Of a DNA stretch of 46,760 nucleotides, positions 1-46,760 are shown piece after piece; position 1 is the stretch's first letter, and each line of letters opens with the position of its first letter. The stretch lies in assembly GCA_017526785.1 (NCBI GenBank), contig JAFXQV010000014.1, positions 1 to 46,760 of the forward strand. Reading direction: 5' to 3'. Source of the stretch: Oscillibacter sp. (lineage in GTDB: Bacteria > Bacillota > Clostridia > Oscillospirales > Oscillospiraceae). Under the pieces are notes generated by a model. The model saw only the letters and a program-made list of their open reading frames with translations, did no database searches and was not told where the DNA came from. A program made the position numbers and the translations under genes.

Positions 1-1
1 G

Positions 2-91
2 AAACGGGGAAACGGCATGAATAAGAGCCTGTTCCGGGGTTCAATTTTCGGCGTGATTTTGCCGATTCTCTACAGTTTCTTTCCGTCTTAA
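2..91 (+). CDS. Possible 3' end of an incoming gene, or a tiny hydrophobic ORF
   Basis: A frame open from the window edge ends in TAA at 89-91. It encodes a short tail with a hydrophobic stretch (GVILPILYSFF). An internal ATG at 17 could instead begin a 24-residue peptide, but no clear ribosome binding site precedes it. I do not recognise it. It may be the membrane tail of a protein that begins outside the window, or chance. Confidence 0.2.
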   Translation, partial: KRGNGMNKSLFRGSIFGVILPILYSFFPS

Positions 92-166
92 TCAAGGCTT
101 CCATATTTTGGAAAATTCCCCTACAAAAAAGTTATGCCGACTCCACGTTCCACCGTGAAATTGTGC

Positions 167-200
167 AAAAATCCCTCCCCGGATTCCGGAGAGGGATTTT
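167..200. terminator. Rho-independent terminator, probably bidirectional
   Basis: An inverted repeat, AAAATCCCTC pairing with GAGGGATTTT around a small GC core, has T-runs on both strands. It lies just past the stop codon of the minus-strand SLH-GH25 gene and would also stop transcription entering from the left. Confidence 0.75.
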
Positions 201-210
201 CGCGTGATGT

Positions 211-1743
211 TCACCTTTTCGGCCTGAACCAGATATTGGAGTCAATCCTGTTGCCGATTCCGTACACGACGGCGCTTTCCGAGAACTGCCAGAAGTCCAT
301 CTGGTAGTAAAGGTTCGGATACGGCCTTGTGGTGCTTGTGGAGGGGTACTGCGGATACCACATCATGTAGGGGGCTAACGCGCCTTGGTCGTACTTCATG
401 TAGGCGACATAGCGGCTGTTGTAGAACATGGGCGTATACCCGGCGGCGGCGACGCGCTTGCAGAACGCCACGGCGCACGCGGTCGCCATTTCCTTGGAGA
501 CGTTGGCCACGCGGTAGGAACCGTCGTTGATTTCCCAGTCGTAGGAGACGGGGCCGTTAATCTTGTGGCCGCGCAAGCGCTCAATGACGAAGTCGGCTTC
601 CTCGATGGCCTCTTTGATGTTGACGGCCTGCGCGAAGATGTAGACGCCCGTCTGGATACCCTGCGCCAGCGCGCCCTCGATATTTTGGGCGTAGTAGGCG
701 TCCTCGCGGAGCGCACCCGTGGAGGTGCCGCGCAGTCCCACGCGAATCATGGCGAACTGCACGCCGTCGGCCTTGGCGGCTTTCCAGTTAATGGTACCGT
801 TAGAGCGCGCCTTGTTCTGGTAGGCGGACACGTCCACGCCAAACCACGCGTCATAACGGCTGCCCGTGTAGCGGATACGGCGTCCGTCGCGCCAGACGAA
901 CTCCCCGGCGCTGACTTTGAGTGTCTCGACGCCCTCATAAATGGGGATTTTCGCGCCTTGGAAGGTGAAGGTCTGCCCGGTGGTCTTGCCGGGGGTGTAC
1001 ACGTCCCGAACGGTCAGCTTCGACGGGGACTTGTTCGGGAGGGTGCCATAGTCGGTTGAGGGGGTCGTCGGCGCGGGCGTCGGCGTCGGCGTGGACGGGG
1101 TAAAGAAGTGCTTCAGGCGGTAGTAAATCGTGGCGGCCTCGGCGCGGGTCGAACCCGTCTCGCCGTAGAAACTGCCGTCCTCGTAGCCTCTCATAATGCC
1201 CTTGGAGTACACGCACGCCACGGCGTTGCGCATGGTGTCGTTAGGGAACTTGTCGAGGTCGGCTATGGAGTTCAGCGCGTTCAAGACCGGAGTTCGCGAA
1301 AACTCCACGCCTTTCGACTGCAAGAGGTTGTAGATTATCCGCGCCATCTGGTAGCGGTTCATCTGGCGGGTCATGGGGATGTTGATACCGTTCAGCAGTC
1401 CGTGTTCCCGCGCCACCCACTCGGCGGGGGTGTACCACTCGATTCCCACGGCGTTGTTGGGGTCAATCCAGCCTAACTCGGCGTTGTAGTCGGCCGTGTA
1501 GAAGGAGCGGGACATCATGACCGTGAAGTGAGCCAGAGACAGCGGCGCGTCGGGTTCAAAGGTGCTGTTGGCGTAGCCCTTAATCGCGCCGTCGGCGGCG
1601 GCTTCCTCGATGTAGTCGCGCGCCCAGTGGTCGTCCGGGACATCCGAAAACGTCTGCGCGGCGGCGGGAAGCATCAGCCACGCGCACAGCCCCGCCACAC
1701 ATAGCACTCGAAACAGAGCGCCTTTTCCCTTAATGCGAATCAT
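211..1743 (-). CDS. SLH-domain surface lysozyme, glycoside hydrolase family 25
   Basis: A 510-aa secreted peptidoglycan hydrolase. A signal peptide (about residues 1-29, ending in AAAQ) is followed by three S-layer-homology motifs at about 31-80, 105-145 and 165-213. These normally bind pyruvylated secondary wall polymer. A Thr/Pro-rich linker (TPTPTPAPTTPS) leads to a C-terminal GH25 domain from about residue 305. GH25 hallmarks are visible: the DVSAYQ start, INWKAAKADGV, FAMIRVG and the D-W-E catalytic triplet in PVSYDWEIND. Family GH25 cleaves the MurNAc-GlcNAc beta-1,4 bond. The ATG follows AGGAGG at good spacing. A second SLH protein lies at 5201-8254, so an S-layer-type envelope is likely. 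The product probably remodels the wall at the cell surface. Confidence 0.9.
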   Translation of the reverse strand: MIRIKGKGALFRVLCVAGLCAWLMLPAAAQTFSDVPDDHWARDYIEEAAADGAIKGYANSTFEPDAPLSLAHFTVMMSRSFYTADYNAELGWIDPNNAVGIEWYTPAEWVAREHGLLNGINIPMTRQMNRYQMARIIYNLLQSKGVEFSRTPVLNALNSIADLDKFPNDTMRNAVACVYSKGIMRGYEDGSFYGETGSTRAEAATIYYRLKHFFTPSTPTPTPAPTTPSTDYGTLPNKSPSKLTVRDVYTPGKTTGQTFTFQGAKIPIYEGVETLKVSAGEFVWRDGRRIRYTGSRYDAWFGVDVSAYQNKARSNGTINWKAAKADGVQFAMIRVGLRGTSTGALREDAYYAQNIEGALAQGIQTGVYIFAQAVNIKEAIEEADFVIERLRGHKINGPVSYDWEINDGSYRVANVSKEMATACAVAFCKRVAAAGYTPMFYNSRYVAYMKYDQGALAPYMMWYPQYPSTSTTRPYPNLYYQMDFWQFSESAVVYGIGNRIDSNIWFRPKR

Positions 1744-1790
1744 CAGAAAGCCTCCTGTCTTGAAAAATGGGGAAAATCTGCGTATTGCCT

Positions 1791-1819
1791 ATTTTATAGC
1801 AAATTTATGGAAAATACAA
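1791..1819 (-). promoter_or_regulatory. Sigma-A-type promoter for the SLH-GH25 gene
   Basis: On the minus strand TTGTAT, a 17-nt spacer and TAAAAT lie about 50 bp upstream of the start codon in an AT-rich stretch. Confidence 0.5.
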
Positions 1820-1864
1820 GAGCAAAAAAACAGGTGTCGGAGTTCAGGAGAACCGGAAAACCGT

Positions 1865-1903
1865 CAATTTGCACAAAGATTTCCCGATAGAGGGTGCAAA
1901 TTG
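1865..1903. promoter_or_regulatory. Perfect 10-bp inverted repeat, candidate operator
   Basis: CAATTTGCAC and GTGCAAATTG are separated by 19 bp, between the divergent SLH-GH25 and LTA-synthase-like genes. The arms sit upstream of both promoters, where a dimeric regulator could bind. They could also form an RNA hairpin if transcribed. No regulator is adjacent. Confidence 0.45.
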
Positions 1904-1947
1904 TCCGGCGTTGGTTTAGGCGGACGCTTTTTCCGCGCTTTTGGGGC

Positions 1948-1975
1948 TTGCCTTTTCGCGGGAAAGTCCTATAAT
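1948..1975 (+). promoter_or_regulatory. Sigma-A-type promoter for the LTA-synthase-like gene
   Basis: TTGCCT, a 16-nt spacer and TATAAT, with the -10 about 37 bp upstream of the TTG start. Confidence 0.5.
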
Positions 1976-2011
1976 ACGGGGTGATTCGCAAACGAAAGGG
2001 GTTGCGCGGTA

Positions 2012-3832
2012 TTGAAACGTGCTTTCCGGGTTGGTCTGTTCGCGCTTCTGGCGCTGGCGCTGACGGCGCTGGCGCTGTGGTGCCAGCCGAATGACATGCC
2101 CGAAGTTTTGGAGAGTTTCCGGCGGAAGCCGATTTTGTATGTACTCAACGCCCTGCCCGTGGCGTTTCTGCTATTGGGGACGGGGCTTTTGCTCCGGAAT
2201 CTGTTTTTCGGCGCGGCGGCGACGAACGCGATTGTGGGCGCGCTGTCGATTGCGAACCGCGTCAAAATTGAGGTGCGGGACGAACCCGTGTTCCCGCGTG
2301 ACTTGGCGCTCTGGAAGGAAGTGGGCGACGCCCTCGGCGGGTACCATCTGAAACTGCCCGCCGTCGAGATAACGGCCGTCGTCTGCGTGACGCTCGTCCT
2401 GCTTGCGCTGGGCGTGGCCACCATGCCGCGCCGGAGACGTAAGCGCAAGCGGAGGCGTTACGACAATTTGCTATACGCCGGCGTGAGTTTCGCGCTGTTT
2501 TACGCGCTGCTTGTGACCGTGTACGCGTCCGACGACCTCTACAACGGTCTGGAGGCGTCCAGCCCGTATCGGCTCTCGGTGGTGTTCAACGAAAACGGCT
2601 TCCCGTACAACTTCTGCCACCAGTTCACGAAGTATCAGGTAGACCGCCCCAAGGGCTACGACCGCGCCCGCGCCAAGGCGTGGGACGAGGCCGCGCCCGA
2701 CGCCGCGGACACCCCGCGCCCCGTCAATGTCGTACTGGTCATGAACGAGGCCTTTTCCGACATCACGGACGCGCCCGCGTTCGGCTTCACGCCGGACAAC
2801 GACCCGCTGTCGAACCTCCACGCGATACAGTCTGACGCCCACGCGCTGTCGTTGCGGCTTGTGGTGCCGGGGTTCGCGGGCGGCACGGCCAACACGGAAT
2901 TTGACGTGTTTACGGGCATGCGCACAAACGCGCTCGGCGCGGGGACTACCTCCGCCATGCGGACGGTCAACCGGAATTTGGACAGCCTTTTCCGGGTGTT
3001 CGCGGCCGACGGCTACAAAACAATGTTCTACCACCCCGGAAACGCGTGGTTTTACAACCGGGAGAACGTCTACCGCTGGTTCGGCGCGGGGGAGACGCGC
3101 TTCATTGAGGCCATGCCCGACCCGGAATACCGGGGGCGCTGGGTGGCAGACAACTATCTCGCCGGACTGATTGAGGACGCGTTCTCGGAGGCAATGCGGC
3201 AGAATCTCCCGCTGTTCCACGCCTCCACGACGATTCAGAACCACATGGGGTACCCGTATTCCAAGTACGGCGACGGCTACGAGTACCCGCCCGTTCCGCT
3301 CAACGTGGAAGTGTCGCCGGAGGCGCGGGAGACGCTGGAAGTGTACGTCGAGGGTCTCCGCGACGCCGACAAAATGCTGGGACGCCTGCGGGACTTCTTC
3401 GCGGCGCGTACGGAACCCGTATTACTGGTCTATTACGGCGACCATCTGCCGTATCTGGGCGACGAGGCCTACAGCGCAATCACCAACCCCGACGACGTGT
3501 TTTTCAATTACGAGACGCCGTGCGTACTTTGGGCGAACGACGCGGCCGCGTCACTGCTCGACTGGGGCGCGGCACAACTTCCCGACAACGGACGCCTTTC
3601 CGCGTCGTTCTTGGGGGCGCTGATTCTGGACTTGACCGGGCGCGGACACGCCGACGCGTGGGCGGCGTTCCTGAACGGACTGCGGCGGCGGGTTCCCGTC
3701 GTGCAAAATCAGTTTTGCATGCTGGCCGACGGCACGGTGACGGACGCGGACGGCGCGTTTTCCGGCGACATTCTGAAGTGGCGTCAGTGGAGCTACTACA
3801 AGCTCACACAGAAGGACTTGCGCGGGAAATGA
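2012..3832 (+). CDS. LTA synthase-like phosphoglycerol transferase (sulfatase superfamily)
   Basis: A 606-aa polytopic membrane enzyme with an extracellular sulfatase-fold domain. Hydrophobic segments near residues 4-25, 45-80, 110-130 and 150-175 precede the catalytic domain (about 230-560). Landmarks are NVVLVMNEAFSD (metal-site Glu), GGTANTEFDVFTGM with the candidate catalytic Thr at 292, the YHPGNAWFYNRENVY motif, and YYGDHLPYLG supplying metal-binding Asp/His. LtaS-family enzymes transfer glycerol phosphate from phosphatidylglycerol to build teichoic-acid-like polymer; the acceptor here is unknown. The TTG start is preferred because AAAGGGG lies about 10 nt upstream and the next in-frame ATG would remove the first membrane helix. 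Its terminator overlaps the end of the convergent malic enzyme gene. Confidence 0.85.
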   Translation: MKRAFRVGLFALLALALTALALWCQPNDMPEVLESFRRKPILYVLNALPVAFLLLGTGLLLRNLFFGAAATNAIVGALSIANRVKIEVRDEPVFPRDLALWKEVGDALGGYHLKLPAVEITAVVCVTLVLLALGVATMPRRRRKRKRRRYDNLLYAGVSFALFYALLVTVYASDDLYNGLEASSPYRLSVVFNENGFPYNFCHQFTKYQVDRPKGYDRARAKAWDEAAPDAADTPRPVNVVLVMNEAFSDITDAPAFGFTPDNDPLSNLHAIQSDAHALSLRLVVPGFAGGTANTEFDVFTGMRTNALGAGTTSAMRTVNRNLDSLFRVFAADGYKTMFYHPGNAWFYNRENVYRWFGAGETRFIEAMPDPEYRGRWVADNYLAGLIEDAFSEAMRQNLPLFHASTTIQNHMGYPYSKYGDGYEYPPVPLNVEVSPEARETLEVYVEGLRDADKMLGRLRDFFAARTEPVLLVYYGDHLPYLGDEAYSAITNPDDVFFNYETPCVLWANDAAASLLDWGAAQLPDNGRLSASFLGALILDLTGRGHADAWAAFLNGLRRRVPVVQNQFCMLADGTVTDADGAFSGDILKWRQWSYYKLTQKDLRGK

Positions 3833-3864
3833 AAGACCGCCCCCATGTCGGGGGGCGGTCTTTT
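3832..3864. terminator. Bidirectional rho-independent terminator
   Basis: AAAGACCGCCCCC pairs with GGGGGGCGGTCTTT around ATGTC, giving T-runs in both directions. It separates two convergent genes and overlaps the last base of one stop codon and the first of the other. Confidence 0.9.
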
Positions 3865-5047
3865 ACAGGTTCCGTCTCGCCACGCCGGAGCGCCGCGCCG
3901 CGTCGGCCACCGCCCGCGCGACCGCCGCGCCCACGCGGGGGTCAAACGCTTTCGGGATGATGTAGTCAGCGCTCAGTTCATCGTCGGAAATCAAGTCCGC
4001 GAGCGCCCGCGCCGCCGCCATTTTCATTTCCTCGTTAATGTCGCTGGCACCCACGTCGAGCGCGCCCCGGAACACGCCCGGAAACGCGAGTACGTTGTTT
4101 ATCTGGTTGGGGTAGTCACTGCGCCCCGTGGAGACGACCGCCGCGCCGCCCGCTTTCGCGTCCTCTGGGAAGATTTCCGGCGTCGGATTCGCGCACGCGA
4201 ACACAATCGCGTTTTTGTTCATGGTCTTGACCATGTCCGTTGTCACCGCGCCGGGACCCGAGACGCCGATGAACACGTCCGCGCCCACGAGCATGTCCGC
4301 CAGAGAGCCGGAGCGGCGGGACAGGTTTGTAACCTCCGCCATTTCCTCTTTAATCCAATTCAGCCCGCCGCGCCCCTTGTAAATCGCGCCTTTGCGGTCG
4401 CACATGGTCACGTCCCTGACGCCAGCCGACAACAGCAGTTTCGTAATGGAAATGGCCGCCGCGCCCGCGCCCGATGTTACGACTTTGATTTCCTCTTTTT
4501 TCTTGCCCACGACTTTCAGCGCGTTCGTCAGCCCCGCGAGCGTGATAATGGCCGTGCCGTGCTGGTCGTCGTGGAAGATGGGGATATCAATCATGGGGTG
4601 TTCTTTCAGTTTCCGCTCAATCTCGAAACAGCGCGGGGCGGAGATGTCCTCTAAATTGATTCCGCCGAACGAGCCGGAAATCAACGCGATTGTGTTCACG
4701 ATGGTGTCCACGTCCTTGGACTTGATACAGAGCGGGAACGCGTCCACGCCGCCGAAATTCTTGAACAGGACGCACTTCCCCTCCATGACGGGCATGCCCG
4801 CCTCGGGGCCGATGTCGCCCAGCCCTAAAACCGCCGTCCCGTCCGTGATGACCGCGCAGAGATTGTGGCGGCGGGTCAGAAAGAAACTCTGTTCGTAGTC
4901 CTTCTGGATTTCAAGACAGGGCGCGGCGACGCCCGGCGTATAGGCCAAAGACAGGTCGTCTCCGTTGTCGGTCGGCACGGTGGCGATTACTTCAATCTTG
5001 CCCTTCCATTCCCTGTGTAGTCTGAGTGATTCCTTCGCGTAATCCAT
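3863..5047 (-). CDS. NAD(P)-dependent malic enzyme
   Basis: A 394-aa cytoplasmic enzyme of the short bacterial malic enzyme type (oxidative decarboxylation of malate to pyruvate and CO2). The N-terminal half has the LAYTPGVAAPC motif carrying the catalytic Tyr, the NFGGVDAFPLCI region, EDISAPRCFEIE and IPIFHDDQHGTAI with metal-binding acidic residues. The C-terminal Rossmann domain shows VTSGAGAAAIS. No C-terminal phosphotransacetylase-like extension is present. The ATG follows GAGGTG at suitable distance. It appears monocistronic. Coenzyme preference cannot be read safely by eye. Confidence 0.92.
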   Translation of the reverse strand: MDYAKESLRLHREWKGKIEVIATVPTDNGDDLSLAYTPGVAAPCLEIQKDYEQSFFLTRRHNLCAVITDGTAVLGLGDIGPEAGMPVMEGKCVLFKNFGGVDAFPLCIKSKDVDTIVNTIALISGSFGGINLEDISAPRCFEIERKLKEHPMIDIPIFHDDQHGTAIITLAGLTNALKVVGKKKEEIKVVTSGAGAAAISITKLLLSAGVRDVTMCDRKGAIYKGRGGLNWIKEEMAEVTNLSRRSGSLADMLVGADVFIGVSGPGAVTTDMVKTMNKNAIVFACANPTPEIFPEDAKAGGAAVVSTGRSDYPNQINNVLAFPGVFRGALDVGASDINEEMKMAAARALADLISDDELSADYIIPKAFDPRVGAAVARAVADAARRSGVARRNL

Positions 5048-5134
5048 AACGCGGCACCTCGTTTCTATAAAATAAGTCGCGCCTTGCCCCGTCGGGGTAC
5101 GGAAACGCCGTCCAAAATCGGGCGCGTCGCGTCA

Positions 5135-5158
5135 CCCTCCCCCGGTGTCGGGGGAGGG
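5135..5158. other. GC-rich perfect hairpin in the 5048-5200 spacer
   Basis: CCCTCCCCC pairs with GGGGGAGGG across a 6-nt loop. There is no adjacent T-run, so it is not a classic terminator. It lies between the end of the SLH repeat protein and the start of malic enzyme, both minus strand. Nothing else is recognisable in this spacer. Confidence 0.4.
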
Positions 5159-5200
5159 CTTCGCTGGATTCCGGTTTTACCAAGAATCCGTGTACATACG

Positions 5201-8200
5201 TTATCCCTTGTAGTTGCGCATTCTCCAAATGATGGCCGAAACCTGCCCACGATTCAGAGTGCCACTGGGGCGGAACGTGCTGACGCCCTCTTCATAGTAG
5301 CCGTTAATAATTCCGGCGGCGTTCAGCGCCTTGACGCTGGTATTGTCCGTATCGGTAAAGGGCTGTACGCTCGACAAATGGGACGTGTCCAGTTTCATGG
5401 CGGCGGCGGTGAGTTCCGCGACTTCCAGACGCGTTATCGGCTCCCACAGGTCGACTTCACGCGGAATCAGCCCGTCGTCTATGGCCTTTTCCATGTAGCC
5501 TTGGAACGGGGACATAGTGGTGCCTTTCTGTTCCGTGTACCCGGCGGCAAGCATGATGAGTTTGAGCGCCGCGCCCCACGTCACGGAAGCGCCGGGACGG
5601 TACGTGTTATCCTCATAGCCGCCGATTACCCCGGCGTCGGCCAGTTCGGTGACGTACTTGTAGCACCAGACACTGGATGTCATGTCGTCGAAGCGTTTAA
5701 GCGTGGAAATGACGCCGAGCGTGAAGTGTCCGATTCCGGTGGGGTTGGCGTCGCCGTCCACCATTAAATAGGGAATGTCAACAGAGCCGATGAAGTCGGG
5801 GTTGGGGACAAAGCGCAGGTCACTGACTTTCGGCGTGATGTCCGTCCAGTGGTAGATTTGGGCGGTGTCGGCGGGGGACTGTCCGCTTCCCACGACCACG
5901 GCACCAGTGGAGGCCTCCGGGAGTTCCAGCAGGCGGAAGCCGTTCATTATGTCGACGCCCGTTCCGGCCTTGACGTTCGTCAGCAGGTTGGACGCCGGGA
6001 ACGTGACGGTTCTGCCCTTGGGAATCGCGCCGTACACGTCCGCCACTAACTCCTTGGTCACGCTGATGAGTACATTGCCCGTACACTGGACAATGTTTTC
6101 GTGTGCGTCGAGCCCCGTGGCGGAAAACGGGACGGTCTCACAGAAATTCTTCTCGACGACGGGGACATAGGTCAGTTCCGCGAGGGAGTAGCGGTCGGTG
6201 TAGGCGGGGCTGAAGTAGAAACGCATGTGCGGCAGGTTGCCAAACAGCAGTTCCGTACGGGGGCTGTCGCCGTAGGCGCTGGAAGCGTAATAGTCATAGA
6301 CCAGTTTCCCGAACTCCGGCAGGGCGCTGAAGCTGACATGGCTGATTGTGCCGCCGGGGAACGTTTTCCGGAAGAAGCGCTCGAAGTCGTCGGAGACGAA
6401 CCGAAATGGCGTATTCCAAGTGGCGGCGTACAGCAGATTCCCGGCGGCGACGGGCGTACCCGTAAAGGGTTCCGTGATATTGACCGCTTCGTGGGGCATT
6501 TCCACGGGTTCGCCCGGTTTCGGTTCATCGGGTACGGTGTCGCCGGAATTGGCCGTTTCGGGTTCCTTGCCCGGTTCCGTGGGTACGGTGTCGCCGGAAT
6601 TGGCCGTTTCGGGTTCCTTGCCCGGTTCCGTGGATACGGTGTCGCCGGAGTTGGCTGTTTCGGGTTCCTTGCCCGGTTCCGTGGATACGGTGTCGCCGGA
6701 TGTATCCTGTTCTGCGGGTGTAGTGTCGCCGGAAGTGTCCTTTTCTGCGGGTGTGGTATCGCCGTCGCCGGGCTTCTCCGGTTCGGGGGCGGCCGCCTGT
6801 ATCTCAATCGACATCGTTATGACGGCGCTTGCCTGCTTGGAATCGTATAAGGTACACTCGAAATGTACCGTCCGCGCGGCCGCCGTCACGGGCGCGGAGA
6901 ACAACAGACTTTTCAGCGCGTAGTCGCCGTACTTGTCGGAATCGGCGTAGAAGCGGATTTTTTCAATGTTTTCAGACGTGAAAATGGTTTCTTCCAGTCC
7001 GCCGATATCCGCGCTGATGAAGCCCGTTTCGGCGGAGAGCGTGTCTTTCGTGCTGAACGTTACATAGCGGAATGTCCCCTTGAGCTTTTCCTTGGCGGGG
7101 GTGGAGAAGTCCGGCAGACTGAATTCCACGCGCTCCCCGGCGCGTACCAGATACACAATATCCGGCTCTTTGGTCTCGACGGGTGCGGCAGTCATGTCGG
7201 GGGCGTCCGACGTGCCGGGGTCGGGCGTCTGCGTATCCGTGGCGGGTGTGGGCGTCGGCGTATCCGCGGCGGCGCTGGCGGACGGCAGAGTGGGGCCGTA
7301 CACGGGCGCGGGATTCGTGTCCTTGTCGCTGACCCTTGCCCAGTTGATTTGGATGACCAGCGTACCGTCATAGTGTTCCGTGCGCCCGTACGCGCTGAAC
7401 GGGAAGCGGACGAGATTCCCCCCGGCCTCGTTGGCGGCAAGGAACGTCATACCGCTGAGCGGGTAGGAGCCGTAACGGCTCGACGAGTGGAAAAACTTGG
7501 CGTCTTGGAGCATGCCCGTCGTAAACTGCTTTTGTCCCTGTCCCTCGAAGTCGTAGTAGAGGTAGCCGTTTTCGGGGCTGAAAGAGGCGTCGGGCTGGAA
7601 AGTAAGGTAACGAAACTCCTCATCACGGCTGGCGTGGTCTCTGAAGAAGTCGCGGAAGTCGTTCCTGTCGAAGCGGAGAGTATCCCCGGCGGTGACGTGC
7701 CAAGTCAGGTCGACAATGGAACTTTCCGGCGCGGGTGTGGCCGTTTCCTGTACGGGTGCCGCGCCCTGTACGGTAATGCTGACCTGTCCGGCGCAGTTCT
7801 CGGAGTCGCCATAGGCGCGGAAAGCCAGTGTCACGGCGTTTCCGGCCGCCTGACGGTTCGCCACAAAGGACAGCGTTTCCAGCGGATACGCGCCGTACAT
7901 GCTCGAACGGTCATAGAAACGGGCGTCCTGCAACATATTCCGGGTGAAGGCGGTTTCGGTCTCGGTGCCGTAGTCACAGTACAGAATGCCGTTGGAGGCT
8001 TTCAGGGAGCCGTCCGGCTCGAAGGTGACGTAGCGGAAAGTGTCCGTCTGACAGCTTGCGTAGAAGAAAGCGCGGAAGTCCTCGGCGTTGACTTTCACGG
8101 CCTCGCCGGGGGCGACGGTGTAGGTGATATCGGAGTTACTGGCGTTGAGCGCGTAAGCCTCGACATCGGCGGCGTACGCTCGCGGGAGGAACGTTATCAG

Positions 8201-8254
8201 CAGGCAGAGCGTACAGAGTGCCGCCGTGATACGCTGTAATCGGGTTTTGTTCAT
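5201..8254 (-). CDS. Large SLH-anchored surface protein with four divergent repeat modules
   Basis: A 1017-aa secreted protein. The signal peptide ends near RAYAAD (about residue 28). Three related modules of roughly 110-125 residues follow, sharing ...DF, FRYVTF, LY.D, LQDA.FY, S..YG.YPL and a final beta-rich ITV/IQI strand. A TP-rich spacer separates modules 2 and 3. A Glu/Pro/Thr-rich linker with a 17-residue tandem repeat precedes a fourth, more divergent module (HVSFSALPEFGKL, YVPV). A C-terminal region of about 180 residues holds SLH motifs (YVTELADAGVIGGYEDNTYRP; GIINGYYEEGVSTFRPSG). The ATG start follows GGAGGGTGCTTC; an upstream in-frame extension lacks a signal peptide and was rejected. 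The modules resemble Ig-like beta units common in clostridial SLH proteins; their ligand is unknown. Probably structural or adhesive. Confidence 0.8.
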   Translation of the reverse strand: MNKTRLQRITAALCTLCLLITFLPRAYAADVEAYALNASNSDITYTVAPGEAVKVNAEDFRAFFYASCQTDTFRYVTFEPDGSLKASNGILYCDYGTETETAFTRNMLQDARFYDRSSMYGAYPLETLSFVANRQAAGNAVTLAFRAYGDSENCAGQVSITVQGAAPVQETATPAPESSIVDLTWHVTAGDTLRFDRNDFRDFFRDHASRDEEFRYLTFQPDASFSPENGYLYYDFEGQGQKQFTTGMLQDAKFFHSSSRYGSYPLSGMTFLAANEAGGNLVRFPFSAYGRTEHYDGTLVIQINWARVSDKDTNPAPVYGPTLPSASAAADTPTPTPATDTQTPDPGTSDAPDMTAAPVETKEPDIVYLVRAGERVEFSLPDFSTPAKEKLKGTFRYVTFSTKDTLSAETGFISADIGGLEETIFTSENIEKIRFYADSDKYGDYALKSLLFSAPVTAAARTVHFECTLYDSKQASAVITMSIEIQAAAPEPEKPGDGDTTPAEKDTSGDTTPAEQDTSGDTVSTEPGKEPETANSGDTVSTEPGKEPETANSGDTVPTEPGKEPETANSGDTVPDEPKPGEPVEMPHEAVNITEPFTGTPVAAGNLLYAATWNTPFRFVSDDFERFFRKTFPGGTISHVSFSALPEFGKLVYDYYASSAYGDSPRTELLFGNLPHMRFYFSPAYTDRYSLAELTYVPVVEKNFCETVPFSATGLDAHENIVQCTGNVLISVTKELVADVYGAIPKGRTVTFPASNLLTNVKAGTGVDIMNGFRLLELPEASTGAVVVGSGQSPADTAQIYHWTDITPKVSDLRFVPNPDFIGSVDIPYLMVDGDANPTGIGHFTLGVISTLKRFDDMTSSVWCYKYVTELADAGVIGGYEDNTYRPGASVTWGAALKLIMLAAGYTEQKGTTMSPFQGYMEKAIDDGLIPREVDLWEPITRLEVAELTAAAMKLDTSHLSSVQPFTDTDNTSVKALNAAGIINGYYEEGVSTFRPSGTLNRGQVSAIIWRMRNYKG
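6530..6700 (-). repeat. 51-bp tandem repeat, three full copies plus a partial, within the SLH protein linker
   Basis: Copies begin at 6530, 6581 and 6632, with a truncated one from 6683. They are near-identical at DNA level, and each encodes 17 residues of the type GDTV-TEPGKEPETANS. Shorter related units (GDTTPAE-DTS) follow. High DNA identity suggests recent expansion by slippage or recombination. Confidence 0.95.
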
Positions 8255-8338
8255 GAAGCACCCTCCAATCAATGAAGCGAAGTTTCGGGAAGCCGTATCC
8301 AAAATCAGGAATTTTCGGATACCGTGCCACGAAAAACA

Positions 8339-8393
8339 CACTGTTATATTACACTTTCTCCGCGAATAATGCAAGAACAAAGTGTGAACAGTG
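8339..8393 (-). promoter_or_regulatory. Promoter of the large SLH gene inside nested inverted repeats
   Basis: On the minus strand TTGCAT (8369-8374), a 17-nt spacer and TAATAT (8346-8351) form a sigma-A-like promoter. CACTGTT (8339-8345) pairs with AACAGTG (8387-8393), and inside it ACACTTT (8351-8357) pairs with AAAGTGT (8379-8385). The arms bracket the promoter symmetrically, as expected for an operator. A further dyad, GTATCC to GGATAC at 8295-8322, lies in the leader. Confidence 0.5.
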
Positions 8394-8543
8394 CGTAAAA
8401 GAAATCCCCTCTGCCGCCTTGCGGCGGCATGTGCCGGGCGGGGCGACAAACACAGTCCCGGCCGCTCGGGCATAAAATGTGACGGAAAGCGCCGGGCGTT
8501 TTTGTCGAGAATGTAAAAGTTCCGTCGGCGGGACAGATAGCGG

Positions 8544-8571
8544 TTGCAAAATCACGGTCATATGGTACAAT
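8544..8571 (+). promoter_or_regulatory. Sigma-A-type promoter for hppA
   Basis: TTGCAA, a 16-nt spacer and TACAAT, about 55 bp before the chosen hppA start. The rest of 8394-8540 shows no gene. Confidence 0.5.
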
Positions 8572-8627
8572 GAAAGCGGCAAAAACCACGGAACTTTGTG
8601 CAGATTGCGGAAAGGAGCGGTGATATT

Positions 8628-10739
8628 ATGCCGGCGGATGGTTTCTGGGTTGGATTTTTGGGCGCGGCACTGGCGGGGCTGTTCGCCTTCCGGCAGGCGC
8701 GGAACGTGCTGGAACGCCCGGAGGGTTCGGAGCGTATGCGGAAAATCGCGGAGAGTATCCGCGAGGGCGCGAACGCCTACCTGACACAGCAGTACGGCAC
8801 GGTATTTCGTGTCTTTGTGGCGGTGTTCCTGATTCTGCTGTTATTAGCGTTCGGGAGCGGCGGCGAAATGCTGTCGCGCTATACGCCGTTCGCGTTCGTG
8901 ACCGGGGGCGTGTTCTCCATGCTGGCGGGGTTCGTCGGGATGAAAATCGCCACGAACGCCAACGCCCGCACCGCGCAGGCCGCCTCGGAGAGCGTGAACC
9001 GGGGTTTGAACGTGGCCTTTTCGGCGGGTTCCGTGATGGGCTTTACGGTCGTCGGGCTGGGCATGCTGGATATCACGCTATGGTTTTTCCTGTTGCGCTA
9101 CGCCTTCGGCGTCGACTCCCCGGAGGCGCTCGGAAACATCATGGTCATGAACGGCATGGGCGCGTCGTTTATGGCGCTGTTCGCGCGCGTGGGCGGCGGA
9201 ATTTACACGAAAGCGGCCGATGTCGGCGCCGACCTCGTGGGCAAGGTGGAGGCGGGTATCCCGGAGGACGACCCCCGCAACCCCGCCACAATCGCCGATA
9301 ACGTCGGCGACAACGTCGGCGACGTGGCCGGAATGGGCGCGGACTTGTACGAATCCTATGTGGGTTCGATTCTGGCGGCGTTCGCGCTGGGCGCGGCGGG
9401 CGGCTACGGCTGGCGCGGCATGCTCTTGCCGCTGTCGCTGGCGGTCTGCGGAATCGTGTGCTCTATCGCGGGTTCGCTCCTCGTGCGAACGGGGGAGGAC
9501 GCGACACAGGAAACCTTGCTGAGAAGTCTGCGCAACGGCACCTACGCGGCGGCGGTACTCTCGGCGGTCGCGGCGGCTCCGCTGACATACTTTTTAGTGG
9601 GCAATATGGGCGTGTACGTGGCGATTTTGAGCGGACTTATCGGCGGCTGCGCAATCGGCTATTTCACGGAATACTACACTTCCGCGACCTACAGACCGAC
9701 ACAAGAACTGGCCGCGACTTCCGAAACAGGTTCCGCCACGCTGATTATCGGCGGCCTGTCGCTGGGCATGCGCTCGACGGCGGCTTCCATACTGATTGTG
9801 TGTGCGGCGGTGCTGGTGAGTTACTTCGCGGCGGGAGGGAGCGTGTCCGGGGCGTTCGACGCGGCTTTCCATCGCGGCCTGTACGGAATCGGTATCGCGG
9901 GCGTTGGTATGCTGTCCACGCTGGGCATTACCTTAGCCACCGACGCCTATGGACCCGTGGCCGATAACGCGGGCGGTATCGCGGAAATGAGCGGGCTTCC
10001 GGCGGATGTCCGGACGCGCACCGACGCACTCGACGCACTCGGCAACACGACCGCCGCCACTGGCAAAGGCTTCGCCATTGGTTCGGCGTCGCTGACTTCG
10101 CTGGCGCTGTTGGTGTCCTATGTCAACATTGTGCGGGAGCGTACGCCGGAGGCGCTGAACTTCACGCTGACAAGTCCGGCGGTACTCGTGGGCGTGTTTC
10201 TGGGGGCAATGCTGACGTTTGTCTTTTCGGCGTTCACGATGAGCGCCGTACAGCGCGCCGCGCAGTCGATTGTGGAGGAAGTGCGGCGGCAGTTCCGCGA
10301 GATTCCCGGCATTATGAAGGGGGAGGCCGCCCCCGATTACGCCGCCTGCGTGGCACTGTGTGCGAAGGGCGCATTACAGGAAATGGTCGTCCCGGCACTG
10401 CTGGCCGTCGTTACGCCGATTGCGGCGGGGCTGTTACTGGGGCCAACGGGCGTCGTGGGGCTGTTGTGCGGGGTGTCGGTGACGGGCTTCGCAATGGCGG
10501 TTTTCATGTCGAACGCGGGCGGCGCGTGGGACAACGCCAAAAAGTACATTGAGGAAGGCCGGCACTGCGGCAAGGGTTCCAGACAGCACAAGGCCGCCGT
10601 CGTGGGCGACACCGTCGGCGACCCGTTCAAGGACACCTCGGGACCCTCTCTCAACATCCTGATTAAACTGTGTTCCACGGTCTCGATTGTGTTTTCCGGC
10701 CTCGTCGTGACTTGGAATCTGCTATCGTTGCTTGGATGA
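8628..10739 (+). CDS. hppA: Membrane-bound ion-translocating pyrophosphatase
   Basis: A 703-aa integral membrane pump that couples pyrophosphate hydrolysis to H+ or Na+ export. It has about 16 hydrophobic helices. The substrate site is intact: DVGADLVGKVEAG and PRNPATIADNVGDNVGDVAG near residues 197-240, and the C-terminal cluster KAAVVGDTVGDPFKDTSGP. The motif GNTTAATGKG (from about 472) has Ala where K+-independent enzymes carry Lys, so a K+-dependent enzyme is likely; H+ versus Na+ specificity is not decided. Start ATG at 8628 has AAAGGAG ten bases upstream. A GTG at 8598 lacks such a site and would add ten residues. It appears monocistronic and probably saves energy under anaerobic growth. 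Confidence 0.95.
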   Translation: MPADGFWVGFLGAALAGLFAFRQARNVLERPEGSERMRKIAESIREGANAYLTQQYGTVFRVFVAVFLILLLLAFGSGGEMLSRYTPFAFVTGGVFSMLAGFVGMKIATNANARTAQAASESVNRGLNVAFSAGSVMGFTVVGLGMLDITLWFFLLRYAFGVDSPEALGNIMVMNGMGASFMALFARVGGGIYTKAADVGADLVGKVEAGIPEDDPRNPATIADNVGDNVGDVAGMGADLYESYVGSILAAFALGAAGGYGWRGMLLPLSLAVCGIVCSIAGSLLVRTGEDATQETLLRSLRNGTYAAAVLSAVAAAPLTYFLVGNMGVYVAILSGLIGGCAIGYFTEYYTSATYRPTQELAATSETGSATLIIGGLSLGMRSTAASILIVCAAVLVSYFAAGGSVSGAFDAAFHRGLYGIGIAGVGMLSTLGITLATDAYGPVADNAGGIAEMSGLPADVRTRTDALDALGNTTAATGKGFAIGSASLTSLALLVSYVNIVRERTPEALNFTLTSPAVLVGVFLGAMLTFVFSAFTMSAVQRAAQSIVEEVRRQFREIPGIMKGEAAPDYAACVALCAKGALQEMVVPALLAVVTPIAAGLLLGPTGVVGLLCGVSVTGFAMAVFMSNAGGAWDNAKKYIEEGRHCGKGSRQHKAAVVGDTVGDPFKDTSGPSLNILIKLCSTVSIVFSGLVVTWNLLSLLG

Positions 10740-10745
10740 CGCACA

Positions 10746-10779
10746 CACTCCCCGATGAACAGGCGTTCACCGGGGAGTG
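10746..10779. terminator. Long hairpin after hppA, likely transcription end
   Basis: CACTCCCCG pairs with CGGGGAGTG, and after one mismatch TGAAC pairs with GTTCA, leaving a 4-nt loop. It lies 7 bp after the hppA stop, between convergent genes. No U-tract follows, so termination by this hairpin alone is uncertain. Confidence 0.5.
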
Positions 10780-10798
10780 GCGTACTGTCGACGACGGA

Positions 10799-11170
10799 TT
10801 ACTGTCCGGCTGCAAATTCCTGAATACCGGAAATCGTCGCCTCATAGAGGGCTTTTAAGTCCGTGAAGTGGCGCTCGAGTTCGTCCGGGGACATGGTTTT
10901 CGGGTTGCCGGGGCGGTACTCCTCGGAGATTTCGCTTGCCAGCTTGGAAAGCCGATTCAGCCCCAGATTGGCGCAGACGCCCTTTAAGGCGTGCGAACCC
11001 TCAAACATGCCCGTTTCGTCGCCGCTCTCGTGGGCGGCCAGCAGTTTTTCGGCGGACTTGTCCGAGAGGAATTTCTGCACGAACTTGGCCAGCATTTTGT
11101 CCGTCGGCAGAATCTTCTTGGCGCTCTCGTAACTGCCCCCGATTTTCTCGTACAATTCCTGAATCGTCAT
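10799..11170 (-). CDS. Stand-alone HPt (histidine phosphotransfer) protein
   Basis: A 123-aa helical protein with one HPt domain. The phospho-acceptor His is residue 60 in GSHALKGVCANLG, the typical H-x-L-K-G signature. No kinase or output domain is attached. The ATG follows AAAGGAG at about 9 nt. It lies 25 bp downstream of, and probably in an operon with, the REC-GGDEF-EAL gene (11196-12878). The pair suggests a phosphorelay that loads the REC domain of that protein. No histidine kinase lies nearby, so the phosphate donor is unknown. Confidence 0.85.
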   Translation of the reverse strand: MTIQELYEKIGGSYESAKKILPTDKMLAKFVQKFLSDKSAEKLLAAHESGDETGMFEGSHALKGVCANLGLNRLSKLASEISEEYRPGNPKTMSPDELERHFTDLKALYEATISGIQEFAAGQ

Positions 11171-11195
11171 GGCGCTTCTCCTTTACACACAGATT

Positions 11196-12878
11196 TTACG
11201 CGCAGCGGGCGGCGATATATTTCTCAAATTCCGGCCCCGGGAGAGGCTTGGAATAGTAGTAGCCTTGGATGTAGTCACAGCCCAGCACTTTCAGCGCGGC
11301 GACTTGGTCGGCGGTCTCGACGCCCTCCGCCACGGTTTTGAGCCGCATGCCGTCGGCCAGCAGAACCGCGTAGCGGAGGATACTGTAGTCACTGGTGGCG
11401 GCGGCGTGGCGGATAATGCTCATGTCGAGTTTCAGCACGTCGAGCGTCAGCGTGTTCAGGGAGGTCAGGGAGGAGTAGCCGGAGCCGAAGTCGTCCAGTT
11501 CGATGATGAAGCCGTTTTCGTGGAGGCGTTCCAGCGTGCTGGCGATGAGTTCGGGGTTGTCGCCCGCGATAGATTCCGTCAGCTCAATGTGCAACAGGGA
11601 GTGGTCGAGTTCGTACTTGTCGGCGAGGGAGGCGATTTTCTCGGCGAGGTCGAGCGCCTCAAAGTCCATACGGGAGACGTTAATTGAAATTGGTACCGCC
11701 GGGATACCCTCGTCCAAGAGCTTGCGCAGTTCGCGGCAGACTTCCTCCCAGATGTAGAAGTCCAGTTTCGTAATGAATCCGTTCTTCTCGAACAGGGGAA
11801 TAAACATGCCCGGGCTGATGAAGCCCAGTTGCGGGTGAATCCAGCGCACAAGCGCCTCCGCGCCTCCCGTGGTGTCGCTCTCCAGACTGTGCTTGGGCTG
11901 ATAGTAAATCTGAAACTCCCGGTTTTCAATGGCGGGTTCCGCGAACTCCACAAGCTGATGTTCGCGCAACTGCATGCGCCGCATTTCCTCGTCGTAGACG
12001 GCCACATGCGTGTTGAAGCGCCCCTTGATTTGCCGGAGCGCCAGCGTGGCGCGGTCGCAAGAACTGGAGACGGAACCTTCGTGGTCGATGTCCTGCGCGA
12101 CGCCGTACTTGATACTGAACTGCATGGGCTTCTGGTCGGGGTTCATCCGGAAGTGGGCGTTTTTCAGGATGTCCGTCCAGTCCTGCTCCTGATGTTCGGT
12201 TAAAAAGGCGAACACGTCCGCGCCGATACGCCCGCCGACAATCATGCCCGGCAGAACCTGCGGGAGCCACGCGGCGAGGCCATGGAGAAAGCTGTCGCAC
12301 TGCTCGCGCCCGTAGCGCTCGTTCATGGTGCGGAAGTTCTCCACGTCACAGCAGACGATGTCGTAGCGCCCGTCGGGGTTGCTCTGCAGGACAATGGAGG
12401 CGTTGTGGAAAAAGAACTCCTTACTGTACAGCCGGGTCAGGTCGTCGAGTTCCAGACGGTTCAGCATGGCGGCCGATTCCTGAAGCCGGATAAGGCTTTT
12501 CATGCGGTTTTTCATGACCTCGATGTTATAGGGCTTTGTGATAAAGTCCGTCGCGCCGAGTTTGAGGCACCGGATTTCGTCGTCCACGGAGTCGCTCGCC
12601 GTCATGACGATGACCGGCACGGAGTCGAAGCGTCCGCTCTCCTGCTTGCGTTCCAGAAATGTAAAGCCGTCGCAGACAGGCATATACACGTCCAGCAGAA
12701 CCATCGCTATGTCGCCGCCGTGTTCTTCCAGCGTCAAAAGACCCACAACGCCGTTTTCGGCCTGCAGGACGTTGAAATCGTCCTCCAGCAGGTCGCACAG
12801 AATCTCCCGGTTCATATCGTTGTCCTCCACGACAAGAACCGTATGGCGTTCTGTAAACCCTTCCATTTTGCGTTTCAT
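11196..12878 (-). CDS. Response regulator with degenerate GGDEF and intact EAL domain
   Basis: A 560-aa cytoplasmic protein. The N-terminal REC domain (about 12-130) keeps the acidic pair E18/D19, phospho-acceptor D63 (LLDVYMP), T93 and K115. A GGDEF-like domain follows, but its signature reads GADVF (219-223), so cyclase activity is unlikely. The EAL domain (about 320-560) keeps EALVRW (E341), SINVS, ELTES, DDFGSGYSS (462-470), LKLD (K483) and AEGVET, so it should hydrolyse cyclic di-GMP. The ATG at 12878 is chosen because AGGGAAGGG lies just upstream. It is co-transcribed with a stand-alone HPt protein. It probably lowers c-di-GMP in response to a phosphorelay signal. Confidence 0.9.
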   Translation of the reverse strand: MKRKMEGFTERHTVLVVEDNDMNREILCDLLEDDFNVLQAENGVVGLLTLEEHGGDIAMVLLDVYMPVCDGFTFLERKQESGRFDSVPVIVMTASDSVDDEIRCLKLGATDFITKPYNIEVMKNRMKSLIRLQESAAMLNRLELDDLTRLYSKEFFFHNASIVLQSNPDGRYDIVCCDVENFRTMNERYGREQCDSFLHGLAAWLPQVLPGMIVGGRIGADVFAFLTEHQEQDWTDILKNAHFRMNPDQKPMQFSIKYGVAQDIDHEGSVSSSCDRATLALRQIKGRFNTHVAVYDEEMRRMQLREHQLVEFAEPAIENREFQIYYQPKHSLESDTTGGAEALVRWIHPQLGFISPGMFIPLFEKNGFITKLDFYIWEEVCRELRKLLDEGIPAVPISINVSRMDFEALDLAEKIASLADKYELDHSLLHIELTESIAGDNPELIASTLERLHENGFIIELDDFGSGYSSLTSLNTLTLDVLKLDMSIIRHAAATSDYSILRYAVLLADGMRLKTVAEGVETADQVAALKVLGCDYIQGYYYSKPLPGPEFEKYIAARCA

Positions 12879-12958
12879 GCCTGTTCCCTTCCCTAACATA
12901 ATATCACACGGGACTTTCCGCAAAGTGGAGGCGGAGAGCCGTCTTTGTCGGTGCCTAT

Positions 12959-12987
12959 ATTTTACTCCATTCTATGAAAGAATGCAA
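12959..12987 (-). promoter_or_regulatory. Sigma-A-type promoter for the EAL-HPt operon
   Basis: On the minus strand TTGCAT, a 17-nt spacer and TAAAAT, about 80 bp upstream of the EAL gene start. Confidence 0.6.
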
Positions 12988-13020
12988 GTGTTCTTTTGAC
13001 GTTCGGCGACTTTTTGTGAC

Positions 13021-13054
13021 AAAGCAAAGAGGCGGCTCCGCATGGGAACCGCCT
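13021..13054 (-). terminator. Terminator of the tRNA-Gly transcript
   Basis: On the minus strand AGGCGGTTCC pairs with GGAGCCGCCT over a CATGC loop, followed by CTTTGCTTTGT. It lies 10 bp past the tRNA 3' end. Confidence 0.7.
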
Positions 13055-13064
13055 TGACGGAAAC

Positions 13065-13140
13065 TGGAGCGGGCAACGAGGCTCGAACTCGCTACCTCCA
13101 CCTTGGCAAGGTGGCGCTCTACCAGATGAGCTATGCCCGC
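13065..13140 (-). tRNA. tRNA-Gly (anticodon GCC)
   Basis: A 76-nt cloverleaf is readable on the minus strand. Acceptor GCGGGCA pairs with TGCCCGC. The anticodon stem CCACC/GGTGG encloses TTGCCAA with anticodon GCC. The T arm GCGAG-TTCGAGC-CTCGT is present, the discriminator is T, and the CCA end is encoded (13065-13067). It has its own strong promoter and terminator and appears to be a single-tRNA unit. Confidence 0.97.
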
Positions 13141-13152
13141 GCAACGAGGCAC

Positions 13153-13181
13153 AGTATAGCAGACTTGGCCGCGCCTGTCAA
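13153..13181 (-). promoter_or_regulatory. Strong sigma-A promoter for tRNA-Gly
   Basis: TTGACA, a 17-nt spacer and TATACT on the minus strand, with the -10 about 12 bp from the tRNA 5' end. This is a near-consensus stable-RNA promoter. Confidence 0.85.
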
Positions 13182-13200
13182 GACATTTTTTCGCGTCGGC

Positions 13201-13229
13201 TTGAAATCCCCCGCGAAACGCGCTATACT
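13201..13229 (+). promoter_or_regulatory. Sigma-A promoter for the gamma-carbonic-anhydrase-like gene
   Basis: TTGAAA, a 17-nt spacer and TATACT, about 50 bp upstream of the start. Confidence 0.75.
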
Positions 13230-13279
13230 GTCTCCGTTATGTCAAAAGAGCCGCGAAAGGGCGGGGAAAGGAGCCGAAC

Positions 13280-13765
13280 ATGTACGAACCGCGTCAGACA
13301 GACGACAACGCGCTGATTTGCGACGGCGCGAAAGTCATGGGCGACGTGACATTAGGCAAGGGCGTCAGTGTGTGGTACAACGCGGTCATTCGCGGCGACG
13401 ACGGCGCGATTACCGTCGGCGACGGCACGAATATTCAGGACTGCGCGGTACTCCACGAGGAAACGACCGTCGGCCGGGGCTGTACTATCGGACACGGGGC
13501 GATTGTACACGGCTGTACCGTGGGCGACAACACGCTTGTGGGCATGGGGGCGGTGATTCTCAACGGCGCGAAAATCGGCAGTGACTGTATCGTGGGCGCG
13601 GGCGCGCTCGTCACGGGCAGAACCGACGCCCCCGACGGTTCCATGATACTGGGCAGCCCGGCGAAAGTCACGCGCGCGCTGACCGCCGACGAAATCGAAC
13701 GCAACCGCGCTTCGGCGCGGAAATACCGACAGGCCGCGCAAGCCTGCCGGGATTCCCAAAGCTGA
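13280..13765 (+). CDS. Gamma-carbonic anhydrase-like hexapeptide-repeat protein
   Basis: A 161-aa left-handed beta-helix protein made of hexapeptide repeats (VGDGTNI, VGRGCTI, VGDNTLV, IGSDCIV). The His residues in VLHE and GHGAIVHG sit where YrdA/CaiE/Cam-like proteins hold a trimer-interface metal. Family members include gamma-carbonic anhydrases, but many homologues lack proven activity, so the reaction is uncertain. The C-terminal helix (about 130-161) is usual for the family. The start follows GAAAGGAG. It is a single gene with its own promoter and terminator. Confidence 0.85.
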   Translation: MYEPRQTDDNALICDGAKVMGDVTLGKGVSVWYNAVIRGDDGAITVGDGTNIQDCAVLHEETTVGRGCTIGHGAIVHGCTVGDNTLVGMGAVILNGAKIGSDCIVGAGALVTGRTDAPDGSMILGSPAKVTRALTADEIERNRASARKYRQAAQACRDSQS

Positions 13766-13772
13766 CGGAAAG

Positions 13773-13800
13773 GCCGCCCCATTCACGGAGCGGCTTTTTT
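13773..13800 (+). terminator. Rho-independent terminator
   Basis: GCCGC pairs with GCGGC around a short loop, followed by TTTTTT. It lies between the hexapeptide protein and the convergent hypothetical gene. Confidence 0.7.
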
Positions 13801-13810
13801 GCGCGGCAAG

Positions 13811-15091
13811 TCAGAACTTCTTGAACAGCCGCCGCAAGCGGAGCTGTAATTCTTGCGGAATAAAGCCGAAATTCGCCATTTCGAGTATCTGCCTGACCAT
13901 CGCGGGCGGCAGGCTTTTCAGTTCCCAGTCCGACATATTCGACAATTCCTCCACGGCGGTGGAAAGCGCCGTCTCAAAGTCGCCTTCCTCGTCGTCCTCG
14001 TCCCAGAAATCGTCGTCCTCGTCGTCGTCATTGTGGAGCATGCTTAGCAGATGTTCCCGCGCCTCGTCGAGCGCCGGAAGATTCTCCTCCACGCTGAACA
14101 GGATGTGGACACTTGTGCAGAGGCTCGCCAGCAGAATTTTCGTCTGCTCATTGCGCACCCGGACAGCCCGCGGACACTCGCCGCTTTCCAGAAGCGCCCC
14201 CGCGAACTCGTCCCGCAGGGATTCCGGCCTTGTGTCGTAGTCGGTGACCGCTTTCGTGGCCATCAGCCGCCCGGTTTTCGTATCCGCGCAGAGCAACAGA
14301 GCCGGCAAATACGGCGCTTCCACAGCTTCGGACTGCTCCTCCAGCAGTCCCGGAAGCCGGATTATTTCGCAGTCGTACACGCCCCGCTTTTTCAGCTTCA
14401 TGAGTTCGGAAACTCTTTCTTTGTCCGGCGGGACGGGTTCGGGGAATGTCTCGACCCACTCCGGCGGGACGTGGATACTGTCCACGGTATAGCCCTGTTC
14501 GCCGGGTACCAGTAGCGGCAGGGTTTCCGTGTCCTCCTCCAGCGGGTACAGGCCGATTTCCGCCTTTGACTTGGTTTCCAGAATTTTCGACAGCGCGACA
14601 CCCGCCAGTAACGCCTCTGTTATCTGCCGCCTGTCCTTGTCGGTCTCCAGCCGCCACGGCATGCGGTAACGCATGGACTTTGTGAAGTTCGGCCACGCGT
14701 GCGCCCCTCGCTGGCGGATGTGGTGCGACTGCGCGTAGTCCCGCGCCGCCATGTAGTCCTCGTAACTCAGGTCGTCCTTGCTCTCGAAAGAGCATTGCAG
14801 ACTGGATTGGTGAAATATCCATTCCGCGTCCAACATACTCTCCATGCCGAAGAAGTCGAAAGAATCGTCCCGGAAGGCCAGCTCCCGGTAACTCTGGAAG
14901 CCCTCGTCCCCGACATAGGCCGCCAGTGAGATGTGTTCCCCCGCCAAGCCCATGACGCAACAGTAAGCGATTTCTCCGTCTGACAGGCGAACCGCGAACA
15001 GTTCGCTGTCGTACATCTGCTTCCAGAGCTTCGTTTTCTTGTACTGGAACGCCGCGCCGTACATGTTATCAATCAGTTCTTGCTTGGACAT
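13811..15091 (-). CDS. Uncharacterised protein with an acidic stretch
   Basis: A 426-aa soluble protein without signal peptide or membrane segments. I do not recognise a catalytic motif. The N-terminal part is rich in aromatic and charged residues; the middle has a Pro-rich region (PEPVPPDKE). Near residues 355-372 there is a strongly acidic run (NDDDEDDDFWDEDDEEGD). The C-terminus ends in a basic tail (RLRRLFKKF). It may belong to a clostridial DUF family of the DUF6930/DUF7309 kind, but this is memory, not a search. It lies downstream of spoVAD with a hairpin between, so it is probably a separate unit. Confidence 0.7.
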   Translation of the reverse strand: MSKQELIDNMYGAAFQYKKTKLWKQMYDSELFAVRLSDGEIAYCCVMGLAGEHISLAAYVGDEGFQSYRELAFRDDSFDFFGMESMLDAEWIFHQSSLQCSFESKDDLSYEDYMAARDYAQSHHIRQRGAHAWPNFTKSMRYRMPWRLETDKDRRQITEALLAGVALSKILETKSKAEIGLYPLEEDTETLPLLVPGEQGYTVDSIHVPPEWVETFPEPVPPDKERVSELMKLKKRGVYDCEIIRLPGLLEEQSEAVEAPYLPALLLCADTKTGRLMATKAVTDYDTRPESLRDEFAGALLESGECPRAVRVRNEQTKILLASLCTSVHILFSVEENLPALDEAREHLLSMLHNDDDEDDDFWDEDDEEGDFETALSTAVEELSNMSDWELKSLPPAMVRQILEMANFGFIPQELQLRLRRLFKKF

Positions 15092-15133
15092 AGGCGAACC
15101 CCCTTTTGTGAAGTGTCGGTCGTAAAAGACGCG

Positions 15134-15166
15134 CTACCGGGAGTATATCACAAAAACTCCCGGTAG
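15134..15166 (-). terminator. Hairpin after spoVAD
   Basis: CTACCGGGAGT pairs perfectly with ACTCCCGGTAG (11 bp, 11-nt loop), 13 bp past the spoVAD stop. T residues lie in the loop and after the stem, but the U-tract is weak. Confidence 0.5.
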
Positions 15167-15178
15167 TCCACACAAATT

Positions 15179-16192
15179 TCACGCGTCGACGCGCACGGCA
15201 TGACAGATTCCCGGCACCGATTCGCCCTGAAAGCTGGATGTCGGCGAAAGCAGTGCGCCCGTGGGGGCAAAGACAATCCGTTTCCAGACGCCTTTCCGCA
15301 ACTGGTCTAAAATATAGCCGTTGAACACGCTGGCCGCACAGCCGCACCCCGAGCCGCCCGCGTGCATGTCCTGCCCGGTGCGGTCATAGAGCAACAGGCC
15401 GCAGTCGACGAAATTTTCCCCGAGGTCGATTCCGTCCCGCGCGAAGAAGTCCCGGACAATCGCGTGACCGAGTTCGCCCAAGTCCCCGGTAATCACGCGG
15501 TCGTAGTCCTCCGGGGCGGTGCCGGTCTCCCGGAAGAACGCCCGGAGCGTGTCGTAGGCGGCGGGAGCCATGGCCGCGCCCATGTTGCTGGCGTCGGTAA
15601 TGCCCTTGTCGACGATTTTGCCGCAGGTCACGTACGTGACACGCGGGGCGTCGTCGGCGGCGTCGGACAGAATCGCGCACCCGGCGGCGGTCGCCGTCCA
15701 CTGCGCCGTGGGCGTCCGCTGACTGCCGTACGGAACCGGCATGCGGTACTGTCTCTCCGCCGTGCAGAAGTGCGAACTCGTCATGGCCGCGCAACGCTCC
15801 GCGAAGCCGCCGTCAATCGCAAGCGCGGCGAGTGCCAGTGATTCCCCCATGGTCGAACACGCCCCGTAGAGGCCGTAGAACGGTATGCCGAACTCCCGTA
15901 AGCCGAAAGAAGTTCCGATACACTGATTCAGCAAATCCCCGGCAAAGACATAATCTATCTGTTCGGGCGAAAGTCCGGCGCGGTCTAAGGCGCGTTGCAA
16001 GGCCTTTTTCTGCATGAACGATTCGGCTTTCTCCCACGTTTTCTGCCCGAAAAACGAGTCCTCGTCCCACTCGTCAAACCACGCTTTCAGGGGGCCTTGC
16101 CCCTCCATTTTGCCGCCGATGTTCGCGGAGGCAATTACGGCGGGCGGGTTCGACAGCGCCACTGTCTGCCGCCCCAGACGTTTACTTTTCAC
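15179..16192 (-). CDS. spoVAD: Stage V sporulation protein AD
   Basis: A 337-aa thiolase-fold protein of the SpoVA dipicolinic-acid channel family. Signature stretches are GRQTVALSNPPAVIASA near the start, EGQGPL, FAGDLLNQ, YGACSTMGESLALA, SSHFCTAERQYR and the C-terminal HAGGSGCGCAASVFNGY. In B. subtilis SpoVAD binds dipicolinate and works with SpoVAC and SpoVAEb during spore DPA uptake and release. Those partners are not adjacent here. Start: a GTG at 16192 is preferred because GAGG lies 8 nt upstream and the protein then begins like other SpoVADs; a GTG at 16201 is also in frame. It sits downstream of ligA and yunB. Confidence 0.93.
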   Translation of the reverse strand: MKSKRLGRQTVALSNPPAVIASANIGGKMEGQGPLKAWFDEWDEDSFFGQKTWEKAESFMQKKALQRALDRAGLSPEQIDYVFAGDLLNQCIGTSFGLREFGIPFYGLYGACSTMGESLALAALAIDGGFAERCAAMTSSHFCTAERQYRMPVPYGSQRTPTAQWTATAAGCAILSDAADDAPRVTYVTCGKIVDKGITDASNMGAAMAPAAYDTLRAFFRETGTAPEDYDRVITGDLGELGHAIVRDFFARDGIDLGENFVDCGLLLYDRTGQDMHAGGSGCGCAASVFNGYILDQLRKGVWKRIVFAPTGALLSPTSSFQGESVPGICHAVRVDA

Positions 16193-16250
16193 GGCGTTCA
16201 CCTCGCAAGCAGTCAGATTCCCGCCTTAGACTGCCCCGGAATGCCGTTGC

Positions 16251-18961
<2,711 letters not shown>

Positions 18962-19004
18962 GATTATCCCTCCCGGCGCTATCCTATGCCGGGGCAGCCT
19001 GACC

Positions 19005-20357
19005 TTATAACGCGCGTACGAGTTCCTTAAACACGTTCCCGCGCTCCATGAAGTTGGCGAAGCGGTCAAAGGACGTACTCGCCGGGGACAGTATCACGAC
19101 ATCTCCCGACTTGGCCACGCCGTCGGCGGTTTGCACGGCCGACGGGTAGTCGTCGACTTCCACAATGGGCAGTCCGGCGTAATTGGCGGCCTGCTCCACG
19201 GATTGACGTATCACGCCCGCCGTCGCGCCGCAGAGTATCAGATATTTCACATGGTCGTTGACGACGGGGCCTAACGCCTCGTAACTGATACCCTTGTCCT
19301 TGCCGCCCGCGATGAGAATCACCTTTTCGGGGAACGAACGCAAGCCCGCCATTGTCCGGCTCGGGCTGGAAGCAATGGAGTCGTTGTACCACCGGACGCC
19401 GTTCCGGGTTCGCACAAGTTCTATCCTGTGTTCGACCCCGGCGAACTCTCGCGCAAAGTTCCGGATGATTTCGTCTGATACCATGCCGTCGACCGCCGCG
19501 ACCGCCGCCATATAGTTTTCGACATTATGAACGCCCGGTAAACGAATGTCGGACACGGACATTACCACGCGTTCCCGCCCGTCGCGGCGGGAAACAATGT
19601 CCGCCCCGCGCAGAAACACGCCGTCGGACACTTCCCGCCGCCGCGAAAAGAGCCGTACCCGTCCGGGAGCGCGCCCCGATTCCGCAAGCGTCACGTCATT
19701 GTCGGCGTTGAACACGGCCAAGTCCCCGGCGCTCTGGTGTGTGAAAATGTTCTCTTTCGCCGCGATATACTCGGCGTAGTCCTTGTGAACGTCCAGATGG
19801 TTCGGGGAAATGTTCGTCACGACGGCGATTTCCGGACTTTGCCGCATGGTCATGAGCTGGAAAGAGCTCAATTCCAGCACGGCGACATCCTCCGGGCGGA
19901 TATCCGGCGTTTCGGACAGGAGCGGGTGGCCGATGTTGCCGCCCAAGTGTACGCGTTTCCCGGCGGCCTCCAAGAGCTTCGCGATAATGGTCGTGGTCGT
20001 GGTCTTGCCGTCACTGCCCGTCACGGCGATTTTCGGACACGGACAGACCTCGAAAAATACTTCCATTTCGGAAGTCAGCCGCGCCCCCCGAAATTCCGGC
20101 AAATCCGGGCGTATCCCCGGCGTACGGAAAATCAAGTCCTGATTCAAGTCCCGCAGATAGTCCGAACCCAGTTGCAGTCGACAGCCTCTTTGACGCAGTT
20201 CGTCGCCGTACGCGCCGAGGTCTGCTTTCTTGTCGCAGGCCGTCACCTGTACGCCGTGGGACAGTAACAGGTCAATCAAGGGACGGTTCGACACCCCGAC
20301 GCCAATTACCGCCACGCGCTTTCCCTGTAATCCGGACAAATACGTTTCCAGTTCCAT
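19005..20357 (-). CDS. murD: UDP-N-acetylmuramoylalanine--D-glutamate ligase
   Basis: A 450-aa cytoplasmic peptidoglycan precursor ligase that adds D-Glu to UDP-MurNAc-L-Ala. The N-terminal Rossmann domain has VIGVGVSNR; the ATP P-loop is VTGSDGKTTTT (113-120 core). Further Mur-ligase markers are NISPNHLDVH, ENIF, the EFAGVEHRIE/NDSIASSP region and the C-terminal IAGGKDKGISY. The ATG follows GAGGGGG. No other dcw-cluster genes (murE, mraY, ftsW, murG) are adjacent, so murD is separated from the usual cluster here. Confidence 0.95.
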   Translation of the reverse strand: MELETYLSGLQGKRVAVIGVGVSNRPLIDLLLSHGVQVTACDKKADLGAYGDELRQRGCRLQLGSDYLRDLNQDLIFRTPGIRPDLPEFRGARLTSEMEVFFEVCPCPKIAVTGSDGKTTTTTIIAKLLEAAGKRVHLGGNIGHPLLSETPDIRPEDVAVLELSSFQLMTMRQSPEIAVVTNISPNHLDVHKDYAEYIAAKENIFTHQSAGDLAVFNADNDVTLAESGRAPGRVRLFSRRREVSDGVFLRGADIVSRRDGRERVVMSVSDIRLPGVHNVENYMAAVAAVDGMVSDEIIRNFAREFAGVEHRIELVRTRNGVRWYNDSIASSPSRTMAGLRSFPEKVILIAGGKDKGISYEALGPVVNDHVKYLILCGATAGVIRQSVEQAANYAGLPIVEVDDYPSAVQTADGVAKSGDVVILSPASTSFDRFANFMERGNVFKELVRAL

Positions 20358-20473
20358 GAAATCCCCCTCACTCCGCCTCCCGGCGTGGATTCTTCCCGCG
20401 TATCATACCACAGTCGGCCGGGAAATACAACGTATGTGTAAAGGAATCGTCGGCAAAGTCCGCTTTGCGTAAA

Positions 20474-20503
20474 AAAATCCCCGCCCGGTACGGGCAGGGG
20501 ATT
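20474..20503 (-). terminator. Rho-independent terminator of the G5/3D gene
   Basis: On the minus strand AATCCCCTGCCCG pairs with CGGGCGGGGATT (one mismatch), followed by TTTTT. It lies immediately after the stop codon. Confidence 0.9.
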
Positions 20504-20508
20504 CTTTG

Positions 20509-21618
20509 TCATTCGAGGATATAGACCGTGCAGGAACGGCGTCCGAACTTCTGCATACCGCTGTAGCTCTCAAAATACAGGTCGATGACGTTGCCGGACA
20601 CGCCCGTATCTTCCGCCACGGAGTAGCCGTACTCGTAGCCGCCGCTGGCGACAATATACATCTTAGTTCCTAATTTGATAACGCGTCTGTCCACCGCGAC
20701 AACGCCCTTGTGAACCTTGGTTCCGCTGGCGGTGATGGTGCCGACTTTGGGCTCATTCTTGTTGTAGGCGGTGGCGGTCATGTTCCTGATGGCCTTGAAC
20801 TTGACGACGCGCCCGGACTGGAATACCAGTGTTCCGCCGCCGTTGCTGTTCTTCTTGACCTCCACCAGCTTATCCATGGGCAGGCTGGAATTGTTCTCGG
20901 GAACCGTCACGACGGGTTCCGGGTCGGGTTCGGGAATGGGGGCGGGTTCCGGCTCCGGCTCGGGTTCCGGCTCCACGCCGTATTCCACGATTTGGTCAAC
21001 GGTGTTGTTGGTGGCCTCCTCGACCAACTGCCGGGAGAGCATTTCGCCGCCCGACCATGTGACTTCATAGACGCAGGTTCGTTCGCCGTCCTTGCCCTCC
21101 TGCACGACCTGTTCCGTGCCGACGGGGATTTTGTCACTCGGTACGCGTACGGTTCCGTGCGGGGCGGGTTCGGTTTCGCGGTCGTAATAGGTCAATTCCT
21201 CGGAAATCACAACTTCCACGTTGTTCTCGTCCTTGACCTGAATGGAAATCATCTCTAACGGGGACATTTCAACGTGCATACGGTCAAGCAGTGCGGACAC
21301 GCGCTCCTGCTGGGAAACCACCGTCATGACCTCGTCGCCGTGCCGGATGGTGACGTCCTGACCCTCGGTCAGAATCACGTCGCGGCTGGAACCGGTTTCA
21401 GTGAGATAGACCTGCTTGGACGCGAGCGCGGAGACGTAGGCATCCTCTTTGAGTACGATGGCCTTGTCCTCAACGCCAGTGAGAATATAGAGCGCGTCAG
21501 CGTTGACCCAGCCGGCCGCGGACAGTGCGGAGAACAGAACGACCAACGCGGCGGAAAGCGTTACCACATGATGGAGCCAAGACCAAGGGCGCCGTCCTCT
21601 CTGTTTTCTGCTGTTCAT
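20509..21618 (-). CDS. G5 and 3D domain cell-wall protein (YabE/Rpf-like)
   Basis: A 369-aa exported wall-active protein. An N-terminal membrane anchor or signal (about 15-40) is followed by DUF348-type repeats (about 50-150), a G5 domain (about 160-225: IPVGTEQVVQEG ... RQLVEEATNNTVDQIVEYG), a linker of EP repeats, and a C-terminal 3D domain (about 285-369). The three Asp of the 3D motif are visible in GVVAVDRRVIKLGTKMYI, AEDTG and VIDLYF. Such domains occur in stationary-phase and resuscitation-type lytic enzymes. Start: ATG at 21618 with GGAGGAA upstream. A strong promoter and a leader hairpin precede it. No c-di-AMP riboswitch fits the short leader. Confidence 0.88.
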   Translation of the reverse strand: MNSRKQRGRRPWSWLHHVVTLSAALVVLFSALSAAGWVNADALYILTGVEDKAIVLKEDAYVSALASKQVYLTETGSSRDVILTEGQDVTIRHGDEVMTVVSQQERVSALLDRMHVEMSPLEMISIQVKDENNVEVVISEELTYYDRETEPAPHGTVRVPSDKIPVGTEQVVQEGKDGERTCVYEVTWSGGEMLSRQLVEEATNNTVDQIVEYGVEPEPEPEPEPAPIPEPDPEPVVTVPENNSSLPMDKLVEVKKNSNGGGTLVFQSGRVVKFKAIRNMTATAYNKNEPKVGTITASGTKVHKGVVAVDRRVIKLGTKMYIVASGGYEYGYSVAEDTGVSGNVIDLYFESYSGMQKFGRRSCTVYILE

Positions 21619-21710
21619 GTTACAATTCCTCCAGTCGTTTTTCAACGGTTCCCGCTATTGCGAGCGGGAAACAACTTGTAACCATTTGTTACTCTTTTCA
21701 GGTTGCGCAG

Positions 21711-21739
21711 AGTATACCCCGAAAACGCGGATTTGTCAA
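21711..21739 (-). promoter_or_regulatory. Near-consensus sigma-A promoter plus leader hairpin for the G5/3D gene
   Basis: TTGACA, a 17-nt spacer and TATACT on the minus strand. The leader is about 85 nt and contains a perfect hairpin (TTCCCGCT/AGCGGGAA, at about 21649-21670). The spacer from 21740 to 21978 is AT-rich, has several GTTACAA/TTGTAAC words, and holds no gene that I can see. Confidence 0.85.
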
Positions 21740-21978
21740 GCAAAAAAATGGAATTTCGTCTAAAATCCGTCCAAAATCCGTAAACTGTAAAAAACTGGCA
21801 TTCAAATCAGATACAAATTCCGGATAAAAAGTGACAAAAGAGTTACATTTCCTCGCAATCCGGAAACCATTTTGAAATTATTTCAGGATTGTTACAAATG
21901 TTAGAAAAGCGGCACCGGAGAGGCCTGTTTTCGGTTATTCGGACGGAATCGGCAAATTTTGCCGCGCTCTGCCCCACG

Positions 21979-22013
21979 AAAAATCCCCTCCGCCACGGCG
22001 TGGCAGAGGGGGA
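21979..22013 (-). terminator. Rho-independent terminator of comM
   Basis: On the minus strand CCCCCTCTGCCACG pairs with TGGCGGAGGGG, followed by ATTTTT, just past the comM stop. Confidence 0.85.
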
Positions 22014-22017
22014 ACGG

Positions 22018-23538
22018 CTACCCTTTTAATAATTCCGTGTTGCGGTACTGTATCGCTTCGGCGAGGTGGGACGACTGGATTTCGTCCGCGCCCTCCAAGT
22101 CGGCGATTGTCCGCGCCACGCGGAGAATCCGGTCATGGGAACGCGCCGTAAGCCCCATTGTCCGGAAAGCGTTCTCCATGAGGACTTCCGCCGTGGAATT
22201 TAACGCGCAGTACGCCGCCAGCTTTGACGGCGGAATCCGCGCGTTCGACACAATGTCGGTACCGTCAAAGCGTTTCCGCTGAATCTCGCGGGCGGCGTCT
22301 ACGCGCTTCTTGACCGTCGCGGAATCCTCGGACAGCTCCCGCCGCCGCATGGCTTCATACTCCACAGACGGAACCCGGACATGTAAATCAATCCTGTCAA
22401 GCAGGGGTCCCGATATCTTCTCTACGTACCGCTCGACCGTCCGCCCGGAGCAGGTACAGCGCCCGGACGGGTGTCCGCGCCACCCGCACGGGCAGGGATT
22501 CATGGCGCAGACCAGTTGGAAATTCGCGGGTAGGCGTACTGTACCGCTGGCACGGGCAATCGTGATTTCGCCATCCTCCAGCGGCTGGCGCATGGCCTCC
22601 AGCGCGTCGCGGCGGAATTCCGGCAACTCGTCCAGAAACAACACGCCGTGATGTGCAAGGGAAATCTCCCCCGGCCGGACGACGTTCCCGCCGCCGACAA
22701 AGGCCGCCGTCGACACCGTATGGTGTGGGCTCCGGAACGGGCGGCGCGTCAGCATGGGGTGTACGGCGTCGGTCATGCCCGCCACCGACCAAATGGCCGT
22801 TGCTTCGAGTGCCTCGGCGCGGGTCAAGTCCGGCAAAATGGACGGCATGCACTTCGCGAGCATGGACTTCCCCGCGCCCGGACTGCCGATGAACAGCACA
22901 TTATGCGCGCCTGCCGCCGCGATTTCCAGCGCCCGCCGTACTTGTTCCTGCCCCATCACGTCGCGCAAATCCGGCAACGGCACCGCGTCGGGCGTGGGCG
23001 TCCACGGCGGCACGGGTTTCAGCCGCTTCACGCCGCGCAGGTGTTCCGACAACTGCCGCACGTCCTCCACGCCGTACACGGTCAAGTCTCCGGCTAACGT
23101 CGCCTCTGCGGCGTTCTCCGCCGGGACGAACATCTCCCGTATGCCGTGTTCCCGCGCCGCCAACGCCATGGGAAGCACGCCCCACACCCGGCGTACCGCG
23201 CCCGTCAGCGACAGTTCCCCGACAAAGGCCGTGGTCTCCGGCGGACACGGAATCTCATCCCCGCAAGCCAACAGCCCCACTAAAATCGGCAAGTCGTAGA
23301 GCGTCCCGGCCTTGCGCTCGCTGGCCGGGGCGAGATTCACCGTGATTCGGTTCACGGGGAACTGCGCCCCGCAGTTCTTGACGGCGGCGCGTACGCGTTC
23401 CCGCGCCTCCCGCACCGCCGCGTCGGGCAGTCCCACGAGGTCGAACGACGGCAGGCCGCCCGACAAATAACACTCTACCTCTACCTCATAGCCCGTGATT
23501 CCGTTCAGGCCGAGGGAACGCACTGTCACTACCCCCAC
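22018..23538 (-). CDS. comM: YifB/ComM-family Mg-chelatase-like ATPase
   Basis: A 506-aa AAA+ protein. The N-terminal ChlI-like domain (VRSLGLNGITGYEVEVEC ... SFDLVGLPD) is followed by an AAA+ core with Walker A GSPGAGKS (218-225), Walker B GVLFLDELPEF and the NPCPCGWRGHP cysteine motif, then a C-terminal Mg_chelatase_C helical domain (SHLAEAIQYRN). ComM in Gram-negative bacteria is a branch-migration helicase in natural transformation; the role in Firmicutes is less clear. Start is GTG at 23538 with AAAGGCGG upstream; a GTG three codons later is also possible. It lies 26 bp downstream of the XRE gene and may share its promoter. Confidence 0.92.
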   Translation of the reverse strand: MGVVTVRSLGLNGITGYEVEVECYLSGGLPSFDLVGLPDAAVREARERVRAAVKNCGAQFPVNRITVNLAPASERKAGTLYDLPILVGLLACGDEIPCPPETTAFVGELSLTGAVRRVWGVLPMALAAREHGIREMFVPAENAAEATLAGDLTVYGVEDVRQLSEHLRGVKRLKPVPPWTPTPDAVPLPDLRDVMGQEQVRRALEIAAAGAHNVLFIGSPGAGKSMLAKCMPSILPDLTRAEALEATAIWSVAGMTDAVHPMLTRRPFRSPHHTVSTAAFVGGGNVVRPGEISLAHHGVLFLDELPEFRRDALEAMRQPLEDGEITIARASGTVRLPANFQLVCAMNPCPCGWRGHPSGRCTCSGRTVERYVEKISGPLLDRIDLHVRVPSVEYEAMRRRELSEDSATVKKRVDAAREIQRKRFDGTDIVSNARIPPSKLAAYCALNSTAEVLMENAFRTMGLTARSHDRILRVARTIADLEGADEIQSSHLAEAIQYRNTELLKG

Positions 23539-23564
23539 GCGAACCGCCGCCTTTCTTTGGTATG

Positions 23565-23792
23565 TTATTCCGTCTCCTGAAACCCGCGCGGATTGTCGGT
23601 CAATCCTATCAGGTAATCCGACGAGAGTTGATAGAAGCGGCAGAGGCGGATTAAGTCGTCAATTTTCAATTCCGCCCGCCCGGATTCAATGTGGCTGTAA
23701 CCCTGCTGGGACTTGTGCAGGACTTGGGCTATCCGCGCCTGCGTGAAGTCGCGGTCTTCTCTGACGTTCCGGATACGCGTCCGGTAATCCAC
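23565..23792 (-). CDS. Small XRE-family HTH regulator
   Basis: A 75-aa protein made almost wholly of a Cro/C1-type helix-turn-helix: RIRNVREDRDFTQARIAQVL, then SQQGYSHIESGRAELKIDDL, LCRFYQLSSDYLIGL. Start: GTG at 23792 preceded by GGGAGGTGG; a longer frame has no site. Twin palindromes at 23826-23865 overlap and flank its promoter, so it probably represses itself. comM follows 26 bp downstream and may be co-regulated. Confidence 0.88.
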   Translation of the reverse strand: MDYRTRIRNVREDRDFTQARIAQVLHKSQQGYSHIESGRAELKIDDLIRLCRFYQLSSDYLIGLTDNPRGFQETE

Positions 23793-23815
23793 GCCGCACC
23801 ACCTCCCGCCCGGAG

Positions 23816-23865
23816 ATTGTAACACACTCAATTTTTGAGTATCCCTAAATACTCAAAGATTGAGT
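23816..23865. promoter_or_regulatory. Twin operator and promoter of the XRE-comM unit
   Basis: Two perfect 15-bp palindromes of form ACTCAA-N3-TTGAGT occupy 23826-23840 and 23851-23865, with centres 25 bp apart. A -10-like TACAAT (minus strand, 23816-23821) abuts the first and lies 24 nt from the GTG start. The layout fits autorepression by the adjacent XRE dimer. The second palindrome faces the spoIIIA side; the spacer to 24058 holds no gene I can see. Confidence 0.8.
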
Positions 23866-24058
23866 GCGGCAATGGAAAATCTTTTGTGCGGAATAGTTTT
23901 CGCTTGAGCGGTTGGCCGTCATGCGTCAAAAGCCCCGCCGTGCAGGGATGGTGGCGCGGATATGGGGAAAAGCCGGGATTTTTTGCGGGTGCCAGTCATA
24001 GGACACGGCCTGTCCTCATAGGATGTGGCAAGGGCGACACGGAGGGAGGCGGCCGACA

Positions 24059-24253
24059 ATGGATGTGGATTTCATTTTCAAGATAGCGGCAATCGGAATT
24101 TTGGTGGCGGTACTGAATCAGCTTTTAGTCCGCTCCGGGCGCGAGGAACAGGCCATGATGACGACGCTTGCCGGGCTTGTCGTCGTGCTGATGATTCTGG
24201 TTCGGCGAATCAGCGACTTGTTCGAGCTGATTAAAAGCCTGTTCCAGTTCTGA
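24059..24253 (+). CDS. spoIIIAC: Stage III sporulation protein AC
   Basis: A 64-aa protein with two membrane helices (IAAIGILVAVLNQLLV; ALA/VVVLMILVRRI region), matching the very small SpoIIIAC. It begins MDVDFIFKIAAIGI and has the conserved GREEQAMM loop. It is part of the mother-cell SpoIIIA complex that joins SpoIIQ to form the feeding channel. The start at 24059 follows GGAGGGAGG. First gene of an AC-AD-AE-AF run; AA and AB are absent upstream. Confidence 0.93.
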   Translation: MDVDFIFKIAAIGILVAVLNQLLVRSGREEQAMMTTLAGLVVVLMILVRRISDLFELIKSLFQF

Positions 24254-24259
24254 CGCGCT

Positions 24260-24649
24260 ATGGAAGTGCTGACGCGTGTCGCCGTGCTGTGCGTGACGGG
24301 TGCCGTGCTGGCGTTAGTTCTCAAACAGGGCAACCCCGTCGCGGGACTGCTCCTGACACTCGGCGTCACGGTCACGGTCTTACTGTTCCTGTTACGCGCC
24401 TCCGGGGAGTTGTTCGACTTCTTTCGGGAACTCGGCGCGGAAAGCGGACTGTCTCCGGCCGTGCTGACGCCGTTATACAAAACGGTGGGTATCGCGTTTG
24501 TCGTCCGGACGGGCGGGGCGCTGTGCCGCGACGCCGGGGAATCGGCGCTTGCCTCCACGGTCGAGACCGCCGGGACAATCTGCGCGTTGCTGACGGCCTT
24601 GCCGCTTCTGCGCGAAATTATGAACATGTTACTGAAACTGATGTCGTGA
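24260..24649 (+). CDS. spoIIIAD: Stage III sporulation protein AD
   Basis: A 129-aa polytopic protein with about four helices, homologous to SpoIIIAC in its second half. Recognisable parts are VLALVLKQGNPVAGLLLTL, LYKTVGIAFVVRTGGALCRDAGESALAS and a closing LREIMNMLLKL. It starts 6 bp after spoIIIAC and belongs to the mother-cell membrane part of the SpoIIIA complex. Confidence 0.92.
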   Translation: MEVLTRVAVLCVTGAVLALVLKQGNPVAGLLLTLGVTVTVLLFLLRASGELFDFFRELGAESGLSPAVLTPLYKTVGIAFVVRTGGALCRDAGESALASTVETAGTICALLTALPLLREIMNMLLKLMS

Positions 24650-24663
24650 TTCAGGGGGCGCGT

Positions 24664-25728
24664 ATGAAATTCTGGTTTTGTCTGCTGTGCGTGTCGCTCT
24701 GGGCGGCATGCGGGGTCGGCGCGGTGTCGCGGGAACTCTCGGAGGCGCTGCCGGAGGCCGCGAACTATCTGGACGGCGCGGAGACGTACGCCCCCAGCGA
24801 CCTTTCCGGCGGCGTCGGACGCGTCCTCGACAACGTCCGCGAGCAGGCCGGGAACGTGTTCCGGAAACGCGCCAGAGGCGCGGCGGCGGTACTGTTATCT
24901 GTGATACTCTGCGGCGCGGTGCGCGGCGGGTGCCGGGAGGACGAAAGCACCGGGCTTTGTCTGACGATGACCGGGGCGTTATCCATCACGGCGCTGACGG
25001 CCGGCAGTCTGGAGCAGTTAATCGGCCTCGGCTGGCGCACAATCGCGGAGCTGAACACGTTTTCAAAGGCACTGTTGCCGACGTTAGCGGCGGCCGTGGC
25101 GGCGTCGGGTTCCGTGACAACCGCCACATTCCAGCAGGTCACGGCCGTGTTTCTGGTCGAAACGCTCTTGAACTTCATGGACAATCTGCTCATGCCGTTG
25201 ACCTATCTGTACATTGGCCTTTTGACCGCTTCCTGCACGCTTCCCGGGAACGCGCTGGAAATCCTCGCGGACAGCCTCAAAAAACTGGTCACGTCCCTGT
25301 TGACGTGGGCGGTACTGCTCTTCACGGTCTACCTGTCTGTGTGCCGGATTGTGTCCGGGAGCGCAGACGGCATGGCGGTGCGCGCCGTGCGGAGCGCCCT
25401 GACAAATACGGTGCCGGTCGTCGGCGGCATTCTGGCGCAGGTGTCGGAATCCATGCTTGCCGGGGCGGGCATGCTCAAAAACAGTATCGGCGTTTTCGGA
25501 CTGCTGGCGGTGCTGTCCGCGTGTGCGTACCCGTTTCTGGAACTCGGCGTACAGTATCTGCTCTACAAGGCGGTCGCGGTGCTGGCGGCGGTCACGGGCA
25601 TGTCGGACTTGTGCCGCCTGATTGACGGCCTCGGCGCGGCGTTCGGCCTCGTACTCGGCATGGCCGGAAGCTGTGCGCTGTTGCTGTTCGTGGCGGTGCT
25701 GAGTTTCATGTCGGCGGTGACGCCATGA
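24664..25728 (+). CDS. spoIIIAE: Stage III sporulation protein AE
   Basis: A 354-aa protein with an N-terminal signal (MKFWFCLLCVSLWAACG), a short extracytoplasmic part and about seven helices. SpoIIIAE-like stretches include FSKALLPTLAAAVAASGSVT, PLTYLYIGLLTASC, VPVVGGILAQVSESMLAG and LLYKAVAVLAAVTG. It is the largest membrane subunit of the complex. It begins 14 bp after spoIIIAD and overlaps spoIIIAF by 4 bp. Confidence 0.93.
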   Translation: MKFWFCLLCVSLWAACGVGAVSRELSEALPEAANYLDGAETYAPSDLSGGVGRVLDNVREQAGNVFRKRARGAAAVLLSVILCGAVRGGCREDESTGLCLTMTGALSITALTAGSLEQLIGLGWRTIAELNTFSKALLPTLAAAVAASGSVTTATFQQVTAVFLVETLLNFMDNLLMPLTYLYIGLLTASCTLPGNALEILADSLKKLVTSLLTWAVLLFTVYLSVCRIVSGSADGMAVRAVRSALTNTVPVVGGILAQVSESMLAGAGMLKNSIGVFGLLAVLSACAYPFLELGVQYLLYKAVAVLAAVTGMSDLCRLIDGLGAAFGLVLGMAGSCALLLFVAVLSFMSAVTP

Positions 25729-26198
25729 CGGCGGCCGTCCGGCAGTGGCTGACCTCCATTGTCATGCTCTCGTTTCTGATATCCCTGATACGGATTCTGA
25801 TACCGGACGGGACGCTTCGCAAGGCGGGCGCGTTCACGGGAAGCCTTGTACTGCTCTCGGCGATACTCCGCCCGCTGGTGCGGCTCGAACCCGACTGGCC
25901 GGACTGGGACTTGTCGGCCTACGAAAGCGCCATCACGGCGCGCATGGACGAACTCAGCGCCGAACAGGCGGACGCGTTCGCCCGGCAGGTCGCGGAGAAA
26001 ACCGCCGACGCCATCACGGCACAGGCGGCGCGGCTGGGCGTGGCAGTTTCGGCGAGCGTGACGGTACGCGTCGCGGACGGCGTGCCGCGTCCGTGGTCTG
26101 TGGCGCTGTACGGCGCGCCGTCGGAGGCGTTGTCGGCGTGGGTGTCCGACGCGCTGGACATCCCGCCGGAGCGGCAGTGCTGGACAGTCCCGCCGTAG
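25725..26198 (+). CDS. spoIIIAF: Stage III sporulation protein AF
   Basis: A 157-aa protein with two N-terminal membrane helices (WLTSIVMLSFLISLIRILIPDG; GSLVLLSAILRPLV) and a soluble C-terminal domain like the ring-building fold of SpoIIIAF. The C-terminus ends normally (PPERQCWTVPP). It starts inside the spoIIIAE stop (ATGA). Neither spoIIIAG nor spoIIIAH follows; only 84 bp without a gene separate it from a minus-strand DUF624 gene. Confidence 0.85.
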   Translation: MTAAVRQWLTSIVMLSFLISLIRILIPDGTLRKAGAFTGSLVLLSAILRPLVRLEPDWPDWDLSAYESAITARMDELSAEQADAFARQVAEKTADAITAQAARLGVAVSASVTVRVADGVPRPWSVALYGAPSEALSAWVSDALDIPPERQCWTVPP

Positions 26199-26282
26199 GC
26201 GGCAATCTTAATATCTCCGGTACGCGCTTTCCTTGCGCCGAGGATATCCGTACCCATCCGCGTCGGCGTTCGGGCGAAAAGT

Positions 26283-26891
26283 TCACTCCGGCGGAAGCCA
26301 CGGTTTCAGAACCGGAAACAACATGGAAAGTTTGACGTGTACGGAAATCCCGACGGCCGCCGCAATCAACAGCGGGGCGAGGTGGCACAGCCAGAACGTG
26401 AGCGCCGTAACGCACGCAAGCGCGACAGTCAGCGGGAAGTGGCGAACCGAGAGCGTAAAGGCGAGAATAAGCGTATGTTTCAGGCCGCCGTCGTACAGCG
26501 CCAGCAGGGGGAGCGCGTAGAGCGCCGTAAAGAGCCAGAAAAGCAGGATAATAAAGAAAAAGACCATCAGAAACGTAAAGACGCCCGTCCCCGCCTGTCT
26601 GGCAATGCGGACATCCGTCCAGAGGAACGCGCAGACCGCGGACAAAAGAAGTCCGGCCGCCGTATTCCGCCGGAAATGTGTCCGGAAAGCGCGGAAAAAG
26701 TCCCGGTGCGGATAGGTTTCCTTTCCGCGAAGCAGCGCCGCCATGGCGGAGTAGAGCGCCGCGGAGGCGGAGCCGACCGTGAACAGCGGAAGCGAGCAGA
26801 CCAGCCACAGCAGATTCAATTCCACAATGTCAAACAGCCGCCCCATGCCGTTCCAGAACGGATTTTCGGAATGAAAGATTTTTTCATACAT
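26283..26891 (-). CDS. DUF624 (YesL-like) membrane protein
   Basis: A 202-aa membrane protein with about five to six helices. DUF624 landmarks are the N-terminal NPFWNGMGRLFDIVELNLLW, PLFTVGSASAALYSAM and FFRAFRTHFRRNT. DUF624 proteins are typically encoded beside carbohydrate ABC importers, as here (divergent from the binding protein at 27301). Their role is unknown. Start ATG at 26891 follows AAAAGGAAG; a longer frame upstream has no site. Confidence 0.88.
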   Translation of the reverse strand: MYEKIFHSENPFWNGMGRLFDIVELNLLWLVCSLPLFTVGSASAALYSAMAALLRGKETYPHRDFFRAFRTHFRRNTAAGLLLSAVCAFLWTDVRIARQAGTGVFTFLMVFFFIILLFWLFTALYALPLLALYDGGLKHTLILAFTLSVRHFPLTVALACVTALTFWLCHLAPLLIAAAVGISVHVKLSMLFPVLKPWLPPE

Positions 26892-27140
26892 AGCAAAGTC
26901 TTCCTTTTCATTTCCATGATGAATGAGACCACATTTTACAGGAATCGTCCGGATTTTCTCTTTTTTGACGAACGTCAGCGCAAAGAAAAACGCCGTCCTG
27001 TAAAGGGCGGTATCTTTATCCCCTCGAAAAGCTGAAAAACGCAAAATTACGCGGGTTTCTTTCGCCGAAATTCCGGGAGATAGCAAATGACATTTTGCAC
27101 AAAAAGATAGCTGTCTCTTACGGCTTTTGCGATAAATTTC

Positions 27141-27169
27141 TTGACTTTGTTCCCGATTTGTGCTATTTT
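27141..27169 (+). promoter_or_regulatory. Sigma-A promoter for the sugar ABC operon
   Basis: TTGACT, a 17-nt spacer and TATTTT, giving a leader of about 125 nt. The rest of the 26892-27300 spacer is AT-rich and has no gene. Confidence 0.6.
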
Positions 27170-27211
27170 TTCAGGGCAAAGCGGCATATGGAAACCTCTC
27201 CGCGTACATTT

Positions 27212-27245
27212 TTGAAATTATATGTGCAAATGCCTTGAATTTCAA
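27212..27245 (+). promoter_or_regulatory. Inverted repeat in the leader of the sugar-binding-protein gene
   Basis: TTGAAATT and AATTTCAA are separated by 18 bp, downstream of the promoter and about 56 bp before the start codon. This is a possible repressor roadblock site or leader hairpin. No adjacent regulator is obvious. Confidence 0.4.
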
Positions 27246-27300
27246 GAGATTGCGCGGCGGAGGCCTACATAGCGCGTTCAATCAAAAGGAGGAAGATTTC

Positions 27301-28596
27301 ATGAAAAAATGTAGCGCTCTCATCCTTGCGTTGTTGATGGCTCTGTCTCTGGCGGCCTGCGGCGGCGGCGGTGACGGCGGCGCGGCTTCTGACGCCGCTC
27401 AGGACAGCGGCGGCGGCAGTGTGAAAATCACCATTTTCAATTCCAAGTCGGAAATCCAGTCGCAGTTTGAGGAAATGGCGGCGGAGTATTCCAAGGCAAC
27501 GGGCGTCGGCGTGGAGGTCTACTTCTCCAGCGATACCGTCGCCGCGCATATGGCAACCCGCTACGCCTCCAACGACCCCTACACGCTCGCCATGGTCGAC
27601 GCGAAGGACGTTTACTCCCTCGGCGCCGAACACGCCATTGACATGAGCGGCGAGGACTGGGTGGCCAACACGCAGTACGCCGTCAGCGTGGGCGACCAAG
27701 TGATGGGCTTCCCGGTGTGCGTGGAGGCGCGGGGCGTGATGTACAACGCCGACGCCATTGAGGCCATTACCGGTACGCCGTTTGTCCCGTCCGACTACGC
27801 CACGCTCGACGCCTTCAAGGGACTGCTGGAAACGCTGGTAGCCGGAGGCATGGAAGCGCCCGTCGGCATTATGAAAGAGGACTGGTCGCTCGCCGGGCAT
27901 TTCCTCGCGGAAACCTACGAAGAACAGCCGGACGTTTTCGCGTACGTTGACGGCCTGTACGCCGGGACATCCACGGTCGCCGACAACGAAAAATTCAACT
28001 CCCTGATGGACTTTTTCGACGTGATGAAGCAGTACAATTACGCCGCCGCGTCCCCGATTGCCGCCGAGCGCGAAGTCTCCGAGCAGAAGCTGGCGGAAGG
28101 CGAAATCGCGTTCATGTTCGGCGGAAACTGGGACTGGTCCATGATTAACGCCTATGACTACTCCGAACATCTGGGCATGATGCCCGTGCCGCAGAACCTC
28201 GACGACGGCGACAACCAGAAACTTGTCGGCGGCGGCTCCAAGTTCTTCTTTATTGACTCGTCCGAGTACACATCCGACGAACAGCGTCAGGCCGCCAAGG
28301 ACTTTCTGAACTGGCTGGTGTTCAACGAGGACGGGAACAAGTTCCTGACCGAAGACTGCGCGCTGGTTCCGGCGTTCTCCAATATCGCCGCCGAAAACCT
28401 TGACCCGCTCGGCGCGTCCGTGAAGGCCTACGCCGACGCCGGAAACCTCATCGACAACTACAACTATCTGCCCGACGACCATTACTCCATGATGGGCGCG
28501 GAAATGCAAAAGTATCTAGCCGGGCAGGAAGACCGGGCGGCTCTGGCGGCGGCCATTGAGCAATACTGGGCTTCCACCACTCCCGTCGCACGCTGA
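27301..28596 (+). CDS. Sugar ABC transporter substrate-binding lipoprotein
   Basis: A 431-aa family-1 extracellular solute-binding protein. A lipoprotein signal peptide ends in LSLAAC (Cys20). A Gly/Asp-rich tether follows, then a two-lobe binding fold. Markers are VKITIFNSKSEIQSQFEEMAAEYSK, GFPVCVEARGVMYNADA, AEGEIAFMFGGNWDW and VGGGSKFFFI. The substrate is most likely an oligosaccharide or glycoside, but it cannot be read from sequence. RBS is AAAGGAGGA. Two permease genes follow after an intra-operon hairpin. Confidence 0.92.
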   Translation: MKKCSALILALLMALSLAACGGGGDGGAASDAAQDSGGGSVKITIFNSKSEIQSQFEEMAAEYSKATGVGVEVYFSSDTVAAHMATRYASNDPYTLAMVDAKDVYSLGAEHAIDMSGEDWVANTQYAVSVGDQVMGFPVCVEARGVMYNADAIEAITGTPFVPSDYATLDAFKGLLETLVAGGMEAPVGIMKEDWSLAGHFLAETYEEQPDVFAYVDGLYAGTSTVADNEKFNSLMDFFDVMKQYNYAAASPIAAEREVSEQKLAEGEIAFMFGGNWDWSMINAYDYSEHLGMMPVPQNLDDGDNQKLVGGGSKFFFIDSSEYTSDEQRQAAKDFLNWLVFNEDGNKFLTEDCALVPAFSNIAAENLDPLGASVKAYADAGNLIDNYNYLPDDHYSMMGAEMQKYLAGQEDRAALAAAIEQYWASTTPVAR

Positions 28597-28613
28597 AAGC
28601 GTGGCTGACAACG

Positions 28614-28647
28614 CGGCTTCCGGCGGCGCAACGCCGGAGGCCGTTTT
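28614..28647 (+). terminator. Partial intra-operon terminator after the binding-protein gene
   Basis: CGGCTTCCGGCG pairs with CGCCGGAGGCCG (12 bp, loop GCGCAA), followed by TTTT. It is placed between the binding protein and the permeases. This is the usual means of making more binding protein than permease. Confidence 0.75.
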
Positions 28648-28680
28648 GTAAGACTGAATCCAAAAGGAAGTGAACGGCAT

Positions 28681-29562
28681 ATGAAGAAAAATACCCTGTC
28701 CTATAAGTGTCAGCAGTACGCCATGTTCGCGGGAGTTTCTACGGCCGCGTTTGTGGCGGTCGTCATTCTCCCGTTTGTCTACGGCCTCTACCTCACGTTC
28801 ACGAGCTGGGACGGCGTGTCGAAAAACAAACCGTTTGTCGGGCTTTCCAACTATACCGCCACATTCTCGGACACGGCTTTCTGGCAGGCGCTGGGGCGGA
28901 CGGTCATTTACTCCGCCATTTCCGTGATTCTGGTCAATGTCGTGGCGTTCGCGCTGGCCTATCTGGTCACAAGAGGCGTCAAGGGGCAGAACTTCTTCCG
29001 CGCCGGGTTCTTCATCCCGAACCTCATTGGCGGTATCGTCCTCGGCTACGTCTGGAAGTTCGTCTTTAACCGCGCTTTCGTGGCGCTGGGTACCTCTTTT
29101 TCCATTGGCGCGCTGTCCACGTCATGGCTGGCCACGACGGGCGGCGCTATGCTGTGCCTGATTATCGTGTCCGTCTGGCAGTACGCGGGATACATGATGT
29201 TAATCTACGTCGCGGGCTTTATGAGCGTCCCCAAGGACTTAATCGAGGCCGCGCAGATTGACGGCTGTACCCCCAATCAGACGATGTTCCATGTCACGGT
29301 TCCCCTGATGACCTCCTCTTTCGTGCAGTGCCTGTTTTTGACCATTACGCGCTGTTTCATGGTCTACGACGTGAACCTGTCCCTTACGAAAGGCGAGCCG
29401 TTCAACACGTCGGTCATGGCGGCCATGCACGTTTATAATCAGGCGTTCACCTACAAGAAATACGGCGTCGGTCAGGCGGAAGCGCTGATTCTGTTCATTG
29501 TCTGCGCGGTCGTCGGCGTGACGCAGGTCTACATTGGCAAGAAAGCGGAGGTGGCGGCGTAA
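28681..29562 (+). CDS. Sugar ABC transporter permease (UgpA/MalF type)
   Basis: A 293-aa protein with six membrane helices. The cytoplasmic EAA loop reads EAAQIDGCTPNQTMFHVTVP (from about residue 195). The N-terminal FVYGLYLTFTSWDGVSKNKPFVGLSNY is typical of this family. The stop overlaps the start of the next permease (TAATG). It probably forms a heterodimer with that partner. No ATP-binding subunit is encoded in the operon, so a shared MsmK-like ATPase elsewhere is likely. Confidence 0.93.
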   Translation: MKKNTLSYKCQQYAMFAGVSTAAFVAVVILPFVYGLYLTFTSWDGVSKNKPFVGLSNYTATFSDTAFWQALGRTVIYSAISVILVNVVAFALAYLVTRGVKGQNFFRAGFFIPNLIGGIVLGYVWKFVFNRAFVALGTSFSIGALSTSWLATTGGAMLCLIIVSVWQYAGYMMLIYVAGFMSVPKDLIEAAQIDGCTPNQTMFHVTVPLMTSSFVQCLFLTITRCFMVYDVNLSLTKGEPFNTSVMAAMHVYNQAFTYKKYGVGQAEALILFIVCAVVGVTQVYIGKKAEVAA

Positions 29563-30422
29563 TGACGGAGAATCAAGCGGCGGCGCGCAGCAAGCGCATT
29601 TCCCACGCTATCATGCTCATCATTCTGATTGTGATGTTCTTCGCGTTCATCTTCCCGTTCCTGATGGTGATTATCAACGTGTTCAAGACGAAAGCGGATA
29701 TCACGTCCGACCCGCTGTCGATTCTGGGCGCGCACGGGTTCACGCTCAAGAACTTCCCGGAAGCGATGAAGAAGATGAACTTCTGGCGGTCGTTCGGGAA
29801 CTCCGCCATTATCACAATCAGTTCCACGATTCTGACGATTATCTTTTCCGCTATGACCGCGTTCGTGATTGTGCGGAACAAGTGGAAGGCCTGCACGCTG
29901 TTATTCTCGCTGATGGTCGCGTCCATGGTGATTCCGTTTCAGGTGCTGATGATTCCGCTGGTGTCGCTGTACGGCGGCACGCTGGGCATTTTGAACCACC
30001 GCGCGACGCTGATTTTCATGCACACGGGCTTTTCTCTGGCTATGGCCACGTTCATGTTCCACGGCGCGATTCACACCAATGTCCCCGTTGACTTGGAGGA
30101 GGCCGCCGACATCGACGGCTGTTCCCGCTGGCAGACGTACTGGCTGATTGTCTTTCCGCTCTTGAAGCCCACCATTGCCACGGTCGCCATTATCGACGCT
30201 ATGGCGTTCTGGAATGACTACCTTCTGCCAAGTCTGGTGCTGGGGCGAAAGGAACTCTACACAATCCCGATTGCGACGCAGGTCTTTTACGGCACGTATT
30301 CCACGGACATCGGGCTGATTATGGCGGCACTCCTGCTGGCGATTCTGCCTATTTTGTTGCTGTACGTGTTCCTGCAACGCTACATTGTGGAAGGCGTGAC
30401 CGCTGGCGCGGTGAAAAGCTGA
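29562..30422 (+). CDS. Sugar ABC transporter permease (UgpE/MalG type)
   Basis: A 286-aa six-helix permease. It has the EAA loop EAADIDGCSRWQTYWLIVFP (from about residue 183) and the family's N-terminal pattern (FIFPFLMVIINVFKTKADI). It starts within the stop of the upstream permease and ends 18 bp before a strong terminator, closing the operon. Confidence 0.93.
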   Translation: MTENQAAARSKRISHAIMLIILIVMFFAFIFPFLMVIINVFKTKADITSDPLSILGAHGFTLKNFPEAMKKMNFWRSFGNSAIITISSTILTIIFSAMTAFVIVRNKWKACTLLFSLMVASMVIPFQVLMIPLVSLYGGTLGILNHRATLIFMHTGFSLAMATFMFHGAIHTNVPVDLEEAADIDGCSRWQTYWLIVFPLLKPTIATVAIIDAMAFWNDYLLPSLVLGRKELYTIPIATQVFYGTYSTDIGLIMAALLLAILPILLLYVFLQRYIVEGVTAGAVKS

Positions 30423-30440
30423 CACTCCTTTTTCGCGAAA

Positions 30441-30473
30441 AACTCCGCCGCCCGAACAGGGCGGCGGAGTTTT
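30441..30473 (+). terminator. Rho-independent terminator of the sugar ABC operon
   Basis: AACTCCGCCGCCC pairs perfectly with GGGCGGCGGAGTT (13 bp, 5-nt loop), followed by TT. Confidence 0.9.
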
Positions 30474-30723
30474 GCCGGAAATCAGACGGCGGCGGTCAAT
30501 GAATCATGCAAATTTACCCAAGGCGACCTCAATCTGGTTCTTCTCGTTTTCGTTTAACGAGTTCAGGTGTCAAAAGCCGGATTCATATAGTATACGTTCT
30601 TCTCATCCATGCGGTCTTTTGCGAGGCGCAACCCCTCGCCGTTACCGACAGGGTAGAATGGGATGGCGGGGCTGCTGACAACTTACAACCGCTCTATTTT
30701 CCGCGATTCAGTCAGATTTCCGC

Positions 30724-30752
30724 TTGCAATGACGCGCTTTGGCCGCTATAAT
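30724..30752 (+). promoter_or_regulatory. Orphan sigma-A-like promoter
   Basis: TTGCAA, a 17-nt spacer and TATAAT. The nearest gene start is about 280 bp away and has its own promoter. It could drive an untranslated RNA or a long leader. Confidence 0.5.
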
Positions 30753-30978
30753 ATATTCGGGCGTGTTCCCAAAAGCAGGGAAATGAGCGAATAAAAAAGC
30801 GGAGACGGGAAAAGCGCAAAAATCCCCCTCACGATGGTTTAATAAAGATTTTATGGTATTGTTCTTCGTAAAACAGAGCGTAGCGGAATGTCAACCCATG
30901 TAAATAACATAGTTTCTTTGACCAAACAATAAGTCAAGAAACTCCGGGCAGAACTGTCCGTCAACCCGCCGAAAACGC

Positions 30979-31007
30979 TTGCAATACGCGCCGGAATGGG
31001 TTAAAAT
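30979..31007 (+). promoter_or_regulatory. Sigma-A promoter for the esterase-lipoprotein/alcohol dehydrogenase operon
   Basis: TTGCAA, a 17-nt spacer and TAAAAT, with the -10 about 24 bp from the start codon and RBS AAAAGGAGG between. Confidence 0.7.
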
Positions 31008-31030
31008 GTAGGGCAAAAGGAGGCCATGCC

Positions 31031-32053
31031 ATGGAAAAGATAAAGCTGACGGCGATACTCCTCGCGTTCCTGTGCTTTCTGACGGCCTGCGGGACATCCG
31101 CCGGAAACGGAAACGCACCGGGCGCGGAGGAACCTGTGAACGAAGAAACGGAACGGACGCCGACGAACGCAGACGGTTCACGCGGCGGAGACCCCGGCGG
31201 AGGCGGGCGCGGCGGCATAACGGTAGCAAACGACCCGGAGATTCAATCGGTTCTGGACGAAAACGCGGGGAAATTTGAACAGCGAACCTTTGTCGACCCG
31301 GATACCGCCGACGTACTGGAATACAGTCTGTATATCCCTGACGGCTACGACGCTTCCGCCGCGTACCCGCTTCTGATGTTCATCCCGGATTCCACGGGCG
31401 CGGGCAAAAGCGCGAAGGAAATCGTGGAGCAATACTACGGCGCGGCGGTCTGGGTCACGGAGGAGGAGCAGGGGAAACATCCGTCTTTTGTTGCGGTTCC
31501 GGCGTTCACGGAAACGGTTGTGGACGATGACTGGAACGTCTCCGCGCAGGTGGAAACGGCGGTCAGCCTGCTCCGCGAACTTCAGGAAACTTACTCCATT
31601 GACGCCGACCGACTCTATACCACCGGGCAGTCTATGGGCTGCATGACCTCGCTGTATCTGAACTGCAAATACCCGGATTTGTTCGCCGCGAGCATGTTCG
31701 TGTCCGGGCAGTGGGACATTTCCGCGTTAAAGCCGCTGGAAAATCAGAAGTTCTTCTATATCACGGCGGGCGGGGACGCGAAAGCGTCCGGCGGACAGGA
31801 CGAGGTTATGGCGCTGTTCGACGTGGACGGCGTTCCCTACAGCTACGGCGAGTGGAACGCGCAGAACAGTGACGAGGAACAAATCGCGGCGGTCAACGCG
31901 CTGACCGAACAGGGGTTGAACGCCAATATGGTTCGCTTTGAGAGCGGAAGCGTATTCAAAGAGGGCGAAAGCGGCATGGAGCATATGGCGTCCTTTAACT
32001 ACGGCTACAAGTTGTCGGCGGTACGGGACTGGCTGTTTGCCCAGTGTAAATAA
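31031..32053 (+). CDS. Alpha/beta-hydrolase lipoprotein (esterase or peptidase-like)
   Basis: A 340-aa surface lipoprotein. The signal peptide ends in CFLTAC (Cys20), followed by a low-complexity Gly/Glu/Thr tether to about residue 65. The hydrolase domain starts near EYSLYIPDGYDASAAYPLLMF, as in feruloyl-esterase/PHB-depolymerase-like and prolyl-oligopeptidase-type hydrolases. The nucleophile is Ser201 in TTGQSMGCM. Asp in ITAGGDAKA and His in GMEHMASF are plausible partners. The substrate is unknown; an ester-linked plant or host compound is one possibility. An Fe-alcohol dehydrogenase gene follows 15 bp downstream, so an alcohol or aldehyde product may be handled next. Confidence 0.8.
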   Translation: MEKIKLTAILLAFLCFLTACGTSAGNGNAPGAEEPVNEETERTPTNADGSRGGDPGGGGRGGITVANDPEIQSVLDENAGKFEQRTFVDPDTADVLEYSLYIPDGYDASAAYPLLMFIPDSTGAGKSAKEIVEQYYGAAVWVTEEEQGKHPSFVAVPAFTETVVDDDWNVSAQVETAVSLLRELQETYSIDADRLYTTGQSMGCMTSLYLNCKYPDLFAASMFVSGQWDISALKPLENQKFFYITAGGDAKASGGQDEVMALFDVDGVPYSYGEWNAQNSDEEQIAAVNALTEQGLNANMVRFESGSVFKEGESGMEHMASFNYGYKLSAVRDWLFAQCK

Positions 32054-32068
32054 GGGAGGAATCACATT

Positions 32069-33292
32069 ATGGCTCGTTTTACAATTCCCCGCGACATCTA
32101 CCACGGGAAAGGCTCGCTGGAAAATCTCAAAACCCTGCAAGGGAAAAAGGCCGTTATCTGCGTGGGCGGCGGCTCCATGAAGCGTTTCGGATTTCTGGGA
32201 CGTGCGGAAGCCTATCTGAAAGAGGCCGGCATGGAAGTACGTGTCATCGAGGGTATCGAGTCCGACCCCTCCGTTGACACGGTTATGAAGGGCGCGGAAG
32301 TTATGCGGGAGTTCGCTCCCGACTGGATTGTTGCTATCGGCGGCGGCTCCCCCATCGACGCGGCGAAGGCCATGTGGATTAAGTACGAATACCCGGACTG
32401 CACGTTCGAGGATATGTGCAAGGTGTTCGGGATTCCGGAACTCCGGAGAAAAGCGCGTTTCTGCGCGGTTTCCTCCACGTCCGGCACCGCCACCGAGGTC
32501 ACGGCGTTCTCCATCATCACAGACTACGAAAAGGGAATCAAGTACCCCATCGCCGACTTTGAGATTACGCCGGACGTGGCGATTGTAGACCCGGAACTCG
32601 CCGAAACCATGCCCAAAAAGCTCGTCGCGCATACCGGCATGGACGCCATCACGCACGCGATTGAGGCGTATGTGTCCACAGCGCACTGCGACTTCACCGA
32701 CCCGCTCGCCATCCACGCCGTTGAGATGATACAGGCCGATTTAATCCCGTCCTACAACGGCGACATGTCCGCCCGCGACCGTATGCACAACGCGCAGTGT
32801 CTGGCGGGAATCGCCTTCTCCAACGCGCTTCTGGGCATTGTCCACTCTATGGCTCATAAAACGGGTGCGGTTTTCGCCGACTGCGGCGCGCACATCATTC
32901 ACGGCGCGGCCAACGCTATGTATCTGCCGAAAGTTATCGCGTTCAACGCGAAAGACCCGGAGGCGAAAAAGCGTTACGGCGTCATTGTCGACTACATGGG
33001 CATTGCGCCGAAAGACGCCCCGGACGATGAAAAAGTCTCCGCGCTTATCGCCCATCTGCGCGGGATGAACGACGCGCTGAACATCCCCCACTGCATCCGG
33101 AATTACGGCGCGGACAGCTATCCGTGCGAACAGGGCTTCGTGCCGGAAAACGTCTTTCTGGAACGCCTCCACGACATCGCCGTGAACGCTATCGCGGACG
33201 CCTGTACCGGCTCGAATCCGCGTCAGCCCTCCGTCGAGGAAATGGAAAAACTTCTCAAGTGCTGTTACTATGACACGGCTGTGGATTTCTGA
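32069..33292 (+). CDS. Iron-containing alcohol dehydrogenase
   Basis: A 407-aa cytoplasmic group III (Fe-ADH) enzyme. The NAD(P)-binding motif is IGGGSPIDAAKAMW. Metal ligands are expected in GMDAITHAIEAYVS (Asp, His), VHSMAHKTGAVF (His) and IIHGAANAMYLP (His), all present. STSGTATEVTAFSII and FEITPDVAIVDPEL are typical. Family members interconvert alcohols and aldehydes; butanol-dehydrogenase-like activity is likely but unproven. RBS is GGGAGGA. Co-transcribed with the esterase-like lipoprotein, it ends 14 bp before a terminator. Confidence 0.92.
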   Translation: MARFTIPRDIYHGKGSLENLKTLQGKKAVICVGGGSMKRFGFLGRAEAYLKEAGMEVRVIEGIESDPSVDTVMKGAEVMREFAPDWIVAIGGGSPIDAAKAMWIKYEYPDCTFEDMCKVFGIPELRRKARFCAVSSTSGTATEVTAFSIITDYEKGIKYPIADFEITPDVAIVDPELAETMPKKLVAHTGMDAITHAIEAYVSTAHCDFTDPLAIHAVEMIQADLIPSYNGDMSARDRMHNAQCLAGIAFSNALLGIVHSMAHKTGAVFADCGAHIIHGAANAMYLPKVIAFNAKDPEAKKRYGVIVDYMGIAPKDAPDDEKVSALIAHLRGMNDALNIPHCIRNYGADSYPCEQGFVPENVFLERLHDIAVNAIADACTGSNPRQPSVEEMEKLLKCCYYDTAVDF

Positions 33293-33305
33293 TTTCCGCA
33301 GTTAT

Positions 33306-33338
33306 ATCGGGACGGGTTATCCCGTTCCGATATTTTTA
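33306..33338 (+). terminator. Rho-independent terminator of the alcohol dehydrogenase operon
   Basis: ATCGGGACGGG pairs with CCCGTTCCGAT over a TTAT loop, followed by ATTTTTA. Confidence 0.85.
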
Positions 33339-33563
33339 GAGATTCTGTCGATGGTGCGTACGGTACAGGCGCGGTTTAATCCCAATCTGAAAATCGCGGG
33401 AATCCTGCTGACCATGTACCAGTCCCGCCCTCAGCTTTGTCAGAATGTCTGCTCCGGCGTAGCCGAGGTTTACGGAACCGACTTTCACGTTTTTGAACGT
33501 CCCATCGAATATACCATAAAAATCGCGGAGTGTCCGGCGGCGGGAAAAAGGATTTTTGATTGG
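33336..33563 (+). pseudogene. ParA/Soj C-terminal fragment
   Basis: About 75 codons read like the C-terminal third of a ParA-type partition ATPase: MVRTVQARFNPNLKIAGILL, TMYQSRPQLCQNVCSGVAEV, then GTDFHVFERPIEYTIKIAEC and a PAAGKRIF end. The deviant Walker A and B motifs are missing, and no ribosome binding site or proper start lies in front. The frame runs on into unrelated sequence. It begins directly after the alcohol dehydrogenase terminator. It is a remnant of a plasmid- or ICE-type partition gene. Confidence 0.8.
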
Positions 33564-33628
33564 GCGGCTCTATGCGTTCGTCCGTTCCCCTTGCGGGGAG
33601 GCGCGTTTTGGAGGATGGCTTGAAACAG

Positions 33629-33658
33629 TTGATTTTCCGGGGAGAAACGCGCTATAAT
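33629..33658 (+). promoter_or_regulatory. Sigma-A-like promoter for the alpha/beta hydrolase gene
   Basis: TTGATT, an 18-nt spacer and TATAAT, about 100 bp upstream of the start. Confidence 0.6.
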
Positions 33659-33759
33659 AAGCGCGGACGCCATGTAAAGCCTTTTTGGGAACGATAGCCC
33701 TTTATCGGCGCGAACATGCGCCGTTGCAAGGGAAAGCGCGTGCGGAGGAGGAAACGCCA

Positions 33760-34524
33760 ATGAAAAAGCGGTCGTATCGCATAGAGAAACTGACGCTGAA
33801 GGTCGGCGACGACGACATTTACGGGGTAATGTGTCTGCCCAACGTAGAGAAGGAAACCTATCCCACGGTGATTCTCTCCCACGGCTTTGGCTCCAACGCC
33901 GAATCCTGCAAGCCCCACGCGAAAATCTTCGCCGCCAACGGCTACGCCGCTTACGCGTTTGACTTCCGGGGTGGCGGCACCGATTCCAGAAGTTCCGGTG
34001 CCACTACGGAAATGTCCGTCCTGACGGAAGCGGAGGATTTGACCGCCGTACTGGAACAGGTGCGGACGCTGGATTATGTGGACGAAAGCCGGGTGTTCCT
34101 ATGGGGAGCAAGTCAAGGCGGCTTCGTTTCCTCTTACGTCGCGGCGAACCGTCCCGACGACGTGAAAGCCCTGATTCTGTATTATCCCGCCTTTGTCCTT
34201 CAGGACGACGCCCGCGCCCGGTATCCGAACCTCGACGATATTCCTGAAATTGAAAATCTGTGGGGAACCGAATTGGGCGCGATTTACAGTATGGACGCCA
34301 TGTCCTTTGACATTTACGGGGTTATTGGAAACTACAAGGGCGATGTCCTGATTGTCCACGGCGACAAAGACGATGTCGTCCCGCTGTCCTATTCGGAACG
34401 CGCCGCGACGGTCTACAAATCCGCCAATCTGATTGTATTTGAGGGCGGCGGACACGGCTTCAGCGACCGCATAGCCGAGGCCGCCGCGTATTCTCTGGAA
34501 TTTCTTCAGGCGCATACCACGTAA
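33760..34524 (+). CDS. Alpha/beta hydrolase, cinnamoyl-esterase-like
   Basis: A 254-aa cytoplasmic serine hydrolase. The oxyanion-hole motif is LSHGFGSN. The nucleophile is Ser118 in WGASQGG. The acid is expected in VHGDKDDVVP and the His in EGGGHGF. The size and YAFDFRGGGTDSRSSG region resemble gut bacterial cinnamoyl/feruloyl esterases. The substrate is inferred only. Start ATG at 33760 with GGAGGA upstream; an in-frame ATG 25 codons earlier lacks a site. It stands between a parA remnant and the LysR-type promoter repeat. Confidence 0.88.
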   Translation: MKKRSYRIEKLTLKVGDDDIYGVMCLPNVEKETYPTVILSHGFGSNAESCKPHAKIFAANGYAAYAFDFRGGGTDSRSSGATTEMSVLTEAEDLTAVLEQVRTLDYVDESRVFLWGASQGGFVSSYVAANRPDDVKALILYYPAFVLQDDARARYPNLDDIPEIENLWGTELGAIYSMDAMSFDIYGVIGNYKGDVLIVHGDKDDVVPLSYSERAATVYKSANLIVFEGGGHGFSDRIAEAAAYSLEFLQAHTT

Positions 34525-34542
34525 TCACAAAGAGGAGTGGCA

Positions 34543-34602
34543 ATGAAACGCAATACGCATTCGACGGAAGGCGCGTTTCGTTTAGGACTTGCAAATAAAT
34601 AA
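34543..34602 (+). CDS. Tiny 19-codon ORF with good RBS, likely a gene stub
   Basis: ATG preceded by AGAGGAGTGG encodes MKRNTHSTEGAFRLGLANK and stops. It follows the alpha/beta hydrolase by 18 bp, as a next operon gene would. It looks like the 5' end of a lost gene, though a short peptide cannot be excluded. Confidence 0.3.
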   Translation: MKRNTHSTEGAFRLGLANK

Positions 34603-34655
34603 TCTTCGCGCTTGCCGACCTCAAAACGGCGCGTTCCGACGCGGCGGGATTCCTG

Positions 34656-34664
34656 CCCCCCCCC
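34656..34664. repeat. Homopolymer of nine C
   Basis: A C9 run in the spacer between the hydrolase and the LysR-type promoter repeat. Such tracts are slippage-prone. It lies about 45 bp upstream of the promoter repeat, with no gene across it. Confidence 0.9.
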
Positions 34665-34708
34665 GGAGCGCGTGACGCGGTTTCCTTATTGCCTGTCTTT
34701 TTAAAACT

Positions 34709-34786
34709 TATGCTTTTTCAGCATGGGAAACCCATACGATTTAAGCATTTTACATTTCTTTCCGCCTGTGCTATTCTGAATCCGTC
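34709..34786 (+). promoter_or_regulatory. LysR-type promoter, copy A (upstream of the DUF362-flavodoxin operon)
   Basis: About 78 bp nearly identical (roughly 85% by eye) to 40084-40161. It contains the palindrome ATGCTTTTTCAGCAT (34710-34724; T-N11-A type), then TTTACA (34749-34754), a 17-nt spacer and TATTCT (34772-34777). The palindrome is centred about 67 bp upstream of the predicted transcription start, the usual position of a LysR recognition site. Confidence 0.85.
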
Positions 34787-34840
34787 GGCGGAATTACAGC
34801 TCTTTTCGCCGATAAAACAAAATATAAGGAGGGAATCATC

Positions 34841-35956
34841 ATAGGAAAGCTCCATTGGAAAAAACTGGCGTTCTGTATGGCTCTGTTGCTGTCGCTGGTC
34901 GGCTGCGGAGGACGCGACAACGCCGCGAACATCGGCGGCGAGGATGCGGTCGTTTCGGAAGTGGCGGACGCCGGAACGCCCGAAACAACGGATGTGGAAA
35001 GCGCGAAGGACGCCGAAACAACGGAACCGGAAAGCGTAGAGAACGCCGAAACGCTTTCGGAGGAAACCGCCGCCCCCGCCGCGTCCACGGTGTATTTTAC
35101 AGCGGACATCTCCCCGGAAGGACTGGTCAAGGCGTATGAGGCGCTGAACTGGACGCCGACCGGAAAAACGGCGGTGAAGCTGTCCACGGGCGAACCGCCC
35201 AACAGCAACTATCTCCGCCCCGAACTGATTGCCGACTTGGTGAACGCGGTAAGCGGAACAATCGTGGAGTGCAACACGGCCTACGGCGGTTCCCGCGCCT
35301 CTACCGCTATGCACAAGCAGGTAGCGGAAGACCACGGCTTTACCGCTATCGCCAATTTTGACCTGATGGACGAGGACGGACAAAAGGAAATTCCCGTGAC
35401 GGGCGGCGTCCGGTTGAATCGGGCGATTGTGGGAAGCCATATCGACAATTACGACAGCTTTTTGATTCTGTCCCATTTCAAAGGCCACGCTATGGCGGGC
35501 TTTGGCGGCGCGATTAAAAACGTGGCTATCGGGATGTCGTCGGCAAGCGGGAAAGTTCTGGTGCATACGGCGGGAGAGCGCACAACGGGCAGTATCTGGT
35601 ACGACAACCAGGACGCGTGGCTGGAGGCGTTGCCGGAGATGGTTTCGGCGGTGCGGGATTACATCGGCGCGGAAAATATCGTCTATGTCAACGTGATGAA
35701 CCGCCTTTCCGTGGACTGCGACTGTGACGGCAACCCCGCCGAACCCGATATGCACGACATTGGAATTTTAGCGTCCCGTGACCCGGTAGCCCTTGACCAA
35801 GCCTGCGTCGATTTGGTGTACGCCGCCCCGGACAGCGCGTCCTTGCAAGCGCGGATGGAGCGTCAGCACGGCGTTCACGCGCTGGAACACGGCGAGGGAA
35901 TCGGCCTCGGAAGCCGGACTTATGAATTAGTTACTCTGGGAGGAAACGCGCAATGA
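34841..35956 (+). CDS. DUF362-domain lipoprotein with an apparent ATA start
   Basis: A predicted 371-aa surface lipoprotein. Reading from ATA at 34841 gives (M)GKLHWKKLAFCMALLLSLVGC, a proper lipoprotein signal with Cys22; AAGGAGGG lies 7 nt upstream. The first in-frame ATG (34877) would leave only MALLLSLVGC with no basic end and no RBS. A Glu/Thr-rich tether follows, then a DUF362 domain with VKLSTGEPPNSNYLRPEL, NTAYGGSR, FLILSHFKGHAMAGFGGAIK, IGMSS, and GILASRDPVALDQACVDLV near the end. DUF362 is often found with ferredoxin domains, but no Cys cluster of that type is attached here. The start codon is the main doubt. It overlaps the flavodoxin gene by 4 bp. Confidence 0.8.
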   Translation: MGKLHWKKLAFCMALLLSLVGCGGRDNAANIGGEDAVVSEVADAGTPETTDVESAKDAETTEPESVENAETLSEETAAPAASTVYFTADISPEGLVKAYEALNWTPTGKTAVKLSTGEPPNSNYLRPELIADLVNAVSGTIVECNTAYGGSRASTAMHKQVAEDHGFTAIANFDLMDEDGQKEIPVTGGVRLNRAIVGSHIDNYDSFLILSHFKGHAMAGFGGAIKNVAIGMSSASGKVLVHTAGERTTGSIWYDNQDAWLEALPEMVSAVRDYIGAENIVYVNVMNRLSVDCDCDGNPAEPDMHDIGILASRDPVALDQACVDLVYAAPDSASLQARMERQHGVHALEHGEGIGLGSRTYELVTLGGNAQ

Positions 35957-36708
35957 AAAAGCAATTGGCGCTGATTAGTGTCGTAATTCTTCTCCTTTTC
36001 GCCGCCGGGTGCGGGGCGAACGGGAACGCTACGCCGGACAATCACGCGGAAAACGCAACCGCGCCGAAATCGGATTCCGTCGAACAGTCCCCGGACAGCG
36101 TGGAGGCGTCCGGCGATACGGAAAGTGGAGTTTCACAGGAAATCCCTGACAATGCGGCGGAAAATCCCACTGTGGACGCGGTAGAAAATCCCCTTGTGGA
36201 CGCGCCGGAGGAAACGCCGGAAGCCGACGCGCCGAAAATTCTGGTGGCGTATTTCTCCGCGACGGGAACGACAAAGGGCGTGGCGGAAAATCTGGCGGCG
36301 GCGTTGAACGCTGACCTTTACGAAATCACGCCGGAGGAACCCTATACGGCGGAGGATTTGAACTACAACGACCGCACGACCCGCGCCACGGTCGAGCAGA
36401 ATACGCCGGACGTTCGCCCCGCCATTGCCGGAGGCGTGGACAATATGGAACAGTACGACACGGTTTTCATCGGTTATCCCATCTGGTGGGGAGACGCGCC
36501 GCGCATTGTCAGCACGTTCGCGGAAAGCTATGATTTTACAGGGAAAACGGCGGTCGCGTTCTGTACGTCAGGCGGCAGCGGAATCGCAACGAGCGAGCGC
36601 ACGTTACGCGAACAGGCCGACGGCGCGCAATGGCTTTCCGGCAAGCGTTTCAGCGGCGGCGCGTCCGTGGAGGAACTGCGGGAATGGGTCGCCGGACTTG
36701 GCGTATAA
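35953..36708 (+). CDS. Flavodoxin-like lipoprotein
   Basis: A 251-aa exported flavodoxin. The lipoprotein signal ends in LLFAAGC (Cys20). A long acidic Pro/Glu/Ala tether runs to about residue 93. The flavodoxin domain then begins ILVAYFSATGTTKGVAE, with the FMN-phosphate loop at 102-109, and continues IGYPIWWGDAPRIV and FCTSGGSG, both contacts of the isoalloxazine ring. The domain resembles the flavodoxin_4 group. The start lies in the DUF362 stop (ATGA) with GGGAGG upstream, so the two are translationally coupled. An outward-facing one-electron carrier is the likely role. Confidence 0.92.
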   Translation: MKKQLALISVVILLLFAAGCGANGNATPDNHAENATAPKSDSVEQSPDSVEASGDTESGVSQEIPDNAAENPTVDAVENPLVDAPEETPEADAPKILVAYFSATGTTKGVAENLAAALNADLYEITPEEPYTAEDLNYNDRTTRATVEQNTPDVRPAIAGGVDNMEQYDTVFIGYPIWWGDAPRIVSTFAESYDFTGKTAVAFCTSGGSGIATSERTLREQADGAQWLSGKRFSGGASVEELREWVAGLGV

Positions 36709-36748
36709 GGCTTCAGCTTTCAGAGAACGGAAGGAGGATTGAGGGCGG

Positions 36749-37084
36749 ATGAAAACGAAAAGAGCCGTTGACATTCTCATGACGTTTCTCCTTCTGTTTC
36801 TGATGTCCTATCAGGTGACGGAACAGGCGGCGCATGAGTGGCTGGGCATGGGCATGACCGTGCTTGTCATTCTGCATCAGATTCTGAACCGGAAATGGTA
36901 CGCCGCGCTTTTCCGGGGAAAGTACGGCGCAATCCGCGCCGCAAGACGTAACGGACTGGCTGTCCCAAAACGGGATTGCCTGACGGGTTATGATAGCGCT
37001 CTGGCCTCTTATGACCCGATAGCGCGTCCCTGCAAGGAATGTCAGCACGGCTCGGCAGCCGGGCTTACAAACGGCTCAATCTGA
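36749..37084 (+). CDS. Truncated DUF4405 membrane protein
   Basis: A 111-aa product. The first 60 or so residues look like DUF4405 proteins: a basic start, LMTFLLLFLMSYQVTEQAAHEW, VLVILHQILNRKWYAALFRGKY. The His residues in the helices are candidate haem ligands in this family. After about GAIRAARR the sequence loses similarity and ends in a Gly/Ser-rich tail without the further helices I expect. A frameshift or deletion near 36945 is likely. It follows the flavodoxin gene by 40 bp and has a reasonable RBS (AAGGAGG, long spacing). It may be non-functional. Confidence 0.6.
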   Translation: MKTKRAVDILMTFLLLFLMSYQVTEQAAHEWLGMGMTVLVILHQILNRKWYAALFRGKYGAIRAARRNGLAVPKRDCLTGYDSALASYDPIARPCKECQHGSAAGLTNGSI

Positions 37085-37122
37085 GCGGATGAACGCGGTT
37101 TTCTGAAAAGGAGCGGAAACAG

Positions 37123-37659
37123 ATGAAAATTCTTGCGCTGACAGGCAGTCCAAACAAAAACGGCTCTTCCAATCTGCTGGCGTCCGAATTTACGCGGGGC
37201 GCGGAGGAAGCGGGGCATAGCGTACGCGTCGTGAACGCCGCGCATATGCGGATTTCGCCTTGTACTGGCTGCATTCACTGTGGATATAACGGCTCCTGCG
37301 TACAGAAAGACGATATGGAAACAATCCGCCCTCTGATTCTCGACGCGGATATGCTGGCGTTTGTCACGCCGCTGTATTATTACGGAATGTCGGCGCAGTT
37401 GAAAACGCTGATTGACCGATTCTGCGCGTTTAACGGACAGATTCAGAGAAAACGCGTGAAATCCGCGCTTCTGGCGGTCGCGTGGAACTCCGACGGCTGG
37501 ACGTTTGACGCGCTGGAGGCTCATTACAAAACGCTGGTGCGGTATCTGAACTTCCGGGATAAGGGCATGGTTCTGGGGCGGGGTTGCGGAACGCCGTCCA
37601 TGACACGCGCAAGCCGTTTTCCCGGACTGGCGTATCAGCTTGGGCGCGGCCTGAAATAG
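37123..37659 (+). CDS. NADPH-dependent FMN reductase / iron-sulfur flavoprotein-like
   Basis: A 178-aa cytoplasmic flavoprotein. It begins MKILALTGSPNKNGSSNLLA, the FMN-phosphate loop of this family. A Cys cluster, SPCTGCIHCGYNGSCVQKDDM, matches iron-sulfur flavoproteins. TPLYYYGMSAQLKTLIDRF is the usual second flavin motif. RBS is AAAGGAG. It is last in the DUF362-flavodoxin-DUF4405 run before a strong terminator, and could feed electrons to the envelope components. Confidence 0.9.
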   Translation: MKILALTGSPNKNGSSNLLASEFTRGAEEAGHSVRVVNAAHMRISPCTGCIHCGYNGSCVQKDDMETIRPLILDADMLAFVTPLYYYGMSAQLKTLIDRFCAFNGQIQRKRVKSALLAVAWNSDGWTFDALEAHYKTLVRYLNFRDKGMVLGRGCGTPSMTRASRFPGLAYQLGRGLK

Positions 37660-37673
37660 CCACATCAGAAACA

Positions 37674-37713
37674 GAAACTCCCGTCAGTCAGGCAAATGAC
37701 TGACGGGAGTTTC
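37674..37713. terminator. Perfect bidirectional terminator
   Basis: A 17-bp perfect stem, GAAACTCCCGTCAGTCA with its complement, and a 6-nt loop lie between the flavoprotein and the convergent MATE gene. Both sides have short T-runs inside the stem ends. Confidence 0.9.
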
Positions 37714-37727
37714 CCGCTACGCTGTCT

Positions 37728-39101
37728 TTAGATGACATCAAATTCTTTCCACTTCCCGGAGTGTGCGCGGAGAATAAACAAAACCGCACGGGCGCTCCAA
37801 TCGATAACCATTGCAATGGCAATCCCGATAACGCCCATGCCAAACGACACGCCCAAAATCCATGAGAGAAGCAGTCTGCCCGCAATCGTGGAGGCGAGGG
37901 ACACCGCCATCGTATAGCGCACATCTCCCGCCGCCCGCAGTCCGGCGCTCAACGCCCCGGAGAACGGGAACGCCGCCGCGTTGAACGCGTTGTGAATCAG
38001 AACCAGCCGGAATACCAGTTGTTTTGTCTCCGCTTCCAGCGCGTAGACGCGGAGAAAGAACGGGGTTATCAGCAGAATCAGCAGGTTCCATACGGCGGAG
38101 ACGGCCAGCGTCACGAGCGAGAGTTTGCGCAAATAATACGCCGCCGCCCCGGTATCGCCCCGCCCCATGCACTGTCCTATGACCGTGATAAACGCGGGTC
38201 CCATGGCCACGCCCGCCAGCGCCGCCAAAGACCAGATACTCTGCGCCACGCCGTTTGCGGCAATCTGACTGGTTCCGAACAGCGCCGCAATGCCGGACAG
38301 CGCCACTTTCACCAGTTGGAAAACGCCGTTTTCCACCCCGTTCGGAATCGCAATCCACAATATTTTTTTCAACATCACGCGGTCAGCATGGAACAGCCAA
38401 CTTGCCTCATAGGATATCGCCCATGACTTTTTGAAACATAGGACAGTGACCGCCACGGCGGAAAACATACGGGCAATCAGGGAAGGCCATGCCACGCCCG
38501 CAACGCCCGCGTGAAAGACAAAGACCCCAAGCAGATTCCCGCCCACGTTGATGAGATTGGAGAACAGGGAGAGAACCATAGTAATGTCTGTCCGCCCGAT
38601 ACTGCGAAAGACGGCGGCTCCCGCGTTATAGACGGCGAGCGCGGGGAAGGAATACGCGGAGATACGGAGATAAATTACACAGGCTTCCATTACATCCGCG
38701 TCCACGCTTCCGAACAGCGCCCGGAGAATCATTCTGTTTCCCGCCAGCGTCAGGAGCGTGATTCCGGCGGAAAACGCCGTGGAAAAGAGCAGAAGCTGAC
38801 TTGCGGCTTTCCCCGCGTTGTCCCGCTCTCCCCTGCCGGTATACTGACTGATGACGACCGCACCCCCGGAGGCCAGCGCCGTAAAGAGAAAAATAAAAAT
38901 AGTGTTGAACTGGTTCACCAGAGAGACGCCCGATACCGCCGCCTCCCCCGCGTAACTGACAATCAGGGTATCGGCAAGCCCCACCAGCATGACAAGAAGC
39001 TGTTCCAAAAACAGAGGAATGATTATCGCGCTCAAATCCCGGTTGGAAAACTGTCCGTCCACATTTTTCACGCTTTCTCGTTTCTTAAAGTCCGCGCTCA
39101 C
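37728..39101 (-). CDS. MATE-family multidrug/metabolite exporter
   Basis: A 457-aa integral membrane protein with about 12 helices. Typical MATE segments are IIPLFLEQLLVMLVGLADTL, VSGVSLVNQFNTIF, GGAVVISQYTGR, IAIPNGVENGVFQLVK and GPAFITVIGQCMGRGD. MATE proteins export cations or metabolites by Na+ or H+ antiport; the substrate is unknown. Start is GTG at 39101, overlapping the LysR stop by 4 bp, with AAAGGGGG upstream. It is translationally coupled to the LysR regulator. Confidence 0.93.
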   Translation of the reverse strand: MSADFKKRESVKNVDGQFSNRDLSAIIIPLFLEQLLVMLVGLADTLIVSYAGEAAVSGVSLVNQFNTIFIFLFTALASGGAVVISQYTGRGERDNAGKAASQLLLFSTAFSAGITLLTLAGNRMILRALFGSVDADVMEACVIYLRISAYSFPALAVYNAGAAVFRSIGRTDITMVLSLFSNLINVGGNLLGVFVFHAGVAGVAWPSLIARMFSAVAVTVLCFKKSWAISYEASWLFHADRVMLKKILWIAIPNGVENGVFQLVKVALSGIAALFGTSQIAANGVAQSIWSLAALAGVAMGPAFITVIGQCMGRGDTGAAAYYLRKLSLVTLAVSAVWNLLILLITPFFLRVYALEAETKQLVFRLVLIHNAFNAAAFPFSGALSAGLRAAGDVRYTMAVSLASTIAGRLLLSWILGVSFGMGVIGIAIAMVIDWSARAVLFILRAHSGKWKEFDVI

Positions 39102-39997
39102 AGGCGTTCCCCCTTTTCCGCGTCCAAATATCCGTGCAAAAACTCAATGAATTTTCCGGCGGCCATGCCGTGCGGCGCGTCCCGTTTCCACGCTATGACG
39201 CTGGAGGCTGATAGTTCCGGCGACAGCGGGCGGTAGGTCACTTCCTCATGGGACCAGAAGGGAACGGAACCCTCAATTACCAGAGAACAGCCCAAACCAT
39301 TCCGTACCATAATCGCGGCGTTGGTGCTTAGATTGCTGGTAAAAAGAATATTCAAATGGCGGTATCGCCTTCCAAACCAGTTGGCAAGCTCACTCTGTAC
39401 AGCGGAACGGCGGGGCAGTATCAGGGGGATGTGTTTCAAGTCGGCGGCGGTCACGCTGTCTTTCGCCGCTAAAGAGTGGTCGGTTCGCATTAGAGCCACC
39501 CAGCGTTCTTTGGGAGTGAGACGGATAAAGTCAAAGGACGCCATGTCCGCCGGTTCCAACAGCAGGCCAATGTCCAGAATCCCGTTTTCAATCTGTTCCC
39601 GGATATGGTCCGCGTTGGCGGTGTAAAGGTCAAACTGTACTCTGGGGTGTCGCTCCGAAAAGGCTTGGCAGGCTTTTGCCAGCGTCTGTACGGCGGCGGT
39701 CTCCCCGCTTCCGATGGAAATCACGCCTTCGATTTGTTCCTCCTGTAGGGCAAGTTCCCGCTCTGTCTTTTCCACCAGCGCGAGAATTTCCTCCGCCCTG
39801 CGGCGGAGAAGAATCCCCTCGTTGGTCAGTTCAATTTTTCTTGCGCCCCGCTGAAAGAGCCGGACGCCGGACTCATCCTCCAACTGCGCCAACTGCCGAC
39901 TGAGCGTGGGCTGTGTGATATGCAGAACTTTGGCCGCCTTGGAAATGCTTCCCTGCCTGACGACCGTGAGAAAATATTCCAGCACGCGAATTTCCAT
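39098..39997 (-). CDS. LysR-family transcription regulator
   Basis: A 299-aa protein. The winged HTH (residues 1-60) reads EIRVLEYFLTVVRQGSISKA, AKVLHITQPTLSRQLAQLED. The effector-binding domain follows (ISIGSGETAAVQTL, then GLLLEPADMASF). The ATG at 39997 follows GGGAGGGAAAG; a longer frame upstream overlaps the promoter and was rejected. It is divergent from the GH3 gene, whose promoter carries a T-N11-A palindrome, and is co-transcribed with the MATE exporter. The same promoter sequence occurs at 34709, so that operon is probably also a target. The inducer is unknown. Confidence 0.93.
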   Translation of the reverse strand: MEIRVLEYFLTVVRQGSISKAAKVLHITQPTLSRQLAQLEDESGVRLFQRGARKIELTNEGILLRRRAEEILALVEKTERELALQEEQIEGVISIGSGETAAVQTLAKACQAFSERHPRVQFDLYTANADHIREQIENGILDIGLLLEPADMASFDFIRLTPKERWVALMRTDHSLAAKDSVTAADLKHIPLILPRRSAVQSELANWFGRRYRHLNILFTSNLSTNAAIMVRNGLGCSLVIEGSVPFWSHEEVTYRPLSPELSASSVIAWKRDAPHGMAAGKFIEFLHGYLDAEKGERL

Positions 39998-40034
39998 GTT
40001 TCGCTTTCCCTCCCGTCGCTGAGATTCTCCGGAA

Positions 40035-40063
40035 ACAATACCAGATTTTGCGCGGCGCGGCAA
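40035..40063 (-). promoter_or_regulatory. Promoter of the LysR-MATE operon
   Basis: On the minus strand TTGCCG, a 17-nt spacer and TATTGT. It lies about 20 bp from the LysR-type palindrome at 40085-40099, allowing autoregulation. Confidence 0.6.
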
Positions 40064-40083
40064 GAGGAAAAGCGTAAAAAGGC

Positions 40084-40161
40084 TATGCTTTTTAAGCATA
40101 AGCAACCTATACAATTTAAGCATTTTACATTTCTTTCCGCCTGTGTTATCATAATTCCGTC
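40084..40161 (+). promoter_or_regulatory. LysR-type promoter, copy B (upstream of the GH3 gene)
   Basis: Palindrome ATGCTTTTTAAGCAT (40085-40099, perfect arms, T-N11-A), then TTTACA (40124-40129), a 17-nt spacer and TATCAT (40147-40152). The palindrome centre is about -67. It is a near duplicate of 34709-34786; the stretch from TTTAAGCATT to CGCCTGTG is fully conserved. Downstream, TACAGCTCTTTTC is also shared. Confidence 0.88.
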
Positions 40162-40224
40162 AGTGAATATGACGCGAAATACAGCTCTTTTCACGGGCTA
40201 ATTTCATCATAAGGAGGAGATTGG

Positions 40225-43146
40225 ATGAGCGGCGTAACGGTTGCATGGGAAGATGTCTTTAGCGTAGTCAGTCAGATTCGCGGCTGGCTGACTGGCGTCG
40301 CGGTCGTGCTGATTGCCATGATTGCGGCGCTGGTTCTGGCGGGGAGAGCCGGAAAGGAACGGGCGGGCTTTGTCCGCGCTCAGGCGGTTATCGCGGCGGT
40401 TCTGGCGGTGTGCCTGCTGGTCAACGGCATTCTGCTGGGGCCTATGCGGAGCCTTGTCTCTACCGCTATGGCGGAAACGGGCACGCTTTCCGCGCAGACG
40501 GTTCAGAACTCCAAGGACATCTGCGAAGCGGTGGCCAGTGAGGGCATTGTCATGACGAAAAACACGGGACTGCTCCCGCTGAACGGCGTGACAAATCTGA
40601 ACGTATTCGGCTGGGCTTCCACGAACCCGGTCTACGGCGGCACCGGGTCCGGAACGGTGGACGCCTCCACGGCGGTCACGCTTCTGGGCGGTCTGGAAAA
40701 CGCCGGGTTTACCCTGAACAGCGAACTGTCGGAACTGTATGTGAACTATCGCGCCGACCGCCCCGCCATTACCATCAACGACGGGCAGGAATGGACTTTG
40801 CCGGAACCCACGACGGACGCCTACGAGAACGGCATTCTGGACAACGCGAAGGCGTTTTCCGACACCGCGCTGATTGTCATTGCGCGCTGTGGCGGCGAGG
40901 GCGCGGATTTGCCCCACGATATGGGCGCGGTTATGGACGGTTCCTATCAGAAAGGCACAAAATACACACGCGCCAGTTATACGAACAACGGCGATTATGA
41001 CGACTACGCGCCCGGCTCCACCTATCTGGAATTAAGCCAGACGGAACGGAATCTGGTGGACATGGTCTGCGCCAATTTCGACAACGTGGTCGTGGTCTAC
41101 AACGGCTCCAACCCGCTGGAAATGGGCTGGACAGAGGAATACGAGCAGATTGGCGGCGTCCTGCTGTGCGCCAGTCCCGGCGCGACGGGCTTCAACGCCC
41201 TCGGCAAAATCCTCAACGGGGAAGTGAACCCCTCCGGCAAGACGGTTGACACTTGGCTGAAGGACGTGACGCTTGCCCCCACATACAACAACATCGGCCA
41301 CTTTGCCTATACCAACGTGCAGAATATCACCGACGCCGCGAAAGCCGCATGGGAACGGGCGGACGGCGTTGTTTCCTTCGTCAACTATGTGGAAGGCATC
41401 TACATCGGCTACCGCTACTATGAGACGGCTTACGCGGAAGCGCAGTCCAACGGGTACGACTTCGACTATAACGCCACGGTGATGTATCCCTTCGGCTACG
41501 GCCTGAGCTATACCACATTCACGCAGGAACTGGGACAGCCTGTTATCACAGACACTTCCGTATCTGTGGAAGTAACGGTAACAAATACCGGCTCCGAACC
41601 CGGCAAGGACGTGGTGGAACTGTACGTCACGCCGCCCTATACAAACCGCAGCATTGAAAAAGCGGCGGTCAATCTGGCGGCCTTTGACAAGACCAGTCTG
41701 CTGGCTCCCGGCACGTCCGAAACGCTGACGCTTTCCTTTGACAAAGAGGATATCGCCTCTTTTGACACCTACGGCACAGGCGGCTATCTGCTGGAAGCGG
41801 GAACCTATGAAGTAAGCCTCCGCACGGACGCCCATGCCCCGCTGGATTCCTTTACGTTCGACGTGGACAGCGACGTTTCTTACGGGGAGAGCAATCTTCA
41901 CAACGGCGACCTTGTGGCGGCGGTTCCCCGTCTGGGCTTCGCGGAGGGGAATCTGACCTACCTCTCCCGCGCCGACGGCTTCGCCAACTACGCGCAAGCC
42001 ACCGCCGCGCCCTCTGATTATGAAGTCCACGAGGAAGTGACCGGAAACGGAACCTATGACCCCACCCTCTACAACAACTCTGACGATGTTATGCCCCTGA
42101 CCGGACAGAAGAACGGACTGGAAGCCCATGACCTGCGGGGCGCGGATTACGACGACCCCCGCTGGGAACAGCTCTTAGACCAAGCCACAGTCGAGGACAT
42201 GGTAAATCTGATTGCCTACGGCGGTTTCGCCACGGTGAAAGCGGATTCCGTCGGAAAGGTCGCCACCATCGACTCGGACGGTCCCGCCGGCGTCAATTAC
42301 TCCCTGACCGGCGCGTTCGGCATGGGCTACTGCGGAGAAATCCTGCTGGCGCAGACATGGAACGTGGAAATGGCGAAAGAACTGGGCGAGGGCATTTGTC
42401 AGGAACTGGAGGACTTCGGCTTCAACGGCTGGTACGCTCCCTCCATGAATCTGCACCGCTCCATGTTCGGCGGGCGCAACTTCGAGTATTACTCGGAAGA
42501 CAGCCTTCTCAGCGCGGAAATGGCGGTTCAGGAGTGCGCCGCCGCCTATCCCTACGGCATTTACCCCTATATCAAGCATTTCGCGTTCAACGAGCAGGAG
42601 ACGAACCGGAACGGAATGCTCTGCACATGGCTGACCGAACAGGCCGCCCGCGAACTGTTCCTAAAACCCTTTGAGGAGTGCGTCAAGGCCAACAACGGCG
42701 AGGCTATGGCGGTCATGTCCTCCTATGTCTACGTTGGAACTACTTGGGACGGCGGTTGCTCCGCCCTGCTCAACGACATTCTACGGGGCGAATGGGGCTA
42801 CCGCGGCATGGTTCTGACGGACTACTTCGGGAATTACGGCTACATGGACGCGGATAAAGCTATTCGCGGCGGAAGTGATATTATGCTTGGCACCGCCGGA
42901 AACGACGCGATTCTGACCGACCAGACCAGCGCCACCTCCGTGCTGGCCATGCGTCAGGCTACGAAAAACATTCTGTACACGGTGGTCAATTCCAACGCCT
43001 ATTCCGACGAGGCTTACGCCGCCGCCACCGCCACGCCCGGCTGGCTCCGGACTACCTATACGCTTGACGCAGTTGTCATTGTCCTTTTGATTGCGGCGGA
43101 GGTTCTGGTTCTGCGCGGAGCGAAAAAGAAAAAGCAGGAGGCGTAA
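40225..43146 (+). CDS. Membrane-anchored GH3 glycosidase with swapped domain order
   Basis: A 973-aa beta-glucosidase-type enzyme. Two N-terminal helices (about 20-42 and 50-72) and one C-terminal helix (about 948-966, followed by RGAKKKKQEA) anchor it. The GH3 C-domain comes first (EGIVMTKNTGLLPLNG, GWASTNPVYGG, NPSGKTVDTW, YPFGYGLSYTTF), then a fibronectin-III-like domain (VTVTNTGSEPGKDVVELYV), then the TIM-barrel N-domain (about 670-935) with KHFAFNEQE (K784) and the nucleophile candidate D866 in GMVLTDYFGNYG. This reversed order is known in some ruminococcal and Butyrivibrio GH3 enzymes. RBS is AAGGAGGAG. It probably trims oligosaccharides or glycosides at the membrane, under LysR control. 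Confidence 0.9.
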   Translation: MSGVTVAWEDVFSVVSQIRGWLTGVAVVLIAMIAALVLAGRAGKERAGFVRAQAVIAAVLAVCLLVNGILLGPMRSLVSTAMAETGTLSAQTVQNSKDICEAVASEGIVMTKNTGLLPLNGVTNLNVFGWASTNPVYGGTGSGTVDASTAVTLLGGLENAGFTLNSELSELYVNYRADRPAITINDGQEWTLPEPTTDAYENGILDNAKAFSDTALIVIARCGGEGADLPHDMGAVMDGSYQKGTKYTRASYTNNGDYDDYAPGSTYLELSQTERNLVDMVCANFDNVVVVYNGSNPLEMGWTEEYEQIGGVLLCASPGATGFNALGKILNGEVNPSGKTVDTWLKDVTLAPTYNNIGHFAYTNVQNITDAAKAAWERADGVVSFVNYVEGIYIGYRYYETAYAEAQSNGYDFDYNATVMYPFGYGLSYTTFTQELGQPVITDTSVSVEVTVTNTGSEPGKDVVELYVTPPYTNRSIEKAAVNLAAFDKTSLLAPGTSETLTLSFDKEDIASFDTYGTGGYLLEAGTYEVSLRTDAHAPLDSFTFDVDSDVSYGESNLHNGDLVAAVPRLGFAEGNLTYLSRADGFANYAQATAAPSDYEVHEEVTGNGTYDPTLYNNSDDVMPLTGQKNGLEAHDLRGADYDDPRWEQLLDQATVEDMVNLIAYGGFATVKADSVGKVATIDSDGPAGVNYSLTGAFGMGYCGEILLAQTWNVEMAKELGEGICQELEDFGFNGWYAPSMNLHRSMFGGRNFEYYSEDSLLSAEMAVQECAAAYPYGIYPYIKHFAFNEQETNRNGMLCTWLTEQAARELFLKPFEECVKANNGEAMAVMSSYVYVGTTWDGGCSALLNDILRGEWGYRGMVLTDYFGNYGYMDADKAIRGGSDIMLGTAGNDAILTDQTSATSVLAMRQATKNILYTVVNSNAYSDEAYAAATATPGWLRTTYTLDAVVIVLLIAAEVLVLRGAKKKKQEA

Positions 43147-43521
43147 GGGATTCGAGAGACGGAAAGCTGCGGCGCGCGGCGCGGTTTATCCCGGATTTTT
43201 CAAGGCACGGACGCTGGGAGGAAATCTCCCGGAGTATCGTTACTACCGTTTTCACGGAAGGCGTGACCATGTTGATAATCTTTGCTGTCGATGAGACTAT
43301 TTTCTCTTCCGGCTGGGGTGAGAAAGCGACCGTGAAGAAATAGGATGCGCTGATAATTTGCGCCCGACGGGAATTTATCCTGTCGGGCGTATTTGTGTGA
43401 ACCCTGAATCCGTTAAACTCTCTCCCATTGCCCGCTTATAAGATGCGATGGAATAATCGGGAGCTTCTTTATAGACGGATTTATGCCGATTGGGATTGGG
43501 CTTGATGTCGGAGTAGATTTC
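43147..43521. other. Spacer without an intact gene, with one hairpin
   Basis: No supported gene. A hairpin at 43361-43389 (CGCCCGACGGGA with TCCTGTCGGGCG) followed by TATTTG probably terminates the GH3 transcript, although it lies 215 bp after the stop. A minus-strand frame continues leftward past the isomerase-fragment stop but shows nothing I recognise. Confidence 0.5.
43361..43389 (+). terminator. Probable terminator downstream of GH3
   Basis: A 12-bp stem with one G-T pair and a short AT loop, followed by a weak T-rich stretch. Confidence 0.6.
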
Positions 43522-43674
43522 TTAGGCCATGCCCTTGGCGTCGAGAAGGTCGGTACCCTCAAATTCCGGAACCAGCGACGGAAACTGCGCCAGATACGCG
43601 CCCAGCGCAATAGCGAATACGCCGACTCGCGCTTTGGTTTCGACCAGCGTCGATTTGCTTTTCCACTCGTTTAT
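43522..43674 (-). pseudogene. N-terminal scrap of a sugar-isomerase-like gene
   Basis: About 50 codons read (M)NEWKSKSTLVETKARVGVF, AIALGAYLAQFPSLVPEFEG and then a stop. The VGxFxxxLxxYxxQFPxL pattern resembles the start of arabinose/fucose-isomerase-like proteins. The first codon is ATA where ATG is expected: it overlaps the rhamnulokinase stop and sits 10 nt after GGAGG. The rest of the gene is gone. Family assignment is tentative, but a sugar isomerase after a sugar kinase makes sense. Confidence 0.4.
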
Positions 43675-44608
43675 TGAACCGTAACCTCCCTGATTTCAAA
43701 GCTCTCCCGCACAGCGTCCCGCGCCTGTTGCAACGATTCAAATTCCCCGCCGGAAATCATCTGTACGATGAAATTTCCGATAGCGGTACCCTCCACAAGC
43801 TCGGCGTACACCGGAAGTCCCGTTGTGACGGCGGTCATCTCGTTCAGGTACATATCTTGGCAGCCGCCGCCGACAATGTTAATGCTCGTGTACGTTTTGC
43901 CCGTCAGACGTATCAGGGTTTTGACCGCCTCCGCGTAGCACATGGACAGGCTTAAATAAACGCACTGCATGATTTCCCCGACAGTCCCCGGCACGGCCTG
44001 ACCGGATTTCTCACAGAACTGTTTCACGGCGCCAATCATGCTATTCGGCGCAAGAAAGGAATCGTTGTTGACATCGACCGTAGACGTGAAATCCTGCGCG
44101 CCTTTCGCGGCGTCAATCAAATCCGGGAACCCCCACTGTTTTCCGTCCGCATACTTGCTGACGCGCCCCGCGACATACGCCGTGCCGTTTAACTCGCGCC
44201 GGATAGATTGAATCATCCATAGACCCATGATGTTTTTCAGATACCGGAAGCGATACCACGCGCCGCCCTCGTTCGTGAAATTTTGTCCGCGCCGTCCGTG
44301 CGGCTGTCGCGGTAGGCTACCGCGTCGCCGATTAAATTCCCGTCCGCGTCCAGCAGCACAAAGTCCACAGCCCAAGTGTCAATTCCGATGGTTTCCGGGA
44401 TTTTTCCGGCGTCTTTGCAGACCTTCAAGCCGCTGAGAATCCCGTCCCACAGGTTTTCCATGTCCCAGCAGTCATGTCCGTTCCGGTGAACCTGTTTGTT
44501 GTCGAAGCGGAAAACCTCTTCCAGCAGGATTTTCCCGTTTTCGACGTGTCCGAGAATATGCCGTCCGCTGGAAGCGCCGATGTCTATCGCCAGATAATAT
44601 TTTTCCAT
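43671..44608 (-). pseudogene. rhaB: Rhamnulokinase with large internal deletion and frame change
   Basis: The first part (44608 to about 44285) reads as a RhaB N-terminus: YYLAIDIGASSGRHILG, CWDMENLWDGI, IGIDTWAVDFVLLDADGN, AYRDSRTDG. The second part (about 44280 to 43671, another frame) resumes at FTNEGGAWYRFRYLKNIMGLW and continues to the end, including INIVGGGCQD. Around 190 central residues of a family protein of about 480 are missing, and the frame changes at the seam. RBS AAGGAGGG is intact. FGGY kinases of this type phosphorylate L-rhamnulose; this copy should be inactive. Confidence 0.9.
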
Positions 44609-44683
44609 GCGGTTAGCCCTCCTTGTCGTTGTTGGACTTATCTTACCACGTCCTCCATTCTCCGTTAAGGTTCTTTCTTGTAA

Positions 44684-45064
44684 GACGGGCGCTCCGGCGT
44701 CAACGCAATCAATCAGACATCCATGGGACTGCTGCTGATGAATCTTTCCAGATTTGCGGACAGCATTGACCGCGACAATCCGAACCAGCGCGAACAAAAT
44801 ATGATTTTCTCCGTCTTACAATATATCGAAACCCATTATCGGGGCGGGACATTGTCGGAAGTTTCCACCATGCTCCGTCAGAGTGATTACGCCGTCAGCA
44901 GGCTTTTGAAAAGGCGCGTAGGACAGAATTTCAAAGAACTGCTTCAGGCGCGGAAATTACAACAGGCCGCGTATCTGCTGGAAAACACAGAGCTATCTAT
45001 TGACGCCGTTATCGAACAAATCGGCTACGATAACAGCAGTTATTTTTACCGCAGATTTCAGGAA
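44684..45064 (+). pseudogene. AraC-family regulator, C-terminal HTH fragment
   Basis: The frame opens just after a stop and reads into a linker (TSMGLLLMNLSRFADSIDR) and an AraC HTH: VLQYIETHYRGGTLSEVSTM, LRQSDYAVSRLLKRRVGQNF, then LSIDAVIEQIGYDNSSYFYR. The N-terminal sensing domain is absent. The last helix breaks off after RRFQE and is replaced by unrelated residues. It lies divergent to the rhamnulokinase remnant, so it was probably its regulator. Confidence 0.85.
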
Positions 45065-45165
45065 CCTACGGTTGTTCTCCCATGGAGTACAGGCGTAACA
45101 AATTGCGTTCATAGCGGGAAATGCAAATCAAGTCCCTAAATATGCAAATAAGGAGGAATCAGAAG

Positions 45166-45987
45166 ATGAGAAAGGGACTTATGCGGGGACTCGCGGGTAT
45201 TATGGCCTCCCTTCTGGCCATGACCGCAATCGCCACGTCCTACACGAACACCCGCTCCGCGTTCATCAACGCACGGCTGGACACTTCCAGTATGAAACTG
45301 GTAGAGACCGGGGACACCGACGCCGACACCTATCATTTTAAGTCGGAATTTGCCTCTCTGTCCGAACTGGTGGAGGCCAAACGGGAACTGGCGACGCAAA
45401 TCAGCGCGGAAGGGACGGTTCTCCTGAAAAATGAGAACGACGCCCTGCCCATGAACCCCACGACGGAATCCGTGACGCTCTGGGGACACAATACGCTGTT
45501 CCCGGCGCGGGGCTGATTCCCTCTTTCGAGCCTACTTGGGACGCCCCCGCCGTCTATATGGTGGGCGAGATTCCCGCCAGTATGTACACGGACGAACTCC
45601 TTGCTTCCGTCGACGGTACCGCCGCCGTAGTCGTCATTACCCGCGACAGTTCCGAGGCCGACGACGTTCAACGGTACGGAGGGCGATACCTTTGAACGTC
45701 CGCTTGCTTTGAGCCAGTACGAGCGCGACATGATTGCTCTTGCCAAGGCGCACAGTACGAAAGTTATCGTACTCATCAACGCTAACAATCCCATGGAAAT
45801 CGAGGAACTGAAAGCCGACAGCGAAATTGACGCGATTCTGTGGGTAGGCGAATCGGGCATTTACGGCTTTTACGGCGTGGCGGATGTTCTGGCCGGGAAC
45901 GCCAACCCCTCCGGACATCTCCCGGATACATGGGCGGTCAATTCCACGTCTGCGCCCGCTATGCGGAATTTTGGGCTGTACCTCTAC
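45166..45987 (+). pseudogene. Second GH3 glycosidase, frameshifted and truncated
   Basis: Starts well (RBS AAGGAGG, ATG at 45166) with a signal/anchor (GLMRGLAGIMASLLAMTAIA) and the GH3 C-domain start (EGTVLLKNENDALPMN). The frame breaks near 45510, with a stretch apparently missing, resumes at GLIPSFEPTWDAPAVY, breaks again near 45665, then continues FERPLALSQYERDMIALAKA, WVGESGIYGFYGVADVLAGN and PSGHLPDTWAVNST. It ends at GLYLY, where topoisomerase DNA of opposite sense begins. The fibronectin-like and barrel domains are lost. It is a paralogue of the intact GH3 at 40225. Confidence 0.92.
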
Positions 45988-46760
45988 CAGACTTTTCAGC
46001 GCGGTTTCAACGCCATCCATAAAAACGGCGGGGTCGAGCGTCCCGCGCTCCACCTCGCTTAATTGCCGTTCCCATTCCGTTGTCAGCGCCACGGAACGCA
46101 ACTGTTCGGGAATGACGCGGATTAGCTCTAATCCCGCCTTTGTGGGGACAATCCGCTTCTGTTTCCGTTCCGCAAACCCGCGCTGTATCAGCTTTTCGAT
46201 AATGTCGGCGCGTGTCGCGGGCGTTCCAAGTCCGGCGCGTTCCAGATTTTCGATTTGCGAAAATTCCTCCGCGCCCGCCCGTTCCATTGCCGCTAATAAC
46301 GTGTCCTCGCTGTAGCGTTCCGGGGGCGTCGTGCGCCCTTCCTTTACGCTTGCGCTAACCTTTGCGATAACCTGTCCTTTCGCCAGTTTCGGCAGGGACG
46401 GCGCGGTTTCCTCCGGCTTCTGTTTGATGGATTTCAGATACGCTTTCCAGATACGTTTCCAGCCCTCGGAAACGACTGTCCGGCCTTTCGCGGAAAAAGA
46501 AGCGCCGCCGCACTCCAGCGCGACGGCGGTTTCCGTATAAACGTAAGGCTCCCCAACCGCGCAGAGCAGACGGACAGCCAGCAAACGCAGGATGTTCTTT
46601 TCCCCGGTGGGCATGGAATCGAAATCGGCGTCCGCGCTCCGGGACGTGGGAATGACGGCGTGATGGTCGCTGACTTTCGCGTTGTCCGTCACGCGCTCCG
46701 CGTGAACGGTAAGCGGCTCGTCTCGCGGAAACGGCAACAATTCCTCCACGGCGCGGCACA
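45985..46760 (-). pseudogene. topB: DNA topoisomerase III, partial: cut by the window edge and lacking its C-terminus
   Basis: Minus-strand frame open at the window end. It contains the topo IA motif KVSDHHAVIPTSR, LRLLAVRLLCAVGEPYVYTE, FSAKGRTVVSEGWKRI, LGTPATRADIIEKLIQRGF and TEWERQLSEVERG. The real protein seems to stop matching after ALKSLVE, at about 45985; the open frame runs further only through antisense GH3 sequence. The zinc-finger C-terminus is therefore lost. The active-site Tyr region would lie outside the window. TopB of this form is common on clostridial conjugative elements. Confidence 0.88.

Follow-up and report, generated by a model that had tools for sequence, protein, structure and literature searches.

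Why do a redox operon and a glycosidase gene, 5.4 kb apart on one contig of an Oscillibacter genome, lie behind almost the same promoter? Within the window (the whole stretch of DNA analysed, 46,760 nucleotides), positions 34709-34786 (copy A) and 40084-40161 (copy B), together repeat family D4, are 86% identical over 78 nt without a gap, nearly the same as the first-pass annotation had held; past a 10-nt gap, 34791-34832 and 40176-40217 share a further 42 nt of similarity (71%), up to the Shine-Dalgarno sequence. We consider it very probable that a single LysR-type regulator has both A and B as its operators; it is predicted to be the one encoded divergently from the glycosidase gene. The genes of the locus are as follows.

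34841..35956, plus strand: DUF362 gene, lipoprotein-like by reading (Pfam PF04015, E 4.6e-43)
35953..36708, plus strand: Flavodoxin_4 gene, lipoprotein-like by reading (PF12682, E 2.7e-56)
36749..37084, plus strand: 111-aa open reading frame, 55% in a local alignment to part of a 229-aa protein at locus L250
37123..37659, plus strand: NADPH-dependent FMN reductase-like gene, the last of operon A (PF03358, E 4.6e-22)
37673..37714, minus strand: terminator-like stem-loop of 18 pairs directly behind the MATE gene, flagged on this strand only
37728..39101, minus strand: MATE transporter (PF01554), overlapping the end of the LysR gene
39098..39997, minus strand: LysR-type regulator, divergent from GH3 (PF00126, PF03466)
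40225..43146, plus strand: GH3 glycosidase (PF01915, PF14310, PF00933)

By reading, the DUF362 gene could start at ATA (34841) or ATG (34877), and a Pfam search gave no match for the 111-aa frame. The MATE gene is probably co-transcribed with that of the LysR; the stem-loop behind it may also end the convergent operon A. The GH3 protein has hydrophobic segments close to both ends (by reading) and both GH3 domains, GH3_C before GH3_N in Pfam; seven NCBIfam models matched it, all well below their cut-offs (221.9 of 1300 bits for the best). The two promoters are built from these elements.

34710..34724, plus strand: upstream LysR box of copy A (RBS-like), ATGCTTTTTCAGCAT, 11/12 of the consensus
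34734..34748, plus strand: second box of copy A (ABS-like), ATACGATTTAAGCAT, a degenerate 15 bp abutting the -35
34749..34777, plus strand: core promoter of copy A, TTTACA-17-TATTCT, from a consensus scan
40085..40099, plus strand: upstream LysR box of copy B, ATGCTTTTTAAGCAT, 12/12 of the consensus
40109..40123, plus strand: second box of copy B, ATACAATTTAAGCAT, a degenerate 15 bp abutting the -35
40124..40152, plus strand: core promoter of copy B, TTTACA-17-TATCAT, from the same scan

A T-N11-A palindrome at about -67 and a TTTACA/17/TATNNT core had been proposed from the first reading of the letters, and both hold. In each copy the upstream box is 15 bp long with the form ATGC-N7-GCAT (T-N11-A type), and its centre would fall at about -67, near the -65 of LysR-type regulators, given an inferred transcription start about 7 nt behind the -10. 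The consensus scan picks both cores; over 9.9 kb it reports 10 sites where 4.3 would be expected, so that taken alone it is weak support. The second box, absent from the first-pass annotation, lies 24 bp downstream of the first in A and B; judged by sequence only, its AT...AT ends are present in 50 of the 52 sites spaced at 31 nt and in 10 of the 15 spaced at 32 nt. As far as the letters tell, each copy is a complete LysR-type promoter, with two boxes and a core.

A similar site stands ahead of similar genes in more than 100 related genomes. When the whole promoter was searched by BLASTN in a draw of 200 genomes of the family, nine besides its own matched (E<=0.01), in pieces of at most 39 bp, because conservation is scant outside the boxes, and a profile was therefore used. 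This model, R1, was built from 67 sites, including A, B and 15 others of the genus, and the motif had first been spotted by eye beside LysR genes, so that the genus counts and the matches to A and B are partly circular. The whole-genome site search proposed in the first-pass annotation, run with R1, returned B (1.6e-9), A (1e-7) and a site beside a second LysR paralogue (2e-6), and none further. In the genus (n=86), 34 genomes have both site and LysR, one the LysR only, four the site only and 47 neither (p=2.3e-18). Outside the genus (n=391 family genomes), both occur in 93, the LysR without the site in 35 (of 128 with the LysR), the site without a listed LysR in 13 and neither in 250 (p=1.5e-45), a test that ignores shared descent and that, unlike the genus counts, is largely free of circularity. 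Of 73 genus sites, 41 have a listed LysR no more than 400 bp away and 22 have none inside 6 kb. Among 50 named loci, 47 carry the two-box site at most 400 bp from a LysR relative, its spacing being 31 or 32 nt; 39 have a flavodoxin gene that starts at most 500 bp downstream and into which the site reads. An offset scan from 20 to 49 over 90 loci yielded 76 site combinations, 73 of them at 31 or 32 nt (shuffled sequence gave 5.0 combinations per replicate). For binding to A and B alike, the neighbouring LysR is the leading candidate, and it would be expected to act through these boxes.

The genes behind the sites recur as well: 50 of 108 downstream frames encode Flavodoxin_4 and six GH3_C. In a 58-row GH3 tree a site precedes eight of the genes, which fall into two subclades, and the glycosidase link is therefore not peculiar to this locus; the count leaves out the distant L133-L137 (31-32% identity), two fragments (L144, L145) and further entries for genes already included, and L107, L116 and L287, with less than 200 bp upstream, are unscorable for the site. 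At most two GH3 candidates were scored per genome, nine lower-scoring of 54 listed places being left out. The set had been enlarged from a first tree of 27 rows in which, with rows of other genera uncounted, a single change parts six site-bearing genus genes from eight other genus genes, so that one early origin plus losses would also fit. The closest GH3 relatives (L095-L097, 62-71% identical) have no site in front, and a LysR gene divergent from GH3 in genome G186 (L281) has none above threshold. DUF362 was rejected as a marker of the regulon: the site was found at 1 of 24 DUF362 loci, the window copy, and at 0 of the 23 others within about 1.5 kb on each side. Given the nearest GH3 relatives and these 23 loci, neither gene-site pairing is widely conserved. 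The regulated set drawn up in the first pass survives in part: GH3 and flavodoxin are recurrent targets elsewhere, but no site precedes the esterase gene (33760-34524), and the best match of the MATE gene (37728-39101), 16/25 at 39107, is one of 38 such that the window contains apart from A and B. Both would belong to the induced set by position only, neither having a site above chance level.

Could another regulator hold the two copies? The window LysR has HTH_1 (E 7e-23) and LysR substrate (E 1.1e-38) domains in Pfam, a best PDB match of E 4.8e-23 with BenM and CatM among the PDB matches, and no NCBIfam cut-off reached among the matches listed (25 of 55 matched). Its paralogue, 39% identical, has the same kind of box in its divergent region, with a spacing of 31, and cross-binding could occur; we nevertheless think it improbable that this paralogue controls A and B, alone or with the window LysR. 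It is encoded on another contig (C15), and in a quick LysR tree a spacing of 32 is found in 0 of 16 labelled rows of its half against 13 of 49 in the half of the window LysR. Out of sample, the spacing is 32 in three of four sites beside LysRs of 55-59% identity and 31 beside those at 49% or less. The objection from spacing is itself weak, given that A is presumably a copy of B and not an independent case, and that the window-LysR half has 36 sites of 31 nt.

Slightly less probable again is a duplication of the promoter outside any common regulon, the boxes being copied along and at least one copy escaping this LysR. Sixteen of the 17 positions of the -35/-10 spacer are identical between A and B and TACAGCTCTTTT in the leader is common to both, mostly at positions that are not conserved in relatives, which is what mere duplication would leave, as is the lack of a site at the other DUF362 loci and before the nearest GH3 relatives. 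Boxes, spacing and core are nevertheless intact in A and B while other positions diverged, the two copies are the genome's best R1 matches (both inside the model), and flavodoxin and GH3 recur as targets elsewhere. We prefer two operators of one regulator. In that reading the repeat is more plausibly long because a promoter was copied than because binding requires so long an operator; the first-pass annotation had argued from that length to one LysR regulon, and it is the site beside LysR relatives that supports the regulon. A and B are the most alike promoter pair (69/83), in a ranking that leaves out two pairs at 1.00 (one site read twice), several with fewer than 30 columns and four matchless loci; the next pairs, in G231 (60/75) and G271 (60/76), are nearly as alike, so this genome is not alone in having such pairs. 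Reading the 78-bp stretch as mobile or repetitive DNA with a promoter inside by chance, a case whose repetitive form the first pass had raised, is hardly credible and was rejected: the stretch does occur twice, but in its own 2.34-Mb genome (94.6% complete, in 38 contigs) BLASTN of copy B recovered, besides itself, copy A (E 1.6e-20) and two short stretches (E 2.06 and 3.85), A and B being the sole copies, and other genomes of the draw gave only the short pieces described above.

How, then, would one regulator act at both copies? LysR family members are usually tetramers. The window LysR, probably as a tetramer, would occupy the upstream box; on binding a small ligand it would engage the second box at about -43, touching the -35, and recruit RNA polymerase. 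One signal would turn on the redox operon (DUF362, flavodoxin, small protein, FMN reductase), whose products are probably surface-anchored, and the same signal the GH3 glycosidase, probably membrane-anchored. Copy B also lies within the lysR upstream region, and control of lysR-MATE is possible. With A and B near-identical beyond the boxes, one would have arisen from the other by the copying of a promoter of about 130 bp.

The kind of regulator is ordinary; paired recognition and activation sites are also a feature of other members of the LysR type, among them CbnR and YhaJ. The window LysR resembles BenM and CatM in its HTH_1 and substrate domains, the T-N11-A box, the second site by the -35 and the divergent lysR, but it is far from characterised members and the targets often encode flavodoxins, reductases or GH3. 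Closer are the Flavodoxin_4 (PRK07116) genes beside LysR in Lachnospiraceae and other Firmicutes, with about 45-67% LysR identity, the same site and a flavodoxin target; there the site mostly overlaps the lysR 3' end and reads on into the flavodoxin gene, whereas here it is divergent, ahead of GH3, and copied 5.4 kb away. In the GH3 beta-glucosidases 5wug and 5k6l the best stretch of the window GH3_N likewise falls late in the chain, which suggests a shared domain order; the window protein differs in its terminal hydrophobic segments and the LysR-type site in front of its gene. The two-site scheme of recognition and activation has been described in general terms for LysR-type regulators (PMC11739112, general description). 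Among the open-licence papers searched, judged by title and abstract opening, none described this operator or regulon.

Tentatively, these loci may belong to a LysR regulon, widespread among anaerobic Firmicutes and so far undescribed, whose signal would be an aromatic or quinone-like compound and which took in cell-surface GH3 glycosidases, perhaps more than once, switching sugar removal and flavin-dependent reduction of the freed compound together, linked here by whole-promoter copying. The operator is predicted to the base for a LysR group (E<=1e-50) present in 133 of 400 family genomes and in named Lachnospiraceae, for example Blautia and Anaerobutyricum, and genes for flavodoxin, DUF362, aldo/keto reductase, cyclophilin-like and GH3 proteins that had no assignment before would be tied to one type of signal. 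Joint induction of glycosidase and reductases, if true, would give a concrete handle on finding the compound.

Copy A (34709-34786), in front of the DUF362-flavodoxin operon (operon A), and copy B (40084-40161), between the divergent LysR gene and the GH3 gene, align without gaps at 86% identity when compared directly, which bears out the near-identity of the two 78-bp stretches noted in the first-pass annotation. The likeness resumes past a 10-nt gap and reaches the Shine-Dalgarno sequence. A general repetitive element is a poor explanation for the pair: a search of the own genome with copy B returned only itself and A at E < 2. Each copy carries two 15-bp boxes, the second of which ends precisely at the start of the -35 element TTTACA in both:

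First box, A and B: ATGCTTTTT(A/C)AGCAT, 15 bp
Second box, A and B: ATAC(A/G)ATTTAAGCAT, 15 bp, 24 bp downstream of the first

Judged by its sequence, this is the pairing of a recognition site with an activation site used by LysR regulators, a two-site scheme that PMC11739112 sets out in general terms and not for the window LysR. The pair reads as a copied promoter because the agreement extends beyond the boxes into the core spacer (16 of 17 nt identical between -35 and -10) and into a common part of the leader, agreement that relatives mostly do not conserve (the opening bases, ATTTC, are seen again in some sites of the genus). Some 45 bp upstream of copy A's first box stand nine consecutive C (34656-34664), which may be a slippage tract or an artefact of assembly.

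With the window LysR protein as query, 34 other same-genus genomes matched at E≤1e-50 among 86 searched, own genome counted in the 86, and 50 named loci were collected, 43 of which hold a Flavodoxin_4 homologue somewhere. The site was spotted by eye beside LysR genes and the search pattern written from it, so the counts in these loci are descriptive: the two boxes occur at an offset of 31 or 32 nt somewhere in 49 of the 50, and no farther than 400 bp from the LysR match in 47; in 39 of these a flavodoxin match begins on the same strand at most 500 bp downstream. L078, L085 and L083 have no site so near; the sequence of L083 stops 50 bp behind its LysR match. A scan for both boxes at any offset from 20 to 49, in 90 of 93 loci (three with window DNA excluded), yielded 76 combinations, of which 60 had offset 31, 13 had 32, two had 23 and one had 37; five block-wise shuffles of the full set of 93 averaged 5.0 combinations each.

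Site and regulator also occur together across genomes. R1, a structure-free model of 67 sites (A and B, 15 more from the genus and 50 from named loci), has three matches in the own genome: B, A and C15:81399-81442. Of the 86 genomes of the genus, 38 carry a site (E≤0.01) and 35 a LysR (E≤1e-50); both are present in 34, LysR only in 1, the site only in 4 and neither in 47 (p=2.3e-18). Of 73 sites, 41 are no more than 400 bp from a listed LysR and 51 no more than 6 kb; conversely, 36 of the 50 LysR genes listed have one at 400 bp or less. The family sample comprised 400 genomes, 9 of them from the genus, and the site and LysR searches were treated as one draw, as genome labels agree; 110 genomes have a site (E≤0.001) and 133 a LysR. 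Outside the genus, both are found in 93, LysR only in 35, the site only in 13 and neither in 250 (p=1.5e-45). Because genomes share descent, both p-values are too small. Of the 28 best family loci from other genera, 20 have a LysR in the flanking sequence of about 1.5 kb per side. In five family loci (L253, L257, L263, L266 and L271) the site stands at both ends of the LysR gene, upstream and downstream, where one regulator may serve both neighbours.

Which LysR acts on A and B has to be weighed, since the third match is divergent to a second LysR (39% identity with the first) and precedes an ORF read as a lipoprotein-like hydrolase. At this locus (L190:1480-4300) the second LysR, with its own site, is divergent from that putative lipoprotein-like alpha/beta hydrolase and an FMN-reductase-like gene, which may form another small regulon built to the same plan. 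Spacing moderately favours the window LysR: A and B have offset 32 and the site of the second LysR 31, and offset 32, found in 13 of 49 labelled rows in the window-LysR half of the LysR tree and 0 of 16 in the half with the second LysR, clusters on it (5 changes versus a shuffled mean of 12.0, 0 of 500 as low), on a quick tree in which 34 of 74 inner branches are open. In loci outside the sample, three of four sites beside LysRs of 55-59% identity have 32, and those beside LysRs of 49% or less have 31. As A would be a copy of B, the two are not independent observations.

Pfam reads the locus from left to right as alpha/beta hydrolase, DUF362, Flavodoxin_4, a 111-aa ORF (no family match in Pfam), FMN reductase, MATE, LysR and GH3, with MATE and LysR on the minus strand. 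One further feature separates the converging operon A and MATE gene:

37673-37714, minus strand: stem-loop of 18 pairs, flagged as terminator

For the esterase and the MATE exporter, previously counted in the regulon, membership is only positional: the former has no site in front, and the best match for the latter (16 of 25, at 39107) is one of 38 of that quality in the window, A and B not counted. The DUF362 frame (34841-34877) has no ATG at its ribosome-binding site and an ATA at a fitting distance, and its first in-frame ATG (34877) would remove the charged part of the signal peptide; a rare start codon or a base error would account for this. Far to the left, 51-bp tandem repeats (6521-6745) inside a 1090-aa minus-strand ORF (5201-8473) give a 17-residue protein repeat.

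Of the 58 GH3 genes compared (upstream sequence too short in three), eight have a site 140-168 bp ahead of the gene: that of the window, five from its genus (G218, G219, G222, G242, G244) and two from other genera (G134, G356). The window gene groups with site-less genes of G475, G091 and G430 (in G430 a site lies directly behind GH3), and the other seven fall in a neighbouring clade of 19 that also contains site-less genes. The site label is more clustered than when shuffled (1 of 500 as low) and needs four changes, three forced by starred branches. A divergent LysR precedes GH3 in the window, G244, G134 and G186 (the LysRs of the last three are 44%, 39% and 38% identical to the window's), with no site over threshold in G186. 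GH3 genes may have been brought under such sites more than once; an early origin with later losses would fit as well.

No publication among those listed from the mainly open-licence literature covered concerns this operator or regulon, which is weak evidence that they are new. A search (nhmmer) with the R1 alignment gave 164 sites in 217 loci, many redundant; removing near-identical sites left 112 with a downstream ORF picked by a simple rule, and 108 ORFs of at least 80 aa were scanned for families. Flavodoxin_4 leads with 50 members, followed, among the 25 of 44 families listed, by aldo/keto reductase (8), cyclophilin-like (8), GH3_C (6), S-layer (6), FMN reductase (5), Fe-ADH (4), MerR (4) and ApbE (2). 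In the L250 cluster a single site is followed by same-strand ORFs, among them two flavodoxin homologues, an FMN reductase sharing 71% identity with that of the window, a relative of the 111-aa ORF (55%) and two ORFs read as aldo/keto reductases. Much of operon A, DUF362 excepted, is thus found under such a site elsewhere. The 111-aa ORF (36749-37084) matches, by local alignment, part of a 229-aa protein in L250 and may therefore be truncated in the window. With its reductases and, here, a glycosidase, the target list would fit a response to a redox-active or electrophilic compound.
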